Shown here in pieces: positions 1-64,000 of a DNA stretch of 64,000 bases. The stretch's first letter is position 1; each line of letters starts with the position of its first letter. A program made the translations under genes and the position numbers. Source of the stretch: Asaia bogorensis (lineage in GTDB: Bacteria > Pseudomonadota > Alphaproteobacteria > CACIAM-22H2); assembly GCA_945901855.1 (NCBI GenBank), contig CAMDLT010000022.1, forward strand, positions 1 through 64,000. The letters run 5' to 3'. The notes under the pieces are model-generated. The model did not search any database. It was not told the DNA's origin and saw only the letters and a list, made by a program, of their open reading frames with translations.

Positions 1-180
1 AGCAACCAAACGCCGGCAGCCTTCGCTGCGGCAAGCGTCCTCGCGATGCAACGGGGCGAGACGCTGCGCTACCCACGGGGCTTCGCGCCTCGCCCCGTTG
101 CCACAACCACCCAGACAGGGTCAAATAAGGAACAGACTCTACATTCAAACGGGTGAGTTCACGGGCTCAGGCCAGATGCA

Positions 181-618
181 ATGCGACACTTAAGCCTAAA
201 ATACGATGTAACCAAAATCACACCGAAACAAGTCGATGAGATGTCGAAGGACCTAGGCGAAAGTTTAAAGACTTACCTGAAGGACGGCGCCACCCAAGAC
301 CATCAAGACGCGCTCGTATTCATCCTAAATCTTGCGCAATTCGGTCAGGAGTCAATCGACTTTGCAAGGCAAAATGGCTATCTCGTTGACGTTCGGCGCG
401 ATATCGGGGGCGATACCAAATTTGATTTCATTTCTGCGACAAAGTCAGAAATAATCGATTCACGGCTCTATGGATACAACACAACTTTCAATTCAAAGAG
501 ACTGGCACTTCAATTGAGTCTATTCGAGGACATGGCCGCAGCAAACAGATCAACTATGATCAATGGCGCGCTCTCATCAGCGAACTTGGCCACAGTCATC
601 CGCTCCCAAGAAGTTTGA
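181..618 (+). CDS. Hypothetical protein, AT-rich region
   Basis: I do not recognise this 145-residue protein. It is largely hydrophilic, with a charged N-terminal half that looks helical, and shows no signal peptide, membrane segment or catalytic motif. The amino-acid mix is natural for a folded protein rather than for a GC-biased shadow frame. Codon use is visibly more AT-rich than in the genes beyond position 1000. It sits alone between a GC-rich inverted repeat (about 38-104) and tRNA-Pro. It may belong to a mobile or accessory element next to the tRNA, but no integrase is visible in the window. The ATG start has no strong Shine-Dalgarno sequence in front of it. Confidence 0.5.
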   Translation: MRHLSLKYDVTKITPKQVDEMSKDLGESLKTYLKDGATQDHQDALVFILNLAQFGQESIDFARQNGYLVDVRRDIGGDTKFDFISATKSEIIDSRLYGYNTTFNSKRLALQLSLFEDMAAANRSTMINGALSSANLATVIRSQEV

Positions 619-882
619 ACGTCTCAGATCATGATTGATTTTTGAACGAACAGAGTGGTTGACGTCGTCGATCTTCAGCTTCAACTGAATGGCTCCGGAA
701 GTCTGGCATAGAGAGCCGTCTTTATGTCGATCGCGGGCGTTCCTCCGGCCATGCGAGCCGACTCTTCAACGGCGAGGCGCGTCAAAAAAAAATATCGAAA
801 CGATAAAATCAACCTTCAGTTTGAAGACTTGCTTGTTTTCGTCGGAGTTACTGTTTGCCTAATTTTTTTCAAAATCTCACGG
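619..882. other. Intergenic stretch beside tRNA-Pro, no gene recognised
   Basis: This stretch is fairly AT-rich and includes an A9 run near 785. A 73-codon frame (724-945) runs through into the tRNA gene and is not credible. No promoter or repeat stands out by eye. Confidence 0.4.
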
Positions 883-956
883 TCGGAGCGGAGGGATTCG
901 AACTCTCGACATCCAGCTCCCAAAGCTGGCGCTCTACCAGGCTGAGCTACGCTCCG
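883..956 (-). tRNA. tRNA-Pro (anticodon TGG)
   Basis: The reverse strand folds as a cloverleaf. The acceptor stem is CGGAGCG/CGCTCCG, the D-arm is GCTC...GAGC, the anticodon stem is CCAGC/GCTGG with loop TTTGGGA (anticodon TGG), and the T-loop is TTCGAAT. The discriminator is A. The following bases read CCG, so the terminal CCA is not fully encoded. The T-stem (GAGAG against CCCTC) carries one A-C mismatch. Together with the AT-rich DNA lying on the 3' side, this could mean that the 3' end was rewritten by an integration event. Confidence 0.93.
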
Positions 957-1006
957 TGACCGAGCGCTTCATGTACACGATCCGCTTGCCCCAAAGCAAC
1001 AGCCTG

Positions 1007-1471
1007 CTATCGGAACATCGGGTGGACCAGCCGGTCGCCCTCTTTCAGCCCCAGACGCGCCGCAGTGCCCCCGTTGAGTTCCAGCACCGCGCGCACGGCC
1101 GCGTCCGAAGAAATAATCGCCTCGGACAGCGGCACCGCGCGCTGGTGGATCTTGCGCACGATGCCCGCGGCGTCGGCGAACAGCATGTCGAGCGGAATAT
1201 ACGTGTTACGCATCCACATCGACACGGGCGCATCGCGCTTGAAATCGAACAGCATGCCCGCATCGGGCGCCATCTGGCGCCGAAACATCAGACCCACCGT
1301 GCGGCGCTCGTCGTTGTCGGCGAACTCCACCGTGAAACGATGCGTCTTGCCGCTGCTTTCGATCGCCAGCGGCATCGTTTCGAACCGCACATTGGGGTTC
1401 TGGGCGGCGCTCGGGCGCGCAACCAACACGGCCAAGGCGGCCACGACGAAGCTTCGGCGCTGCATGTTCAT
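1007..1471 (-). CDS. DUF192 family secreted protein
   Basis: This 154-residue protein starts with a short Arg-containing signal peptide (MNMQRRSF, a hydrophobic stretch, then an AQ cleavage site). It then matches the DUF192 fold, with the characteristic RTxGLMFR segment, a GMLFDF strand and the motif MWMRNTYIPLDM, followed by the GTAARLGLKEGD tail. The function of DUF192 proteins is unsettled; they are small periplasmic beta-rich proteins. The longer upstream reading frame is rejected because it overlaps the neighbouring gene and encodes no signal peptide. A second Met two codons downstream is also possible. The gene lies 13 bases after the deacetylase-like gene on the same strand. Confidence 0.85.
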   Translation of the reverse strand: MNMQRRSFVVAALAVLVARPSAAQNPNVRFETMPLAIESSGKTHRFTVEFADNDERRTVGLMFRRQMAPDAGMLFDFKRDAPVSMWMRNTYIPLDMLFADAAGIVRKIHQRAVPLSEAIISSDAAVRAVLELNGGTAARLGLKEGDRLVHPMFR

Positions 1472-1484
1472 GGGCCTTTCTATA

Positions 1485-2618
1485 TCACGCTGCCCGGCCG
1501 TTGCGAATGCTGGCGGCGTGGCGATTGGCCGTGGCCGCCAGCGTTTCGATTTCGGGCCGGATCGGCCCTTCGGCCGGCGCATCGCGCAGGGTTGAAAACC
1601 ACGCCTCGGGGCGCGGCTGGTCCTTGCGTCGGTGCCAATGCAACGCGCGCAGCAGGCCTTCCGCCGCAGGGGGCAAACTTGCGGGGATCTCGAACCCGGC
1701 AAGCACCGCCCACATGCCGGTCCAGGCGCGCGCCACGCTCCATGGATTGTAGCCGCCGCCGCCCGTCACAAGCATCGGCAGGCCGAGTGCGCGGAGTTTT
1801 TCGACCGCCCGCCACAGCGCGTTGTTCGACAGCGCCAGATTCGACAGCGGATCGTCGGCCAGCGCGTCGGCACCGCCTTGCACGACCAAAGCCTGCGGCG
1901 CAAATGCGGCGACGTGCGCCAACAGCGCCTCGTCGAACAAAAATGCAAACTCGCTGTCGTTGAGGCCCGCAGGCGCAGGCAAGTTGATGGCCCTGCCCGC
2001 TGCCACACCGCCCGTATTCGGCCAACGCCCGGCTTCGTGGATCGAGGCGATCAGCACGCGCGGATCGTTGCCCAATGCCGCTTCCACGCCGTCGCAATGG
2101 TGCGCATCCAAATCGATATACGCAACCCGCGCAAAGCCGCGATCGAGCAGGCGCAAGATCGCAAGCACCGGATCGTTGAGATAGCAAAAGCCGCTCGCCA
2201 TCGCGCGCTGGCCGTGATGCGTGCCGCCCGCAGGCGAGAACACGGTGTGCGCGGCCCCGCTCGCGAGCAACTCGGCTGCGGCAAGCGACGCGCCGCACGC
2301 GGTTGCCGGGCGGCGGAAAATCTCGCCGAACACCGGATTGCCGCCGCGCCCGATATTGTAGCGCGCCGAATCGGCCTCGGAGATCGCTTGCGCCGCTTCG
2401 GCCGCTTGCAACGCCGCGATATAATCGGGCGCATGGAAGCGCGCGAGCTCGTCCGGGGTCGCGATCGGGCTGTCGAGATAGACGCCCGCGCCAAGCCAGC
2501 CCAATTCGCGCACCAAATCGATGCAAGTCGACACGCGCGGGATCGCCAGCGGATGGTTCGAGCCGTAGCGCGACCGCCGATAGATCTCCGATCCGATGAA
2601 GCGCGTCTGCGCGGCCAT
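1485..2618 (-). CDS. Histone deacetylase-like amidohydrolase (AcuC/HDAC family)
   Basis: This 377-residue protein is a member of the arginase/deacetylase superfamily, zinc hydrolases that remove acetyl or acyl groups from amines such as acetyl-lysine or acetylpolyamines. Visible features are the active-site His pair at about 134-135 (GGTHHG), the metal-binding DLDAHHCDG segment at about 169-177, the GGADAL...DDPLSN segment carrying the second metal Asp, and the GGGGYN loop near the C-terminus. The length is normal for the family. The true substrate cannot be read from the sequence. It shares its strand with the DUF192 gene and is divergent from the thiamine transporter operon. Confidence 0.9.
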   Translation of the reverse strand: MAAQTRFIGSEIYRRSRYGSNHPLAIPRVSTCIDLVRELGWLGAGVYLDSPIATPDELARFHAPDYIAALQAAEAAQAISEADSARYNIGRGGNPVFGEIFRRPATACGASLAAAELLASGAAHTVFSPAGGTHHGQRAMASGFCYLNDPVLAILRLLDRGFARVAYIDLDAHHCDGVEAALGNDPRVLIASIHEAGRWPNTGGVAAGRAINLPAPAGLNDSEFAFLFDEALLAHVAAFAPQALVVQGGADALADDPLSNLALSNNALWRAVEKLRALGLPMLVTGGGGYNPWSVARAWTGMWAVLAGFEIPASLPPAAEGLLRALHWHRRKDQPRPEAWFSTLRDAPAEGPIRPEIETLAATANRHAASIRNGRAA

Positions 2619-2673
2619 GATGCGTCTTCACATAGGGCCGCTTGCCAGCATCGTCAATCGGGCGCTATAACCC

Positions 2674-2761
2674 CTTCGTTCGCACGGGGTGCCGAGTTTT
2701 TTCGGCTGAGATCACACCCGAGAACCTGATCCGGTTCGTACCGGCGTAGGGATGCGTGAAG
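2674..2761 (+). promoter_or_regulatory. TPP (thiamine pyrophosphate) riboswitch
   Basis: The conserved THI-element blocks occur in order: GGGGTGCC (about 2686), GGCTGAGATCACACCC (2704-2719), GAACCTGATCCGGTT (2722-2736) and ACCGGCGTAGGGA (2740-2752). Outer P1 pairing joins CTTC at 2674 with GAAG at 2758. The 3' conserved block and P1 overlap the likely Shine-Dalgarno sequence (AGGG, 2748-2751) and the start region of thiZ. This implies control of translation initiation: TPP binding would close P1 and hide the ribosome site. The transporter genes that follow fit thiamine-precursor uptake. Confidence 0.93.
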
Positions 2762-3498
2762 TGCAAAAGCCGTCTCTCCATCCTGCCGCTTTTGGCGTGC
2801 GCATCCGCAACGCGCGTGTGGCGTTCGGCGGGCGCGCGCTGTTCGACGGTCTGGAACTCGACCTTCCGGGCGGCGAATGGACCTGCCTGCTGGGACCGTC
2901 GGGCATCGGCAAAAGCACGCTGCTGCGGCTTGTCGCAGGCCTGGCCCCCAAGGACGCCACGGCCGACATCCGCGCCGACGACGGCCAGCCGCTGGCGGGG
3001 CGCGTCGCGTGGATGGCGCAGCCCGATCTTCTGTGCCCCTGGCTCGATGTCGCGGCGAACGTGGTGCTGGGGGCGCGTTTGCGCGGCGAACGCGCCGACA
3101 AAGACCGCGCCCGCGCGCTGCTCGCCGCCGTCGGGCTTGGCGACAAAGCAACGGCGATGCCCGCAACCTTGTCGGGCGGCCAGCGCCAACGCGTCGCCCT
3201 TGCGCGTACGCTGATGGAGGACCGACCGCTTGTGCTGATGGACGAACCGTTCGGCGCGCTCGACGCGATCACGCGCTGGCGATTGCAGGAACTGGCGGCC
3301 GATCTGCTCAAGGGCCGCACGGTGCTGCTGGTCACGCACGACCCGCGCGAGGCGTTGCGCCTGGGCGACGCGGTGCGCGTGCTTGCCGGCGCGCCCGCCC
3401 TATTGGGACGCGCGTTGCAGCCGCGCGGCATGTCGAGCGACGCATTGCTGGCAGCCGAGCACCGCTTGCTCGACGAACTGGCGCGGGTACCCGCATGA
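2752..3498 (+). CDS. thiZ: Thiamine-precursor ABC transporter, ATP-binding protein
   Basis: This ABC ATPase (248 residues from the ATG) probably energises uptake of the thiamine pyrimidine moiety or a related precursor. It has Walker A GPSGIGKST (48-56), a Q-loop near Gln90, the signature LSGGQRQR (140-147), Walker B VLMDEP (161-166) and an H-loop His (196). The first ATG lies inside the last conserved block of the TPP riboswitch, with AGGG touching it. A GTG at 2761 has better Shine-Dalgarno spacing and may be the real start. It overlaps thiX by four bases (ATGA). The assignment to thiamine rests on the riboswitch plus the ABC architecture. Confidence 0.88.
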   Translation: MREVQKPSLHPAAFGVRIRNARVAFGGRALFDGLELDLPGGEWTCLLGPSGIGKSTLLRLVAGLAPKDATADIRADDGQPLAGRVAWMAQPDLLCPWLDVAANVVLGARLRGERADKDRARALLAAVGLGDKATAMPATLSGGQRQRVALARTLMEDRPLVLMDEPFGALDAITRWRLQELAADLLKGRTVLLVTHDPREALRLGDAVRVLAGAPALLGRALQPRGMSSDALLAAEHRLLDELARVPA

Positions 3499-4241
3499 TC
3501 CGTCCGGTTTTGATTTTGCTGGCCTTCGGTCTTGCGTGGGAAGCGCTGGTGCGGCTGACCGGCGTGCCCCATTTCATCTTGCCGGGTCCCGCGCGCGTCC
3601 TCGCGGCCTTGGCCGACAATGCGCCGCTGCTGGCGGGCCATGCGGCCGTGACGCTGGCCGAAATCGTGCTCGGCACCATCCTTGGCGTGGGGCTCGGCTG
3701 CACGGCGGCACTGGCGCTCGCTTTGTCGAAAGGTGCGCGCGCGTGGCTGCTGCCGTTGGTGGTCGCAAGCCAGGCGATCCCGATTTTCGCGATCGCGCCG
3801 CTGCTCGTCTTGTGGCTCGGCTTTGGCATGGCGTCCAAGGTTGCAGCGGCGGCCCTCGTCATTTTCTTTCCGGTCGCGTCGGTATTTTACGACGGGCTCG
3901 CGCGTACCGATCGCGGCTGGCTCGATCTGGCGCACGTGATGGGCGCCTCGAAAACCAGCGTGCTGCTGCGCCTGCGCCTGCCCGCAGCGCTGCCCGCCTT
4001 TGCGTCGGGCTTGCGCATGGCGGCCGCCGTTGCGCCCATCGGCGCCGTGATCGGCGAATGGGTCGGTGCTGCCGCCGGGCTCGGCTTTCTGATGTTGCAA
4101 TCCAACGCGCAAATGCAGACCGATCTGATGTTCGCAGCCTTGCTCGTGCTCGCGACCTTTGCCGTCGTTTTTTATGCGGCCGTCGATCGGCTCGCACGCC
4201 ACCTGGTGCCATGGCAGCCGACAACCCATACGCTCACCTGA
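3495..4241 (+). CDS. thiX: Thiamine-precursor ABC transporter, permease
   Basis: This 248-residue inner-membrane permease has about six hydrophobic segments. The BPD_transp_1 EAA-like loop (GASKTSVLLRLRLPAALPAFASG) falls around residues 150-175, which is the ATPase contact site. It resembles the SsuC/TauC/ThiX group that partners NMT1-type binding proteins. The start overlaps the thiZ stop by four bases, indicating translational coupling. Eleven bases separate it from thiY, including an AAAGGA ribosome site. Confidence 0.9.
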   Translation: MIRPVLILLAFGLAWEALVRLTGVPHFILPGPARVLAALADNAPLLAGHAAVTLAEIVLGTILGVGLGCTAALALALSKGARAWLLPLVVASQAIPIFAIAPLLVLWLGFGMASKVAAAALVIFFPVASVFYDGLARTDRGWLDLAHVMGASKTSVLLRLRLPAALPAFASGLRMAAAVAPIGAVIGEWVGAAAGLGFLMLQSNAQMQTDLMFAALLVLATFAVVFYAAVDRLARHLVPWQPTTHTLT

Positions 4242-4252
4242 AAGGATCCGTC

Positions 4253-5203
4253 ATGTTCAAGCGTCGCACCGTGCTGAAGAGCCTTGCTGCCGCGCCGTTT
4301 TTGGCAGGTACCGCATCGGCGCAGGCCAGCGACTTCACGCTGCTGCTCGACTGGTTCGTCAATCCCAATCACGGACCGATTTTGGTGGCCCAGGAGCTCG
4401 GCTATTTTCGCGCGGCCGGGCTCGATCTGCGCGTGATCCCGCCAAGCGACCCCAACGATCCGCCGCGCCTGATTGCCGCCGGTCGCGGCGACGTGGCGGT
4501 CAGCTATCCGCACACGCAGATCTTCCAGTCCGCGCAGGACATCCCCGCGATCCGCATCGGCGCATTGATCGACAGCCCGCTGTCGACCATCACGGTGCTT
4601 GCCGACGGCCCGATCAAAACGCTCGCCGATTTTCGCGGCCGCAAGATCGGCTATTCGATTTCGGGCGTCGAGCTTGCCGTGCTGCGCACGATGCTGGCCT
4701 CGGCCGGCGTCGCGAGCGACGCGTTCGAGGCGATCAACGTCAATTTCGCGCTGAGCCCGGCCTTGCTGACCAGGCGCGTGGACGGCGTGATCGGCGCGTT
4801 CCGCAATTTCGAACTGTTCCAGCTCGAAATCGAAGGCAGCAAGGGCCGCGCCTTCCTGCTCGAAGAGCACGGCATCCCCGCGCACGATGCGCTGATTTTT
4901 GCCGCCAACCGCGACCGCGCGCGCAAAGGCGATCCGAAGCTGCGCGCTTTCCTCGATGCGGTCGCGCGCGGTGCAGCCTTTGCCGTGGCGCAACCGGACG
5001 ATGCCTGGACGCTGTTCTTGAAAGGGCGCGCCAATCTCGACAACGCGCTCAATCGGCGCGCGTGGAAAGCAACCCTGCCGCTGTTCGCGCGCGATCCTGC
5101 AAAGCTCGATCCCGCGCGCGAGTTGGCGTTTGCGGCCTTCTTGTTCGAGAACCGCCTGATCGCGCGCATACCGCCGATCGCGGCGATCGCGATCAAGCTT
5201 TGA
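4253..5203 (+). CDS. thiY: Thiamine-precursor ABC transporter, periplasmic binding protein (NMT1/THI5-like)
   Basis: This 316-residue binding protein has an N-terminal KRRTVLKSL motif followed by a hydrophobic stretch and an ASAQA cleavage site, consistent with Tat export. The mature part opens LLLDWFVNPNHGPI and continues GYFRAAGLDL, typical of the NMT1/THI5-like solute-binding family that binds hydroxymethylpyrimidine or its formyl-amino derivative. It is the third gene under the TPP riboswitch. Its 3' end overlaps the convergent Atm1-type gene by 11 bases. Confidence 0.88.
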   Translation: MFKRRTVLKSLAAAPFLAGTASAQASDFTLLLDWFVNPNHGPILVAQELGYFRAAGLDLRVIPPSDPNDPPRLIAAGRGDVAVSYPHTQIFQSAQDIPAIRIGALIDSPLSTITVLADGPIKTLADFRGRKIGYSISGVELAVLRTMLASAGVASDAFEAINVNFALSPALLTRRVDGVIGAFRNFELFQLEIEGSKGRAFLLEEHGIPAHDALIFAANRDRARKGDPKLRAFLDAVARGAAFAVAQPDDAWTLFLKGRANLDNALNRRAWKATLPLFARDPAKLDPARELAFAAFLFENRLIARIPPIAAIAIKL

Positions 5204-7061
5204 CGGGCGAAACGGGCACGCCCGCCGCTTCGATGCGCGCCAGCGCCTCGCGCGTTTCGAGTTGGCGGCGCCACATCTGCGCATAGACGCCGTCGGCAGC
5301 CAGCAGATCGCGATGCGTGCCGCGTTCGACGACCGCCCCCTTGTCGAGAACGGCAATCTGGTCGGCATCGACCACGGTCGACAGGCGATGCGCGATCACC
5401 AGCGTGGTCACGCCCGCCGAAATCTGGCGCAGCGATTCCTGGATCTCTTTTTCGGTCCGCGTGTCGAGCGCGCTTGTCGCCTCGTCGAACACCAGCAGCT
5501 TGGGGCGCTTCAAGATGGTGCGCGCGATCGACACGCGCTGGCGCTCGCCGCCCGAAAGTTTGAGGCCGCGTTCGCCCACGCGCGTCATGTAGCCGTCGGG
5601 TAGCGAGAGCACGAAATCGTGGATGCGCGCGAGCTTGGCGGCTTCTTCGACTTCTTCGCGCGACGCCGACGGACGCCCGTAGGCGATGTTGTAAAAGATC
5701 GTGTCATTGAACAGCACGGTGTCCTGCGGCACGATGCCGATCGCCGCGCGCACCGAGCTTTGCGTCACGTTGCGCAGATCCTGGCCGTCGATCTTCACGG
5801 CCCCGTCGTCGATGTCGTAGAAGCGAAACAGCAGGCGCGAAATCGTCGACTTTCCCGCACCGCTCGAACCGACGATGGCAAGCGTTTTGCCGGCCGGCAC
5901 GTCCAGATCGACGCCATGCAGGATCGAACGGCGCGTGTCGTAGCCGAACGTGACGTTCTCGAAGCGCACATGGCCGCCCGCCACGGCCAAATCCGGCGCG
6001 CCCGGTTTGTCGACGATTTCGGCGTCCGCGTTCAGCAGCTTGAACATCGACTGCATGTCGATCAGCGCCTGGCGCACCTCGCGATAGACCATGCCGAGGA
6101 AATTCAGCGGCAGATAAAGCTGGATCAGATACGCGTTCACCAGCACGAAGCCGCCCACCGTCATCTCGCCCGCGGCCACCATCGTCGCGGCCAGCCACAT
6201 GACGGCCGTCAGCCCCACCGCGATGACCGTCCCCTGCCCGACATTGAGCAGCGACAGCGACGTCTTCGAAAGAACGGCCGCGCGCTCGTAGGCGTCGAGC
6301 GATTTGTCGAAGCGTTTGGCTTCGTGGCGCTCGTTGCCGAAATACTTGACCGTTTCGTAGTTGAGCAAGCTGTCGACGGCTTTGGTCGAGGCCTCGCCTT
6401 CGGCCTCCAGCATCGCGCGCCGATAGCGCAGACGCCACGCCGTGATCGCAAAGGTGTAGGCGACATAAAGCGATATCGTGCCGAACGTCACCGCAGCAAA
6501 ACGCCAATCGTAGAGATACCACAGCATGCCGCAGACCAGCGCGATCTCCAGGATCGTCGGCACGATCTGGAAAAGCATGAAATGCAGCAGATTTTCGATG
6601 CCTGCCGTGCCCCGCTCGATCGCGCGGTTGAGCCCGCCCGTCTGTCGGTCCAAATGGAAGCGCAGCGACAGCCGATGCAGATGCTCGAACGTCTCGAGCG
6701 CGACCTGGTGCATCGCCTGGTGCGCCACGCGCGCGAACACGATCTCGCGAAGCTCGGTAAACACCTGGCTCACCACGCGCGCCCCGCCGTAAGCGAGCAC
6801 AAAACCGACCGCCACCGACAGCACGACCTCGGCGCCGCCAGCGCCGGACAGCGCGTCGACCGCTTGTTTGTAGAACAGCGGAATCACGATGGTCGCAAGT
6901 TTGGCGCCGACCAGCATGACAAGCGCTGCCGTCACGCGCAGTCGGACCTCGGTTCGCCCGCGCGGCCACAAATAAGGCAGTAAGCTTAACAAGGTGCGGA
7001 CGTCGCTTGGCGCTTGGACACCCGGAACATGGATCGGATCGGCTGGACTCTGTCGTCGCAT
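5193..7061 (-). CDS. Atm1-type ABC exporter, fused membrane and ATPase domains
   Basis: This 622-residue half-transporter would work as a homodimer in the inner membrane. The N-terminal six-helix domain (about residues 40-330) contains the NYETVKYFGNE segment characteristic of the Atm1/ABCB7/HMT1 group, which exports glutathione-linked sulfur or metal compounds. The C-terminal ATPase has Walker A GSSGAGKST, signature LSGGERQR, Walker B LLVFDEATSALD and an H-loop (IAHRLST). The length is usual for the family. It is monocistronic and convergent with thiY. The substrate is inferred from family resemblance only. Confidence 0.9.
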   Translation of the reverse strand: MRRQSPADPIHVPGVQAPSDVRTLLSLLPYLWPRGRTEVRLRVTAALVMLVGAKLATIVIPLFYKQAVDALSGAGGAEVVLSVAVGFVLAYGGARVVSQVFTELREIVFARVAHQAMHQVALETFEHLHRLSLRFHLDRQTGGLNRAIERGTAGIENLLHFMLFQIVPTILEIALVCGMLWYLYDWRFAAVTFGTISLYVAYTFAITAWRLRYRRAMLEAEGEASTKAVDSLLNYETVKYFGNERHEAKRFDKSLDAYERAAVLSKTSLSLLNVGQGTVIAVGLTAVMWLAATMVAAGEMTVGGFVLVNAYLIQLYLPLNFLGMVYREVRQALIDMQSMFKLLNADAEIVDKPGAPDLAVAGGHVRFENVTFGYDTRRSILHGVDLDVPAGKTLAIVGSSGAGKSTISRLLFRFYDIDDGAVKIDGQDLRNVTQSSVRAAIGIVPQDTVLFNDTIFYNIAYGRPSASREEVEEAAKLARIHDFVLSLPDGYMTRVGERGLKLSGGERQRVSIARTILKRPKLLVFDEATSALDTRTEKEIQESLRQISAGVTTLVIAHRLSTVVDADQIAVLDKGAVVERGTHRDLLAADGVYAQMWRRQLETREALARIEAAGVPVSPVKA

Positions 7062-7222
7062 GCCCGCAATTTAGGCACGCGAACTTGTAGATACCAGCGC
7101 TAAAGCACCGACACCGCCCTTGCCTGGATGCGAACCCTCAGGTATTTGATTTAAATCGTCGAGGCAGCCACGGTCCAAGCGACCGAACGCTGCCCGTTCG
7201 CTTTAACGGGAGGAGCTACCAC

Positions 7223-8203
7223 ATGACAAATTCGAATTTTGCACGCCGCGACCTGCTGAAATACACGGTCGCCGGTGCGCTGGCCGCGTCGCTTCCCTTC
7301 GGCGCCAATGCGCAAACGATCGAGCGCCTGCGCATGTTCATCCCGGCCGCGCCGGGCGGCGGCTGGGACCAGACGGGCCGTACCATGGAACAGGTCATGC
7401 GCGCCGCCGGAGTTATGTCGAACTTCCAGTTCGAAAACGTGCCGGGTGCAGGCGGCGCCGTTGGCTTGCCGCGTTTCTTGGGCATGCGCGGCCAGGGCGA
7501 TATCATGATGGTGGCGGGCCTGGTGATGGTCGGCTCGCTGATCGCCAACAAAAGCCCGGTCAAAATGACCGACACAACGCCGCTTGCGCGCCTCACGGGC
7601 GAATTCCAGGCGGTCGTGGTGCCCGCAAACTCGCCGCATCGCGACATGCGCAGCCTTGCGGCTGCCATCCAAGCAAGCCCCGGCGGCGTGTCGTGGGCCG
7701 GCGGGTCGGCGGGCGGCACCGACCATATCCTGGTCGGCATGATCGGCCAGGCCCTGAAGGTCGAACCCAAGGCCATGAGCTACGTCGCGTTTGCCGGCGG
7801 CGGTCCAGCCCAAGCCGCGATCCTCGGTGGCCAGACGACGGCCGGCGTTTCGGGCTACGGCGAATTTGCCGAACAGATCAAAGCCGGACGCATGCGCTGC
7901 CTTGCCATCTCCGCGCCGACCCGCCAGCCCGGCATCGACGTGCCGACGCTCAAGGAACAGAGCATCGATGTGGAGCTGGCCAACTGGCGCGGCGTCTTTG
8001 CGGCACCGGGCATTTCGCCGGCCCAGCGCGCGGCTCTGTTGGGTCTCGTGGATCGCATGGTCAAGTCGACCCAGTGGAAAGAAGAGTGCGAAAAGCGCGA
8101 CTGGACCCAGATCTACATGACTGGCGACGAATTCGGCAGCTACGTGACCGCCGAAGTCGCGCGCGTCGAGACGATCCTGCGCGGGCTCGGTCTCGCGACG
8201 TAA
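7223..8203 (+). CDS. Tripartite tricarboxylate transporter substrate-binding protein (TctC-like)
   Basis: This 326-residue periplasmic binding protein has an ARRDLLKYT Tat-like signal and an NAQT cleavage region, followed by the Bug/TctC signature [13 protein letters not shown]. Family members bind carboxylates such as citrate or aromatic acids; the ligand here is unknown. A strong GGGAGGAG ribosome site precedes the ATG. The order tctC-tctB-tctA is the classical TCT arrangement. A perfect 10-bp hairpin follows the stop and could raise binding-protein expression relative to the membrane subunits. Confidence 0.92.
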
Positions 8204-8210
8204 CGCCTGC

Positions 8211-8242
8211 AGCGGCACCGGTGCGACCGCATCGGTGCCGCT
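8211..8242 (+). terminator. Hairpin between tctC and tctB (attenuator or mRNA stabiliser)
   Basis: AGCGGCACCG (8211-8220) pairs perfectly with CGGTGCCGCT (8233-8242) across a 12-base loop and is followed only by TTT. The poor T-run suggests partial termination or protection of the tctC transcript from 3' exonucleases rather than full termination, because tctB and tctA have no other obvious promoter. Confidence 0.6.
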
Positions 8243-8263
8243 TTCGATCCCGGGGGGGGCCGT

Positions 8264-8731
8264 ATGCGTTTGGTGCCAGAAGTATGGGTCGGCGTTGCCG
8301 TCCTCGTTTTTGCCGGGATTATTCTACAGCAAAGCCTCGCGATTCCGGTTTCGCCGCTCTATGCGCGCGTGGGGCCAACCGTCATTCCCTATGCGACGGC
8401 GGCAGCTCTGGGCGTTTTGGGCGTCTTTTTGCTCGTCGCGGGCTTGCGCGGCGGCTGGAGCGACGAGGACCCCGACGTCGCCTTGCCGGTCGATTGGCGC
8501 AGTTTTCGCTGGCTGCTGTTGGGGCTCGCCCTCAACCTCGCATTGATCGACCATCTCGGCTTTATCCTCTCGTCGAGCCTGCTGTTCGTTTGCACGGCAC
8601 GCTGCTTCGGCAGCCGACGACCGGCCGTCGATTTCGGCATCGGGTTCGTGCTCGCGACGGTGGCATTTGTCGGTTTCTCCAAGGGTCTTGGCATCAATAT
8701 CGGCTCGGGTCCGATCGAGGCATTGTTTTAG
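8264..8731 (+). CDS. Tripartite tricarboxylate transporter small membrane subunit (TctB-like)
   Basis: This 155-residue protein has four predicted transmembrane segments and matches the poorly conserved TctB (DUF1468) family, the small permease subunit paired with TctA. Identification rests on topology and position: it lies between tctC and tctA, two bases from the tctA start. A run of G residues (GGGGGGG) precedes its ATG and may serve as an irregular ribosome site. Confidence 0.87.
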
Positions 8732-8733
8732 CC

Positions 8734-10227
8734 ATGGATACGCTCGCCCAACTGGCCAACGGGTTTGCCGTTGCCCTGACCCCCGTCAACCTGATGTTCG
8801 CGCTGATCGGCACGTTTCTTGGCACCGCGATCGGCGTGTTGCCGGGGATCGGCCCTGCCCTCACGATCGCCTTGCTGCTGCCGATCACCTTCAAGGTCGA
8901 TCCGACCGGCGCGTTCATTCTGTTTGCGGGCATCTATTACGGCGCGATGTACGGGGGCTCGACCACGTCGATCCTGCTCAACACGCCGGGCGAGAGCGCT
9001 ACGATCGTGACGGCGCTCGAAGGCAACAAAATGGCCAAGCGCGGCCGTGCGGGTGCGGCATTGGCGACCTCCGCGATCGGCTCGTTTGTGGCCGGTACGG
9101 TCGGGACGATCGGCATCACCTTCCTTGCCCCCATCGTGGTGGAACTCGCGCTCAAATTCGGCCCGGCCGAATATTTTTGCTTAATGGCGCTTGCCTTCGT
9201 CACGGTTTCGGCAGTGCTCGGCAATTCGACCGTGCGCGGGCTGGCAGCGCTGTTCTTCGGCATTTGGCTCGGGCTCATCGGCATCGACATGCAGACAGGC
9301 CAGCCGCGCTTTACCTTCGGCCTGATCGAATTGCTGGACGGCATCAACGTGATCGTCGTGGCGGTCGGGCTATTCGCGATCGGCGAAACCTTGTGGCTCG
9401 CCTCGCGCCATGCGCACGGCAAAGACGAATTGCTGCCGCTGTCGGGCTCGCTGTGGATGAGCAAGGAGGATTGGAAACGCAGTTGGAAGCCGTGGCTGCG
9501 CGGTACCGGACTCGGGTTTTCGATCGGCGCGCTGCCTGCGGGCGGCGCCGAGATCCCGACGTTTCTTTCGTACTATCTCGAAAAGAAACTCTCGGTGAAG
9601 CCCGAGGAATTCGGCAATGGCGCCATCGAGGGCGTCGCCGGCCCCGAGGCCGCCAACAACGCTTCGGCGGCGGGCGTGCTGGTGCCGATGCTGACGCTAG
9701 GCCTGCCGACCTCGGCCACCGCCGCAATCATGCTTTCGGCTTTTCAAAGCTACGGCATCCAGCCGGGACCGCTACTGTTCGAAAACCAAGCCACGCTGGT
9801 CTGGGGCCTCATCGCCTCGCTCTATATCGCCAACGTCATGCTGCTGATTTTGAACCTGCCGCTGGTGCCGCTGTGGGTGAAGATCCTGGCCGTGCCGAAA
9901 CCCTGGCTCTATGGGGGCATTTTGCTGTTTGCCACGATCGGCACCTACGGCATCAGCCAGAGCGTGATCGACTTGGCGCTGCTCTATGCGGTCGGCATCG
10001 TGGGCTATTTCATGCGCCGCTTCGACTTCCCGACCGCTCCCGTGATCATCGGCATGATCTTGGGGCCGCTCGCCGAACAGGAGTTGCGCCGCGCCCTGAC
10101 CATCAGCCAAGGCGACTGGAGCGTATTCTTGACGCGGCCATTGTCGGCGACGCTGCTGGCGCTTGCCGCCGCCGCCCTCGCGGGTCCGCACATCTACGCC
10201 TACTTCGCCAAACGCCGCAGCGCCTAA
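8734..10227 (+). CDS. Tripartite tricarboxylate transporter large membrane subunit (TctA-like)
   Basis: This 497-residue permease has about 11-12 membrane helices. The hallmark TctA motifs are present: [17 protein letters not shown] near the N-terminus, [15 protein letters not shown] at about residues 70-84, and the second repeat [10 protein letters not shown]...[11 protein letters not shown]...[10 protein letters not shown] around residues 265-330. It forms the sodium- or proton-coupled channel that receives substrate from the TctC-like protein. Its stop codon (TAA, 10225-10227) overlaps the terminal stop of the convergent MCP/PilZ reading frame. Confidence 0.95.
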
Positions 10228-10394
10228 GCGGCAACTGCCCGATGCAAATTGGCGAAGACCGGTGCAAGCAGCCGGTCGGTCTCGGCGTCCTGCGCGAAAG
10301 TGACGCCCGCATCGTTCGGCGTCTGGCGCGCGAGCCGGACCTTGACCGTGCCAAGCGCGCCGCCGCGCGACACATCGACGATCGTAAACTTATG
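10224..10394 (-). pseudogene. PilZ-like tail of the chemotaxis receptor, cut off by an in-frame TAG
   Basis: Directly after the receptor's TAG stop (10395-10397), the same reverse-strand frame stays open for 56 codons to a TAG at 10224-10226. The peptide contains IVDVSRGGAL and later AGVTF, matching the DxSxxG core and a late strand of PilZ c-di-GMP-binding domains. The receptor itself ends with ERREFERV, which fits the RRxxR half of the PilZ motif. MCPs with a C-terminal PilZ domain are known in alphaproteobacteria. The simplest reading is one gene with an amber codon, perhaps originally TAC or CAG. The tail is also shorter than a full PilZ domain, which favours decay over programmed readthrough. 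Confidence 0.6.
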
Positions 10395-12146
10395 CTACAC
10401 GCCCTTGATGTCGCCGACCGCCCCCAGCGCGCAGACAACCCGCTCGAATTCGCGCCGCTCAGATGCGGTCGATAGCGCACGCAAAAATCCGTCGATCTCG
10501 CCGCGCAACGAATTCGCCTGCTCGAGCAGCGTGCCGCAGGCCCCCACGACCCCGCCTGCCGCGCGTTCGGTGCCGCTGGCGGCCTGCGCCATGGTCTGGG
10601 AACTGTCGCTGACCGCCGACATGCGAACCGACGCGCGCGAGACGTTGCGCACCACCTCCTGGGTCGCGTCGGCCTGCTGGGAGACCGCGCTCGACACGGT
10701 GCCTGCCGACCGGTCCAGCCCTTGGATCGCCGCAACGATGCTGTCCATTTGGGCGACGGCGCTCGCGACCGACTTGCGGATCGCTTCGACTTGGCCCGAA
10801 ATCTCGGTCGTGGCGTGCGCCGTTTGGCTCGCGAGGTTCTTGACCTCGGAGGCGACGACGGCAAATCCCTTGCCGGCCTCCCCCGCGCGCGCTGCCTCGA
10901 TCGTCGCATTGAGTGCCAGCAAATTCGTCTGGCCGGCGATCTGGTTGATCAGCTTGACCACTTCGCCGATGCGCAGCGCGGCCGACGACAGCTCGCTCAT
11001 TGTCGTTTGCGCCGTCTGGGCATCGCGCGCGGTGGCAACGGTGGCGGCCGCCGAGTCCTGCATCTGGCGCGTGATCTCGCCGATCGACGCCTGCATCTCT
11101 TCGGCCGCGGCCGAGACGGCCGACAGATCCTGCGCCGTTGTACGCGCCTCGTCCTGAACGCTCGAAGCGCGTGCGGCCGAATCGCCCGCATCGTGCACCA
11201 CCTGCGCCGACACGAGCTTCATTTGCTCGGCGGCATGCGCAACCTGCGCCAGCACACCCCCGATCGAGGCTCTGAAATCGGCGGCGAAACCGTCGACCGC
11301 CTTGCGTCGCGTCTCGCGCTGCTTGGCTTGGCGCGCGACCTCGTTCTGCAAGCCGGCGTTTTCGTCGGCCTTGGCGCGCAAAGTGTCGAGCGCCAGCGCC
11401 ACGCGGCCAAGCTCGTCGCTGCGCTCCTTGCCCGCGATCGCGCGCGCATAGTCGCCTGCCGCCACGCGGTCCACATCCAACGCCAAGGCCGCCAGGGGGC
11501 GCGATATTCCGCGAACGCCCACCGCATAGGCCTGCACGAGCGTCAGCACGAGACCCAGCAAGCCAATGCCGATCGTCAGGCGAATTGTCATATCGACGAC
11601 GCTCTCGGCGTAACGCGTGGCCGCATCAAGCCGGTCGACGCTTTGAACCGTAAATTCGTCGAGCCGGTCGCGCAGGCGGTCGAACGGCGGATCGAAGCGC
11701 GTCCGCATCAGCGCCACCACGCTGGCGCGCTCGTCGGCCAGATTGAGCCGCAGCGCTTCAGGGGCAAGCGTCGTCAACGTGGCAAACTCAGCGCGCAGTT
11801 CGCCGACGAGGACCGAGCGGCCGTTGGCGCGCTGGGCGGCCGCTTGCAGATAGCGGTCGTACGCGGCACCCAGCATTGCCAATCGGTCGGCAATTTCGGC
11901 GCGCGTCGCGTCGCTCTCGGCGTAGCCATAGCGCGTCATCTGCCGCGCATATCCTTGCAAACTGCGGTGAGCTTGCGCCACATCGATCGCCGCGCGCGCA
12001 TCCCCTTCGACGACCTTGCTGTAGGTTTCGTTGACATAAACGAGGCGCACAAGCGCAAAGCCGATCAGGACAATGTCCAAAACCAGCAGGATCGCGATCA
12101 TAAAGCCGATTTTTCGCGGAATCGAGCTATTCACGAGTGAAAACAT
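10395..12146 (-). CDS. Methyl-accepting chemotaxis protein
   Basis: This 583-residue membrane receptor signals to CheA/CheW. It has an N-terminal transmembrane helix (about 15-37), a periplasmic helical region (about 40-190), a second membrane helix (about 200-220), a HAMP domain (about 222-275) and a long coiled-coil signalling domain. The hairpin tip sequence is typical ([31 protein letters not shown]). The start at 12146 is chosen because a GAGGG ribosome site lies just upstream and the longer frame adds only a polar leader. The protein ends inside what looks like the first strand of a PilZ domain, at an amber codon (see the adjacent pseudogene entry). Confidence 0.92.
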
Positions 12147-12212
12147 GTTGTTGCCCTCGAGCCAAATGAAGTTTCCAGGACGACAGTTCGAACGAAAAGA
12201 ATCTATCCGCAC

Positions 12213-12351
12213 GCAAATGGCGACGTATGCCGGTCCTGCTTATGCAGTAATCGGACCAAAAGCAGTAATCGAACCAAATCAATTTTTAATGGCAGAAATT
12301 TTATACATCCGTTACGGTTGCGCAACCATTCGTCATAAATTTTACGCAATA
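12213..12351. other. AT-rich intergenic gap, no gene recognised
   Basis: This short AT-rich gap lies between the receptor gene and the TRAP permease 3' end, both on the reverse strand. It contains a near-duplicate pair (GCAGTAATCGGACCAAA and GCAGTAATCGAACCAAA, about 12244-12277). It probably includes the receptor promoter; no convincing -35/-10 pair was picked out by eye. Confidence 0.35.
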
Positions 12352-14715
12352 CTACGCATGCGCGGATTTTCGCGTGCGCATCCAGTGCATGCCAAGCCCC
12401 GCCCCCAGCAGCACCAAGCCCGCAGCGTCCGCGCGCGCGTCGGCGGCGATCAGCAGCATGCCGCCCACCAGCGACAGCACGCGTTCGAGCCCTGTTGCGT
12501 GCTGACGCGCGTAGCCCGTGATCCCGACGCACAAGCCCACGAGCGCAAGGCACGACGTGAGCGTCGTCTCGGCGATGCCCCACCAATCGCCGACGTCCGA
12601 CGGCCATTTGCCTTCCGGCGTCAGCATCAAAAGCTGCAGGCCTTCGGGCGTCAGGCAGAACATAACTGGCACCAGGAAGGCGGGCAGCGTGTATTTCCAG
12701 GCTTGCATCATGGTCGGGAACGGCTTGCCGCCGCAAATCGCCGAGGCCGCAAACGGCGCCAACGCCGTCGGCGGCGAAACGTCGGCCAGCACGGCGTAGT
12801 AGAACATGAACATGTGCGCAGCCGGTGCCGGAATGCCGACCTTGACCAAGGCCGGCACCAGCATGACGGCGGCGATGATGTAGCTTGCCGTCACGGGCAC
12901 TGCCAAGCCCAGCACCCACATCGCCAGTGCCGCCAGCGCGATGACCGGCAAACGCTCGCCGCCGCCGACCGCCACGATGATCGACGAAAGCGTCAAGCCC
13001 AGCCCCGTCAGATTGACGATGCCGACGATGAGGCCGGCGCAAGCGCATGTCGCGATGATCCCGAGCGTTCCGCGCGTGCCGTCGACGATCGCTTCGATCA
13101 TCCGCGTCGAAGCGGGGTCGGGCGTGCGGCCCGCGCGCATCGCCTGCACCGCTTCGATACCCGACGCGAGCATGGCAACCGCGATGCCCCAGAAAATCGA
13201 CGCCGAAATGCGCCCGTCGAAAAGCTCGCCAAGACCGAAGCCGTCGGCCATGTCGCTGGCACCGAACGCCCACGCGGCGATGCCCGCAATCGTGCCGACG
13301 ACAAACGCGCGCATCGTCACGAGGCGGCTGTCGCTTCGCACCATCGAGAGCATGAAGGCGATGGCGATCGACCAGAACACGGCGAGGAAGGAGGTAAAGC
13401 CGAGCACCAGGAAAAACGCGATCGCGGCCAACGACAGGAAATGGTAACCCTGCGAGATCGTCAACTGCCACAAGGACTCGTCGGACGTTTTCATCGCGGC
13501 GATTTTGAGACTGCGCGAGTCCGCCTCCGTCATCAGCCAGCACGAGACGTAGTAAAGGATCGTCGGGATCGTCGCGTAGATCAGCACGACCAAATATTCG
13601 ATATCGAGATACTCGGCGATGATGAAGGCGGCGGCGCCCAGCGTTGGCGGCGACAGCGTGGCGCCGATCCCGGCGGCCGACAGCATGCCGCCCGCCACGG
13701 TCGGCGGATAGCCTGCTTTGCGCAGCATCGGCCAGGCGAGCGAGGCTACCGTCACGGTCGTGGCGACACCCGAACCCGACACGGTGCCGAGCAAAAAGCC
13801 CGACGCCACCACGGCGCGGCCAGGCGCCGACGGCGAGGGCTTTTTGCCGAACAGCGCGAACGCCCAGTCGATGAAAAACTTGCCAGCCCCGCCGCGATCG
13901 AGCACCGCGCCGTAAAGCGTAAACAAAATGATGAAGGTCGCAGCCACGTCCATCGGCGTCGCGAAGATGCCTTCGAGCGTCAGGAAATTTTGGCCGATGA
14001 TGCGGTTGATCGAAAAGCCGCGATGGTCGAACGGTTCGGGTATCGACGGCCCGAAATAGCCGTAGATCAAGATCAACGCCGTGATCGCTGGCAAAATCCA
14101 ACCGATCGTCCGGCGCGTGCCTTCAAGAATCAGCAGGATGAGCGTCGCCCCCAGCACAAGTTCGTCCGCTGTCGGGCGCGTCGGGCGCGTCTTGTAGAGT
14201 TCGATGTTCGTCGCGAGATACCACGCCGTCCAAATCGAAAAACCGACAAAGAGCCAGTCGAAAATCTGCGTGCGCGCCAAAAACCGGTTCGAGACGATCA
14301 GCGGATAGGCTGCAAAACACAGCGCGACGACAATCAGCAATCCGCCCGCAAACGGGCTACGCTCGAAGATGCGCCCTTCGAGATAGAGCGCGTACATAGC
14401 AAGCACGCCCACGACCGACACGCACCATTCTTCGATCGTGGCGCGGCGCGTCGCGCCCGCATCGCGCAAGAGCGGATAGAGAATGAAGATCAGCGCCAGC
14501 GCAACCGCAAGGAAGCTCGACCGGTAGACCGTCGTATTGATCGCAAACTGCGTCCAATAGAGCGAATAGGCGCCAAGCGCGAAGGCGCCGATGCCGGTGA
14601 GCCACCCAAGCCAGCCCGTGAGGCGCCGCGCAGGCCCGCCCTCGCTGTCGGACGACAGGCGCTCGAGTTCTTCGGCCGACAGTTCGATCTTGTCGGCCTC
14701 GTTCGAAGTGGCCAT
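12352..14715 (-). CDS. TRAP transporter fused permease (DctQM-type, TAXI system)
   Basis: This 787-residue integral membrane protein fuses the small 4-helix and large 12-helix TRAP subunits, the form paired with TAXI binding proteins. Hydrophobic segments fill nearly the whole length. The region SGSGVATTVTVASLAWPMLRK and the later APAAHMFMFYYAVLADVSPP are characteristic of TRAP 4TM/12TM fusions. The Met at 14715 is preferred because AAGGAAA lies about nine bases upstream; a 19-residue longer version is possible. The gene follows the TAXI binding-protein gene, with an intrinsic terminator between them, so the permease probably depends on readthrough or its own promoter. Confidence 0.93.
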   Translation of the reverse strand: MATSNEADKIELSAEELERLSSDSEGGPARRLTGWLGWLTGIGAFALGAYSLYWTQFAINTTVYRSSFLAVALALIFILYPLLRDAGATRRATIEEWCVSVVGVLAMYALYLEGRIFERSPFAGGLLIVVALCFAAYPLIVSNRFLARTQIFDWLFVGFSIWTAWYLATNIELYKTRPTRPTADELVLGATLILLILEGTRRTIGWILPAITALILIYGYFGPSIPEPFDHRGFSINRIIGQNFLTLEGIFATPMDVAATFIILFTLYGAVLDRGGAGKFFIDWAFALFGKKPSPSAPGRAVVASGFLLGTVSGSGVATTVTVASLAWPMLRKAGYPPTVAGGMLSAAGIGATLSPPTLGAAAFIIAEYLDIEYLVVLIYATIPTILYYVSCWLMTEADSRSLKIAAMKTSDESLWQLTISQGYHFLSLAAIAFFLVLGFTSFLAVFWSIAIAFMLSMVRSDSRLVTMRAFVVGTIAGIAAWAFGASDMADGFGLGELFDGRISASIFWGIAVAMLASGIEAVQAMRAGRTPDPASTRMIEAIVDGTRGTLGIIATCACAGLIVGIVNLTGLGLTLSSIIVAVGGGERLPVIALAALAMWVLGLAVPVTASYIIAAVMLVPALVKVGIPAPAAHMFMFYYAVLADVSPPTALAPFAASAICGGKPFPTMMQAWKYTLPAFLVPVMFCLTPEGLQLLMLTPEGKWPSDVGDWWGIAETTLTSCLALVGLCVGITGYARQHATGLERVLSLVGGMLLIAADARADAAGLVLLGAGLGMHWMRTRKSAHA

Positions 14716-14817
14716 ACGCCCGATTTCCTTTTTTCGCAGACCGGCACGCGTCTTTGGCGGCTCGGCAAGCACGACCCTGTCTCGTAGTTATGGTGGAAAG
14801 ACTTGTACCCGCACAAC

Positions 14818-14853
14818 AAAAAAAGACCCGGAACCATGCGGTTCCGGGTCTTT
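14818..14853 (-). terminator. Intrinsic terminator after the TAXI binding-protein gene
   Basis: A perfect 14-bp stem (AAAGACCCGGAACC against GGTTCCGGGTCTTT) with a 4-base loop is followed on the reverse strand by seven T residues. It lies 27 bases past the binding-protein stop and before the permease, so it should set the ratio of binding protein to permease. Confidence 0.9.
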
Positions 14854-14880
14854 CCTAAACTGCTTACTGGGATACGGCGA

Positions 14881-15861
14881 TCAGACCGAAATGCCCTTCG
14901 AGCGATAGAAGGCGATTGCGGCCGGATGGAAGGGCACGGCCGACTTGCCGGCGGCTGCCTGCAGCGTCAACTTGCGCGCTTCGGGATGGATGCCATGCAC
15001 TTCAGCGAGGTTGTCGAAGATGGTCGAGAGCATCTGCGTGACGACCGCGTCCGGCGTTTTGGTCTGGACGATCAACACGTTTGCCACGCCCAAACCGCCC
15101 AGCGCTTCGCTCTGGTTGGCATAGGAACCGGCCGCCAAATTGAACGGGCGGTACAGACCCGGCCACTTGGTGTCGAGGACGGCGAACTCTTTCGAGGTTG
15201 GGATGAAGCGAATGGCAGGCTGCCCGCCCGTCGCAAGCTCGCGCACGGCAGCGGTCGGGATGCCGCCGATCCAGAAAAACGCGGCGATCTTGCCGTCCTT
15301 CAAGGCGCCTGCCGATTCCGCGACGCCCAGATTGTCGCGCGTGATGTCGCGCATGAAGTTGAGACCGCCCGCTTCGATCACGCGATCGGCGATCGATTCG
15401 GTCGACGAACCCGCCGAGCCGACCGAAATCCGCTTGCCGCGCATCGAGGCGATGTCCGTCACGTTGGACGATTGGCTGGCGACCACATGCAGGAACGAGT
15501 CGTACAGCATGCCGATCACGCGAATATCCTGCTTGCCGTCGGCCTTGTAGGCGCCTTCGCCGACCATGCCGTCATAGGCGCTGTCCATCGTCGCAAAACC
15601 GAGTTCGGCATCGCCCGTGTGCAGAAGCTTGACGTTGTCGACCGAGCCGCCGGTGACCTGGGCCGTCGCCTGCGTATTGGCCATTTTTTCGGCAAACAGT
15701 TTCGCCAAGCCGCCGCCGTAGGGGTAGAACACCCCACCCGTGCCGCCGGTGACGACGGTAATCCGCTGGCGGCGGCCTTGCGCAAGCGCGGGCGCACCCA
15801 GCAGGCCCGAAGCGGCAGCACCGGCACCCAAGACGATTGCAGAACGGCGATTGATTTTCAT
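14881..15861 (-). CDS. TAXI-family TRAP transporter substrate-binding protein
   Basis: This 326-residue periplasmic protein has a signal peptide ([14 protein letters not shown]... with an ALAQG cleavage site). The TAXI hallmarks follow: [16 protein letters not shown] at the mature N-terminus, and [15 protein letters not shown] in the middle. TAXI proteins bind glutamate or other carboxylates; the ligand here is unknown. A strong GGAGGAAAA ribosome site precedes the ATG. It is divergent from the coxG-like gene across about 150 bases. Confidence 0.93.
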
Positions 15862-16014
15862 GGTCGATTTTCCTCCCGATTGGCAGCACTTGCGCGCCTG
15901 CGATTTGTATTTCACCTGTGACCAGCGGCAAAACGAGCTAGCGCGAGATGCTGTACATATGGGAGAGTATCGCTCGTTTTCCAGAATTATTTTGCGCAAA
16001 CCGACGGAATCCAA

Positions 16015-16614
16015 ATGAATCTCAGCGGCGAATACCGCCTGCCCTTGCCGCGGATGGCGGTTTGGGACGGGCTCAACGATCCCGAAATCCTCAAACAATG
16101 CATCCCAGGCTGCGAAGAGCTGCTGAAGACCGAAGATAACGGCTTTTCGGCCAAAGTTGGTCTCAAAATCGGTCCGATGACCGCGCGCTTCACCGGCAAG
16201 GTCACGCTGTCCGACATCGACCCGCCCAACGGCTACAAAATCGCGGGCGAAGGCCAAGGCGGGGTCGCCGGTTTTGGCAAGGGCTCGGCCATCGTAAAAC
16301 TTGCCGACGACGGCCAGGGCGGCACGATTTTGACCTACACGGCCGACAGCCAAGTCGGCGGCAAGATGGCGCAGCTTGGCTCGCGCCTGATCGATGCGAC
16401 CGCCAAAAAACTCGCCGATGAATTTTTCGGGAAATTTGCGGTGGCCGTCGTGCCGCCGGCCGCAGCGACGCCCGCACAACCGCTTGCGGCAGCGCCCGTA
16501 TCTGCGCCGGATGCGGCGCTCGCACCGGCAAACGGCGGATTGCCGCAGAGCGTGTGGATCGCAGCCCTTGTCGCTGCGATCGGCGTCGTGCTGTGGATGG
16601 TCCTCAAAGCTTGA
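16015..16614 (+). CDS. coxG: CoxG-like SRPBCC protein with C-terminal membrane anchor
   Basis: This 199-residue protein begins with the CoxG/SRPBCC fold ([22 protein letters not shown], then [13 protein letters not shown]). It ends with an Ala/Pro linker and one transmembrane helix (about 176-197). In Oligotropha, CoxG helps recruit CO dehydrogenase to the inner membrane, and the C-terminal anchor here fits that role. It precedes coxS by 85 bases on the same strand. It is separated from the coxDEF maturation genes, a common variation. Confidence 0.85.
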
Positions 16615-16699
16615 CGCTTGGCGCTTGACGAGGGCCCCGCTTGCCCCCGACACTGCCGCCCAATCAAACGCAAAACGTTCGAACACAAGGGGAGATACG

Positions 16700-17173
16700 A
16701 TGCCAAAGATTTCTTTGACCGTGAACGGCAAAAAGGTTTCGGCCGATATCGAAGGCCGTACGCTGCTGGTCCAGGTCCTGCGCGAAAAGCTTGGCATGAC
16801 GGGCACGCATGTGGGCTGCGATACCAGCCAGTGCGGCGCTTGCGTCGTGCATGTCGACGGCAAATCGGTCAAGTCGTGCACCGTGCTGGCAGCGCAAGCC
16901 GACGGCAGCGCCGTGACCACGATCGAGGGCCTGGCCACCGGCAACGAGCTGCACCCGATGCAGGCCGCCTTCAAGGAACATCACGGCCTGCAATGCGGCT
17001 TCTGCACGCCCGGCATGGTGATGAGCGCCATCGAGCTTGCCAAAAACAATCCCAACCCCAGCGAGCACGACGTGCGCGAAGGGCTTGAGGGCAATATCTG
17101 CCGTTGCACGGGCTACCACAACATCGTGAAAGCCGTGCAGGCAGGCGCCCAGGCGATGGCCGCCGCGAAGTGA
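16700..17173 (+). CDS. coxS: Form II CO-dehydrogenase-like small subunit, two [2Fe-2S] clusters
   Basis: This 157-residue electron-transfer subunit of a molybdenum hydroxylase carries both cluster motifs. The plant-type ferredoxin site is [14 protein letters not shown] plus a later Cys (SCTVLA). The helical-domain site is QCGFCTPGM...[12 protein letters not shown]. Length and spacing match the xanthine oxidase-family small subunits. It is the first of three structural genes (S-L-M order). Confidence 0.95.
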
Positions 17174-17224
17174 ACTCGACAAGCGAATAATCGCGCCAAC
17201 GCGAAACGCTAAAGGGAGAGAAAG

Positions 17225-19597
17225 ATGGCTGTCGACGGCATCGGCGCTTCGGTGCGCCGCAAAGAAGATTACCGCTTCCTCACGGGCCAGGGAAACTACA
17301 CGGACGACATCTCGCGCCCCAACCAGGTCCATGCTTATTTCGTGCGCGCCCAAACCGCGCACGCCGAGATCGTCAAGATCGACACGGCCAAGGCCAAAGC
17401 GGCGCCGGGCGTGGTTGCGGTCTTCACGGGGCCCGACATGGCAGTGGACGCGATCGGCGGCCTGCCCTGCGGTTGGCTCGTCAAAAACAAAGACGGCAGC
17501 CCGATGCAGGAACCGGCCCATCCGGTGCTTGCCATCGGCCGTGTGCGCCATGTCGGCGACCCGATCGCGGTCGTCGTCGCAGAAACGCTGGGCCAGGCCA
17601 AAGACGCGGCCGAACTGCTCGAAATCGAGCTCAAAGACCTGCCTGCGGTCGTCGGCGTTTCGGATGCCCTGAAACCGGGCGCCGCCGCCGTCCATGCGGG
17701 CGGCAATCTTTGTTTCGACTGGCATATCGGCGAACTTGAGCCGGTCGCCGAAGCCTTCAAAAAAGCCTACAAAATCGCCAAGATCGATCTGGTCAACAAC
17801 CGCCTGATCGCCAATGCGATGGAACCGCGCGCGGCCGTGGGCGAGTACGATCGCGCGACCGGCGAATACACGCTGTTCACGACAAGCCAAAACCCGCACG
17901 TCATCCGCCTGCTGATGGGCGCTTTTGTGCTGCACATCCCCGAAAGCCGGCTGCGCGTCGTCGCACCCGATGTGGGCGGCGGCTTCGGCTCGAAGATCTA
18001 CCACTATGCCGAGGAAGCGTTTGTTACTTGGGCCGCCCCCAAGATCGGCCGCCCGATCAAATGGACGGCCGAGCGCGGCGAAAGCTTCATGTCCGACGCG
18101 CATGGCCGCGACCATGTCACGCACGCCGAACTCGCCCTCGACAAAGACGGCAAGTTCCTGGCGTTCAAGGTCGACACGCTTGCCAATATGGGCGCGTATC
18201 TGTCGACCTTTGCGCCCGCGATCCCGACCTACCTCTACGCCACGCTTTTGGCAGGCGTCTACACCACGCCCGCAATCTATGCCGAAGTGAAGGCGGTGTT
18301 CACCAACACCGTGCCCGTCGACGCGTATCGCGGGGCCGGACGCCCGGAAGCCGCGTTCCTGATCGAGCGCATTGTCGATATTGCGGCGGCCGAAATGGGC
18401 ATGGACCGCGTCGAGATTCGCAAGCGCAACTTCATCCCGAACGACGCGTTCCCCTACCAGACGCCGGTCGCCTTGCAGTACGACAGCGGCGACTATTTTG
18501 CAACCCTCGAGGGTGCATCGAAAGCGATCGACTATGCGGGCTTCGAAGCGCGCCGCGCGGCCGCCAAAAAGCGCGGCAAGCTGCGCGGCATCGGGATTTC
18601 GACCTATGTCGAAGCGTGCGGCATTGCGCCCTCGAACATCGCGGGCGCGCTTGGCGCGCGGGCCGGTCTTTACGAATGCGCCAATGTGCGCGTTCACCCG
18701 ACCGGTTCGGTCACGCTGTTCACGGGCTGCCACAGCCACGGCCAGGGCCACGAGACGACGTATGCCCAGCTGATCGCCGAACGGCTCGGCATCGCGTTGG
18801 ACCAGATCGAAGTCTCGCACGGCGACACGAACAAGATTCCGTTCGGCATGGGCACATACGGTTCGCGCTCGCTGGCCGTGGGCGGAACGGCCGTCGTCAA
18901 AGCGCTCGACAAAATCGTCGACAAAGCCAAGAAGATCGCCGCCCATCTGCTCGAAGCGGCGGAAGCCGATATCGAATTCAAGGACGGCAAATTCACGGTC
19001 GCGGGCACCGACAAGAGCAAGAGCTTCGGCGAAATCGCGCTCACCGCCTACGTGCCGCACAACTTCCCGCTCGAAACGCTCGAGCCGGGGCTCGACGAGA
19101 CCGCCTTCTACGATCCCAAGAACTTCACGTTTCCGGGCGGGGCGCATATCTGCGAGGTCGAAATCGATCCCGAGACGGGCGTCGTCAAGGTCGTCGATTT
19201 CGCGGCCTGCGACGATGTGGGCCGCGTGGTCAACCCCATGATCGTCGAAGGCCAGGTCCATGGCGGCCTTGCCCAGGGGATCGGCCAGGCGCTGATGGAA
19301 GCGTGCGTGTACGACGACAAGGGCCAGCTGCGCTCGGGCTCGTACATGGACTACACCATGCCGCGCGCGGACGATTTGCCCTCGTTCAAGGTTTCGACGG
19401 CGATCACGCTGTGCACGCACAACCCGCTCGGCGTGAAGGGCGTGGGCGAAGTGGGCGCCATCGGCTCGCCGCCCGCCGTCATCAACGCGGTGGTGGACGC
19501 GCTCAAAGACTACGGCGTGCGCCATATCGACATGCCCGCCACGCCCCAAAAAATCTGGGCGATCGTCAATGCCAACCGCCAAATGGCGGCCGAATAG
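17225..19597 (+). CDS. coxL: Form II CO-dehydrogenase-like molybdenum hydroxylase large subunit
   Basis: This 790-residue catalytic subunit would bind molybdopterin cytosine dinucleotide. The active-site loop reads AYRGAGR (367-373), the form II signature, not the AYXCSFR loop with the copper-binding Cys found in genuine form I CO dehydrogenase. The conserved catalytic Glu is at about residue 742 (GVGEVGAIG). The HGQGHE cofactor motif lies near 507. It is therefore a molybdenum hydroxylase of uncertain substrate (aldehyde, N-heterocycle or CO) rather than a proven CO oxidiser. GGGAGAGAA precedes the ATG. Confidence 0.93.
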
Positions 19598-19618
19598 TTC
19601 GAACACGGGAGATCAGCT

Positions 19619-20413
19619 ATGTACGATTTTGCCTATCACAAACCAGCCACCCTCGCCGATGCCGCCAAGATGCTGACGAGCGACGCGGACGCCAAGGCTT
19701 TGGCCGGCGGCCAAACCTTGATCCCGACGCTGAAGCAGCGCCTGGCACGGCCAAGCGCCGTCGTCGATCTGTCCGCCGTCAAGGAATTGGCCGGCATTTC
19801 GGTCGGCGGCGGCAAGGTTACGATCGGCGCCATGACGCGCCATGCCGATGTCGCGGCCTCGGCCGAAATCAAGAAAGCCCTGCCCGCGCTCGCCGCCTTG
19901 GCCGACGGCATTGGCGACGCGCAGGTGCGCAACCGCGGCACCATCGGCGGCTCGATCGCCAACAACGATCCGGCCGCCGACTACCCGGCCGCGTGCTTGG
20001 CGCTCGGCGCGACGATCAAAACCGACAGCCGCGAAATCGCCGCGGATGCGTTTTTCCAGGGCATGTTCGAAACCGCCCTCAAGCCCGGCGAACTGATCGT
20101 GTCGGTGAGCTTTCCGATCCCCGAGAAAGCCGCCTACATGAAGTTCGGCCAGCCTGCCTCGCGCTACGCGCTTGTGGGCGTGATGGTCGCAAAGACGCCC
20201 GCAGGCGCGCGCGTTGCCGTAACGGGTGCGGCCGCTTCCGTGTTCCGCTGGAAGGATGCCGAAGCGGCCTTGTCCAAAAACTGGAACGCGACGGCGCTCG
20301 ATGCCTTGAAGGCCGATGCAAGCGCGCTCAATGCCGATATCCATGCGGGCGCCGATTATCGCGCCCATCTGATCGGCGTAATGGCCAAGCGCGCAGTGGC
20401 GGCGGCGGGCTGA
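19619..20413 (+). CDS. coxM: Form II CO-dehydrogenase-like medium subunit, FAD-binding
   Basis: This 264-residue flavoprotein subunit carries electrons between the iron-sulfur clusters and the external acceptor. It has the FAD motifs AGGQTLIP (about residues 29-36) and TIGGSIANNDPAADYP (about residues 109-124), and the C-terminal CO_deh_flav_C region. It starts 21 bases after coxL with GGGAG upstream. The next genes (PAS, NrtA relic) are on the opposite strand, so the structural operon ends here. Confidence 0.94.
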   Translation: MYDFAYHKPATLADAAKMLTSDADAKALAGGQTLIPTLKQRLARPSAVVDLSAVKELAGISVGGGKVTIGAMTRHADVAASAEIKKALPALAALADGIGDAQVRNRGTIGGSIANNDPAADYPAACLALGATIKTDSREIAADAFFQGMFETALKPGELIVSVSFPIPEKAAYMKFGQPASRYALVGVMVAKTPAGARVAVTGAAASVFRWKDAEAALSKNWNATALDALKADASALNADIHAGADYRAHLIGVMAKRAVAAAG

Positions 20414-20423
20414 GGCCCGCCCC

Positions 20424-20894
20424 TTAGGTCTCCTGCCCGCTCTGCCAGCGATAGAGGGTGAGGCACAAAAACGCTTCGATGTGCCCGTCGGCGGCGGCAA
20501 AAGGCAGCATCACGCCTTCAAGCTCGCTCACATGGGCGTGGTGCTGCAACGTCGGCGGGCCGCTATACCAATTGGGTGCCCGGCTCGCGACGGCCGCAAC
20601 AAGGCTCGCATTTAGATTGGATTGCGTGCCCGTGCGCAGCAATTCATCGACATACAGGCCCGGCCGCCCCGGCGCTCCTGCCTCAAGCACGGCTTCGCCC
20701 AGCAACCGAAAGCGGAAACGCAGCGGCGCGTGCTCGACGGCAAGCAGATAGATGTTGGGCAGCAGACGGGCCACCGCCATCGGATCGAAATCCGCATAGA
20801 GCGGCACGTCGTGCCCGTCCCGCCTTAGACCCTGCCAGTGCGCGACGATGGCGGCGAGTTTCGGCGGCAGAAGGTCGAGCGAAGGCAGCGGCAT
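20424..20894 (-). CDS. PAS_5 domain protein
   Basis: This 156-residue protein consists almost entirely of a PAS_5 domain of the kind common in Rhodospirillales. It has HWQGLRRDGHDVPLYADFDP, the strand-rich LRFRFRLLGEAV segment, and a C-terminal strand ending in VMLPFAAADG. No output domain is attached, so it may act through protein contacts as a sensor. It sits opposite the cox genes, between coxM and the NrtA fragment. The ligand or cofactor is not predictable. Confidence 0.75.
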   Translation of the reverse strand: MPLPSLDLLPPKLAAIVAHWQGLRRDGHDVPLYADFDPMAVARLLPNIYLLAVEHAPLRFRFRLLGEAVLEAGAPGRPGLYVDELLRTGTQSNLNASLVAAVASRAPNWYSGPPTLQHHAHVSELEGVMLPFAAADGHIEAFLCLTLYRWQSGQET

Positions 20895-21012
20895 GGCGAC
20901 AAAATAGGTATTGCCGCCGCTGCCGTCCAGCTCCTTCAGTACCGCCGGTACGGCAGGAACTTGCCGTGCATGGTGACTTTCACGCGGTCGCCCTTGGGAT
21001 CGGGCAGACGCT

Positions 21013-21312
21013 TCATGTCCATTTCAAAATCGACAGCTTCGCAGCTTTGCTCGCATGCTCGGGCACGCGTCGCACTTGGCCCAGCCCGTCGACGAAGGTC
21101 ACGGGCCAGTTCAGGTGGTCCTGCGCCGAAATCGCTTCGGCAATCTGCTTGCGGTTTTCGGCCTTGTGCGCGAACGCGGCAGCTTCCACGATCGAGCGTA
21201 TCGGCGCCTGGAACGTGTTGGGCATTTTTTGCGTGAAATCGCGGCTGGCGGCGAACACGCAGCACGAATGCCCGCCCCACAATTCGCGCGTCAGGCGATG
21301 GATGAAACTCAT
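21013..21312 (-). pseudogene. Fragment of an NrtA/CmpA-type nitrate or bicarbonate binding protein
   Basis: The 99-residue frame matches only the late-middle part of NrtA/CmpA ABC binding proteins: LTRELWGGHSCCVF, then PNTFQAPIRSIVEAAAFAHK, ENRKQIAEAIS and finally DGLGQVRRVPE. The N-terminal two thirds are missing, because the MoxR gene starts immediately upstream on the other strand. After VRRVPE the frame degenerates and stops. A different frame (20936 to about 21050) ends in KGDRVKVTMHGKFLPYRRY and may be another remnant. No nrtB or nrtC genes are nearby. This is a deletion relic. Confidence 0.75.
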
Positions 21313-21390
21313 GCCCTCGCCCCTGCCTCTTTCGCCAAAGGGGGCTCCCGTGCCATGCTCGGAAAAGCCACATAACCGCGCGAGACTCCA

Positions 21391-22293
21391 ATGCAATTGC
21401 CCACCAACATCGACGAAACCCTGGCGCTGCTGACAGCGCAGCGCTATGTCGCCGAGCGCAGCTTGGCGACGGCGCTGTTTTTGGCGCTCAAACTTGGCCG
21501 TCCGCTGTTTTTGGAGGGCGAGCCGGGGACCGGCAAAACCGAGATCGCGAAAGTTCTGGCGGCGAGCCTGGGGCGCAAACTCATTCGCCTGCAATGCTAC
21601 GAAGGGCTCGACGCCGCCAGCGCCGTCTATGAATGGAATTATCCGCGCCAGATGATGGAAATCCGGCTGGCGGAAGCAGGCAAAACCGCCTCGGCCGGTC
21701 TCGAAGCCGATATCTTCAGCGAGCGTTTCTTGATCCGCCGTCCGCTGCTCGAAGCGCTTTCGCCCGATGCGGCAGGCCCGCCCGTGCTCTTGATCGACGA
21801 GCTCGACCGCGCGGACGAGCCGTTCGAAGCCTATCTGCTCGAAGTGCTCGGCGATTGGCAGGTCTCGATCCCGGAATTGGGCACGATCAAAGCCCCCGCC
21901 CCGCCGATTTGCATCGTCACGTCCAACCGCACGCGCGAAGTTCACGACGCGCTCAAACGGCGCTGCTTCTATGCGTGGGTCGATTTCCCGGACGCCGCGC
22001 GCGAGCTTGAAATCGTGCGCGCCAAGTGCCCCGGCGTCGGCGCCAATCTCTCGGCGCAAGTCGTCGCGTTCGTGCAAAAACTGCGGCGCGAGGAACTGTT
22101 CAAACTTCCCGGCGTCGCCGAGACGCTCGACTGGACCAACGCGCTGACGGCGCTCGACCGCATCGCGCTCGACCCCTCGACGATCGACGACACGCTGGGC
22201 GCGTTGCTCAAATACCAGGACGACATCGCCAAGGTGCGCGGCACAACGGCGCTGAAGCTGCTCAAAGAAGTCGAAGCCGAAGCCGTCCCATGA
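21391..22293 (+). CDS. coxD: MoxR-family AAA+ ATPase (CoxD-like)
   Basis: This 300-residue AAA+ protein has Walker A GEPGTGKTE (about 44-52), Walker B VLLIDELDRADE and sensor residues around SNRTRE. CoxD acts with the VWA protein CoxE as a chaperone that installs the sulfur/copper part of the CO dehydrogenase active site in Oligotropha. Here, with a form II enzyme, it may perform a related maturation step. It overlaps coxE by four bases. Confidence 0.9.
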   Translation: MQLPTNIDETLALLTAQRYVAERSLATALFLALKLGRPLFLEGEPGTGKTEIAKVLAASLGRKLIRLQCYEGLDAASAVYEWNYPRQMMEIRLAEAGKTASAGLEADIFSERFLIRRPLLEALSPDAAGPPVLLIDELDRADEPFEAYLLEVLGDWQVSIPELGTIKAPAPPICIVTSNRTREVHDALKRRCFYAWVDFPDAARELEIVRAKCPGVGANLSAQVVAFVQKLRREELFKLPGVAETLDWTNALTALDRIALDPSTIDDTLGALLKYQDDIAKVRGTTALKLLKEVEAEAVP

Positions 22294-23513
22294 GCGCTGC
22301 TTCCGGCATGCTGCTCGACAATGTGGTGCATTTCGTGCGGCTGCTGCGCGCGGCAGGCTTGCCGGTCGGCCCCGGACGCGCGATAGAAGCCGCGCGCGCC
22401 GCCGAGGCCGCAGGTATTGCACGCAAACGCGATCTCTATTGGGCATTGCACGCGACGCTGGTCAATCGCCACGAGCAGCGCGAGATTTTCGACCAGGCCT
22501 TTCGGCTGTTCTGGCGCGATCCCAAATTGCTCGAACGCGCGATGGGCATGCTGTTGCCGCAAGCAACCGACCCAGACGCCGACGCCATCGACGCCGACCC
22601 GACCTTGCGACGCGTGGCCGAAGCGTTCCATCGCCCGCCGCCGCCGCCCGCATCCAACGGGTCGGAGCCGGAGGACAAAACCGACTTCGACGCGGCGATG
22701 ACGTGGTCGGACAGCGAACTGCTGCAAAAGCAGGATTTCGAGCAAATGTCGGCCGCCGAAATGGCCGCAGCCAAACGCGCGATGCTGCGTTTGAACGTCG
22801 CGTTTCCGGCGCGCCGCACGCGCCGCCAACGGCCGAGCATGTCGGGCCATCGGCTCGATCCGCGCGCCACCTTGCGCGCGATGCTGCGCGCGGGCGGCGA
22901 CCTTGCGCAATTGCGTTTCAAGACCCCGCGCATCGAGACGCCGCCGCTGGTCGTGCTGCTCGACATTTCGGGCTCGATGGAACGCTATGCGCGCATGTTC
23001 CTGCATTTTGTCCATCTGCTCGCCAACGACCGCGCGCGGGTGCACGTGTTTTTGTTCGGCACGCGTCTCAGCAACGTCACGCGCGCGCTGCGGCGCAAGG
23101 ATATCGACCTTGCGCTGGCCAAAGTGGCCGAGCAGGTCGAAGACTGGTCGGGCGGCACGCGCATGGGTGCTTGCCTGCGCGAGTTCAATTGGCGCTGGGG
23201 GCGGCGCGTGCTGGCGCGCAGCCCGACCGTGCTGCTGGTCAGCGACGGGCTCGACCGCGAAGCCGGGGCCGGGCTAGCGCTGGAGGCCGAACGGCTGGCC
23301 AAATCCTGCGGACGGCTGATTTGGCTCAACCCGCTCTTGCGCTACAGCGGTTTTGCGCCCAAATCCTTGGGCGTGAAAGCGCTGCTGCCCTATGTGGACG
23401 AATTTCGGCCCGTCCACAATCTTGCAAGCCTGTCGGCGTTGGTCGAAGCCCTGGCCGAACCGCCCGCTGCACGTTCGCACGGGCACTATCGATGGAAAGG
23501 TGCCGCAGCATGA
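22290..23513 (+). CDS. coxE: VWA-domain protein, CoxE-like
   Basis: This 407-residue protein pairs with the MoxR ATPase. The N-terminal half is helical, with a proline-rich linker around residue 115. The C-terminal half is a von Willebrand A domain with an intact MIDAS motif DISGSM (about 228-233), a later WSGGTRMG loop and VSDGLDR. These metal-binding residues support an adhesion or chaperone role on the Mo hydroxylase. The four-base overlaps on both sides show translational coupling. Confidence 0.9.
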   Translation: MSAASGMLLDNVVHFVRLLRAAGLPVGPGRAIEAARAAEAAGIARKRDLYWALHATLVNRHEQREIFDQAFRLFWRDPKLLERAMGMLLPQATDPDADAIDADPTLRRVAEAFHRPPPPPASNGSEPEDKTDFDAAMTWSDSELLQKQDFEQMSAAEMAAAKRAMLRLNVAFPARRTRRQRPSMSGHRLDPRATLRAMLRAGGDLAQLRFKTPRIETPPLVVLLDISGSMERYARMFLHFVHLLANDRARVHVFLFGTRLSNVTRALRRKDIDLALAKVAEQVEDWSGGTRMGACLREFNWRWGRRVLARSPTVLLVSDGLDREAGAGLALEAERLAKSCGRLIWLNPLLRYSGFAPKSLGVKALLPYVDEFRPVHNLASLSALVEALAEPPAARSHGHYRWKGAAA

Positions 23514-23824
23514 GCGACGATATTCTCGAGCAAGCGGCGGCCTGGCGCGCGAGCGGATCCGGCGTGGCGCTCGCCACGGTGGTTGCCACCTGGGGCTCGT
23601 CGCCGCGCCCGGTCGGATCGCTGCTGGCGGTCGATGCGGCGGGAAAGTTCGTCGGCTCGGTTTCGGGCGGCTGCATCGAAGGCGCCGTCATCAAAGAAGC
23701 GCTCGACGCCATCGCAACCGGCCGTCCGCGCACGCTCGATTTTGGCGTCACCAACGAGCAGGCGTGGGATGTGGGCCTCGCATGCGGCGGCAAGGTGCAG
23801 GTGTTCGTGGAAAGGCTCGATTGA
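23510..23824 (+). CDS. coxF: CoxF/XdhC N-terminal domain protein
   Basis: This 104-residue protein matches only the XdhC/CoxI N-terminal domain, with VVATWGSSPRPVGS and SVSGGCIEGAV plus the late Cys (ACGGKVQVF). XdhC proteins bind molybdenum cofactor and protect or hand it over before insertion. Here the domain is a separate small gene. It starts inside the coxE stop and ends one base before the next XdhC gene, which supplies the Rossmann half. Confidence 0.87.
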   Translation: MSDDILEQAAAWRASGSGVALATVVATWGSSPRPVGSLLAVDAAGKFVGSVSGGCIEGAVIKEALDAIATGRPRTLDFGVTNEQAWDVGLACGGKVQVFVERLD

Positions 23825-23825
23825 A

Positions 23826-24518
23826 ATGACGCCCGAAATTCTGGCGGCCCTCCAAAAGGCGTGCACCGCCAAGCGGCCCGTGGCGCTGGTGACCAACCTT
23901 CGGTCGGGCGCGCAAAAGCTCGTGTACGACGGCGAAAGCGAAGGGCCGCTTTGCATCGATGTCGACATGATGGCCGGCGCCATGGACATGCTCCAGCGCG
24001 ACCAAAGCGGCACGATCCAGACCGGCGCCGGGCCGATCTTCGTCAATGTCTTCAATCCGCCGCCGCGCCTGATCATTGTCGGGGCCGTGCATATCGCCGA
24101 TCCGCTGGCGCGCATGGCAAGCCTTGCGGGCTACGGCACCACCTTGATCGATCCACGGCGCGCCTTTGCCGCGTCGCAAAAATTCGACGGCTACGCGGTT
24201 CTGGGCGACTGGCCCGACGAAGCGATGGCCGTCTTGAAGCCCGATGCGCGCACCGCCATCGTCACCCTCACCCACGACCCCAAAATCGACGATCCCGCCC
24301 TCGAAGCAGCCCTAGCGTCGAAGGCGTTTTACATCGGCGCTTTGGGCTCGCGCAAAACCCACGCGGCGCGCTTGGAGCGCCTGGCCGCACGCGGCTTCGA
24401 CGATACGGCACGCAAGCGCATTCGCGGCCCCGTGGGGCTGGCAATCGGCGCACTGTCGCCTGCCGAAATCGCCGTCTCGATCGTCGCCGAGATCACGCAA
24501 GTGCGACGCGGAGCGTGA
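23826..24518 (+). CDS. XdhC-family protein with Rossmann domain
   Basis: This 230-residue protein carries the XdhC Rossmann-like C-terminal domain (LIIVGAVHIADPLARMA...TLIDPR; ALGSRKTHAARLERL; GPVGLAIGALSPAEIAVSI). A shorter N-terminal part resembles the CoxI domain. XdhC-type factors stabilise sulfurated molybdenum cofactor and deliver it to the apo-hydroxylase. Together with the preceding CoxF-like protein it probably forms a split XdhC system. Confidence 0.88.
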   Translation: MTPEILAALQKACTAKRPVALVTNLRSGAQKLVYDGESEGPLCIDVDMMAGAMDMLQRDQSGTIQTGAGPIFVNVFNPPPRLIIVGAVHIADPLARMASLAGYGTTLIDPRRAFAASQKFDGYAVLGDWPDEAMAVLKPDARTAIVTLTHDPKIDDPALEAALASKAFYIGALGSRKTHAARLERLAARGFDDTARKRIRGPVGLAIGALSPAEIAVSIVAEITQVRRGA

Positions 24519-24522
24519 GGCC

Positions 24523-26142
24523 ATGCGCTTCGGGCCTTTGACGCTCGACGAGGCCGAAGGTGCCGTGCTCGCGCACGGCCTCAAATCCTCCGACATCGCG
24601 TTTCGCAAAGGCCGCCGCTTGAGCGCCGACGATATCGCGGCCTTGCGCGCTGCGGGCCTCCAGCAAATCGTCGCGGCCAGATTCGATGCGGACGACGTTC
24701 TTGAAGACGAAGCGGCCCAGCAATTGGCGGCGGCGATCGCATGCGACGGCGCCAGCGTCGCGGCGCCATTTACGGGCCGTTGCAATCTGTTTGCGAACGC
24801 GGCCGGGCTTGCGCGCATCGATGCCGCCGCGATCGCCGCGATCAACGCGGTCGACGAAGCGATCACGATCGCAACCCTTGCCGACTTTGCCCCAGTCGCG
24901 CCGCGCAGCATGCTGGCGACGGTCAAAATCATCCCGTTTGCCGCCCCCAAAACCGCGCTCGAGACCTGCCTTGCGATCGCGCGCGAACGCCCAGCCGTTG
25001 CGCTCGCACCCTTTGGCAAACTGCGTGCGGCGCTGATCCAGACCACCCTGCCCGGCCTCAAGGCCAGCGTGCTCGACGGCACCGAAGCCGCAACGCGCGC
25101 GCGCCTTGCGAGTTTGGGGGGCGAGCTGGTCCAAACCGTCCGCTGCGCGCACGACGTTGGCGCACTTGCGGCAGCATTGCGCGACGCGCAGCACGCAGGC
25201 CACGATCCGATCCTGATCTTGGGCGCGTCCGCCATCGTCGACCGGCGCGATGCGGTTCCGGCTGCCATCGAAGCGGCAGGCGGGCGGATCGAGCGCTTCG
25301 GCATGCCGGTCGATCCCGGCAACCTTTTGTTGCTGGGCTCGCTCGGGGCCACGCGCATTGTCGGCTTGCCGGGCTGCGCGCGCTCCCCCAAATTGAACGG
25401 CTTCGATTGGGTGCTGCAACGTTTTGCGGCCGACCTTGCCATCGACCGGCATGCCATCGCTGCCATGGGCGTCGGCGGTTTGCTGGCGGAGGTCCCGCGC
25501 CCCAGCCCGCGCGCCGGCACAACAGCGCCAAGCGCGCCGCGCATTGCAGCGATCGTGCTCGCGGCCGGCAAATCCTCGCGCATGGCGCCCGACAACAAAC
25601 TCTTTGTCGAAATCGACGGACGCTCTTTGTTGGCACATGCCGTCGATGCCGCCGCCGCCTCGCAGGCTGCGACCACCATCGTCGTCGTCGGCAACGCGGC
25701 CGCACGCGCGCGCGCAGCGCTTGGCACGCGCAACATAACCGTCGTCGACAATCCGAATTTCGCCGACGGGCTGGCAAGCTCGCTGCGCGCCGGCCTTGCT
25801 GCGATCCCCGCCGATTGCGAGGGCGCCGTCGTGATGCTGGCCGACATGCCGGGCGTCAAGGGCGCGCATATCGACCGGCTGATCGCCGCGTTTTCGCCGG
25901 GCGACGGGCGCGCCATCTGCGTTGCGGCGCGCAACGGCAAGCGCGGCAACCCCGTGCTGTGGGCGCGCCGCTTTTTTGCCGAAATGCAAACGCTGGACGG
26001 CGACCAAGGGGCGCGCAGCCTCGTGCGGCGCTACGAAGACGCGGTGTGCGAAGTCGACATGCCCGACGACGGCGTGCTGGTCGATCTCGACACGCCCGAC
26101 GCGCTCGAAGCCTTTCGCGCGGCGCTGGAGACACGCGCATGA
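24523..26142 (+). CDS. Fusion of molybdopterin-binding domain and MobA/MocA-like nucleotidyltransferase
   Basis: This 539-residue protein has two parts. Residues 1 to about 335 resemble MoeA/CinA-type molybdopterin-binding proteins (LTLDEAEGAVLAH near the start; a DPILILGASAIVDRRDAVP segment near 230). Residues about 339-539 form a nucleotidyltransferase of the MobA/MocA type (AAIVLAAGKSSRM; LADMPGV; GNPVLW). The second domain would attach a nucleotide, probably CMP, to molybdopterin to form the dinucleotide cofactor needed by the hydroxylase. The fusion is a known architecture and makes sense next to cox genes. It lies four bases from the XdhC gene and overlaps the next gene by four. Confidence 0.88.
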   Translation: MRFGPLTLDEAEGAVLAHGLKSSDIAFRKGRRLSADDIAALRAAGLQQIVAARFDADDVLEDEAAQQLAAAIACDGASVAAPFTGRCNLFANAAGLARIDAAAIAAINAVDEAITIATLADFAPVAPRSMLATVKIIPFAAPKTALETCLAIARERPAVALAPFGKLRAALIQTTLPGLKASVLDGTEAATRARLASLGGELVQTVRCAHDVGALAAALRDAQHAGHDPILILGASAIVDRRDAVPAAIEAAGGRIERFGMPVDPGNLLLLGSLGATRIVGLPGCARSPKLNGFDWVLQRFAADLAIDRHAIAAMGVGGLLAEVPRPSPRAGTTAPSAPRIAAIVLAAGKSSRMAPDNKLFVEIDGRSLLAHAVDAAAASQAATTIVVVGNAAARARAALGTRNITVVDNPNFADGLASSLRAGLAAIPADCEGAVVMLADMPGVKGAHIDRLIAAFSPGDGRAICVAARNGKRGNPVLWARRFFAEMQTLDGDQGARSLVRRYEDAVCEVDMPDDGVLVDLDTPDALEAFRAALETRA

Positions 26143-27335
26143 GCGTTCCGCTGCGCGCGCATTTCCCGATCCTGCGGCCGGGCCTTGCCTATCTCGACAG
26201 TGCGGCAAGCGCCCAGATGCCCGACATCGTGCTGGACGCCGTGCGCCAGTTCGAAACCTCGGCGCGCGCCAACGTCAAGCGCGGCGTGCATCGTCTGGCC
26301 GAAGCGGCAAGCGAAGCCTATGCCCAGGCGCGCCGCCACGTTGCGGCCTATCTCGCCGTTCCAACAGCCGAGATCGTCTTCACCGGCGGCTGCACGGCCG
26401 CGCTCAATCTGGTCGCGCATTCGTTCGGCGCCCTGCTGAAGCCCGGCGACGCAATCTTGTTGAGCGCGCTCGAGCACCATTCCAACATCGTGCCGTGGCA
26501 GATGCTGGCGCAGCGCGCGGGCATCGAGCTGCGCTTTTTGGGCGTCGATGCGCAGGGCCGCATCGATCTAGCCGACCTCGATCGGCTGCTCGATGCGCGC
26601 GTCAAACTTGTTTCGCTGGCGCATGTCTCGAACGTCACGGGGGCGGTGCTCGACGTGCCGATTGTCGTTGCGGCCGCCAAACGGGCGGGCGCGCGGGTGC
26701 TGCTCGACGGCGCGCAGCGCGCGCCGCACGGGCCGCTCGATCTGCCGGCGCTGGGCGTCGATTTCTACGCGTTTGGCGGGCACAAGACATATGCGCCGCA
26801 CGGCGTTGGCGTCTTGTGGGCGCGCGGGCCGTTGCTCGACATGATGCCGCCGTTCCTTGGCGGCGGCGAGATGATCGCGCGGGTCGAACTGCGGACCAGC
26901 ACATGGGCGACTGCGCCCGCCAAATTCGAAGCGGGCACGCCGCCCATCGGCGCCGCCATTGGCCTTGGGGCGGCCTGCGCGTGGCTCGCAACGCTCGACT
27001 GGGCGGCGATCGCCGCCAACGAAGCGCGTCTTGCGGGCCGTTTGCTCGACGGGCTTGCGCAAACGCCCGGCGTGCGCGTGCTGGGACCGCAAAGCCTGCA
27101 AGCGCGTGCGCCGGTCGTCTCGTTCGACGTGGCGGGCGCGCATCCGCACGATGTTTGCCAGATCATGGACGAAAGCGGCGTGGCTTTGCGCGGCGGCCAC
27201 CATTGCGCGCAACCGCTGCATGCCCATTTCGACCTCGCCGGCACGACACGCGCCTCGCTTGCCCTCTACAGCGACGATTCCGACATCGACGCGTTTTTCG
27301 AGGGGCTCGCGCGCGTGCGCCGGATCTTGCTGTGA
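26139..27335 (+). CDS. SufS-like cysteine desulfurase
   Basis: This 398-residue PLP enzyme has the AT-V fold of group II cysteine desulfurases. The PLP Lys lies in FGGHKTYAP (about Lys216), and the persulfide Cys in RGGHHCAQP (about Cys356). It would take sulfur from cysteine and pass it to an acceptor. In a Mo-hydroxylase maturation operon the likely acceptor is the molybdenum cofactor (XdhC-linked sulfuration) or the active-site cluster, rather than general Fe-S assembly. General SUF genes (sufBCD) are absent from the window. Confidence 0.87.
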   Translation: MSVPLRAHFPILRPGLAYLDSAASAQMPDIVLDAVRQFETSARANVKRGVHRLAEAASEAYAQARRHVAAYLAVPTAEIVFTGGCTAALNLVAHSFGALLKPGDAILLSALEHHSNIVPWQMLAQRAGIELRFLGVDAQGRIDLADLDRLLDARVKLVSLAHVSNVTGAVLDVPIVVAAAKRAGARVLLDGAQRAPHGPLDLPALGVDFYAFGGHKTYAPHGVGVLWARGPLLDMMPPFLGGGEMIARVELRTSTWATAPAKFEAGTPPIGAAIGLGAACAWLATLDWAAIAANEARLAGRLLDGLAQTPGVRVLGPQSLQARAPVVSFDVAGAHPHDVCQIMDESGVALRGGHHCAQPLHAHFDLAGTTRASLALYSDDSDIDAFFEGLARVRRILL

Positions 27336-27742
27336 GCGAAGCACTCTACCACGACGCGATCCTGGCGCTGGCCAAGGACCGCACGCATGCCGGGCGGCTC
27401 GACGCGCCCGCGCGCACCGGCACGCTCGACAATCCTTTGTGCGGCGACCGCGTGACGCTCGATATCGCGCTTGGCGACGACGGCACGATCCGGCGGATTC
27501 GGCATTTTGTGCGCGGCTGCGCACTGTGCCAGGCGTCGGCGGCGGCCTTGGCGGCGGCGCTCGAAGGCCGCACCGCCGCCGACCTGGACGCCGCCGACGC
27601 AGCCCTGGAGCGCGCGCTCGCGGGCCAAAAAGGCCCTGAAAGCGACGTTTGGCAGTCTTTTTTGCCGGTCGGGCGCCATTCCAGCCGGTTCGATTGCGTG
27701 CGCCTGCCGCTGGCGGCAGCGCGGCGCACTTTGGAGGCTTGA
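27332..27742 (+). CDS. SufU/NifU N-terminal-like sulfur acceptor protein
   Basis: This 136-residue protein keeps all the ligand positions known for SufU: Cys37 and Asp39 in NPLCGD, Cys63/Cys66 in GCALCQAS, and Cys122 near the C-terminus (FDCVRLP). In Bacillus, zinc-bound SufU accepts persulfide sulfur from SufS. The GTG start at 27332 overlaps the desulfurase stop (GTGA), so the two are translationally coupled. This pairing suggests a dedicated SufS-SufU sulfur relay for the molybdenum enzyme. It is the last gene of the operon. Confidence 0.85.
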   Translation: MSEALYHDAILALAKDRTHAGRLDAPARTGTLDNPLCGDRVTLDIALGDDGTIRRIRHFVRGCALCQASAAALAAALEGRTAADLDAADAALERALAGQKGPESDVWQSFLPVGRHSSRFDCVRLPLAAARRTLEA

Positions 27743-27788
27743 TTTACGTCGGCAACCTCGGTACATAGACCGCCTTTCGCGGGCCAAA

Positions 27789-27864
27789 GTTCCCTTCGTC
27801 TAGAGGCCTAGGACACCACCCTTTCACGGTGGATACAGGGGTTCGAATCCCCTAGGGAACGCCA
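27789..27864 (+). tRNA. tRNA-Glu (anticodon TTC)
   Basis: The cloverleaf is complete: acceptor GTTCCCT/AGGGAAC, anticodon stem CCACC/GGTGG with loop CTTTCAC (anticodon TTC), T-arm AGGGG TTCGAAT CCCCT, discriminator G and an encoded CCA (27862-27864). Confidence 0.96.
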
Positions 27865-27904
27865 GCACTTAGCCGTCAGATCGTTAGTTTTCTTCCGGCT
27901 TTGG

Positions 27905-28213
27905 TTGCTATTTGGCGAAGAGGCGCTGCCAGCGCTGGCCAGCATGCATTGTCAACCACGTCTTTTTTATGCCTGCTGGCACCGCGCCCGCTGCCTGTCC
28001 GCGTGCGCTGCGTTCGATCCGCTCATCTTGGGTTGGCTGCAGATGCACGAAATCGAGCGCGAGCCGTTCCGATTCAAATACCGACTGCGCGCAATTGCTA
28101 TCGACGGCACCCCCACCCATGCGCGCACGGCACCGGTTCTGAGATACCGCAATATCTGGCAGTCCGTCGAAAGCCTGCTTCTGCCCTTCGCCGCCGACGG
28201 CAGCGTCGTTTGA
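27905..28213 (+). pseudogene. Shortened PAS_5-type protein
   Basis: The 102-codon frame contains YACWHRARCL, FDPLILGWLQMHEIE and PFRFKYRLRAIAI, which follow the PAS_5 pattern seen in the intact gene at 20424-20894. It jumps to a C-terminal piece (VESLLLPFAADGSVV), so about 50 residues from the middle are missing. The only start is a TTG without a good ribosome site. It looks like a paralog after an internal deletion, but a short functional sensor cannot be excluded. Confidence 0.5.
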
Positions 28214-28222
28214 CCGACTGCG

Positions 28223-28372
28223 TCAGCTCTCCAGAAAATTGAAAAGGATCACCAGGATCGCCAAGATCGCCAGCGCGGGCGCGATCGGGCCGCTGGCCGG
28301 GAACAGCACCAGCAACGCAAAAATCGGCAACAGGGCCAGCATCGAGCGATAGGTGCGCGTAATTTTCTTCAT
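28223..28372 (-). CDS. Small membrane protein (49 aa) downstream of pucC
   Basis: This is a 49-residue protein with a basic start (MKKITRTYR) and two hydrophobic stretches (about 11-26 and 30-46) broken by a Pro-Gly turn, ending FLES. A clean GGAG ribosome site lies six bases before the ATG. It lies on the same strand, 89 bases after pucC. It matches no family I know. Its position invites a link to antenna assembly, but the sequence alone does not prove that. Confidence 0.6.
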   Translation of the reverse strand: MKKITRTYRSMLALLPIFALLVLFPASGPIAPALAILAILVILFNFLES

Positions 28373-28437
28373 GGGAGGCTCCGGTCGGTCGCTTGCGTGA
28401 GACGAAGATATGGGGTGCGTTCGGGCTTTAAAAAAGA

Positions 28438-28477
28438 GCGGGCATCAAGTAAGGGCGGGCATCAAGTAAGGGCGGGC
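28438..28477. repeat. 17-bp tandem duplication at the pucC stop codon
   Basis: The unit gcgggcatcaagtaagg occurs at 28438-28454 and again at 28455-28471, followed by a 6-base partial copy. The duplication spans the last pucC codons and stop, so the terminal residues and stop codon are present twice. Confidence 0.85.
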
Positions 28478-29883
28478 TGGCGACGCAAAAAATCGCCTTC
28501 GCGGCGGCGCAGCAGCGGCAGCATCGCGACAAGCGCAGCCAGCAGCAGCGCGATCTCGATCGCGTAGACGACCGCATAGCCCGTCGCTTTGCCGAACTGC
28601 GCGCCGAACGTCGAGGCCGAAACAAGTTCGTAGACGATGCCGCCGGTCGCGACCGCAACGCCCGCAGCCGAAGCCTGCACGGCACCCCACGCGCCCAGCG
28701 CCAAGCCGGCCTGGCTTTTGGGCGCCAAATTCATCGTCGCGGTCAAGGTACCATGGCCAAACAGGCCAGCCCCGAACCCGATCAGAAACGTGCCGAACGC
28801 AAACAGACCCGGCGCCGCGAGCGGGGCCGACGCGATCAAAATTGCAAAAGCCGGCAGCCCCGCCGCCACGCCATAGCTTGCCATGCGGAACGGATCGGCA
28901 CCGCGCGCCAGCACGCGCGAGGCAAGCCCAAAGCCGAACAGCCCGCCCACGGCAAGCGTCGCGGTCAAGGCCGTGGTGGCGCCGACGGGCATGCCCAGTA
29001 CCTGCCCGCCAAAAGGCTCGAGCAGCACGTCCGACATGCCGAACGCCATCGTGCCGAGCGCGACCGCAACGAGGCGGCGCACCGCGCGTTCGCCTTGCGC
29101 GAACTGGCGCCAGGCGTCGGAAAAACGCGGCCGTGCGGCGGGCGCCGCGTTGGCGGAAAACGCGCGCTTGGCGTGTCGCGGTTCTTGTTTCCACAGCGCC
29201 ACGACATTGAGCAGGATCGTCGCAAGGGCGGCGCCCTGGATCACTTGGACCAGACGCAGCGGGGAGAAATCGACCAGCAGCGCGCCGAAAACCAGCGCGC
29301 TCGCAACCATGCCCGCAAGCAACATCACGTACATGAGGCCGACGACTTTGGGCTGGGATTCGACCGGCGCCAGATCGGTTGCGAGCGCCAACCCCACGGT
29401 TTGGGTCATATGCAGCCCCGCCCCTACCAGCAAGAACGCAAGGCCCGCACCGGCTTGGCCGATCCAGGCCGGCGCATCGGCCGAATCGCCGCCGCCCGCC
29501 AGCACCAGCAATGAGAACGGCATCAGCGCAAGACCGCCGAACTGCACCATCGTGCCGCGCCACATGTAAGGAACCCGCCGCCAGCCCAGTGCCGAGTTGT
29601 GCGTATCGGAGCGAAAGCCGATCAGCGCGCGAAAGGGCGCAAAAATCAGCGGCAGCGAAATCATCGTGCCGACGAGCGCGGCCGAAACGTCGAGCTCGAC
29701 GATCATCACGCGGTTGAGCGTGCCGATCAAAAGCACGATCGCCATGCCGACCGAAACCTGGAACAAAGACAGCCGCAGCAAACGGCCAAGCGGCAGATCG
29801 GGCGTCGCGGCGTCGGCGAACGGCAGAAAGCGCGGGCCCAAACGGACCAGCAGGTGCATCGCCTTCTCGCCGAACTTGGTCAT
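28462..29883 (-). CDS. pucC: PucC/LhaA-family major facilitator (antenna assembly)
   Basis: This 473-residue protein has 12 predicted transmembrane helices and belongs to the bacteriochlorophyll-delivery (BCD/PucC) branch of the major facilitator superfamily. It has the family segment FAPFRALIGFRSDTH after helix 2 and ends in an Arg-rich tail. PucC is required for LH2 assembly, probably handling bacteriochlorophyll or antenna polypeptides in the membrane. The Met at 29883 is preferred over the longer frame, which would translate the 13-bp repeat array. It lies downstream of pucA, past an intrinsic terminator, so it would be expressed by partial readthrough. Confidence 0.92.
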   Translation of the reverse strand: MTKFGEKAMHLLVRLGPRFLPFADAATPDLPLGRLLRLSLFQVSVGMAIVLLIGTLNRVMIVELDVSAALVGTMISLPLIFAPFRALIGFRSDTHNSALGWRRVPYMWRGTMVQFGGLALMPFSLLVLAGGGDSADAPAWIGQAGAGLAFLLVGAGLHMTQTVGLALATDLAPVESQPKVVGLMYVMLLAGMVASALVFGALLVDFSPLRLVQVIQGAALATILLNVVALWKQEPRHAKRAFSANAAPAARPRFSDAWRQFAQGERAVRRLVAVALGTMAFGMSDVLLEPFGGQVLGMPVGATTALTATLAVGGLFGFGLASRVLARGADPFRMASYGVAAGLPAFAILIASAPLAAPGLFAFGTFLIGFGAGLFGHGTLTATMNLAPKSQAGLALGAWGAVQASAAGVAVATGGIVYELVSASTFGAQFGKATGYAVVYAIEIALLLAALVAMLPLLRRREGDFLRRQPALT

Positions 29884-29911
29884 CGCCCGTTTCCGTCGGT
29901 TTTTTGCATTA

Positions 29912-29976
29912 AAAATGGGCTGGCAAAATGGGCTGGCAAAATGGGCCGGCAAAATGGGCCGGCAAAATGGGCCGGG
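29912..29976. repeat. Five 13-bp tandem repeats between pucA and pucC
   Basis: Units read aaaatgggctggc (twice), aaaatgggccggc (twice) and aaaatgggccggg. On the coding (reverse) strand each unit reads as GGCCCATTTT preceded by G/C bases. This is a copy of the right arm and T-tract of the neighbouring puc terminator. The array lies 28 bases upstream of the pucC start. Confidence 0.93.
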
Positions 29977-30002
29977 ACCCGACATGCGGATCCCGGCCCG
30001 TT
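29966..30002 (-). terminator. puc intrinsic terminator between pucA and pucC
   Basis: On the reverse strand, AACGGGCCGGGATCC pairs with GGGTCCCGGCCCATT (13 of 15 positions, rest G-T or mismatch) around a 7-base loop and continues into TT. It stands 19 bases past the pucA stop and would favour antenna mRNA (pucBA) over pucC. Confidence 0.82.
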
Positions 30003-30021
30003 GGAGCGCGCGCGTTGCCCG

Positions 30022-30255
30022 TTACTTGGGCAGATCGACCATCGCGAGCGCTTGCAGTCCGGGTTTGACGCCGCCTGGATCAACCTGTTCCGACACCACG
30101 CGCGGCTTGGCGCTGCCGTTCAGAAACGCCGGGAACCACGTCGTGTTGGTCAAGATGCAGGCATGCACGAACAGCGACGTGCCCATGATGCCCACGGCCC
30201 CCATCGGGATGCCGACGGATGGTTTCACCACTAGCCACATTCTTCCGTAAAACAT
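30022..30255 (-). CDS. pucA: Light-harvesting complex alpha subunit, LH3-like (Phe44-Leu45), with C-terminal extension
   Basis: This 77-residue single-helix antenna polypeptide aligns without gaps to the LH2 alpha numbering: Met1, Trp7, the bacteriochlorophyll-ligand His31, then TTWFP at 38-42. Positions 44-45 are Phe-Leu. In B800-850 (LH2) alpha chains these are usually Tyr-Trp or Tyr-Tyr, and Phe-Leu is the pair known from B800-820 (LH3), where loss of hydrogen bonds blue-shifts absorption. Residues 48-77 form an unusual polar/proline C-terminal extension. GGAGG lies eight bases before the ATG. It follows pucB. Confidence 0.95.
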   Translation of the reverse strand: MFYGRMWLVVKPSVGIPMGAVGIMGTSLFVHACILTNTTWFPAFLNGSAKPRVVSEQVDPGGVKPGLQALAMVDLPK

Positions 30256-30267
30256 GGTGCATGCCTC

Positions 30268-30423
30268 CTATTTCAGCCACGGCGTGAACATGTACGCCAT
30301 CAAGTGCGCCGCCAGCGAGACCAGCGCGAAGATGCGCGTGCCGTCGATGATATGGCCATGGATTTCCTCTGCCTCCGGCAGTGTCAGGCCCGTCGGCCAG
30401 ACTTTGTTGGGATCGTCCGACAT
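30268..30423 (-). CDS. pucB: Light-harvesting complex beta subunit
   Basis: This is a 51-residue antenna polypeptide. The N-terminus (MSDDPNKVWPTGLT) resembles Rhodopseudomonas-type PucB. His22/His24 lie in the IHGHIIDGTRIF segment near the B800 site, and His40 is the B850/B820 ligand, followed by the TPWL motif. A strong AAGGAGG ribosome site precedes the ATG at 30423. It is the first gene of the puc operon (B-A-C order), 12 bases ahead of pucA. Confidence 0.96.
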   Translation of the reverse strand: MSDDPNKVWPTGLTLPEAEEIHGHIIDGTRIFALVSLAAHLMAYMFTPWLK

Positions 30424-30885
30424 GTCGTTCCTCCTTGGGTTCTTGGGACGCAAGAACGTGCTGAACCCGCACGCTGAGCTCGTTGGCGTTGCCGCGTCGG
30501 TAGCTTTGCTCACATTTACTACTTCTGCGCATCGCACTGATCTTTTTTAGGAGAATCAATGGACATTTCAGGCTATCGCGGGCGAGCTTCTACGCCAAGC
30601 CAAAATTCTGCTTTATTTCATTGTTATAAACATATTTTACAGTTTCGTGTCGATTTGTGACACTCGAATGGTGTCCAGATATGTAAACTAAAAGTGACGT
30701 TTGTATTTGTCTATCTTGAATTACCAAAAATACAATGTTTTATTGACTCGACGGTCATGGCGGAAAAGCGCGCCATCGCCGCAAAAAGCGATGCTGCGCT
30801 GTGTGATCTTTGATTGTGGATTCGATCGCGACGTTTGCGGCGGTCGCGTTCCGCTTATTGCGGCCCAGCCAGTGCCGCCGAAGAC
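30424..30885. promoter_or_regulatory. puc upstream region, AT-rich
   Basis: About 460 bases without a convincing gene lie between pucB and the 3' end of the HcnAB-like gene. The part from about 30590 to 30760 is markedly AT-rich for this genome and probably holds the puc promoter, reading leftward. I looked for the PpsR/CrtJ palindrome (TGT-N12-ACA) and found only inexact relatives, for example TGT-N14-ACA at 30622-30641. A 33-codon frame with a GGAG site (30559-30660, forward strand) is probably chance. Confidence 0.45.
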
Positions 30886-32394
30886 TTAAACGCGTTCGAA
30901 AAACGCGTTGGCGGGGCATGGGCGCGCGGGAAAACGCGCGCGCGGCGGCCCAGCCGACACATCGACGCCACCGCCCGCCCCTGCCCCAATGCCCGCCGCG
31001 CAAACGCGGCCCTGGCACAAGCCCATGCCGATGCGCGTCGCCATCTTGATTGCGGCGGGCGCATCCAGATCGAGGGCGACAGCGGCATCCAGATCGGCGC
31101 GCCGCACATGCTCGCAGCGACACACGATCGTCGCCGGATCGGACGAGACCGCCGGCACGCGCATCCAGGCGCCGAAGACGCGCGCTGCGCGCTCGAACAA
31201 TTGGCGGCGGATCTGCGCGCGACGCACCGCGACCTGCAATTCGGGCGAAACCGTGCGGCCCAATCGCGCGACGATCGCCGCCGCCGTTTCGGGCGCGTCG
31301 CACAACGCCGCCTCGACGCCGCGAATGCCGCGCGTTTCGCCGATCGCGTAAAGATTGGCGATGCTCGTCTCGCCGGCACCGTCGACCGCCGCATGCCAGC
31401 CGCCCAAGGCGCGCTCGAACGCGAGTTCAGCCCCCGCAACCTGCACAAGCTCGGTATTGGGCAGCAGGCCATAGCCAAGCCCGACCGTCGACACGTCGAA
31501 ATGCCGTTCACGGCCCGCTTGGTCCAGCCGCGCAACCGTTACCCGTTCGACGCGCCCCGCCCCTGCAATTCGCGTCACGGCGGAGTTGCGCAAGATCGGC
31601 ACGCCTGCGCGCATCAAGCCCGCGACATAGCCAATTGCGCGCGCGGCCAACCCCGGCGCCGCCCACAAAGCGCGCAACACCGCGACCGTTGGCCAGCCCG
31701 CCGCATCGACGACGCCCGCCAAGCGTACACCCGCCAAACGCAGATCGTTGGCCACCAAATACAAAAGCGGACCGGTCCCGGCGAGCAGCACGGGGCCGTC
31801 GGGTACGATCCCCTGCCCTTTGGCCAGGGCCTGCAAACCGCCCAGATTGAATGTGCCCGGCAATTCCCATCCCGGCACGGCAACATTGCGCTCGATCGCC
31901 CCGGTCGCGACCACGATGGCGGCGGCGCGCAGCACATGGCCGCGCCCGGTGCCGTCGAGCGCCCAAACCTCCTTGCCGTCGCGAATATCGAGCACTTCGA
32001 CGCCAGCGCGGTGGTGCAGATGTTTGGCCGACGCAACGCGCGCGCGCAGCCAAGCGCCGCTGCCGCCATCGGCGCCACGCGGCTTGCGCCAGACATTGCC
32101 GCCCGCAGCGCCCTCGGCATCGAGCAGCAAGGTTTCGACCCCTTCGGCCGCAAGGGCGAGGGCGCAGGCCGCACCGGCCGGGCCGGCCCCGATGACGATC
32201 GCGTCGACCGGGGGCGGCGTTTCGAATGCGGCGCCCTTGATGCGGCAGGTACGCGTGCCGTTCTTCTGCGGGTCCACGCACTGGAAGCAATGCCCGATCG
32301 CGCACAATCCCGCCTGCGGGCCTTCCAGCAAGGCGGCGGCGAGCTTTGAACGCGAGGCAATGTCGCGGTCGGCAGGATCGAGGGGACGAAACAA
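30886..32394 (-). CDS. HcnA-HcnB-like fusion: [2Fe-2S] domain plus FAD oxidoreductase
   Basis: This 502-residue protein joins parts that are normally separate subunits of hydrogen cyanide synthase, opine oxidase and D-hydroxyproline dehydrogenase. The N-terminal piece has a [2Fe-2S] ligand pattern (Cys31, Cys36, Cys39, Cys50 in LCAIGHCFQC...RTC) but is shorter than a normal HcnA. An FAD motif follows (IVIGAGPAGAACALALA, about 66-82). The C-terminus has a BFD-like Cys cluster (VCRCEH...MGLCQGRVCAAG). The only canonical start is TTG. It is divergent, with a 68-base gap, from an HcnC-like oxidase, its likely partner. It probably oxidises an amino-acid-like substrate. Confidence 0.8.
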   Translation of the reverse strand: MFRPLDPADRDIASRSKLAAALLEGPQAGLCAIGHCFQCVDPQKNGTRTCRIKGAAFETPPPVDAIVIGAGPAGAACALALAAEGVETLLLDAEGAAGGNVWRKPRGADGGSGAWLRARVASAKHLHHRAGVEVLDIRDGKEVWALDGTGRGHVLRAAAIVVATGAIERNVAVPGWELPGTFNLGGLQALAKGQGIVPDGPVLLAGTGPLLYLVANDLRLAGVRLAGVVDAAGWPTVAVLRALWAAPGLAARAIGYVAGLMRAGVPILRNSAVTRIAGAGRVERVTVARLDQAGRERHFDVSTVGLGYGLLPNTELVQVAGAELAFERALGGWHAAVDGAGETSIANLYAIGETRGIRGVEAALCDAPETAAAIVARLGRTVSPELQVAVRRAQIRRQLFERAARVFGAWMRVPAVSSDPATIVCRCEHVRRADLDAAVALDLDAPAAIKMATRIGMGLCQGRVCAAGIGAGAGGGVDVSAGPPRARFPARPCPANAFFERV

Positions 32395-32462
32395 AGCGTT
32401 TGGCTCGTTTGAAATTGACGCAAAAGCGTGTCACGAAAGTGCTCCGGGAGCAATCGCAGCCT

Positions 32463-33662
32463 ATGCAGCGCATCGACACCGACATCGCGATTTTTGGCGC
32501 CGGCATCATGGGCGCTGCGTGCGCCTATGCGCTGGCCAAGGCCGGGCGGCGCGTCGTGCTGGTCGACCGCGCGTTGCCCAACGCCGGCAGTTCGGGGGCG
32601 TGCGACGGTTACGTGTCGGTTTCGACCAAGACGCCGGGCCCGGCGCTGGCGATGGCGCGAGCCAGCCAATTGCTCTATCCCGCATTGGCGCAGGAATTGG
32701 GTGCCGCGCGCATCGAGTACAAAAAATGCGGCGGGCTGATGCTGGTCGAATCGCCCGACCAAACCGACAAGATGGCCGCGCATACCGCGTTACTGGCGCA
32801 AGCGGGCGTGACGGCGCGTCTGGTCGACCGCAAGCAGATGCTGAAGCTGGAGCCCGAGTTGTCCGGCACGCTTCATGGCGCCGTCGACGTACCCGACGAG
32901 GCGCAAGTCACGCCGTATCTGGCAACGCTTGCCCTGGTCGCGGCCGCCCGCGCGCGCGGCGTCGAAACGCTGTGGCACGCGCAGCCTTGCGATTTCGATA
33001 TTGCGGGCGCCACGGTCCGCCATGCCGTACTCGAGACGCGCGACGGCGGGCGCGCGGTCCTGGCAGCCGAACAATTCGTATTTTGCGCGGGCATCTGGAG
33101 CCAGGCGCTGGGCGCGCGCGTCGGGCTCGAACTGCCGGTCGTGCCCCGTCGCGGCGAATTGCTGGTGACCGCGCGCGGGCGCAGCCTGGCCACGCGCTTT
33201 CTGGTTTCGGCGCGCTATCTGACGGCCAAGCTCGATCCCGACGCCGCCAAAAACTCCGACGATCCGCTGGTGCGCATGGGCTACGGCTTCACGCTCGAAG
33301 CAACGCCCCATGGTCAGCATATCGTGGGCAACACGCGCACCTTCGTGGGCTACGACCGCAGCGTGTCGGCCGACGGCTATCGCGCGATTCTGGCCGAGGG
33401 CGCCAAACGCGTGCCGGGTCTTGCGGGGACGACGATCTTGCGCGCCTTTGCGGGCTTGCGCCCGTTCGTGCCCGACAAGCGCCCGCTGATCGGCCGCTCG
33501 CGCATCCGCACCAACGTTCTGGTCGCGGCCGGGCACGAAGGCGACGGCATCACGCTCGCCCCCCTCACCGCAAATATTGTCGCCGCTTTGGTTGCCGGAG
33601 TATCGAGCCCGTTCCCGCTCGACGGCATGGAGCCCGACCGCTTCGCTGCGACCCAGAGCTAG
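32463..33662 (+). CDS. HcnC/DadA-like FAD-dependent oxidase subunit
   Basis: This 399-residue flavoprotein of the D-amino-acid oxidase (DAO) family has an N-terminal dinucleotide motif IAIFGAGIMGAACAYALAKAG and a C-terminal FAD segment (GLRPFVPDKRPLIG...AAGHEGDGITLAPLT). It resembles the beta subunit of opine or D-hydroxyproline dehydrogenases and HcnC. A GGGAG site lies about 12 bases before the ATG. It is divergent from the HcnAB-like fusion gene, and together they probably form one membrane-linked amine or imino-acid dehydrogenase. The substrate cannot be told from the sequence. Confidence 0.83.
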   Translation: MQRIDTDIAIFGAGIMGAACAYALAKAGRRVVLVDRALPNAGSSGACDGYVSVSTKTPGPALAMARASQLLYPALAQELGAARIEYKKCGGLMLVESPDQTDKMAAHTALLAQAGVTARLVDRKQMLKLEPELSGTLHGAVDVPDEAQVTPYLATLALVAAARARGVETLWHAQPCDFDIAGATVRHAVLETRDGGRAVLAAEQFVFCAGIWSQALGARVGLELPVVPRRGELLVTARGRSLATRFLVSARYLTAKLDPDAAKNSDDPLVRMGYGFTLEATPHGQHIVGNTRTFVGYDRSVSADGYRAILAEGAKRVPGLAGTTILRAFAGLRPFVPDKRPLIGRSRIRTNVLVAAGHEGDGITLAPLTANIVAALVAGVSSPFPLDGMEPDRFAATQS

Positions 33663-33721
33663 CTTGCCCAAATGTCGGCCGCGCGCGACACTGCGGATTA
33701 CGAGAGTTTGGGAGTGCCGCC

Positions 33722-34999
33722 ATGTCCGCCGTCGTCGATCCGGACGAGTTCCACCGTCGCCGCGCAATGGACCAGCTCGAGTGCGACCTTGCGGTGCGCA
33801 AGCACGAGCTGTTCATCAACAACCGCGCGGGCGGCCAGCGCGCCAATTTCAGCTACCGCAACCTTACCGGCCTCAATCTTGCGTGCAAGAATTTGGCGGA
33901 AGCGGATTTCACCGGCGCCATCATGGTCGAAAGCGACTTGAGCGGCAGCAATCTGCAGCGCGCAATGCTGTTCTGCGTCAACCTCACCAAAGCCAAGCTC
34001 GTGCGCGCGAACCTGACGCGCGCCGACATGCGCGGCGCCGTTCTCAAGGGCGCCGATCTCACGGCGGCCGAACTGTTCAACGCCGATCTGCGCGAAGGGG
34101 CGATCTTCACCAAGCGCCTCGCCTCCGACTTGCAGAACGTGAGCGTCGATTCCAACCCGACCGACATGTCGCGCGCGCGCATGGTCAACGCCAACCTTGC
34201 CAACGCCAACATGTCGGGCTCGGTCGCGGCGATGGCCGATTTCACCGACGCGATCTTGAAGGGTGCCAATCTTGCCAAGGCCAACCTCAAAAATGCGACG
34301 TTCGAGGGCGCGGACCTGGAAGGCGCCGATCTGTCGCGCGCCGACCTGCGCGGGGCCGTTTTGCGCAACGCCAATCTCTACGGCGCCACGCTCGTCAATG
34401 CCGACCGCACGGGCTGCGACGAGACCGGCGCACTTACCGACTTGCCGCGCGGCAAACCCATGTCGATGCTGCACGAGTCGCTTCACATCCTGGTGCGCGA
34501 CCACGGCGCTTGGATCGAAAGCGGCGGCACCAAGGGCCGCGCGCTCGACATTTCGGGCTTCGATCTGCGCGATATCGCGTGGCCCGAACATGCGCTTTTG
34601 ACCTCGCTCAAAGCCCAGGATGCGTGCATCGCGCATGGGCGTTTCGACGGCGCTTGGTTGCAGGCAAGCCTGTTCGAAGGGGCGGATCTGCGCGGCGCGC
34701 GCTTTCAAAGCGCCGATCTGCGCGGCGCCAATCTGAAGGGCGCCAATCTGGTGCGCGCGGTTTTCGACGGCTGCAATTTGGGCCCTTTGATCGTCGCGTC
34801 GGGCCGTTCGCTAATTGCGCGGTTCGACAAGGCCGTGCTGCGCCACGCGCGTTTCGAGCGCTGCCAACTGCGCAGCGCGTCGTTCCGCAGCGCCGATCTG
34901 CGCTGGCTCGCGCTGGTGGATTGCGATGCGAGCGACGCCGATTTCGAAGATTCGTTCGGCGCGCCCTTGCCTGCGGGCGCCAAAAAACCGGATGCTTGA
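33722..34999 (+). CDS. Two-domain pentapeptide-repeat protein (paralog 1)
   Basis: This 425-residue protein consists of two pentapeptide-repeat blocks (A[DN]Lxx pattern), each predicted to form a right-handed quadrilateral beta-helix, at about residues 40-240 and 315-415. Between them is a non-repeat linker (about 250-300) containing HGAWIESGG, then LDISGFDLR. The paralog at 38100-39398 has the same order and the same linker motif. No signal peptide or membrane segment is present, so it is probably cytoplasmic. Function unknown; pentapeptide proteins range from DNA mimics to scaffolds. It follows the oxidase gene by about 60 bases. Confidence 0.88.
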   Translation: MSAVVDPDEFHRRRAMDQLECDLAVRKHELFINNRAGGQRANFSYRNLTGLNLACKNLAEADFTGAIMVESDLSGSNLQRAMLFCVNLTKAKLVRANLTRADMRGAVLKGADLTAAELFNADLREGAIFTKRLASDLQNVSVDSNPTDMSRARMVNANLANANMSGSVAAMADFTDAILKGANLAKANLKNATFEGADLEGADLSRADLRGAVLRNANLYGATLVNADRTGCDETGALTDLPRGKPMSMLHESLHILVRDHGAWIESGGTKGRALDISGFDLRDIAWPEHALLTSLKAQDACIAHGRFDGAWLQASLFEGADLRGARFQSADLRGANLKGANLVRAVFDGCNLGPLIVASGRSLIARFDKAVLRHARFERCQLRSASFRSADLRWLALVDCDASDADFEDSFGAPLPAGAKKPDA

Positions 35000-35062
35000 A
35001 ATCTCGGCCGATCTCGGCGGCAAAAAATCACCGGGCGATCGGGCAGCTTCCACCGCCCCGGA

Positions 35063-37756
35063 TCATTGGAACTTCGTTTCCACGCGCGGGGTTGCACCGG
35101 GCAACTCGTCCAGAATCGCGCGGCATTCGAAGATGCGACCGGCCGCGATCTTGCCGCCGTCGGCCAGACGCTGCTTGACGGCGCTCGCGCGCGCTTGGGC
35201 AAGCGCCAGCAGATCGTCCGCGCTGCCCTTGTCGATCTCGCCGGGAACGGCAAAACCGCACGCCTCCACGCGGGCACCCGGCCGCGCTTCGAGAACGCTC
35301 GCCAAAGCGACCATTTTGGCTTCGGCGAGCGCATCGAGGTCGCTTTTGCCGGGCGCAAATGCGACCGACGGCAGCACGATCGACGTGCCGCGTTTTTCCG
35401 CATCGATGCCGTTCGACACGATGGCGCCGAACGGGAACAGCACCGACAGCGCCGTGGACAAAGCGCTTTCGAGCGCGCCGCCCACCGCCTGGCGCACGGC
35501 GTCGGCCGTGTCGAACTGCGGGTCGTCCAAGGGGCCCGAAATCGGAATTGCCAGCGCGACATTACCGTCCGCATCCGCCAGCAACGACAGCGCCGTCGCG
35601 ATGGGATATTTCGGCACCGCGTCCGATGCCGTCTCGCGGTCGTCGAGGCGCAGATTTGACAAGCGCCAGTTGGTCGTGCCCGCCAGGATCTCGTCGCGCC
35701 CGGCAAGCCGGACCGACACGTCGCCAAGACCGACGCGCAGATCCACGCCCAGCGCCGCAGCCACATAGGGCGACAACGGCGGCAGGTCGATCGCCTTCGC
35801 CTCCAGCTCCAAATCGAACGACAGTTTCGGCGCGAACGCGAACGCCGTCCCTTGGGCGGCCACGCTGCCAAAACGCCCGACGCGTGCGCCCAACGAAAAC
35901 GCGACCGGCCGCTCGGGCCGCGCATTGTCGATGTCGTTCGCGCCGATTTCGATGTTGTCGAGCGCCAGCCGCACCGGCGTTTCGGGCGTGCGATCCTCGA
36001 ACATCGCTCGCCCGCCCGACAGCGCCAGCCGCCCGACCGCAAAACGCAAGGCGACGGGCGCCTCGCCTTGCGGCGGCGAACGGTCGAGGCTGAGCCAGCC
36101 GCCGTCGATGCGCGTCAAGCGCAGCGTGGGCCGTTCGATGCGAACGTCGCTGGCCGCGAGTGCGCGCATGCCATCGAGCTTGATGTCGCGCACCACCGCA
36201 TGCGGCGCTTCGATGCGCCATGGGAAGGCGGGCTGGTCTGCACGCGCGCGCACGCGGCGCAGCACGCGCAGATTGCCGAAATCGACGCGCGGCGCTTGCG
36301 TGCCGTCGGCGTCCGCGACCAGTCCGTTCGCCTCGAACGAGCCGATGGCGGCCAGCTGGCGCCCGTCGGCCGTATCGATCGCGATTTCGCTGCCCGTCAG
36401 GCGCCCCGACACTGCCGGGGCCGGTGTGGCGATCGCCGCACCTTCGTGGCGCAACGTGCCGAGCGATGCGGCGATCTGGGCTTTTTTCGATGTCCCCTCG
36501 CCGCGTTCGAGCGCGAGCGTGCCCGCGCTGCGCAAGCCCGCGCCGTCGCGCTCGACGCGGCCGCGAAAACTCGCGCGCGCCAGCGATGCCGCAATGTCGG
36601 CGTCCGCGAGTTTTGCCGTGTCGAGCGCAACGCTGCCCTCGTAGTGCAGCGCTTCGCTTGCAACCGACAGCACGCCGTCGGCGGCAACCGTGCCAAGCGA
36701 AACGGCCAAATCCGGCGCGGCGATTTCGAGCGCGCGGCCGTCGAGCGCGCCCGACAGGCGCGTCTCGCCTGCTGGCGTGCGAGCAAGCTCCAGACCTGTC
36801 AGATCGAGTTTGCCGACCGCAATCTTGGTCTCGCCCGAAATCGTCGTCGCGAATTTTTCGAGCGCGCCTGCGCCTGTCACGGCCAAGCCCGTTTTGCCGT
36901 TCCACGAAGCGCGGCCGTTCCACTCGATCGCGTCGGCTGCAATATCAGGCGCTGCTAAATTCGCGACCGCAACGCGCCCGGCGAGCGATGCATCGACGAT
37001 GCCCGCCGTGTCGGCAATGGCGATCTCGAAAGCCGCATCCAACCTGCCCGCAAGTTCGCGTTTGGCCAGCGCCGCGACGCCCGCCAGGTCGAAGCCGGTC
37101 GTCTCGAAACGGCCCTTGAAGGAGGGTGCGGCATCCCATGCCTGCACAACGCCACTTAGCGCAAACGGCGACCCGTCGAGCGAGGCCGCCATGTCGAAAC
37201 GAAGCGCGCGTTTGGGATCGTCGAAATCGAAGCGCTCGATCACGAGCGTTGCGACCTTCAACGCGGTACGCGTCTCGCCGTCGCGATAAACCAAGGTCGC
37301 ATCGGAAATTTGCGCGCCCGCAACGCCCACGGGCCACGACCAAGCTGCTTTTTTGCCCGACGCATCGCCGCCCAGCGCCAGCCCCGACAGAACGAACGTG
37401 CCGTCCTTGCGCCGCTCGAGCTCGAGCGAAACGCCGCGCAACGCGACGACCGGCAATTGCAACCGGCCGGCAAGCAGCGCCCGCCAATCGACGCGCAGGT
37501 CGATCGCGCCGAGGCGCAACGGCGGCTGGCCCGCCTGGGCGAGTTCCACGCCCGCGATCGCGACGGCGCCCGCGCGCCAGGAAAGCTCGACACGCTCCAA
37601 GGCCGCCACGCGAAACCCGGCGCGCTCGGCAGCAATCCCGGCCGCATAGCGCAACGCAGGGCCGCTCCCCCACCAGATCAGCGCCGCGCACAGCAAGGCT
37701 GCGGCCACGCCTGCCGCCAGCAGCCTCGTCAAAGTTTTGCGCACGCGGCTTGCCAT
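35063..37756 (-). CDS. Large DUF748/AsmA-like envelope protein
   Basis: This 897-residue protein has one N-terminal membrane anchor (about residues 10-30) and a long beta-rich periplasmic body typical of DUF748/AsmA-type proteins. These are now viewed as possible lipid-transfer bridges across the periplasm. Segments such as LRLGAIDLRVDWRALLAGR recur in the family. The C-terminal about 110 residues (FAPGKSDLDALAEAKM...) resemble an OmpA-like peptidoglycan-binding fold. It lies between the two pentapeptide-repeat paralogs, convergent with the first and divergent from the small gene at 37884. Confidence 0.82.
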   Translation of the reverse strand: MASRVRKTLTRLLAAGVAAALLCAALIWWGSGPALRYAAGIAAERAGFRVAALERVELSWRAGAVAIAGVELAQAGQPPLRLGAIDLRVDWRALLAGRLQLPVVALRGVSLELERRKDGTFVLSGLALGGDASGKKAAWSWPVGVAGAQISDATLVYRDGETRTALKVATLVIERFDFDDPKRALRFDMAASLDGSPFALSGVVQAWDAAPSFKGRFETTGFDLAGVAALAKRELAGRLDAAFEIAIADTAGIVDASLAGRVAVANLAAPDIAADAIEWNGRASWNGKTGLAVTGAGALEKFATTISGETKIAVGKLDLTGLELARTPAGETRLSGALDGRALEIAAPDLAVSLGTVAADGVLSVASEALHYEGSVALDTAKLADADIAASLARASFRGRVERDGAGLRSAGTLALERGEGTSKKAQIAASLGTLRHEGAAIATPAPAVSGRLTGSEIAIDTADGRQLAAIGSFEANGLVADADGTQAPRVDFGNLRVLRRVRARADQPAFPWRIEAPHAVVRDIKLDGMRALAASDVRIERPTLRLTRIDGGWLSLDRSPPQGEAPVALRFAVGRLALSGGRAMFEDRTPETPVRLALDNIEIGANDIDNARPERPVAFSLGARVGRFGSVAAQGTAFAFAPKLSFDLELEAKAIDLPPLSPYVAAALGVDLRVGLGDVSVRLAGRDEILAGTTNWRLSNLRLDDRETASDAVPKYPIATALSLLADADGNVALAIPISGPLDDPQFDTADAVRQAVGGALESALSTALSVLFPFGAIVSNGIDAEKRGTSIVLPSVAFAPGKSDLDALAEAKMVALASVLEARPGARVEACGFAVPGEIDKGSADDLLALAQARASAVKQRLADGGKIAAGRIFECRAILDELPGATPRVETKFQ

Positions 37757-37883
37757 GTTTCTCCAAAGTCGCCTAACTGTCTGATCTTAATGCAAGAAGA
37801 CAGTCGTGCAAAAGCGCGCTGTGCAGTTTGGCGCAGCCATGGTATAAAACGGACGTTAAAACTTTTTATTTGGGAGAATCCCG

Positions 37884-38084
37884 ATGGCTTTGACGATTTC
37901 TTCGGTTGCAGGCGAGCGCGCATTGTCGTCGTTGGCGACTGCCAACTCCGATGTCAAGCAGGCGGCGGCCGTGTCCGCCTTCAAGGCCGCCAACGAGGCA
38001 CAGTCCGCGTTGGTCGATCTGGTCGAAACCATCGCGCCGCCAGCCGAGTCCGGTCGCGGCCAGTCGCTCGACATTCAAGCCTGA
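37884..38084 (+). CDS. Small Ala-rich protein (66 aa), YjfB-like
   Basis: This 66-residue helical protein is rich in Ala, Ser and Val. Its layout (SVAGERALSSLATANSDVKQ, then AFKAANEAQSALVDLVETI) is reminiscent of the YjfB family of putative motility proteins, but similarity is weak. A GGGAG ribosome site lies seven bases before the ATG, and the start region is divergent from the DUF748 gene. It is convergent with the second pentapeptide-repeat gene. Function unknown. Confidence 0.6.
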   Translation: MALTISSVAGERALSSLATANSDVKQAAAVSAFKAANEAQSALVDLVETIAPPAESGRGQSLDIQA

Positions 38085-38099
38085 GAAAAACTAGCGGCT

Positions 38100-39398
38100 T
38101 TATCGGCCGCTCGGGTTTCCGTCGCTGAGCATACCGGTCGTGTCGGCGCGCTCGAAACTGGTTTTTTCGAGTGTCGCTTCGCGCAGATCTGCGCCCTTCA
38201 AAATCGCATCGCTGAAATCGGCATACCCAAGTTGCGCCTTGCGCAGAATGGCGCGCGACAGATCCGCGCGCCACAGTCGCGCGCGTTCGAAATTGGCCGA
38301 CATGACTTGGCCCTCGGCGCCGCCCAAACGCACCGGCTGCAGGTTGGCATCGACCAGTTTGGCATCTGCCAGAAAGGCGCGTTTGAAAGTGACGGCGCGC
38401 AAATCCGCGTCGCTCAAATCGGCGCCCGCCATGTTCGCTGCGGCGAAATCGGTCAGCACCATCAGCGCGCCGCGGAACGTCGCGCGATTGGCAACCACGT
38501 TGCGCAGCACGGCCCCGGACAGATCCTTGCCGTCGAAATTGCAGTTCGTCAGATCGAAGCCCGAAAGATCGAGCCGCTTGCCGGAGGCCCCATGCGACGT
38601 GATCCAGCGCGCATGCTCGGCCACCGCCTCGTCCAGCGAGACTTCCATTTCGCGCAATTTGACGCTGGCATTGCCCGCCCGCTCGAACGCCTTGCGCGTG
38701 TCCGCATCGAGGACAGCGCCCGTCGCATCCGCGCCGCCCAGATCCACGCCATCGAACACAGCGCCCAGCGCCACGACGCTGCGCATATTGACGCCCGACA
38801 TGTTGCAGTCGCGCAAGGCCGCGTTGCGCAGATCGGCACCGGTGAAATTTGCGTTGCGAAAATCGACGCGGTCGACCTTGGCACCCGACAGATTGGCGTC
38901 GGTCAGATCGACCTGCATGGCGATGGTGCGCGACATCGCGGCGCCCGATAGATTGACCCCCTTCATCGTCGCCGTCGCCGCGTCGACCGGCCCGCCGATG
39001 GCCGCCTCGATTTGGCCCGCAGCGCCTTGGCGTGCCAATTCGCCCTCGCGCATGTCCACTTCGCGCATGTGCGCGTCGGTAAGATCGGCCCCGCGCAGCG
39101 TGGACCCCCGCAGGTCCGCGTTCGCCAGATCCGCGCCCTGCATGCGCGCGAACCGCAAATCCGCACAAAACAGCGTAGCGCCGCAAAATCGCGTGCTGCG
39201 CGCCGAGCAGCCCTTGAGTCTGGACCCCGTCAGATCGGCGCCGCTCAGATCCAACCCGTCGAGGTCGAGCCCCGACAGATCGAAAAAAGCAAGCTTGGCG
39301 CGGCGCCCGTCGGGGTCGCGGCGCCGATACTTGGCGTTCGACGCCGCCAGATCGCGCAACGTCGTGCGGTCGATGCGCGTGAGGGCGCGGCCGCTCAT
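38100..39398 (-). CDS. Two-domain pentapeptide-repeat protein (paralog 2)
   Basis: This 432-residue protein has two pentapeptide-repeat blocks at about residues 32-235 and 300-425, separated by a linker containing HARWITSHG followed by LDLSGFDLT, the counterpart of the linker in the 33722-34999 paralog. The first block also shares an LFC[AV][DN]L step. The start at 39398 has GGAG nine bases upstream, and its ATG overlaps the stop of the decayed histidine kinase frame (ATGA). It is therefore translationally coupled to that relic. No signal peptide. Function unknown. Confidence 0.88.
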   Translation of the reverse strand: MSGRALTRIDRTTLRDLAASNAKYRRRDPDGRRAKLAFFDLSGLDLDGLDLSGADLTGSRLKGCSARSTRFCGATLFCADLRFARMQGADLANADLRGSTLRGADLTDAHMREVDMREGELARQGAAGQIEAAIGGPVDAATATMKGVNLSGAAMSRTIAMQVDLTDANLSGAKVDRVDFRNANFTGADLRNAALRDCNMSGVNMRSVVALGAVFDGVDLGGADATGAVLDADTRKAFERAGNASVKLREMEVSLDEAVAEHARWITSHGASGKRLDLSGFDLTNCNFDGKDLSGAVLRNVVANRATFRGALMVLTDFAAANMAGADLSDADLRAVTFKRAFLADAKLVDANLQPVRLGGAEGQVMSANFERARLWRADLSRAILRKAQLGYADFSDAILKGADLREATLEKTSFERADTTGMLSDGNPSGR

Positions 39399-40048
39399 GG
39401 CGATTTGCTCCAGCTGAGCGCCTGGTCGCCAAGAACGCGGCTGCGCCAGCCGGGCAACTCGACCAATTTTGTCACAATCGCCACGTCCAACCCCGTCCCT
39501 TCTTCGCCACTCGACCCGCGACGCGAATGCCAAAAAGCAACCGTACGCTTGCCGATATTGTCGAGCGCGATGGCGCATCCGTCATCCGCAACCTGTAATA
39601 TCACGCAATCGGACGCGTTGCGATAGAAACGAATGAAAACAACGCCCAAAGGATCCAAAAACTTCACTGCATTCGATACAAGATTGAGTAATAATTAGCG
39701 AAGCGCGATGCGATCTGCAAAAACAGTCACATTGACTTGGATTTACACGTCGATCCCGACGCGTTTGGGCGAGACTAAGCCTTTGATCGTCTGGAAAGAC
39801 GATTTTACAACCAAATTGATCGACATTTTTTCGTCGTTGAGTCGGAACGTGCCGACCGCAAAACGCGCCCCGTCGAGGGTGTCGGCGACGATTTTCGCCG
39901 GTTGCACGGCGCACATGCGAACGTCGCGGGCATATTCGACATAATGCGGCGCACTGAGCCGACCGAAACGCTCGGTTTCCACGATCTCGACAAAACCGGC
40001 GATCACGGGCGGCGACCGGAGATTAGAATCGTTCATCGACAGAAGCAT
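39395..40048 (-). pseudogene. Decayed sensor histidine kinase with two in-frame TAA codons
   Basis: One continuous reverse-strand frame of 218 codons shows a kinase core interrupted by TAA at 39743-39745 and 39695-39697. The first part (101 codons) follows the HisKA helix pattern (LRSPPVIAGFVEIV, ERFGRLSAPHYVEYARDV, LDGARFAVGTFRLN), but the phospho-accepting His position appears to be Ser. Between the stops is VFADRIALR, then after the second stop LLLNLVSNAVKF, a textbook N-box; the stop replaces the usual Gln. The HATPase part follows with degraded G-boxes (VADDGCAI, EGTGLDVAIV). The last codon overlaps the start of the pentapeptide gene. No upstream sensor domain is visible. Confidence 0.78.
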
Positions 40049-40099
40049 TGTCGATAATGGTGAATTATTGTTTGACGCCCATACCTCGAACGCGGCGGT

Positions 40100-41839
40100 T
40101 CAGATGGCGGCGGCATCTTCGATCTGGAACTGCACCCGATCGGCGCCGCGATAGGAATCGCGCTTCAAGCGGCCCGCCAGATGCACAGGCGCGCCGTCGC
40201 CGCGCAGCAGCAGCGCGCCGAGCGCGCCATCGACCGCGCGAAAGGCGATCGCCGCGAGCCTTGCGCCGCGCGCGTCCTGCAAAAAGCACCGCACGTGCTT
40301 TTCGCCCACGATGTCGGCCTTGGCGATGCGCACGCCCGCCAGCACGAAGCGCGGCTCGGGATTGCCCATGCCGAACGGACCGACCTTGTCGAGTTCGGCG
40401 ACAAAATCGGACGTGGCCGCCGCCAGGGGCAGAACGTCGTCGTAGTCGAGCGTGGTGCGGCGCTGCGCGGTTTCAAGATGGCGCGCAAGGTCGACTTGCA
40501 GAAACAAGCGCAGCTCGGGCAAGGCCGCGCGCGCGACGGTGAGTCCCGCCGCGTTGGCATGCCCGCCCCCGTTCACAAGCAAGCCCGCCTGGCGCGCGGC
40601 GATCGTCGCGGCGCCGATGTCCCAGCCAAAGGCCGAGCGCGCCGACCCTTTGCCGATGTCGCCGTCGAGGGCGACGACCAAGGCGGGCCGGTCGAAGCGG
40701 TCCTTGAGGCGGCTTGCAACGATGCCGATGACGCCCGGATGCCAGCCGTCGCCAGCGACAAGCGTCAAATCGCCGGTCTCGCTATCGGCCGCAGCGAGGG
40801 CCTGCGCCAGCACGTCGGCTTCGATGCGCTGGCGGTCGCGATTGTAGCCGTCGAGACGCTTGGCAAGATCGGCGGCTTCGTTGGCATCGTTGGTGGCGAG
40901 CAGCCGCACGCCAAGATCCGCCTCGCCCACGCGCCCGCCCGCATTGACGCGCGGCCCCAGCAAAAATCCCAGATGGAACGCCTGCGGCGTTTCGGCCAGC
41001 CCCGCAACGTCGGCAAGTGCCGCAAGGCCGATGCGCCCGCGCGCCGCGATCGCTTTCAGCCCCTGCGCCACGAACGCGCGGTTGAGCCCGGTCAACGGCA
41101 CAACGTCGGCAACCGTGCCGAGCGCCACGAGGTCGAGGGCTGCCAGCAGATCGGGCGTCGCGCGCCCTTGACGGCGCAGATCGCGGTTGATCGCCACGAG
41201 CAGCAAAAACGCGACCCCCACGGCCGCAAGCTGGCCGTGCGCGCTATCCTGGTCGATGCGGTTGGGATTGACGATGGCAAACGCGGGCGGCAGCAAGGCT
41301 TCGGCCGCATGGTGGTCGACCACGATCACGTCGAGCCCGGCCGCGCGCGCGGCGTCCAGCGGGGCATGCGCGGTCGTGCCGCAATCGACCGTGACGACCA
41401 CGCGCGCGCCTTCGTGCGCGAGTTTCAGCAAGGCCGGCGCGTTGGGCCCGTAGCCTTCCTTCATGCGGTCGGGGATGTAGTGGCGCACGTCGCCGCCGAG
41501 CGCCGAGAGATAGCCGTGCAAGAGGGCGGCCGAAGTCGCGCCATCGACATCGTAATCGCCGAAGATCGCGATCGGTTCCTTGGCGTCGATGGCAGCGATC
41601 AGGCGCGTCGCCGCCTTGTCCATGTCCTTCAAGTGCGAAGGATCGGGCATCGCGTCGCGAATTTTGGGATCGAGAAACGCCGCCGCGTGCTCGGCATCGA
41701 TGCCGCGCCCGGCCAGAATGCGCGCGACCGTTTCGCCGAGCCCTGCGCGCTGGGCGAGCGCCAGAGCTGCCCGCGCATCGGGCAATCGCGGCTGCCAGCG
41801 CCGTCCCAGTATCGAGCGTTCGAGCCCCTTGAAGCTCAC
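40100..41839 (-). CDS. recJ: Single-stranded-DNA-specific exonuclease RecJ
   Basis: This 579-residue 5'-3' exonuclease acts in recombination and mismatch repair. The DHH-family motifs are present: IAIFGDYDVDGATSAALL (motif I), VTVDCGTT, VVDHHAA (DHH motif), then the DHHA1 segment GGHANAAGLTV. The start is GTG, overlapping the glpX stop (GTGA). The downstream order on this strand is alaC-like, hom, glpX, recJ, an arrangement I associate with Rhodospirillales. Confidence 0.95.
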   Translation of the reverse strand: MSFKGLERSILGRRWQPRLPDARAALALAQRAGLGETVARILAGRGIDAEHAAAFLDPKIRDAMPDPSHLKDMDKAATRLIAAIDAKEPIAIFGDYDVDGATSAALLHGYLSALGGDVRHYIPDRMKEGYGPNAPALLKLAHEGARVVVTVDCGTTAHAPLDAARAAGLDVIVVDHHAAEALLPPAFAIVNPNRIDQDSAHGQLAAVGVAFLLLVAINRDLRRQGRATPDLLAALDLVALGTVADVVPLTGLNRAFVAQGLKAIAARGRIGLAALADVAGLAETPQAFHLGFLLGPRVNAGGRVGEADLGVRLLATNDANEAADLAKRLDGYNRDRQRIEADVLAQALAAADSETGDLTLVAGDGWHPGVIGIVASRLKDRFDRPALVVALDGDIGKGSARSAFGWDIGAATIAARQAGLLVNGGGHANAAGLTVARAALPELRLFLQVDLARHLETAQRRTTLDYDDVLPLAAATSDFVAELDKVGPFGMGNPEPRFVLAGVRIAKADIVGEKHVRCFLQDARGARLAAIAFRAVDGALGALLLRGDGAPVHLAGRLKRDSYRGADRVQFQIEDAAAI

Positions 41840-42807
41840 AGCCCCGGCTTGACGCGGTAGTTGTGCGTGGCCTCGACGCGGCGAACGGTGCCGGTCTTCG
41901 AGCGCATGACGATCGAATGCGTCGAAGCGCCGCCCGGATAGCGGCGAATGCCCTTCAGCATCGAGCCGTCGGTAACGCCGGTGGCCGCGAACATCACGTC
42001 GCCGCGCGCAAGTTCGGTCATCGTGTATTTTTTGTGGAGATCTTTGATGCCCAGGCGCGCCGCGCGCCCGCGCTCGTCGTCGTTGCGGAACAGCAAGCGG
42101 CCCTGGATCTGGCCGCCGATGCAGCGCAACGCCGCCGCCGCCAGCACGCCTTCGGGCGCGCCGCCCGAACCCATATAGAGATCCACGCCCGAATCCGGGC
42201 TCGAGGTCGCGATCACGCCCGAAACGTCGCCGTCCGAAATCAGCATGATGCGCGCCCCCGCCTCGCGCACCTTGGCGATCAGTTCGGCATGGCGCGGGCG
42301 GTCGAGAATGCAGGTGACCAGATCGGAAATCTCGACGCCCTTGGCTTTCGCCAAATTGGTGAGATTGGTTTCGACCGCATTGTCGAGATCGACGACGCCG
42401 TCGGGCAGGCCGCCGCCGACGGCGATCTTGTCCATATAGACGTCGGGCGCGTTCAAGAAACCGCCCGCCTCCGCCATCGCGATCACGGCAAGCGCGTTTG
42501 GCCCGCCCTTGGCGGTGATCGTCGTGCCTTCGAGCGGATCGAGGGCGATATCCACTTTGGGGCCGCCCTGCCCGACCTTCTCGCCAATGAACAGCATGGG
42601 CGCTTCGTCGCGCTCGCCCTCGCCGATCACGACGGTCCCGTCGATGGCGAGCGAGTTGAGGGCGCGGCGCATCGCGTCGACCGCCGCCTGGTCGGCGGCC
42701 TTTTCGTCGCCCCGTCCCATCAGACGCGAGGCCGCAAGAGCGGCCGCCTCGGTGACGCGCACCACTTCGAGGGCAAGGTTGCGGTCGAGCATAATCGGTT
42801 GCGACAT
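41836..42807 (-). CDS. glpX: Class II fructose-1,6-bisphosphatase
   Basis: This 323-residue enzyme hydrolyses fructose 1,6-bisphosphate for gluconeogenesis or the Calvin cycle. It has the GlpX signatures DGTVVIGEGERDEAPML and DPLEGTT with the metal-binding acidic residues, and the later DGDVSGVI segment. The Met at 42807 with GGGAG upstream is chosen over a 31-residue longer frame, which overlaps the hom 3' end. It overlaps recJ by four bases. Confidence 0.95.
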   Translation of the reverse strand: MSQPIMLDRNLALEVVRVTEAAALAASRLMGRGDEKAADQAAVDAMRRALNSLAIDGTVVIGEGERDEAPMLFIGEKVGQGGPKVDIALDPLEGTTITAKGGPNALAVIAMAEAGGFLNAPDVYMDKIAVGGGLPDGVVDLDNAVETNLTNLAKAKGVEISDLVTCILDRPRHAELIAKVREAGARIMLISDGDVSGVIATSSPDSGVDLYMGSGGAPEGVLAAAALRCIGGQIQGRLLFRNDDERGRAARLGIKDLHKKYTMTELARGDVMFAATGVTDGSMLKGIRRYPGGASTHSIVMRSKTGTVRRVEATHNYRVKPGL

Positions 42808-42832
42808 GTAGGTTTTACTCCCGAAAAACGAA

Positions 42833-44125
42833 CTAGAGACTTTCGATACGCACGACGACCGGCGGTTCGATAACGGCGCCGAGCTTGGCGATGCGCGCAA
42901 GCGCGCGCATCATCGCCGCCTCGCCGACCTCGTGCGTGACGAGCACGACCGGCACGCGTTCGTCGGGCGCGCGCCCGCGCTGAAGCATCGAGGCAAGGCT
43001 GACAGCTTCGTCGCGCAAGGCCGCCGTCACGTCCGCAATGACGCCCGGCCGATCAACCACGTCGAGGCGGATGTAGTAGCCGCCGCGCCGCTCGGCGATG
43101 GCAAGGCGCGTGGGTGCGGCCAAGCTTGCGGCAGGCAGCTGGAATGTCATCGGCCGACGGCCGTGCGCGATATCGACAAGGTCGGCCACAACCGCCGAAG
43201 CGGTCGGCCCCGCCCCCGCCCCGCGCCCTTCGCAAACCAGGCGGCCGACAAAATCGCCCTCGGCGACGACCGCGTTGTAGACGCCCTCGACATGCGCGAT
43301 CGGCGTTTCGAGCGGCACCATGCACGGGTGCACGCGCTGCATCAGGCCCGCAGCGCCAAGCTCGGCGATGCCCAGCAGCTTGATGCGGTAGCCAAGCTCG
43401 CGCGCAAAGACGATGTCCTCGGCCCCGATGCGCCGAATGCCTTCGACATGCACGCCCGCAAAATCGATCTTGGTGCCGAACGCGACGCCCGCCAGTATCG
43501 CAAGCTTGTGCGCGGCATCGATGCCGTCCACGTCGAAACTGGGATCGGCTTCGGCGTAGCCAAGCTTTTGCGCGTCGGCGAGCACCTCGGCAAACGGGCG
43601 CGCGGTCTTGCGCATTTGCGTGAGGATGTAGTTGCACGTGCCGTTCAAGATGCCGTAGACGCGCGAAACGCGGTTGGCCGCCAAACCTTCGCGGATCGCC
43701 TTGATGATCGGGATGCCGCCCGCAACCGCCGCTTCGTAGGCGATGGTCAGGCCCTTCGTTTCGGCCGCGAGCGCCAGCGCCGTGCCGTGATGCGCGAGCA
43801 GCGCCTTGTTGGCCGTCACCACATGGCGGCCGTTGGCGATCGCGGTTTCGCAGGTCGCGCGCGCGATGCCTTCCGAACCGCCGATCAGTTCGACGACCAC
43901 ATCGCACGGCGCTTCGGCCGCCATCTTGGCGGCGTCGTCGAACCACGCGATGCCGGCAAGATCGAGCCCGCGCCCCTTGCTGCGGTCGCGTGCCGACACC
44001 GCGACGATTTCGAGCGGCCGGCCGCCGCGCGCGGCGATCAACGCGCCGTTTTTGGCGAGCAATTGGACAACCCCGGCCCCGACGGTGCCAAGGCCTGCAA
44101 TGGCGATGCGAAGCGGCGCGTTCAT
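42833..44125 (-). CDS. hom: Homoserine dehydrogenase
   Basis: This 430-residue enzyme reduces aspartate semialdehyde to homoserine for Thr and Met synthesis. It has an N-terminal NAD(P) fold (IAIAGLGTVGAGVVQLL), the catalytic segment (GILNGTCNYILTQM; YAEADPSFDVDGIDAAHKLAIL) and a C-terminal ACT domain (about 350-430; YYIRLDVVDRPGVIADV), probably for feedback control by threonine. Its start overlaps the stop of the aminotransferase gene (ATGA). It links metabolically to asd at 55042. Confidence 0.96.
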   Translation of the reverse strand: MNAPLRIAIAGLGTVGAGVVQLLAKNGALIAARGGRPLEIVAVSARDRSKGRGLDLAGIAWFDDAAKMAAEAPCDVVVELIGGSEGIARATCETAIANGRHVVTANKALLAHHGTALALAAETKGLTIAYEAAVAGGIPIIKAIREGLAANRVSRVYGILNGTCNYILTQMRKTARPFAEVLADAQKLGYAEADPSFDVDGIDAAHKLAILAGVAFGTKIDFAGVHVEGIRRIGAEDIVFARELGYRIKLLGIAELGAAGLMQRVHPCMVPLETPIAHVEGVYNAVVAEGDFVGRLVCEGRGAGAGPTASAVVADLVDIAHGRRPMTFQLPAASLAAPTRLAIAERRGGYYIRLDVVDRPGVIADVTAALRDEAVSLASMLQRGRAPDERVPVVLVTHEVGEAAMMRALARIAKLGAVIEPPVVVRIESL

Positions 44126-45360
44126 ACCGGGGCTTTTTTCTTCTGGGTGGGGGGATCCGGCAATTTGTCGGGACCCGACATGAATTGCTTGATCGCGCGC
44201 ACGGCTTGGCGAATGCGCTGCACGTTTTCGACCAGGGCCAAGCGCACATGGGTGTCGCCGTATTCGCCAAAGCCGATTCCGGGCGACACGGCAACTTTGG
44301 CTTCGCGCATCAGCAGCTTCGAAAATTCGAGCGAGCCGAGTTGGGCGTATTGCGGCGGGATCGGCGCCCAGGCGAACATCGATGCGGGCGGATTGGGCAC
44401 GTCCCAGCCCGCCTGCTGCAAACCCTGGATCAGCACGTCGCGGCGCTGCTTGTAGATTTCGCGCGCTTCCGCAACGCATTCCTGCGGGCCGTTCAACGCG
44501 GCGGCGGCGGCCACCTGCACGGGCGTGAACGCGCCGTAATCCAGATAGCTTTTGATGCGCGCAAGCGCCTTGATCAGCGTGCGATTGCCCGCCGCAAACC
44601 CCACGCGCCAGCCCGCCATCGAATAGGTCTTGCTCATCGAGGTGAACTCGATCGCCACGTCCTTGGCGCCGGGCACTTGCAGGATCGAGGGCGGCTGCAC
44701 GTCGTCGAAATAGATTTCCGAATAGGCAAGGTCGGACAGAATCCAAATGCCGTTTTCGCGGCAGAACGAAACGCAGCGCTCGTAGAACGCAAGATCCACC
44801 ACCTGCGCCGTCGGGTTCGACGGATAGTTCAAGATCAGCGCCAAGGGCTTGGGCACCGAATGCTTGACCGCGCGCTCCATGGCCGCAAAAAACGCTTCGA
44901 CGCCCGCAGGCGTGGACACGTCGGTCGGCAGATGGCGGATCGACGCGCCCGCCATGATGAAGCCGTAGGGATGAATCGGGTAGCTGGGGTTCGGCACCAA
45001 GATCACGTCGCCGGGGCTGGTGATCGCTTGCGCAAGGTTGGCCAAACCTTCTTTGGAACCGAGGGTGACGATCGTCTCGCTCTCGGGATCGAGATCGACC
45101 CCGAAACGGCGCCCGTAATAGGCGACGTGCGCCTTGCGCAACCCCTGAATGCCCTTGGACATCGAATAGCGATGCGTGCGCGGATCCTGCACGGCTTCGG
45201 TGAGCTTCGCCACGATATGCGGCGGCGTGGGCAGATCGGGATTGCCCATGCCAAGGTCGATCACGTCGTCGCCCACGGCGCGGGCCTTGGCCTTCTGCGC
45301 GTTCACTTCGGCGAACACGTAGGGCGGCAAGCGCTTGATGCGATAGAAATCGTCCTGCAT
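44122..45360 (-). CDS. Class I/II aminotransferase (AlaC-like)
   Basis: This 412-residue PLP enzyme is of fold type I. The PLP Lys lies in SMSKTYSMAGWRVGFAAGN, and the substrate Arg lies near the C-terminus (VRLALVEN). The sequence is close to the AlaC/LL-diaminopimelate aminotransferase-like group found upstream of hom in alphaproteobacteria. It probably makes alanine or another amino acid from its keto acid. The start at 45360 is chosen because the longer frame adds only basic leader residues. Confidence 0.87.
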   Translation of the reverse strand: MQDDFYRIKRLPPYVFAEVNAQKAKARAVGDDVIDLGMGNPDLPTPPHIVAKLTEAVQDPRTHRYSMSKGIQGLRKAHVAYYGRRFGVDLDPESETIVTLGSKEGLANLAQAITSPGDVILVPNPSYPIHPYGFIMAGASIRHLPTDVSTPAGVEAFFAAMERAVKHSVPKPLALILNYPSNPTAQVVDLAFYERCVSFCRENGIWILSDLAYSEIYFDDVQPPSILQVPGAKDVAIEFTSMSKTYSMAGWRVGFAAGNRTLIKALARIKSYLDYGAFTPVQVAAAAALNGPQECVAEAREIYKQRRDVLIQGLQQAGWDVPNPPASMFAWAPIPPQYAQLGSLEFSKLLMREAKVAVSPGIGFGEYGDTHVRLALVENVQRIRQAVRAIKQFMSGPDKLPDPPTQKKKAPV

Positions 45361-45754
45361 GGCGGTACGAGGCCTTTTCCTCAGCGACAGAGCAGCGGGG
45401 CAGAATCGGGCCAAAAAGCCCGGTTCACGGGTCCTCTATCTACAGCGAAGCCCCTGCAAACGCATCCGGAAAAAGGCAGGCGTTTCCGGCATGTCTGCCC
45501 GGCCTTTCAGGCCGCCGCTGTCGTGTCGATTTCCGGCAGCCATTTTTCGCCGTAGATGCCTGCAATTACGACGGTCGGTGCGGGTGCATGCGCGCCCGGA
45601 ATATCGCGGCGAATTGCGCTATCCGCGTCGCCGAAGCGCCGGCGCGAAAGATTATGTCGTCACCTTCATGAGATGCGCAAAATCCTGACGGCAAGGCTTT
45701 TCAAGGGCGCGTGTCCATGGCTCAAAAAAAGGCGTTGCGGCAACATCTCAAACC
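45361..45754. other. Intergenic region upstream of the aminotransferase gene
   Basis: About 390 bases lie between the reverse-strand Sel1 gene and the aminotransferase. I see a small GC-rich hairpin at about 45408-45422 (CGGGC-caaaa-GCCCG) that could lie in the aminotransferase leader, and no believable ORF on either strand. No known riboswitch pattern was recognised. Confidence 0.4.
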
Positions 45755-46693
45755 TCAATCCGATGCCGCTTCGGCATACAAGCGGGCAGCCTCGGCAAGG
45801 TCGCGCGGCACACCGCGGCCGCTTTCGTACATCCAGGCAAGATGTAGCTTGGCGCTTTTCAAGCCCGTGTCGGCGGCTTGCCGAAACAGCGCAACCGCGC
45901 GCGCATCGTTCTGTGCGACCGACCGCCCGTCGCGATACATCATTCCCAGCGACACCATCGCCGAAGTATCGCGAAGATCGACCGCCTCGGCATACAACGC
46001 GGCGGCGCGGGGCAGATCCTGATCCATAAACCGTCCTTGCCGCAAAAGATCCGCCTGAAACCTCAACGCTGCGGGATATTTGGCATCGACCGCTCGCTGC
46101 AGATTGGCGATCCCGCTGGCAATATCGACGCTGCCACCGCGACCTTCGAGCTCGTAGACCGCGAACCAATAGCGCGCCTCGCGATCGCCGCGTTCCGCGC
46201 CAAGCGCAAACCAGCGTCGCGCTTCGACAAGGCTGCGCGCCAGGTAGCGACCATTCGCGTGCATGAAGGCGATGTAGACAGTCGCTCTTGCCGATCCGCC
46301 TTGCGATGCGATACGAAAATTGCGGTACGCTTCGGCGTCGTCGCGCGGCATAATCCTGCCTTCGTAGGCACTGAAGCCGAGCCGAAAAAAGCCATCAGGA
46401 TCGCCTAAATCGGCTGCACGGCGCAGCATGGCGATGCCACGCCCGGTGTCGCGCTCGACCCCGCGCCCTTCGATATGCAAAAGACCCAAGCGCACCAAAG
46501 ATTCCGACTGCGTCGTGCGTACCAGTGGCGTGTCGGGCATGGCGACATCGGGCGCTTGATCGGCCGCAGCAGCGGTCGCGACGGCAGAAACTGCGGGAGT
46601 CCCTGCTTGCTCGGATTGCGTGGCGCAACCGCCTAACGCGACAGCCGACACAACGGCAAAGATCGAAAAAACGGTAAATCTTGATGCAACCAC
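45755..46693 (-). CDS. Sel1-repeat lipoprotein
   Basis: This 312-residue protein starts with GTG (AAGGAG seven bases upstream) and has a lipoprotein signal (VALGGC, Cys about 23). An Ala-rich linker follows, then about six Sel1-like helical repeats (patterns such as AMVSLGMMYRDGRSV and AKLHLAWMYESGRGV). Sel1 proteins act as periplasmic or envelope adaptors. It is monocistronic, and no neighbour points to a partner. Confidence 0.87.
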   Translation of the reverse strand: MVASRFTVFSIFAVVSAVALGGCATQSEQAGTPAVSAVATAAAADQAPDVAMPDTPLVRTTQSESLVRLGLLHIEGRGVERDTGRGIAMLRRAADLGDPDGFFRLGFSAYEGRIMPRDDAEAYRNFRIASQGGSARATVYIAFMHANGRYLARSLVEARRWFALGAERGDREARYWFAVYELEGRGGSVDIASGIANLQRAVDAKYPAALRFQADLLRQGRFMDQDLPRAAALYAEAVDLRDTSAMVSLGMMYRDGRSVAQNDARAVALFRQAADTGLKSAKLHLAWMYESGRGVPRDLAEAARLYAEAASD

Positions 46694-47057
46694 GGTTACG
46701 CTCCTTGCAATAACTTCACAAGCTTGGCGGAGTTATTTTTCTTCGTCAAGTGCCGCCGATTCAGCACAACGCCTCGTTTACAAATGCCGCAGGATAGTCA
46801 TGCGCGCCGTTTCGTTGTGGTCGCGAGCGGCAAAATTTAAAACGAAACCAACCGATCAAAAATGGACAAGACACGGCATCGCAAACCCGCCCGCCCCTCG
46901 CCCGCCTGCTCCCGACACGTGGCACAGCCGAGCGCGATGGGAAAAAGGCACCGGAGAAACGCCGGGCTGATATGCAATCGGGCGGTCTTGCGGTCGCTTG
47001 TCGGCTTGTCCTAAACACGTCTTGGCACTGTCGGCCCGCCCAAAACGCTGAGGATTT
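46694..47057. other. Intergenic region between Sel1 gene and azlC, no gene recognised
   Basis: About 360 bases with divergent genes on either side. It should contain both promoters. No CDS, tRNA or clear riboswitch pattern is seen on either strand. Confidence 0.4.
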
Positions 47058-47789
47058 CTGACCATCGAACCCGCCCCGCCGACCGCCTTTTCCAACGCCG
47101 GTTTCAAACGCGGATTTTGGCGCGCCCAGCCGATGGCGCTCGGCATTCTCTTTTACGGCATGGCGTTCGGCTTGCTGGCACGCGAGGCAAGCCTGTCGCT
47201 GGCCGAAGCCATGGCAATGAGCGCCTTTGTCTATTCCGGTACGGCGCAGCTTGCGGCCGTCAGCGCGATCGCGGCAGCACCGGGGGCGCTGGCGGACGCG
47301 ACATTGGCGATCCTGGCGGCCGTGCTGCTGCTCAATGCGCGCTACCTGCTGTACAGCGCCGCGTTGCGGCCGTGGCTGGGCGCCATGCCCGCACGCCAGG
47401 TCTATCCGACGCTGTTTTTCATGGGCGACGGCAACTGGGTTTTGTCGATGCAGGCCTATGCCATGGGCGAACGCGACGGCGGGTTCGTGCTGGGCTCGGG
47501 CATCGCCACGTTTGCACCCTGGCTGCTGGGCACGATGGCAGGGTTGCTGGCAGGCGGGATGATCGCCAACCCGGCGATGCTCGGACTCGATTTTCTGCTG
47601 GTCGCGTTTTCGGCCGCCATGGGGGCGGCGATGCTGAAGCTGCAAAAAAACTGGGTCGGCGTGATTGCCGCGGCCCTTGTGGCGCTGGTCGTCGATCGCC
47701 TCGCACCGGGCGGCTGGACGATCGTGGCGGCCGGGCTTGCGGGCGGTATCGTGACCTTTATTCGCTTTCGCCCCGAGGGGCAGGCATGA
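47058..47789 (+). CDS. azlC: AzlC-family branched-chain amino acid exporter, large subunit
   Basis: This inner-membrane protein has about seven hydrophobic helices and the AzlC pattern (FGLLAREASLSLAEAMAMS, then FVYSGTAQLAAV). The first ATG (47133) would cut off a conserved N-terminal stretch (FKRGFWRAQP) that belongs to the family. Upstream in the same frame, after the stop at 47049, no ATG, GTG or TTG occurs. The only near-cognate start is CTG at 47058, just behind GAGGA. I therefore extend the gene to CTG with reservation. It overlaps azlD by four bases. Confidence 0.8.
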   Translation: MTIEPAPPTAFSNAGFKRGFWRAQPMALGILFYGMAFGLLAREASLSLAEAMAMSAFVYSGTAQLAAVSAIAAAPGALADATLAILAAVLLLNARYLLYSAALRPWLGAMPARQVYPTLFFMGDGNWVLSMQAYAMGERDGGFVLGSGIATFAPWLLGTMAGLLAGGMIANPAMLGLDFLLVAFSAAMGAAMLKLQKNWVGVIAAALVALVVDRLAPGGWTIVAAGLAGGIVTFIRFRPEGQA

Positions 47790-48091
47790 TGCTGCGTCCC
47801 GAAATCGTGACCATTTTGCTGGCGGCCGGTGCGGCGGCGTTTTTTTGCCGGGCGGCCGGGTTTTTCCTGATGCGCTTTGTGCCGATCACGCCACGCCTGG
47901 AAGCCGCGTTGCGCGCAACCCCATTGGCCGTGATGGTCGGCATTTGTGCCCCCGTCGCCGCACGCGGGAACCCGGCCGAGCTTGCTGCACTCGCCGTCGT
48001 GGGGCTTGCCATGAAGCTCACCGGCAACGATCTGATCGCCGCAGCGGCCGGGATCGTGACGGTCGCTTTGTTGCGGTTTTTTACCATTTAA
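47786..48091 (+). CDS. azlD: AzlD-family small exporter subunit
   Basis: This 101-residue protein has three hydrophobic helices and the AzlD pattern (RPEIVTILLAAGAAAFFCRAAGFF; RFVPITPRLEAAL; LAVMVGICAP). AzlC and AzlD together form a branched-chain amino acid exporter. The start overlaps the azlC stop. An intrinsic terminator follows about 120 bases downstream. Confidence 0.9.
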   Translation: MMLRPEIVTILLAAGAAAFFCRAAGFFLMRFVPITPRLEAALRATPLAVMVGICAPVAARGNPAELAALAVVGLAMKLTGNDLIAAAAGIVTVALLRFFTI

Positions 48092-48209
48092 GAAATTAAT
48101 TTTTTTGAGGTTATTTTTCTGGTATCGTTGGTGCTACGACGTGCTGTTTGACATGGTGAATAAGATATTCTCCTCGGCCGCCCGACGCTTGATGGCAGCC
48201 GCACGCAGA

Positions 48210-48247
48210 CCCTTTGTCTGAATATTCAGAGGGCAATAATTTTTTTG
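48210..48247 (+). terminator. Intrinsic terminator downstream of azlD
   Basis: CCCT...CTGAATATTCAG...AGGG forms a stem around a perfect 12-bp palindrome and is followed after six bases by a run of seven T residues. The surrounding stretch (48092-48310) is AT-rich and has no ORF worth listing. Confidence 0.7.
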
Positions 48248-48314
48248 ACGAAAAAGACGCATAGAAGATTTTTGAATGTTTTAAAATCAATGTCTTATTA
48301 TAAAAACCTCAGAC

Positions 48315-48391
48315 AAATGTCGCATCCGTGTCGCGCAGATGTTGCGTCTATATCGCGTTCGAATCGCGTCTATGTCGCGCAGATGTCGCGT
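48315..48391. repeat. Seven 11-bp direct repeats
   Basis: Seven contiguous units of exactly 11 bases follow the consensus nnatgtcgcgt: aaatgtcgcat, ccgtgtcgcgc, agatgttgcgt, ctatatcgcgt, tcgaatcgcgt, ctatgtcgcgc, agatgtcgcgt. The period is not a multiple of three, so it is not a coding repeat. It is close to one helical turn, which would place each unit on the same face of the DNA. The last base touches the stop of the OmpA-like gene. Confidence 0.9.
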
Positions 48392-49302
48392 TAAAACTCG
48401 ACCGTCACGCGGACTTGGCGAAAGGCGCCCTGATCGATCAGGACCCTGGACCTATCCAAGCCAAGCGATTCGAGCTCGCCTGCCGACGCCGCCATGCGGC
48501 GCGGTCCCAAGGCTTGGTCTTGGGGCGACGCGGCACCCGATGCCATCGGCGTTAAACGGACGGTTCCGCCGCGCTCTTGGGCGACCGCGACCGCTTGGCG
48601 CAGCACGCGGCGCGCATCGGCTGTCAGCAAGGTCGAGCCGTCGGCAAAACCGATCTCGCCAATAAGCCAGGCCGTGGCGGCGGTCGCCCGAACGGGTGCC
48701 GGCGGCGGGGCCGGTACGGCTCGCACGGGCGGCACGGTTGTCGGTGCCAAGACGGGCGGCACAAAAGCCGGAAGCGTTTGAGCCGGCGGCGGGGTTTGGG
48801 CCAGCGGGACGGCCGCAACGCTCGGGACGGTTTGTACCGGAGCAATGGGGGCTTGCGCGGGCGGAGGGGGCAAAGGCAGGACTGGCAAGGGCGGGGCTAT
48901 TTGTACGGCCGGTGCGGCTGGCGCTGGCACCGCCACGACTTGCGCCCCCGCTGCAATCGCGACCGGTTCGGGCGGCCGACTGGCGGGGTCCAAGATGGGA
49001 TCGATCTGGCGCAGTTGGGCATCGAAGCGCTGGGCGGCGTCGCGTTGGACCGCCAAATCGGCCTGTTCGTTGGCCACCATTTGGGCATCGGGCCGTGCGG
49101 GACGGCGCTCGATCGCGCCCAAATTGGGATAGGGCGTGTCGCCGGGATCGGGCGCGTCGACCGTCTCGGGCTTCGGCGTCGTTTTGAAAACGTCGCCTAT
49201 CGATTGCCACAAAACCCGATCCGGGCCTTGCTCGGTGCATGCACCTAGGGCCAGAAACGAAATTCCGATCAAGGCGTTACGTAACTTCGTGAAATCCGTC
49301 AT
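48391..49302 (-). CDS. Proline-rich OmpA-like lipoprotein
   Basis: This 303-residue protein has a lipoprotein signal (FLALGAC, Cys about 22), a spacer, a long Pro/Ala/Val-rich stretch (about residues 100-210) and a C-terminal domain (about 215-303) resembling OmpA-type peptidoglycan binding (IGEIGFADGSTLLTADARRVLRQ; LGPRRMAASAGELESLGL). It probably tethers outer membrane and cell wall. The start at 49302 follows from the signal peptide. It is divergent from phaC. Confidence 0.78.
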   Translation of the reverse strand: MTDFTKLRNALIGISFLALGACTEQGPDRVLWQSIGDVFKTTPKPETVDAPDPGDTPYPNLGAIERRPARPDAQMVANEQADLAVQRDAAQRFDAQLRQIDPILDPASRPPEPVAIAAGAQVVAVPAPAAPAVQIAPPLPVLPLPPPPAQAPIAPVQTVPSVAAVPLAQTPPPAQTLPAFVPPVLAPTTVPPVRAVPAPPPAPVRATAATAWLIGEIGFADGSTLLTADARRVLRQAVAVAQERGGTVRLTPMASGAASPQDQALGPRRMAASAGELESLGLDRSRVLIDQGAFRQVRVTVEF

Positions 49303-49380
49303 CGAACTCGTTATAATCGAATTGGCCGGAAGCGTCCACGCTGGATATCGGCCCCCGAACGCCCGTTGGAGAAACGCACG

Positions 49381-51171
49381 ATGCCCGACAAACCCGAGCG
49401 CGACGTCAAGCTTCCCGACCCCGTCGAGATGTCGCGCATGATGTCGCACATCGCCGAACAGAGCCAGCATCTGGTGACCGAGTTTCTGCAACGCCAAACC
49501 CCCTTGGCGCTCGGCAATCCCGACCCGCTCAATCTGGGCCAGGCGTTTTTCGACATGACCGCGCGCATGATGGCGAACCCGGCCAAGCTCATGCAGGCCC
49601 AGTTCTCGCTGTGGCAGGACTACATGTCGCTGTGGCAGACGACAACGCGCAAAATGCTGGGCGAACCGTCCGAACCGGTCGTCGAGCCGACAACCGAAGA
49701 TCGCCGTTTCAAGGACGCGCTATGGGACGAAAACTACGTTTTCGATTTCATCAAGCAATCCTACCTGCTGTCGGCGCGGTGGCTGCAAGGCACGGTGCGC
49801 GAGGTCGAAGGGCTCGACGACAAGACGGCGCGCAAGGTGGATTTCTACACCCGCCAGTTCGTCGACGCGATGGCGCCCAGCAACTTCGCCATGACCAATC
49901 CCGAAGTGCTTCGCCTGACGCTCGAGACGGGCGGCGAGAATCTGGTCAAGGGCCTTTCGAACCTGCTCGACGATCTCGAACGCGGCAAAGGCAAGCTGCG
50001 GATCCGCATGACCGATCTCGACGCGTTCAAGATCGGCGAGAACATCGCCGTCACGCCGGGCGCCGTCGTGTTCCAGAACGAACTCATGCAGCTCGTGCAG
50101 TACAGCCCGACGACCGACGAAGCCGTCAAGGCGCCGCTGCTGATCGTGCCGCCCTGGATCAACAAATTCTACATTCTAGACCTGCGCGAGAAAAATTCGT
50201 TCATCAAGTGGGCGGTGGCGCAGGGCCACACGGTGTTCATCGTCTCCTGGGTCAACCCCGACGGCGATTTGGCCGACGCCGCGTTCGACGACTACATGAC
50301 CAAAGGTCCGCTCGCCGCCCTCGACGCGATCGAGGCCGCGACCGGCGAGAGCGCGGTCAACATCGTCGGCTATTGCCTGGGCGGCACCCTCACCGCCTCG
50401 ACCCTCGCCTACATGGCGGTCAAAAAAGATCGCCGCATCGCGTCGGCAACTTTTTTCACCACGATGGTCGACTTCGAAGAAGCGGGCGAGCTTTCCGTTT
50501 TCATCGACGAAGAACAGCTTGCCGCCATCGAGGAGAAGATGCACGAGCGCGGCTATCTCGAAGGCTCGGACATGGCGACGACCTTCAACATGCTGCGGGC
50601 CAACGATCTGATCTGGTCGTTCGTCGTGAACAACTACCTGATGGGCAAGGAGCCGTTTCCGTTCGACCTGCTCTATTGGAATTCGGATTCGACCCGCATG
50701 CCGGCCGCCATGCACTCGTTCTATCTGCGCCAAATGTACCAGGAAAACCGGCTCTCGCGCGGCAAGGTCAAGTTGCTCGGCACCAAGATCGATCTCACCA
50801 AGATCGACGTGCCGGTTTTCATCCTCTCGACCCGCGAGGACCACATCGCGCCGTGGAAATCCACCTACGCCGCCACCCAGCTCTATACCGGCTCGACCAC
50901 GTTCTGCTTGGCCGCATCCGGGCATATTGCGGGCGTCGTCAATCCGCCGGCCGCCAACAAATATTGCCACTGGACCAACGACAAGCTGCCGCGCAAACCC
51001 GACCAGTGGCTCGAGACCGCGACCCAGCATGCGGGCTCGTGGTGGCCGACATGGGATGCTTGGGCCAAGTCGCATGGCGGCGGCATGGTTCCCGCCCGCA
51101 CGCCCGGCGACGGCAAACTCGCCGTCCTCGAACCGGCGCCGGGCAGTTACGTGAAAGTCAAAGCGCAGTAG
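49381..51171 (+). CDS. phaC: Class I poly(3-hydroxyalkanoate) synthase
   Basis: This 596-residue cytoplasmic polymerase makes polyhydroxybutyrate from hydroxyacyl-CoA. The lipase-like box GYCLGG holds catalytic Cys332. Asp487 (REDHIAPW) and His515 (SGHIAG) complete the triad. Length and N-terminal region are those of class I enzymes. The ATG has GGAGAAA eight bases upstream; an upstream in-frame TTG at 49366 overlaps this ribosome site and is rejected. An intrinsic terminator follows the stop at 51210-51233. Confidence 0.96.
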   Translation: MPDKPERDVKLPDPVEMSRMMSHIAEQSQHLVTEFLQRQTPLALGNPDPLNLGQAFFDMTARMMANPAKLMQAQFSLWQDYMSLWQTTTRKMLGEPSEPVVEPTTEDRRFKDALWDENYVFDFIKQSYLLSARWLQGTVREVEGLDDKTARKVDFYTRQFVDAMAPSNFAMTNPEVLRLTLETGGENLVKGLSNLLDDLERGKGKLRIRMTDLDAFKIGENIAVTPGAVVFQNELMQLVQYSPTTDEAVKAPLLIVPPWINKFYILDLREKNSFIKWAVAQGHTVFIVSWVNPDGDLADAAFDDYMTKGPLAALDAIEAATGESAVNIVGYCLGGTLTASTLAYMAVKKDRRIASATFFTTMVDFEEAGELSVFIDEEQLAAIEEKMHERGYLEGSDMATTFNMLRANDLIWSFVVNNYLMGKEPFPFDLLYWNSDSTRMPAAMHSFYLRQMYQENRLSRGKVKLLGTKIDLTKIDVPVFILSTREDHIAPWKSTYAATQLYTGSTTFCLAASGHIAGVVNPPAANKYCHWTNDKLPRKPDQWLETATQHAGSWWPTWDAWAKSHGGGMVPARTPGDGKLAVLEPAPGSYVKVKAQ

Positions 51172-51209
51172 AATAGAGTTCAGGACTCGAACGTTCTATG
51201 TCGTCAAAT

Positions 51210-51233
51210 CCCCGCCGTCGCTGGCGGGGTTTT
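51210..51233 (+). terminator. Intrinsic terminator of phaC
   Basis: CCCCGCC (51210-51216) pairs with GGCGGGG (51223-51229) across a 6-base loop and is followed by TTTT. This argues against translation of the next gene starting at 51198, because the hairpin would lie inside it. Confidence 0.85.
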
Positions 51234-51248
51234 GCATGGAGGCTTCGG

Positions 51249-53198
51249 ATGGCGCGTTTTTGGGCAACCGTATGTTTCTCGGCAACGCTTCTGGCCTCGT
51301 TTGCCGTCCAAGCTTTGCCTGCAGACGACGCACGCCATTTGCTCCAGCGTTCGGGCATGGGTGCCGCCCCGGCCGACATTGCCAAGCTCGCCGACCTCAC
51401 CCGCGAGCAGGCCGTCGACCGTTTGCTCGCCGAAACGCGGACGGCGCCAAGCGTCCCGCGACCGGCTTTTCTGGCCGAGGAGTGGCCGCGCTACCGCGAC
51501 TTTCCCGACATGAAAGAGGAGCAGCGCCAGCCCTTCATCCAGGCAAGGCGCGAGGAGCTGCAGACCCTGAAGGCCTGGTGGTATGCCGAGATGATCGCAA
51601 CCCCCTCGCCGCTCACCGAGCGCATGACGCTGTTCTGGCACAACCACTTCGTGTCGGCGTTCGAGGGGGTGGGATTCAATGTGCACCGCATCTACAACCA
51701 GAACGCTTTGTTCCGCCGCGAGGCGACGGGGAGCTTTTCGGTCCTGCTCGCCGAAATTCTTCGCGACCCCATCATGCTGCGCTATCTCGACAACCACACC
51801 AACCGCAAAGGCCGACCGAACGAAAATCTCGCCCGCGAACTGCTGGAGCTGTTCACGCTGGGCGAAGGCAACTATGCCGAGACGGACATCAAAGAAATCG
51901 CGCGGGCGCTGACCGGGCGCACGATCGGCCGCCAGAGCGATTTCGGCTACATATTCGTGCAGGGCATGCACGACGAAAGCCGCAAGAGCTTCCTTGGCAC
52001 GCGCGGCGACAACGGCGACGACGTGGTGCGCGTACTGCTCGCCCACAAGCGCACGGCCGAATTTGTCGCCGAAAAAATGTGGCGGGAGTTCGTCTCGAGC
52101 GAACCGCCGCCGCCGGGCGAGATCGCGGCCGTGGCGGCGGCATTTCGCGACAGCGGCTATCAGATCAAACCCGCCTTGCGCCGCGTGCTGCTGGCCGACG
52201 CGTTTTGGGCCCCGACAGGCCGGGGCGCGCTGATCAAACCGCCTGTCGTGATGATCGCGGGTCTTTATCGCGAACTGGGCCTGCCGATCGTCGATCTGCA
52301 AGCCCTTCCCGTGCACGGGCGACGCCTGGGCCAGGACCTGTTCGAGCCGCCCAACGTCAAAGGCTGGCCCGGCGGAACGCTGTGGATCACGCCCGCCAGC
52401 CTTGTCGCGCGCTACGACGTGCTGTCGCGCTTGCTCGACACGCGTGGCCTCGTGCCTGCCCGCATGGTCGAGGGCGGACGCCAGATCAGCCTGCGCGTGG
52501 CAGGCGACGGCTATCGCGGCGGACCGCGCATGACCGTCACGCTCAACGGCGACACCCAAATCGCCGCGCGCGAGATCGAGTTCGCGTCGGACAGCGCGCG
52601 CTTCGGCAACCTGCCCGATCGAAACGACTGGGTGTGGCGCGTCTTGAGCTTCCCGGTCGATCGGGCGGTCGAAAAAATTGCCATCACGTTCGACAACGAT
52701 GCGGGCGCTCCAACCGACGCCAACGGCGTCAAGCGCGGCGATCGCAATCTGTTCGTCGATTGGGTCGAGGTGGACGGGCGCATCTATCCAGCCCGCGAAG
52801 GCCGCCAGGAAGTCGCGAACCCCGGCTGTCGCACCGCGCGGACGGGCGATCTTTATTGCAACGGCACGCTAACGTTCGACATCGCAGCTTTGAAGGCGGC
52901 GGGCAAAGGGCGCACCGACGATATGGCCGGCGGCATGATGGAGAGCATGGCGGGCAACATGATGGCCGGCAACATGATGGCGCCGACCGCGCCCATTCGT
53001 GTCCCTGCCTTTGCCGCCGATCGAAAAGTCAATCTCGACGCGCAAAGCTGGCTGTCGTCTTTGCCGGTCGAATGGCAAAGCCCCAGCCGCACGTGGCGCG
53101 CGCTCGCGCCGCTTGCACCGGTGAGTGCCGCCGATGCCGACGAGGCGGAAAACCGTTTGCGTCGCATTCTGTTCGATCCCGTCTACCAGCTGATGTGA
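51249..53198 (+). CDS. DUF1800 secreted protein with Met-rich segment
   Basis: This 649-residue protein has a signal peptide (MARFWATVCFSATLLASF, then ALPAD) and the DUF1800 body: LLQRSGMGAAPADI; MTLFWHNHFVSAF; NENLARELLELFTLGEG; LFEPPNVKGWPGG. A second, beta-rich region (about 415-545) resembles a carbohydrate-binding module. Near the C-terminus is a Met/Gly tract (MAGGMMESMAGNMMAGNMMA, about residues 560-579) that could bind metal. The start at 51249 is chosen over 51198 because GGAGG precedes it and the phaC terminator lies between. It forms the usual pair with the DUF1501 gene. Confidence 0.85.
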   Translation: MARFWATVCFSATLLASFAVQALPADDARHLLQRSGMGAAPADIAKLADLTREQAVDRLLAETRTAPSVPRPAFLAEEWPRYRDFPDMKEEQRQPFIQARREELQTLKAWWYAEMIATPSPLTERMTLFWHNHFVSAFEGVGFNVHRIYNQNALFRREATGSFSVLLAEILRDPIMLRYLDNHTNRKGRPNENLARELLELFTLGEGNYAETDIKEIARALTGRTIGRQSDFGYIFVQGMHDESRKSFLGTRGDNGDDVVRVLLAHKRTAEFVAEKMWREFVSSEPPPPGEIAAVAAAFRDSGYQIKPALRRVLLADAFWAPTGRGALIKPPVVMIAGLYRELGLPIVDLQALPVHGRRLGQDLFEPPNVKGWPGGTLWITPASLVARYDVLSRLLDTRGLVPARMVEGGRQISLRVAGDGYRGGPRMTVTLNGDTQIAAREIEFASDSARFGNLPDRNDWVWRVLSFPVDRAVEKIAITFDNDAGAPTDANGVKRGDRNLFVDWVEVDGRIYPAREGRQEVANPGCRTARTGDLYCNGTLTFDIAALKAAGKGRTDDMAGGMMESMAGNMMAGNMMAPTAPIRVPAFAADRKVNLDAQSWLSSLPVEWQSPSRTWRALAPLAPVSAADADEAENRLRRILFDPVYQLM

Positions 53199-53205
53199 GG
53201 GCCAC

Positions 53206-54438
53206 ATGGATCGCCGCAAATTCATCGTCGCCGCTTCGGGCAGTTTGTTGGCGGCCTGCACGACCCCGCCGGTCGCCGCACCCGTCGCGCTCGCGCCGCG
53301 CCAAAGCGTGGCGCGCTCGACCGGCCTTGCCGGGCCGGTACGTAATCGCATTCTTGTTTTGGTCGAACTGCAGGGCGGCAACGACGGTCTCAATACCGTC
53401 ATTCCGATCGGCGATCCGGCCTATCGCCGTTTGCGTCCGGGACTTGCCATCGACGCGCAGGAAGCGCTCGACGTGGTTCCCAACCTCGCCTTTCATCCTG
53501 CTCTGAAGCCGCTTGTCGACCCGTTCGAGCGCGGCGAATTGGCCGTTCTCCACTCGGTCGGATATCCCAAACCCAACCGCTCGCATTTTCGCTCGATCGA
53601 GATCTGGGAGCAGGCGACGCCCAGCGACCAGTACGGCCAGGAAGGCTGGGTCACGCAAGCCTTGCGCGCCCATCCAACCTTCGGACAGCGCAGCAGCGAT
53701 GCCGACGCGATCGTGGTCGGGACCGGCAATATCGGCCCGCTCGCCGGCCCCGACACGCGCCTTGTGACGATGCGCGAACCGCGCCAGTTTCTGGCCCAAA
53801 GCGAGAGCATGCGCAGCCTCGATACGCGCAGCGACGTGACGCCGGCCCTGCGCCATCTGGTGCGCACCCAGAACGAAGCGGTCGCGGCCGCCGAGGCGGT
53901 CAAGCGCAAGCTTACTGGGCGCGAGCGCTTCAACCGAAAGTTCTCGGGCGATCCGTTGGCGCGCGGCCTTGCCATCGCATCGGACCTCATCGCCGACGGC
54001 GTCGATATCCCCGTGTGGAAGGTGACGCTCGCGGGCTTCGACACGCATGCCGACCAGCGCCAGCGCCACCAGCGTCTGCTGACGAGTCTCGGCAACGCGC
54101 TTGGCGCGTTCCGCGAGGCGATGCGCGATCTCGGGCGCTGGGACGATACGCTGGTCGTGACCTATTCCGAGTTCGGGCGCCGGGTCGGCGAAAATCTTTC
54201 GCGCGGCACCGACCACGGCACGGCGGCGCCGCTTTTTGTTCTGGGCGGCGCTGTCGATGGCGGCTTCAAGGGCAACCGGCCGAACCTCGCCGATCTCGAC
54301 GAAGGCGACATCAAGGCGCAGATCGATTTCCGGCAGGTCTATTCCACCGTGATCGCGCAATGGTGGAACCAGCCTGACAATTTCCTCGCCCGCCAAGGGC
54401 ACTCGCCGCTGGCCCTCGTTCGCGCGGCAAACGCCTAG
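53206..54438 (+). CDS. DUF1501 secreted protein
   Basis: This 410-residue protein has a Tat-like signal (MDRRKFIVAASG) with a possible lipobox (LAAC). The sulfatase-like DUF1501 body follows: LVLVELQGGNDGLNTVIP near the start, FDTHADQRQRH in the middle, and VVTYSEFGRRVGEN...TDHGTAAP carrying metal-ligand-like residues. DUF1800 and DUF1501 genes are typically adjacent, and their products are thought to act together at the envelope; the reaction is unknown. It starts seven bases after the DUF1800 gene. Confidence 0.9.
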   Translation: MDRRKFIVAASGSLLAACTTPPVAAPVALAPRQSVARSTGLAGPVRNRILVLVELQGGNDGLNTVIPIGDPAYRRLRPGLAIDAQEALDVVPNLAFHPALKPLVDPFERGELAVLHSVGYPKPNRSHFRSIEIWEQATPSDQYGQEGWVTQALRAHPTFGQRSSDADAIVVGTGNIGPLAGPDTRLVTMREPRQFLAQSESMRSLDTRSDVTPALRHLVRTQNEAVAAAEAVKRKLTGRERFNRKFSGDPLARGLAIASDLIADGVDIPVWKVTLAGFDTHADQRQRHQRLLTSLGNALGAFREAMRDLGRWDDTLVVTYSEFGRRVGENLSRGTDHGTAAPLFVLGGAVDGGFKGNRPNLADLDEGDIKAQIDFRQVYSTVIAQWWNQPDNFLARQGHSPLALVRAANA

Positions 54439-54491
54439 GGCGCCGTCGAGGACAGTTGCGCCTTTCGCGGCGCGCGTGCTTTAAAGTCGGC

Positions 54492-54953
54492 ATGTCCGAT
54501 GCAATCTTTCGCCGCGCAACCAGCGCCGATCTGCCCGCGATCGTGAAACTGCTTGCGAGCGACGTCTTGGGCAGAACACGCGAAGACGATCGCGACCCGC
54601 CCAATCCAAAATACTTTGCTGCCTTTGCGGCAATCGAAGCCGACGGCAATCAGTTGCTCGCGGTTGCCGAGCGCGATGCAGCCGTTGTCGGGTGTCTCCA
54701 GATTTCCTTCGTCCCTGGACTTTCGAAGGTCGGCATGTGGCGCGGACAGATCGAAAGCGTCCGCGTTTCCGCCGACCATCGCGGCGGCGGCCTCGGGCGG
54801 AAAATGATCGAGTGGGCGATCGCGGAATGCCGGGGCCGCGGATGCGGCATCGTCCAATTGACGACCGACAAAAGCCGCCTCGACGCGCAACGCTTCTACG
54901 CATCGCTTGGGTTCGCGGCGAGCCATGAAGGCATGAAGCTCGACCTGCACTGA
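54492..54953 (+). CDS. GNAT-family acetyltransferase
   Basis: This 153-residue protein has a GNAT fold. It opens FRRATSADLPAIVKLL, and motif A (QIESVRVSADHRGGGLGRKM) carries the acetyl-CoA-binding RGGGLG. The C-terminal AQRFYASLGF is typical of the family. The substrate is unknown. The Met at 54492 is preferred over an upstream frame start that overlaps the intergenic GC-rich stretch. Confidence 0.85.
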   Translation: MSDAIFRRATSADLPAIVKLLASDVLGRTREDDRDPPNPKYFAAFAAIEADGNQLLAVAERDAAVVGCLQISFVPGLSKVGMWRGQIESVRVSADHRGGGLGRKMIEWAIAECRGRGCGIVQLTTDKSRLDAQRFYASLGFAASHEGMKLDLH

Positions 54954-55041
54954 ATGCCGTTGCGGCAGTGCCCGGTCTGGCATTCGGCCACAAAATGGCC
55001 TATACACGTCGCTCGTTTTGTTCAAAAAGGAGTGACGGACT

Positions 55042-56070
55042 ATGAGCGACGCACGCGGCCATTCGGTCGCCATCGTCGGCGCCACCGGCGCCGTCGGTAT
55101 CGAGATGGTGAAGGTTCTGCACAACCGGCATTTCCCGGTGGCGGAACTCAAACTTTTTGCCTCGGCGCGCTCGGCCTCCAAAAAACTCGCGACGCCGTAC
55201 GGCGAAAAAACCATCGAAGCTTTTTCGCTCGAAGCGCTCAAGGGCACCGACTTCGTGCTGATGGCGGTATCGGGCGAATTCGCCAAGGAGTTCGCGCCCC
55301 AGATCGCCGCCAACGGCTCGATCGTGATCGACAACTCGTCGGCCTTTCGCTACGACGACGCAGTACCGCTGGTCGTGCCAGAGATCAACGCTGCGGCCGC
55401 CCAGGGCCACCGCCTGATCGCGAACCCGAACTGCACCACAGCCATTCTGGTCATGGCGCTCTATCCGCTGCACCAGGCGTTCGGGCTGAAGCGCGTGATC
55501 GTGTCGACCTACCAAGCCGCATCCGGCGCGGGCGCCGAGGGCATGGGCGAACTTGAAGAGAGCCTGCGCAGTTGGGCCAACGGCGGCAAGATCGAGCACA
55601 AAGTCTTTGCGCACCCGCTCGCCTTCAACGTGATCCCGCATATCGACGTGTTCCAGCCCAACGGCTACACGAAGGAAGAAATGAAAGTCGTGTGGGAGAG
55701 CCGCAAGATCATGGGCCTGCCGGATCTGCTGGCGAGCTGCACGGCCGTGCGCGTGCCGACCTTGCGCACGCATTCCGAAGCCGTGACGATCGAAACGCTG
55801 AAGCCGATCACGCCTGCCGCCGCGCGCGACGTGCTTAAGCGCGCACCCGGCGTCAAGATCGTCGACGATGTCGCGGCCAAATCCTATCCGATGCCGGTAA
55901 CGGCGACGGGCCAGGACGACGTCGAAGTCGGCCGCATTCGCGAGAGCCTCGTGTTCGGCACGCACGGTCTCGATTTCTTCGTCGCGGGCGACCAGCTCTT
56001 GAAGGGTGCGGCCCTCAACGCCGTGCAGATCGCCGAATGCGTGCTGCCCGGCAAACGTCGGGCCGCATGA
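55042..56070 (+). CDS. asd: Aspartate-semialdehyde dehydrogenase
   Basis: This 342-residue enzyme makes aspartate semialdehyde, the branch point for Lys, Met and Thr and for the hom-encoded step. It has the NADP fold [18 protein letters not shown], catalytic Cys131 in NPNCTT, and the late His motif (RTHSEAV). AAAGGAG lies about ten bases before the ATG. It overlaps the next gene by four bases. Confidence 0.97.
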
Positions 56071-56555
56071 AATCGCTTGTCGCCCTCGCCGTCGCCGCAT
56101 GCCTGCATGCCGCGACGGCAGGGGCGCAAGTCGCTCCGCTGGTCGCAGGCGATCTCGCCGACGCGCTGGCCCGCCTCAAAAACGACGTCGCGACCGGCTT
56201 GATCGCCAAACAATTCGGCGATTCCTATGTCGCCGAATGGTGGAACTCGAGCGAAACCGTGCTGGCCTCGGCCGCGCGGTCCGCGCGCTACGTCTCCGAA
56301 CAGGGTCCGGCATGCCTTGCGATCCGCAGCCGCGAGGGCGATGCGGCGGCCGCATGGGTCACCTGCTCGCTTGGGCTTGAGGACGAGACGATGCTGCTGG
56401 GCCAGTCGCTGGGCCAGCTTGCGCAAAGCCTGCCCGACTGGGAACGCATGGCGACCGAGATCGACGCCGCCAACCGCAGCGTCACCCCGCTCACCGACAA
56501 AGCCCTCGCCGCGATCGATGAAATCCTCAAGCGGATGCGCGAAGAGCGCTATTGA
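56067..56555 (+). CDS. Secreted hypothetical protein (162 aa)
   Basis: This 162-residue protein has a signal peptide ([21 protein letters not shown]). The mature part is Ala-rich and helical, with one Cys pair (about 83 and 100: GPACLAI, VTCSLG) that could form a disulfide. I do not recognise a family. It is translationally coupled to asd (ATGA overlap), and its 3' end overlaps the convergent gamma-carbonic anhydrase gene by seven bases. Confidence 0.72.
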
Positions 56556-57061
56556 GCGGCGCGATACTCCGCGGCCATCTCTGCATAGTGCTTGGCCGAC
56601 ACCGCAAAAAACGCGATTTCGTCGTCGCGCAGCATGCGCATCAGTTTGGCGGGACTGCCCGACCACAGCTCGCCCTTTTTGACGCGTTTGCCCGGCGTCA
56701 CGAGCGCGCCCGCCGCCACCATGGCGCCCGCCTCGACAACCGCGCCGTCCATCACACAAGCCTTCATGCCGACGAAAGCGCCGTCTTCGATCGTGCAACC
56801 GTGCAAAACGGCCATATGCCCCACGGTCACGCCGGAGCCGATATAGGTGCCGAACTTGCCGCGCGTGCAGTGAACGATCGTGCCGTCCTGAATGTTCGTG
56901 TCGGCGCCGATGCGGATATCGTGCACGTCGCCGCGCAGCACCGCATTGTACCAGATGCCCGATCGCGGCCCGATTTCGACATTGCCGATCAGCACCGCAT
57001 TTTCGGCGACAAACGCGGCCGCGTCGATCTTGGGCGTCCAGTCGCGATAGCGCCGGATCAT
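56549..57061 (-). CDS. Gamma-carbonic anhydrase family protein
   Basis: This 170-residue left-handed beta-helix protein shows hexapeptide repeats throughout (IGNVEIGPRSGIWYNAVLRGD and similar). The three metal His residues of gamma-class carbonic anhydrases are in place (His64, His82, His87), but the extra acidic loop of Cam is not. Such proteins (YrdA/PaaY type) are often weak or specialised. It overlaps argC by four bases. Confidence 0.88.
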   Translation of the reverse strand: MIRRYRDWTPKIDAAAFVAENAVLIGNVEIGPRSGIWYNAVLRGDVHDIRIGADTNIQDGTIVHCTRGKFGTYIGSGVTVGHMAVLHGCTIEDGAFVGMKACVMDGAVVEAGAMVAAGALVTPGKRVKKGELWSGSPAKLMRMLRDDEIAFFAVSAKHYAEMAAEYRAAQ

Positions 57062-57990
57062 TGGAGCCCAAGCATCAGCTTGATGTTCTGCACGGCCGCC
57101 CCGGACGCGCCCTTGCCCAGATTGTCGAGCCGCGCCACGAGCACGGCTTGGCGATAGGTTTCGTTGGCGAACACGCGCAGTTCCAGCCGGTCGCTGTTGT
57201 TGAGCGCTTGCGGCTCGATCTTGCCGTTCGCTTCGGCCGGCTGCACCGAGACGAGCTTGCTGCCCGCATAGTGCTTTTCAAGTGCCGCTTGCAGATCGGA
57301 AGCTTTGGGCTTGCCGGGCAAAGCGTCGAGATGCAGCGGCACGCTGACAAGCATGCCCTGGCGGAAATTGCCAACCGACGGCACGAAAATCGGACGCGCC
57401 GTCAGTTTCGAATATTTCTGCAGCTCGGGCACATGCTTGTGCGCGAAGCCAAGCCCGTAAAGCTCGAAATCGGGTGCCGCTTTTTCTTCGTAGGCGGCGA
57501 TCATCGATTTGCCGCCGCCCGAATAGCCGCTGACCGCATTGACGCTGAGCGGAAAATCGCCCGCGAGCAGCCCCGCCTCGACGAGCGGACGCAAAAGCGC
57601 GATTCCGCCGGTCGGATAGCAGCCGGGGTTCGAGACGCGTGCGGCGTTGCGGATCGCAGCCTCGTGGCCCGGCGTCATCTCGGCAAAGCCGTAGGTCCAG
57701 GCCGGATCGACGCGATAGGCCGTGCTCGCATCGACGATCTTCGGCGATTTCGCGCCCAACGAGTCGGCAAGCGCAACCGATTCTTTGGCCGCATCGTCGG
57801 GCAGACACAGCACGACGAGATCGACCGATGCCATCATGGCGCGACGCGCGTCGGCATCCTTGCGCTTCTCGGGCGCAATGCTCTTCACGGCAACGCCGCC
57901 AAGAGCCGCCAAACGCTGGGCGATGCCAAGGCCGGTGGTGCCGGCTTCGCCGTCGATGAAGATCGTCCGTGTCAGCGCCGCGCTGTCCAT
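57058..57990 (-). CDS. argC: N-acetyl-gamma-glutamyl-phosphate reductase, short (type 2) form
   Basis: This 310-residue enzyme of arginine synthesis shows an N-terminal NADP fold (IFIDGEAGTTGLGIAQRL), the catalytic Cys124 in SNPGCYPTGG and the KHVPE segment. The type 2 (AGPR2) length, shorter than the usual about 345 residues, is normal for many alphaproteobacteria. AAGGAG precedes the ATG. It is downstream of rpsI past an intrinsic terminator and overlaps the gamma-CA gene. Confidence 0.94.
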   Translation of the reverse strand: MDSAALTRTIFIDGEAGTTGLGIAQRLAALGGVAVKSIAPEKRKDADARRAMMASVDLVVLCLPDDAAKESVALADSLGAKSPKIVDASTAYRVDPAWTYGFAEMTPGHEAAIRNAARVSNPGCYPTGGIALLRPLVEAGLLAGDFPLSVNAVSGYSGGGKSMIAAYEEKAAPDFELYGLGFAHKHVPELQKYSKLTARPIFVPSVGNFRQGMLVSVPLHLDALPGKPKASDLQAALEKHYAGSKLVSVQPAEANGKIEPQALNNSDRLELRVFANETYRQAVLVARLDNLGKGASGAAVQNIKLMLGLQ

Positions 57991-58051
57991 ATTCGAATCT
58001 CCTTGCGTGCGTAGAGTACCTAAAGTCCGATGCGTTTCCAAACCCTCGAAC

Positions 58052-58079
58052 AAAAAAGGGCGCCCGGTGGGGCGCCCTT
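58052..58079 (-). terminator. Intrinsic terminator of rplM-rpsI
   Basis: On the reverse strand a 10-bp stem AAGGGCGCCC/GGGCGCCCTT with a 4-base loop is followed by a run of six T residues. It lies 40 bases past the rpsI stop. Confidence 0.92.
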
Positions 58080-58119
58080 CTCGTTTTCCGCCGCCAAACC
58101 GGCGACAGGAAAGTTTCGA

Positions 58120-58644
58120 TCAGCGCTTCGAGAACTGGTGGCTGCGGCGCGCTTTGTGGCGGCCGTACTTCTTGCGCTCGACGACACGGCTGTCGCGCGT
58201 GAGGAAGCCCGCGTGCTTCAGCGCCGGACGCAGTTCCGGTTCGTAGTAGGTCATCGCCTTGCAGATGCCGTGGCGCACGGCACCGGCTTGGCCCGACAAA
58301 CCGCCGCCTGCAACCGTGCACCAAATGTCGAACGAGCCGACGCGGGCCGCAACCGAGAACGGCTGGTTGATCATCATGCGCAGCGCCGGACGCGCGAAAT
58401 ACGCGTTGAGCTCCTTGCCGTTGACGATCATCTTGCCGCTGCCGGCCTTGATCCACACGCGCGCGACCGCGTTCTTGCGCTTGCCGGTCGCGTAGGAGCG
58501 GCCGAACTTGTCGCGCTCGGGCGCTGCGGGCGCCGAGGTCGTCTGCACGGCGGCCGTGGCTGCCGCCATCGAAAGGTCGGCGAGCGTGCGGCCGGCGGGC
58601 TTCGCCTTCGGCTTTTCGCTGCGTTCCGTACGGGGTTCGGCCAT
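58120..58644 (-). CDS. rpsI: 30S ribosomal protein S9
   Basis: This is a 174-residue S9 with the family core ([30 protein letters not shown]; the basic tail [17 protein letters not shown]). An Ala/Pro-rich N-terminal extension of about 40 residues precedes the conserved part, as in several alphaproteobacteria. It is cotranscribed with rplM (two-base gap). Confidence 0.97.
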
Positions 58645-58646
58645 GG

Positions 58647-59120
58647 TTAGGCGCTCCTCTTGTTCTTCGGATTCATGGCCGCAAAATCGACCTTGGTCGG
58701 GTTCTGCGCTTCGTGCGGATGCTTGTCGCCCGCATAGATCTTGAGGTGCGTCATCTGGCGGCGCGCCAGCGGGCTGTCCTTCTTGAGCATGCGCTCGACC
58801 GCGCGCTCGAGCAGACGCTCGGGGTGCTTGCCCGCCAGTGTGGCCTTGGGCGTGATTTCCTTGACGCCGCCCGGATGGCCGGTGTGCCAATAGAAAACTT
58901 CGTTTTCCATCTTGCGGCCGGTCATGCGGACTTTTTCCGCGTTGATCACGACCACGAAATCGCCTGCGTCAAGATGCGGCGAGAAGCTCGGTTTGTGCTT
59001 GCCCTTGAGGCGCATGGCCAGGAACGACGCAAGACGGCCCAGCACGACGCCTTCGGCATCGACCAGAATCCACTTCTTGCTTTCCTTCGCCTGCGCCACC
59101 GTCAGATTGGGGGTCGACAT
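58647..59120 (-). CDS. rplM: 50S ribosomal protein L13
   Basis: This is a 157-residue L13 with the usual blocks: [44 protein letters not shown] and [14 protein letters not shown]. The start at 59120 gives the normal length. It is first in the rplM-rpsI operon. Its ribosome site (GAAAGAAACG) is weak by eye. Confidence 0.97.
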
Positions 59121-59223
59121 GGTTGGCTCGTTTCTTTCAGGTTTCGAAATCGATTTCGACCCGGCATCAGTGCCCGGCCGAAGCTGCGGGAATATCGGTT
59201 TTGTGAGTGCAATAGTCAACGTG

Positions 59224-59249
59224 AAAAAACCTATATTTTACAATAGGTT
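59224..59249 (-). terminator. Intrinsic terminator of the thioesterase gene
   Basis: AACCTAT pairs with ATAGGTT around an 8-base loop and is followed on the reverse strand by a run of T residues (59224-59229). It lies about 50 bases past the thioesterase stop and upstream of rplM. Confidence 0.8.
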
Positions 59250-59299
59250 TGACAACAGCGTATGATGATACCGCATTGTAAGCCGGTGTTCGAACGCCG

Positions 59300-59725
59300 T
59301 TATTTGCCCTCGCGCGGCGGAATCGAATAGGTCCCCGTCACGTGCGCGATGGCATCGTTGGAACCAGCCGATGTCAGCGTGACCTCGAGTACGGCCAGGC
59401 GCTTGCCGAGTTTGAGGATTTTGGCATGGGCCAGCATGTCTTTTTGCGCGGGCTTGCGCAAAAAATTGATGTTGAGATTGGTCGTGACCGCCAGTTCGAC
59501 CCGCCCGATCAAACTCATCACCACGACATACATGGCAAAATCGGCGAGCCCCATCATGACCGGACCCGAGATCGTGCCGCCGGGGCGGACAAAATCGGGC
59601 TTGAAGGGCACGCGCACCACCGCTTCGCCCGCCTTCAGCTTTTCGATTTTGGGTGCCAGCATGGCCGCAAACGGCAATGCGTCGGATACGATCTCGGCGA
59701 TTTCGGCTTTGGTGATGCGGCTCAT
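59300..59725 (-). CDS. PaaI-family hotdog thioesterase
   Basis: This 141-residue hotdog-fold protein has the PaaI/DUF4442-like pattern RPGGTISGPVMMGLADFAMY and the strand NLNINFLRKPAQKDMLA. It probably hydrolyses an acyl-CoA thioester. It is divergent from the enoyl-CoA hydratase gene with a 46-base gap. Confidence 0.87.
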   Translation of the reverse strand: MSRITKAEIAEIVSDALPFAAMLAPKIEKLKAGEAVVRVPFKPDFVRPGGTISGPVMMGLADFAMYVVVMSLIGRVELAVTTNLNINFLRKPAQKDMLAHAKILKLGKRLAVLEVTLTSAGSNDAIAHVTGTYSIPPREGK

Positions 59726-59771
59726 GGCGCGTCCTTGATTGCGGCCCCGTTCCAACGCAAAGTGCCTGACC

Positions 59772-60578
59772 ATGGATGCCGCACGCAACCCCCCGGACAC
59801 GAACGACGCGCTTTTGCTGCGCGCCGATCGCGACCATGTCGCGACGCTGACGCTGAACCGCCCGGCTGCGCGCAACGCGCTGTCGTTGGGGCTGATGACG
59901 GCACTGGAGGAAGCGCTGGCCGACATTGCGCATGACACGACCGTCAAGGCCGTGATCGTTGCAGGCAACGGCCCGGCCTTTTGCGCGGGCCACGATCTCA
60001 AAGAAATACGCGCCAATCCGGGCAGGCAAAACTACGAAGCCTTGTTCGCGCAATGCTCGCGGCTGATGACCGCGATCGTGCGCTTGCCCAAACCCGTGAT
60101 CGCGCAAGTGCATGGCGTTGCGACTGCCGCTGGCTGCCAGCTCGTGGCCAGCTGCGATCTGGCGGTTGCCGCAACGGATGCGCGCTTCGCGACACCCGGC
60201 GTCAATATCGGCCTGTTCTGCTCGACTCCAATGGTCGCGTTGTCGCGCGCCGTGCCGCGCAAGGTCGCCATGGAAATGCTGCTGACCGGCGATTTGATGG
60301 ATGCGGCTGGCGCCAAAGCGGCGGGCCTCATCAATCGCATCGTGCCGCCGGGCGAATTGGCCGCACAAACGCAGGCTCTTGCCGCAAAGATCGCAGCCAA
60401 ATCGCCCTATGTGCTCGCGATCGGCAAAGAAGCATTCTATGCCCAGGCTGAAATGTCGCTCGATGCAGCCTATGCCTACGCAAGCGAGACGATGACCAAA
60501 AACATGCTGGCGCGCGATGCCGAAGAGGGCATCGACGCGTTTATCCAAAAACGCCCCCCCGTATGGCAAGGACGCTAG
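59772..60578 (+). CDS. Enoyl-CoA hydratase/isomerase family protein
   Basis: This 268-residue crotonase-fold enzyme acts on enoyl-CoA. It shows the oxyanion-hole segments FCAGHDLKE and GVATAAGCQLVASCDLAVA, and the C-terminal hexamer-contact region. The usual catalytic Glu positions are not obvious by eye, so it may be an isomerase or a non-hydratase member. The ATG at 59772 is chosen, and the 5' extension is rejected as overlapping the divergent thioesterase start region. Confidence 0.9.
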   Translation: MDAARNPPDTNDALLLRADRDHVATLTLNRPAARNALSLGLMTALEEALADIAHDTTVKAVIVAGNGPAFCAGHDLKEIRANPGRQNYEALFAQCSRLMTAIVRLPKPVIAQVHGVATAAGCQLVASCDLAVAATDARFATPGVNIGLFCSTPMVALSRAVPRKVAMEMLLTGDLMDAAGAKAAGLINRIVPPGELAAQTQALAAKIAAKSPYVLAIGKEAFYAQAEMSLDAAYAYASETMTKNMLARDAEEGIDAFIQKRPPVWQGR

Positions 60579-60580
60579 CG

Positions 60581-61072
60581 ATGGAACCGCTCGACTACGA
60601 CAACGGCTTTATCCGCCAGATTCTGCGCGAGACGAAAACCATCGCGATGGTCGGCGCCAGCACCAACTGGACGCGGCCGAGCTTCTTCGTGATGAAGTAT
60701 CTGCAACTCAAAGGCTACCGCGTGATCCCGGTCAACCCGGCCTCGGCAGGCCAGGAGTTGCTTGGCGAAAAAATACACGCCACGCTCAAGGATATCGACG
60801 TGCCGGTCGACATGGTCGATGTGTTCCGCGCATCCGAGCATGTCGGCCCGATCGCGGACGAGGCGATCGCGATCGGCGCCAAAACTTTGTGGCTGCAATT
60901 GACCGTGCGCAACGACGAAGCGGCCGCGAAGGCCCAAGCGGCCGGCCTCAAAGTTGTCATGGATCGCTGCCCCAAAATCGAGTTCGGCCGCTTAAGCGGC
61001 GAACTCTCGTGGGGCGGTATCAATTCGGGCCTGATCTCGTCCAAACGCGCCAAGATTGTCCGGCGCGCCTGA
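60581..61072 (+). CDS. CoA-binding domain protein (YccU-like)
   Basis: This 163-residue Rossmann-type CoA-binding protein has TIAMVGASTNWTRPSFFVMKYL near the start and the VDMVDVFRASEHVGPIADEA segment typical of the YccU family, with DRCPKIEF later. The function of the family is unclear. The ATG at 60581 follows the hydratase stop by two bases with AAGGA about ten bases upstream; an earlier ATG at 60563 overlaps that ribosome site. Confidence 0.88.
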   Translation: MEPLDYDNGFIRQILRETKTIAMVGASTNWTRPSFFVMKYLQLKGYRVIPVNPASAGQELLGEKIHATLKDIDVPVDMVDVFRASEHVGPIADEAIAIGAKTLWLQLTVRNDEAAAKAQAAGLKVVMDRCPKIEFGRLSGELSWGGINSGLISSKRAKIVRRA

Positions 61073-61074
61073 AG

Positions 61075-63738
<2,664 letters not shown>

Positions 63739-64000
63739 CGGAAAGGCTCGCTCCAGGCACTCGAAAAAGGGCTTTAGATGTAGCTTCGTGCGGCAGGCGT
63801 GTCCAGATCGCAACTGCCCTGGCGCCGACAGTGCGCAAGCGCTTTGGCGCGTCGTTTCGGCGCATCGCCCGGCATCTTCATCGGAAATCGAATGGGGGCC
63901 GATATCAAATCAAGACGCAGAACGAAAGACGGGTCGGCGGTCGCGGCACGTTGGGCTTATGCGACGGCCGACCCGTTTTGGCCCGGGAAAAGACCGCAAG
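63739..64000. other. Region upstream of alaS, with hairpin
   Basis: No CDS is evident. A long inverted repeat (ACGGGTCGGC at 63929-63938 against GCCGACCCGT at 63967-63976, with an inner GTCGC/GCGAC stem) is followed on the forward strand by TTTTGG. It is probably a transcription terminator of a gene just outside the window; recA often neighbours alaS in alphaproteobacteria. The strand is not certain. Confidence 0.5.

Follow-up and report, generated by a model that had tools for sequence, protein, structure and literature searches.

The reading frame at positions 39395–40048 on the minus strand of the 64,000-nucleotide stretch of DNA analysed here (hereafter, the window) is, with a probability of about 93%, a unitary pseudogene: the remains of a small soluble histidine kinase that was ancestral between recJ and a pentapeptide-repeat gene (hereafter, PRP) and that decayed after selection was lifted. 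Decay of a histidine kinase at this place, proposed in an earlier note on the same DNA, is strongly supported by intact syntenic orthologues, a near-neutral dN/dS on the lineage, deletions, altered motifs and falling GC3. Bacterial unitary pseudogenes are marked by stop codons, deletions, AT drift, intact orthologues in sister species and the lack of a second copy. The relic resembles them in each of these respects, with an intact orthologue at the same locus, disabling lesions, relaxed selection and no replacement copy, and nothing of note sets it apart. The event is an ordinary gene death, unusually well framed by relatives in which the gene is whole and others in which it is erased, and it shows at good resolution a gene on the way from intact to gone. 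A literature search combining pentapeptide, histidine kinase and pseudogene in alphaproteobacteria returned no report of such a case.

The relic frame and its motifs

The relic lies between two intact genes of the same strand, recJ upstream (40100–41839, minus; DHH, DHHA1 and RecJ_OB domains) and PRP downstream (38100–39398, minus; 432 aa), and its final TGA shares a four-base overlap (ATGA) with the PRP start codon. The coordinates given for it earlier are correct, and the strand, which had been left unstated, is minus. Its 218 codons form a single frame that, read from 40048 to 39395, translates as MLLSMNDSNLRSPP...GIDV, a stop, IQVNVTVFADRIALR, a second stop, and LLLNLVSNAVKF...SWSKSP up to the terminal stop. 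The first open piece (39743–40048, 101 aa) holds the remainder of the dimerization and histidine phosphotransfer (DHp) domain and ends in the first internal TAA (39743–39745). The second TAA (39695–39697) stands where kinases were expected to have a glutamine, and this residue is indeed present in all six intact orthologues. It is followed by the open HATPase_c piece (39395–39694), in which no ATG, GTG or TTG occurs before the GTG at 39667; this first possible start lies past the N-box, so that a product begun there would be without it.

In Pfam searches, HATPase_c was recovered from the second piece alone (7.2e-6) and more strongly from the read-through translation of all three pieces (9.7e-12), while HisKA gave no match in the relic translation; the profile search proposed in the earlier note was thus borne out for the ATP-binding domain only. 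A tblastn search with the intact 274-aa kinase from the same locus in one congener (G004) aligned residues 38–237 to the relic with E=3.8e-41 and exactly two TAA codons inside the match. Given this match, the homology of the relic to the kinase is independent of any motif.

Of the features of a working HisKA/HATPase_c kinase the relic retains the N-box, LLLNLVSNAVKF, and has lost the phospho-accepting histidine and the standard G1, G2 and G3 boxes. The histidine of the H-box is absent under either reading of the alignment. The suggestion that serine had replaced it stands only if the alignment is left ungapped, and the opposing residue could also be asparagine. The alignment suggests that most of about 40 N-terminal codons, together with part of the H-box, have been deleted, and the first helix is one codon shorter than in the orthologues. 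The G1 box reads DDGCA against DGGCG in the nearest orthologues and the G2 box GTGLDV against GTGLGL, in keeping with the degraded G-boxes described before; to these is added the complete loss of the G3 box in a frame-preserving deletion of about 63 bases. All indels in the relic preserve the frame. Over the whole relic GC3 is 0.64, and in its central part 0.48, compared with 0.79–0.84 for its neighbours (0.83 for recJ and 0.79 for PRP).

The same locus across the genus

The comparison set comprised ten other genomes of the genus (G001–G010), the relic itself being known from one genome of its species. recJ and PRP are present in all ten. An intact kinase lies between them in six, as a single frame in G001, G002, G004, G005 and G009 and, in G003, divided by a contig break into two halves, each at a contig end; intact orthologues upstream of pentapeptide genes, for which the earlier note had advised a search, therefore exist. 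The four-base overlap of kinase stop and PRP start is found in every intact operon, and the internal stops of the relic occur in no relative. The G004 kinase (C2:1102627–1103448) consists of HisKA (PF00512; 5.2e-10) and HATPase_c (PF02518; 1.7e-23) with little else, and carries the H-box VHDFRSP. It shares with the relic the slot, the strand, the overlap and membership in one clade. The intact kinases differ from the relic in having one uninterrupted frame, all of the H, N, G1, G2 and G3 boxes, and a background dN/dS of about 0.18.

The NCBIfam profiles nearest to the intact kinase are DivJ, PhoR and PdhS, with DivJ (NF050805) the best and PdhS (NF041593) the third-best match. The likeness is confined to the catalytic core, all scores fall far below the curated cut-offs and no recognisable sensor part is present, so the protein is not a member of the DivJ or PdhS equivalogs. 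The intact gene, encoded alongside a pentapeptide-repeat protein, probably specifies a soluble kinase core that lacks any recognisable sensor. Named database records with the same locus belong to uncultured alphaproteobacteria and bear labels such as Tagaea, Telmatospirillum, Azospirillum or Rhodospirillales.

In the remaining four congeners (G006, G007, G008 and G010), where both flanking genes are on one contig, no recognisable kinase lies between recJ and PRP, and spacers of about 150–330 bases take its place. Whole, decayed and erased states of the locus are thus all found within one genus. A search of these spacers for kinase remnants gave no convincing match. The tail of a 27-aa reading frame in G010 resembles the tail of the G002 kinase (E=0.008) but not that of nearer relatives, and was for this reason taken as chance.

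A tree of 36 kinase domains, in which 29 further members of the family accompanied the seven sequences from this locus, demonstrates a single origin: relic and intact orthologues all fall in one clade (100/100), where the relic is placed beside G002, G003 and G004 (91/86). The recJ and PRP trees place the window genome in the same way (93/95 and 94/96), and in both, kinase-bearing genomes fall on either side of the midpoint root. Because the relic and the intact copies form a single clade, the kinase is taken as ancestral to the genus and, barring its regain at this position, as lost at least three times. On that condition the losses would have occurred in G010, in the ancestor of G006, G007 and G008, and in the species of the window. 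No replacement copy was found in the window genome, whose assembly is 94% complete; the next best kinase there lies within an 896-aa frame (43%) and outside the syntenic clade.

Loss of constraint on the relic lineage

The relic is 42–43% identical to the kinases of G002, G003 and G004, which are 77–81% identical to one another; for the flanking proteins of the window genome, the corresponding identity is 84–85% (recJ) and 70–71% (PRP). Estimates of dN/dS from the kinase alignment alone had low power, with saturated branch lengths and high dS across the genus, and the result therefore rests on calibration by recJ and PRP, which on the window's lineage have dN/dS values of 0.08–0.10 and 0.16–0.20, respectively. 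With branch lengths fixed from these two genes, dN/dS on the relic lineage is 0.85 (95% 0.73–1.01) against a background of 0.18, and a lineage-specific rate is strongly preferred (2dlnL=105). The value is 0.88 (0.67–1.18) before the first stop and 0.84 (0.62–1.18) in the HATPase ORF, for which the codon set begins at relic codon 127, near the first possible start, the second TAA being codon 117. The HATPase fragment, singled out earlier for this measurement, is accordingly as unconstrained as the rest. When recJ, PRP and the kinase were fitted jointly with shared branch lengths, the kinase dN/dS was 0.71 on the window's lineage and 0.16 elsewhere; equality with the background was rejected (2dlnL 44.7) and neutrality was not (2dlnL 2.4).

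Neutral simulations of about 205 codons with 0.3–0.6 changes per site yielded 2.3–5.7 stops, and two or fewer in 6–59% of runs. The two stops observed lie within this range, so that conservation of the frame is not required to explain them. Because every indel is in frame and a wholly neutral branch of this length would on average carry slightly more stops, part of the relic branch may predate the loss of the kinase.

Together these data support a history in which the genus ancestor carried a small soluble kinase of about 264–274 aa between recJ and PRP, composed of a short N-terminal stretch, HisKA and HATPase_c with no recognisable sensor domain, its stop overlapping the PRP start. In the species of the window, the kinase was then released from selection and accumulated point changes, the two stop codons and in-frame deletions, whereas strong selection continued to act on both neighbours. 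The remnant most likely yields no working kinase, and probably neither of its pieces is made or used; it is probably en route to a short kinase-free spacer such as those of other congeners. In annotation, the two pieces should not appear as separate small proteins.

Alternative readings and the pentapeptide-repeat gene

A kinase-like protein can work without its histidine, as does DivL, which has tyrosine at this position and belongs to the same pathway as DivJ (PMC4211667), the best NCBIfam match of the intact kinase by E-value. It is nevertheless very unlikely that the relic is a working pseudokinase of this kind, which would keep its fold as a platform for docking or sensing. DivL is a complete, conserved protein whose frame is unbroken and whose H-box region and N, G1, F and G2 motifs are retained (PMC4211667). 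The relic shares the missing histidine, but two stops interrupt its frame, its first DHp helix is truncated, the G3 box is gone, G1 and G2 are altered, and its dN/dS is near-neutral. Hardly better is the prospect of two small conserved proteins divided at the stops. Both pieces contain possible starts, but the gene is a single frame in the six relatives that have it (with G003 in two parts at contig ends), both pieces evolve near-neutrally, and two conserved small proteins with the same stops, the pattern named in the earlier note as speaking against decay, were seen in no relative. Least probable of all, to the point of being negligible, is that the TAA codons are read through or recoded, for instance as glutamine, to give a whole protein. 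The position of the second TAA at a conserved glutamine would fit, but the first is not at such a site, internal stops are absent from all 32 HisKA matches of the genome, and without the phospho-histidine and G3 box the protein would be inactive even if read through.

A further proposal accepts that the kinase is dead and holds that its open frame is retained as a leader, translation of the HATPase fragment feeding the PRP start, and so setting PRP output, by termination-reinitiation at the ATGA. The observation on which it was built stands: no stop interrupts the frame between 39694 and the overlap, and every indel is in frame. Four-base overlaps are also the typical arrangement of coupled genes and, in the cases reported in PMC10666635, typically support coupling, which about 20 intervening bases almost abolish. 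The overlap here is, however, inherited from the intact operon, the number of stops is within the neutral range, and the fragment is without amino-acid constraint (although coupling alone would not need it). Ribosomes from the old kinase start would terminate at the first TAA, about 345 bases short of PRP, so that coupling would require a new start within the fragment. Among the usual start codons the fragment offers only the GTG at 39667, which no evident Shine-Dalgarno stretch precedes, and PRP in the relic locus has a GGAG nine bases before its own ATG, which leaves coupling through the fragment possible but unsupported. As PRP is also intact in four congeners without the kinase, we consider it improbable that the frame was kept for this purpose or that the fragment still drives PRP.

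On the preferred reading, that of a unitary pseudogene, PRP would now be translated from its own ribosome site. Gain of a Shine-Dalgarno sequence after kinase loss was considered and rejected, since lineages with and without the intact kinase showed no difference in the predicted anti-SD binding energy at the PRP start (p=0.65 and 1.0). As PRP is intact in five genomes (that of the relic and the four with the kinase erased), the role of its product appears to be independent of the kinase; the gene outlasts every loss of its operon partner, which argues that the protein works without the kinase.

Several features of the surrounding DNA were observed in passing. About 3–25 bases past the recJ stop is an element (window 40055–40080, minus strand) that is similar in all 11 genomes and persists where the kinase is lost; it reads TTAA-N7-TTCA in the ten congeners and TCAA-N7-TTCA in the window, and is possibly part of a promoter of the kinase–PRP unit. 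Its assignment as a CtrA box is unsupported: the patterns TTAA-N7-TTAAC and TTAA-N7-TTCAC are not enriched genome-wide relative to a reversed-pattern control, and neither box occurs within the window. Genomes of the genus contain about 7–14 pentapeptide matches each. A second pentapeptide-repeat gene is located at 33821–34951 on the plus strand, about 3–4 kb from PRP, and in congeners a similar copy lies close by but on the opposite strand (G004 C2:1094651 and G005 C8:781712 are examples). Directly after PRP is a 72-codon ORF (37856–38074, minus strand) without a Pfam match, and a similar reading frame also follows PRP in G007.
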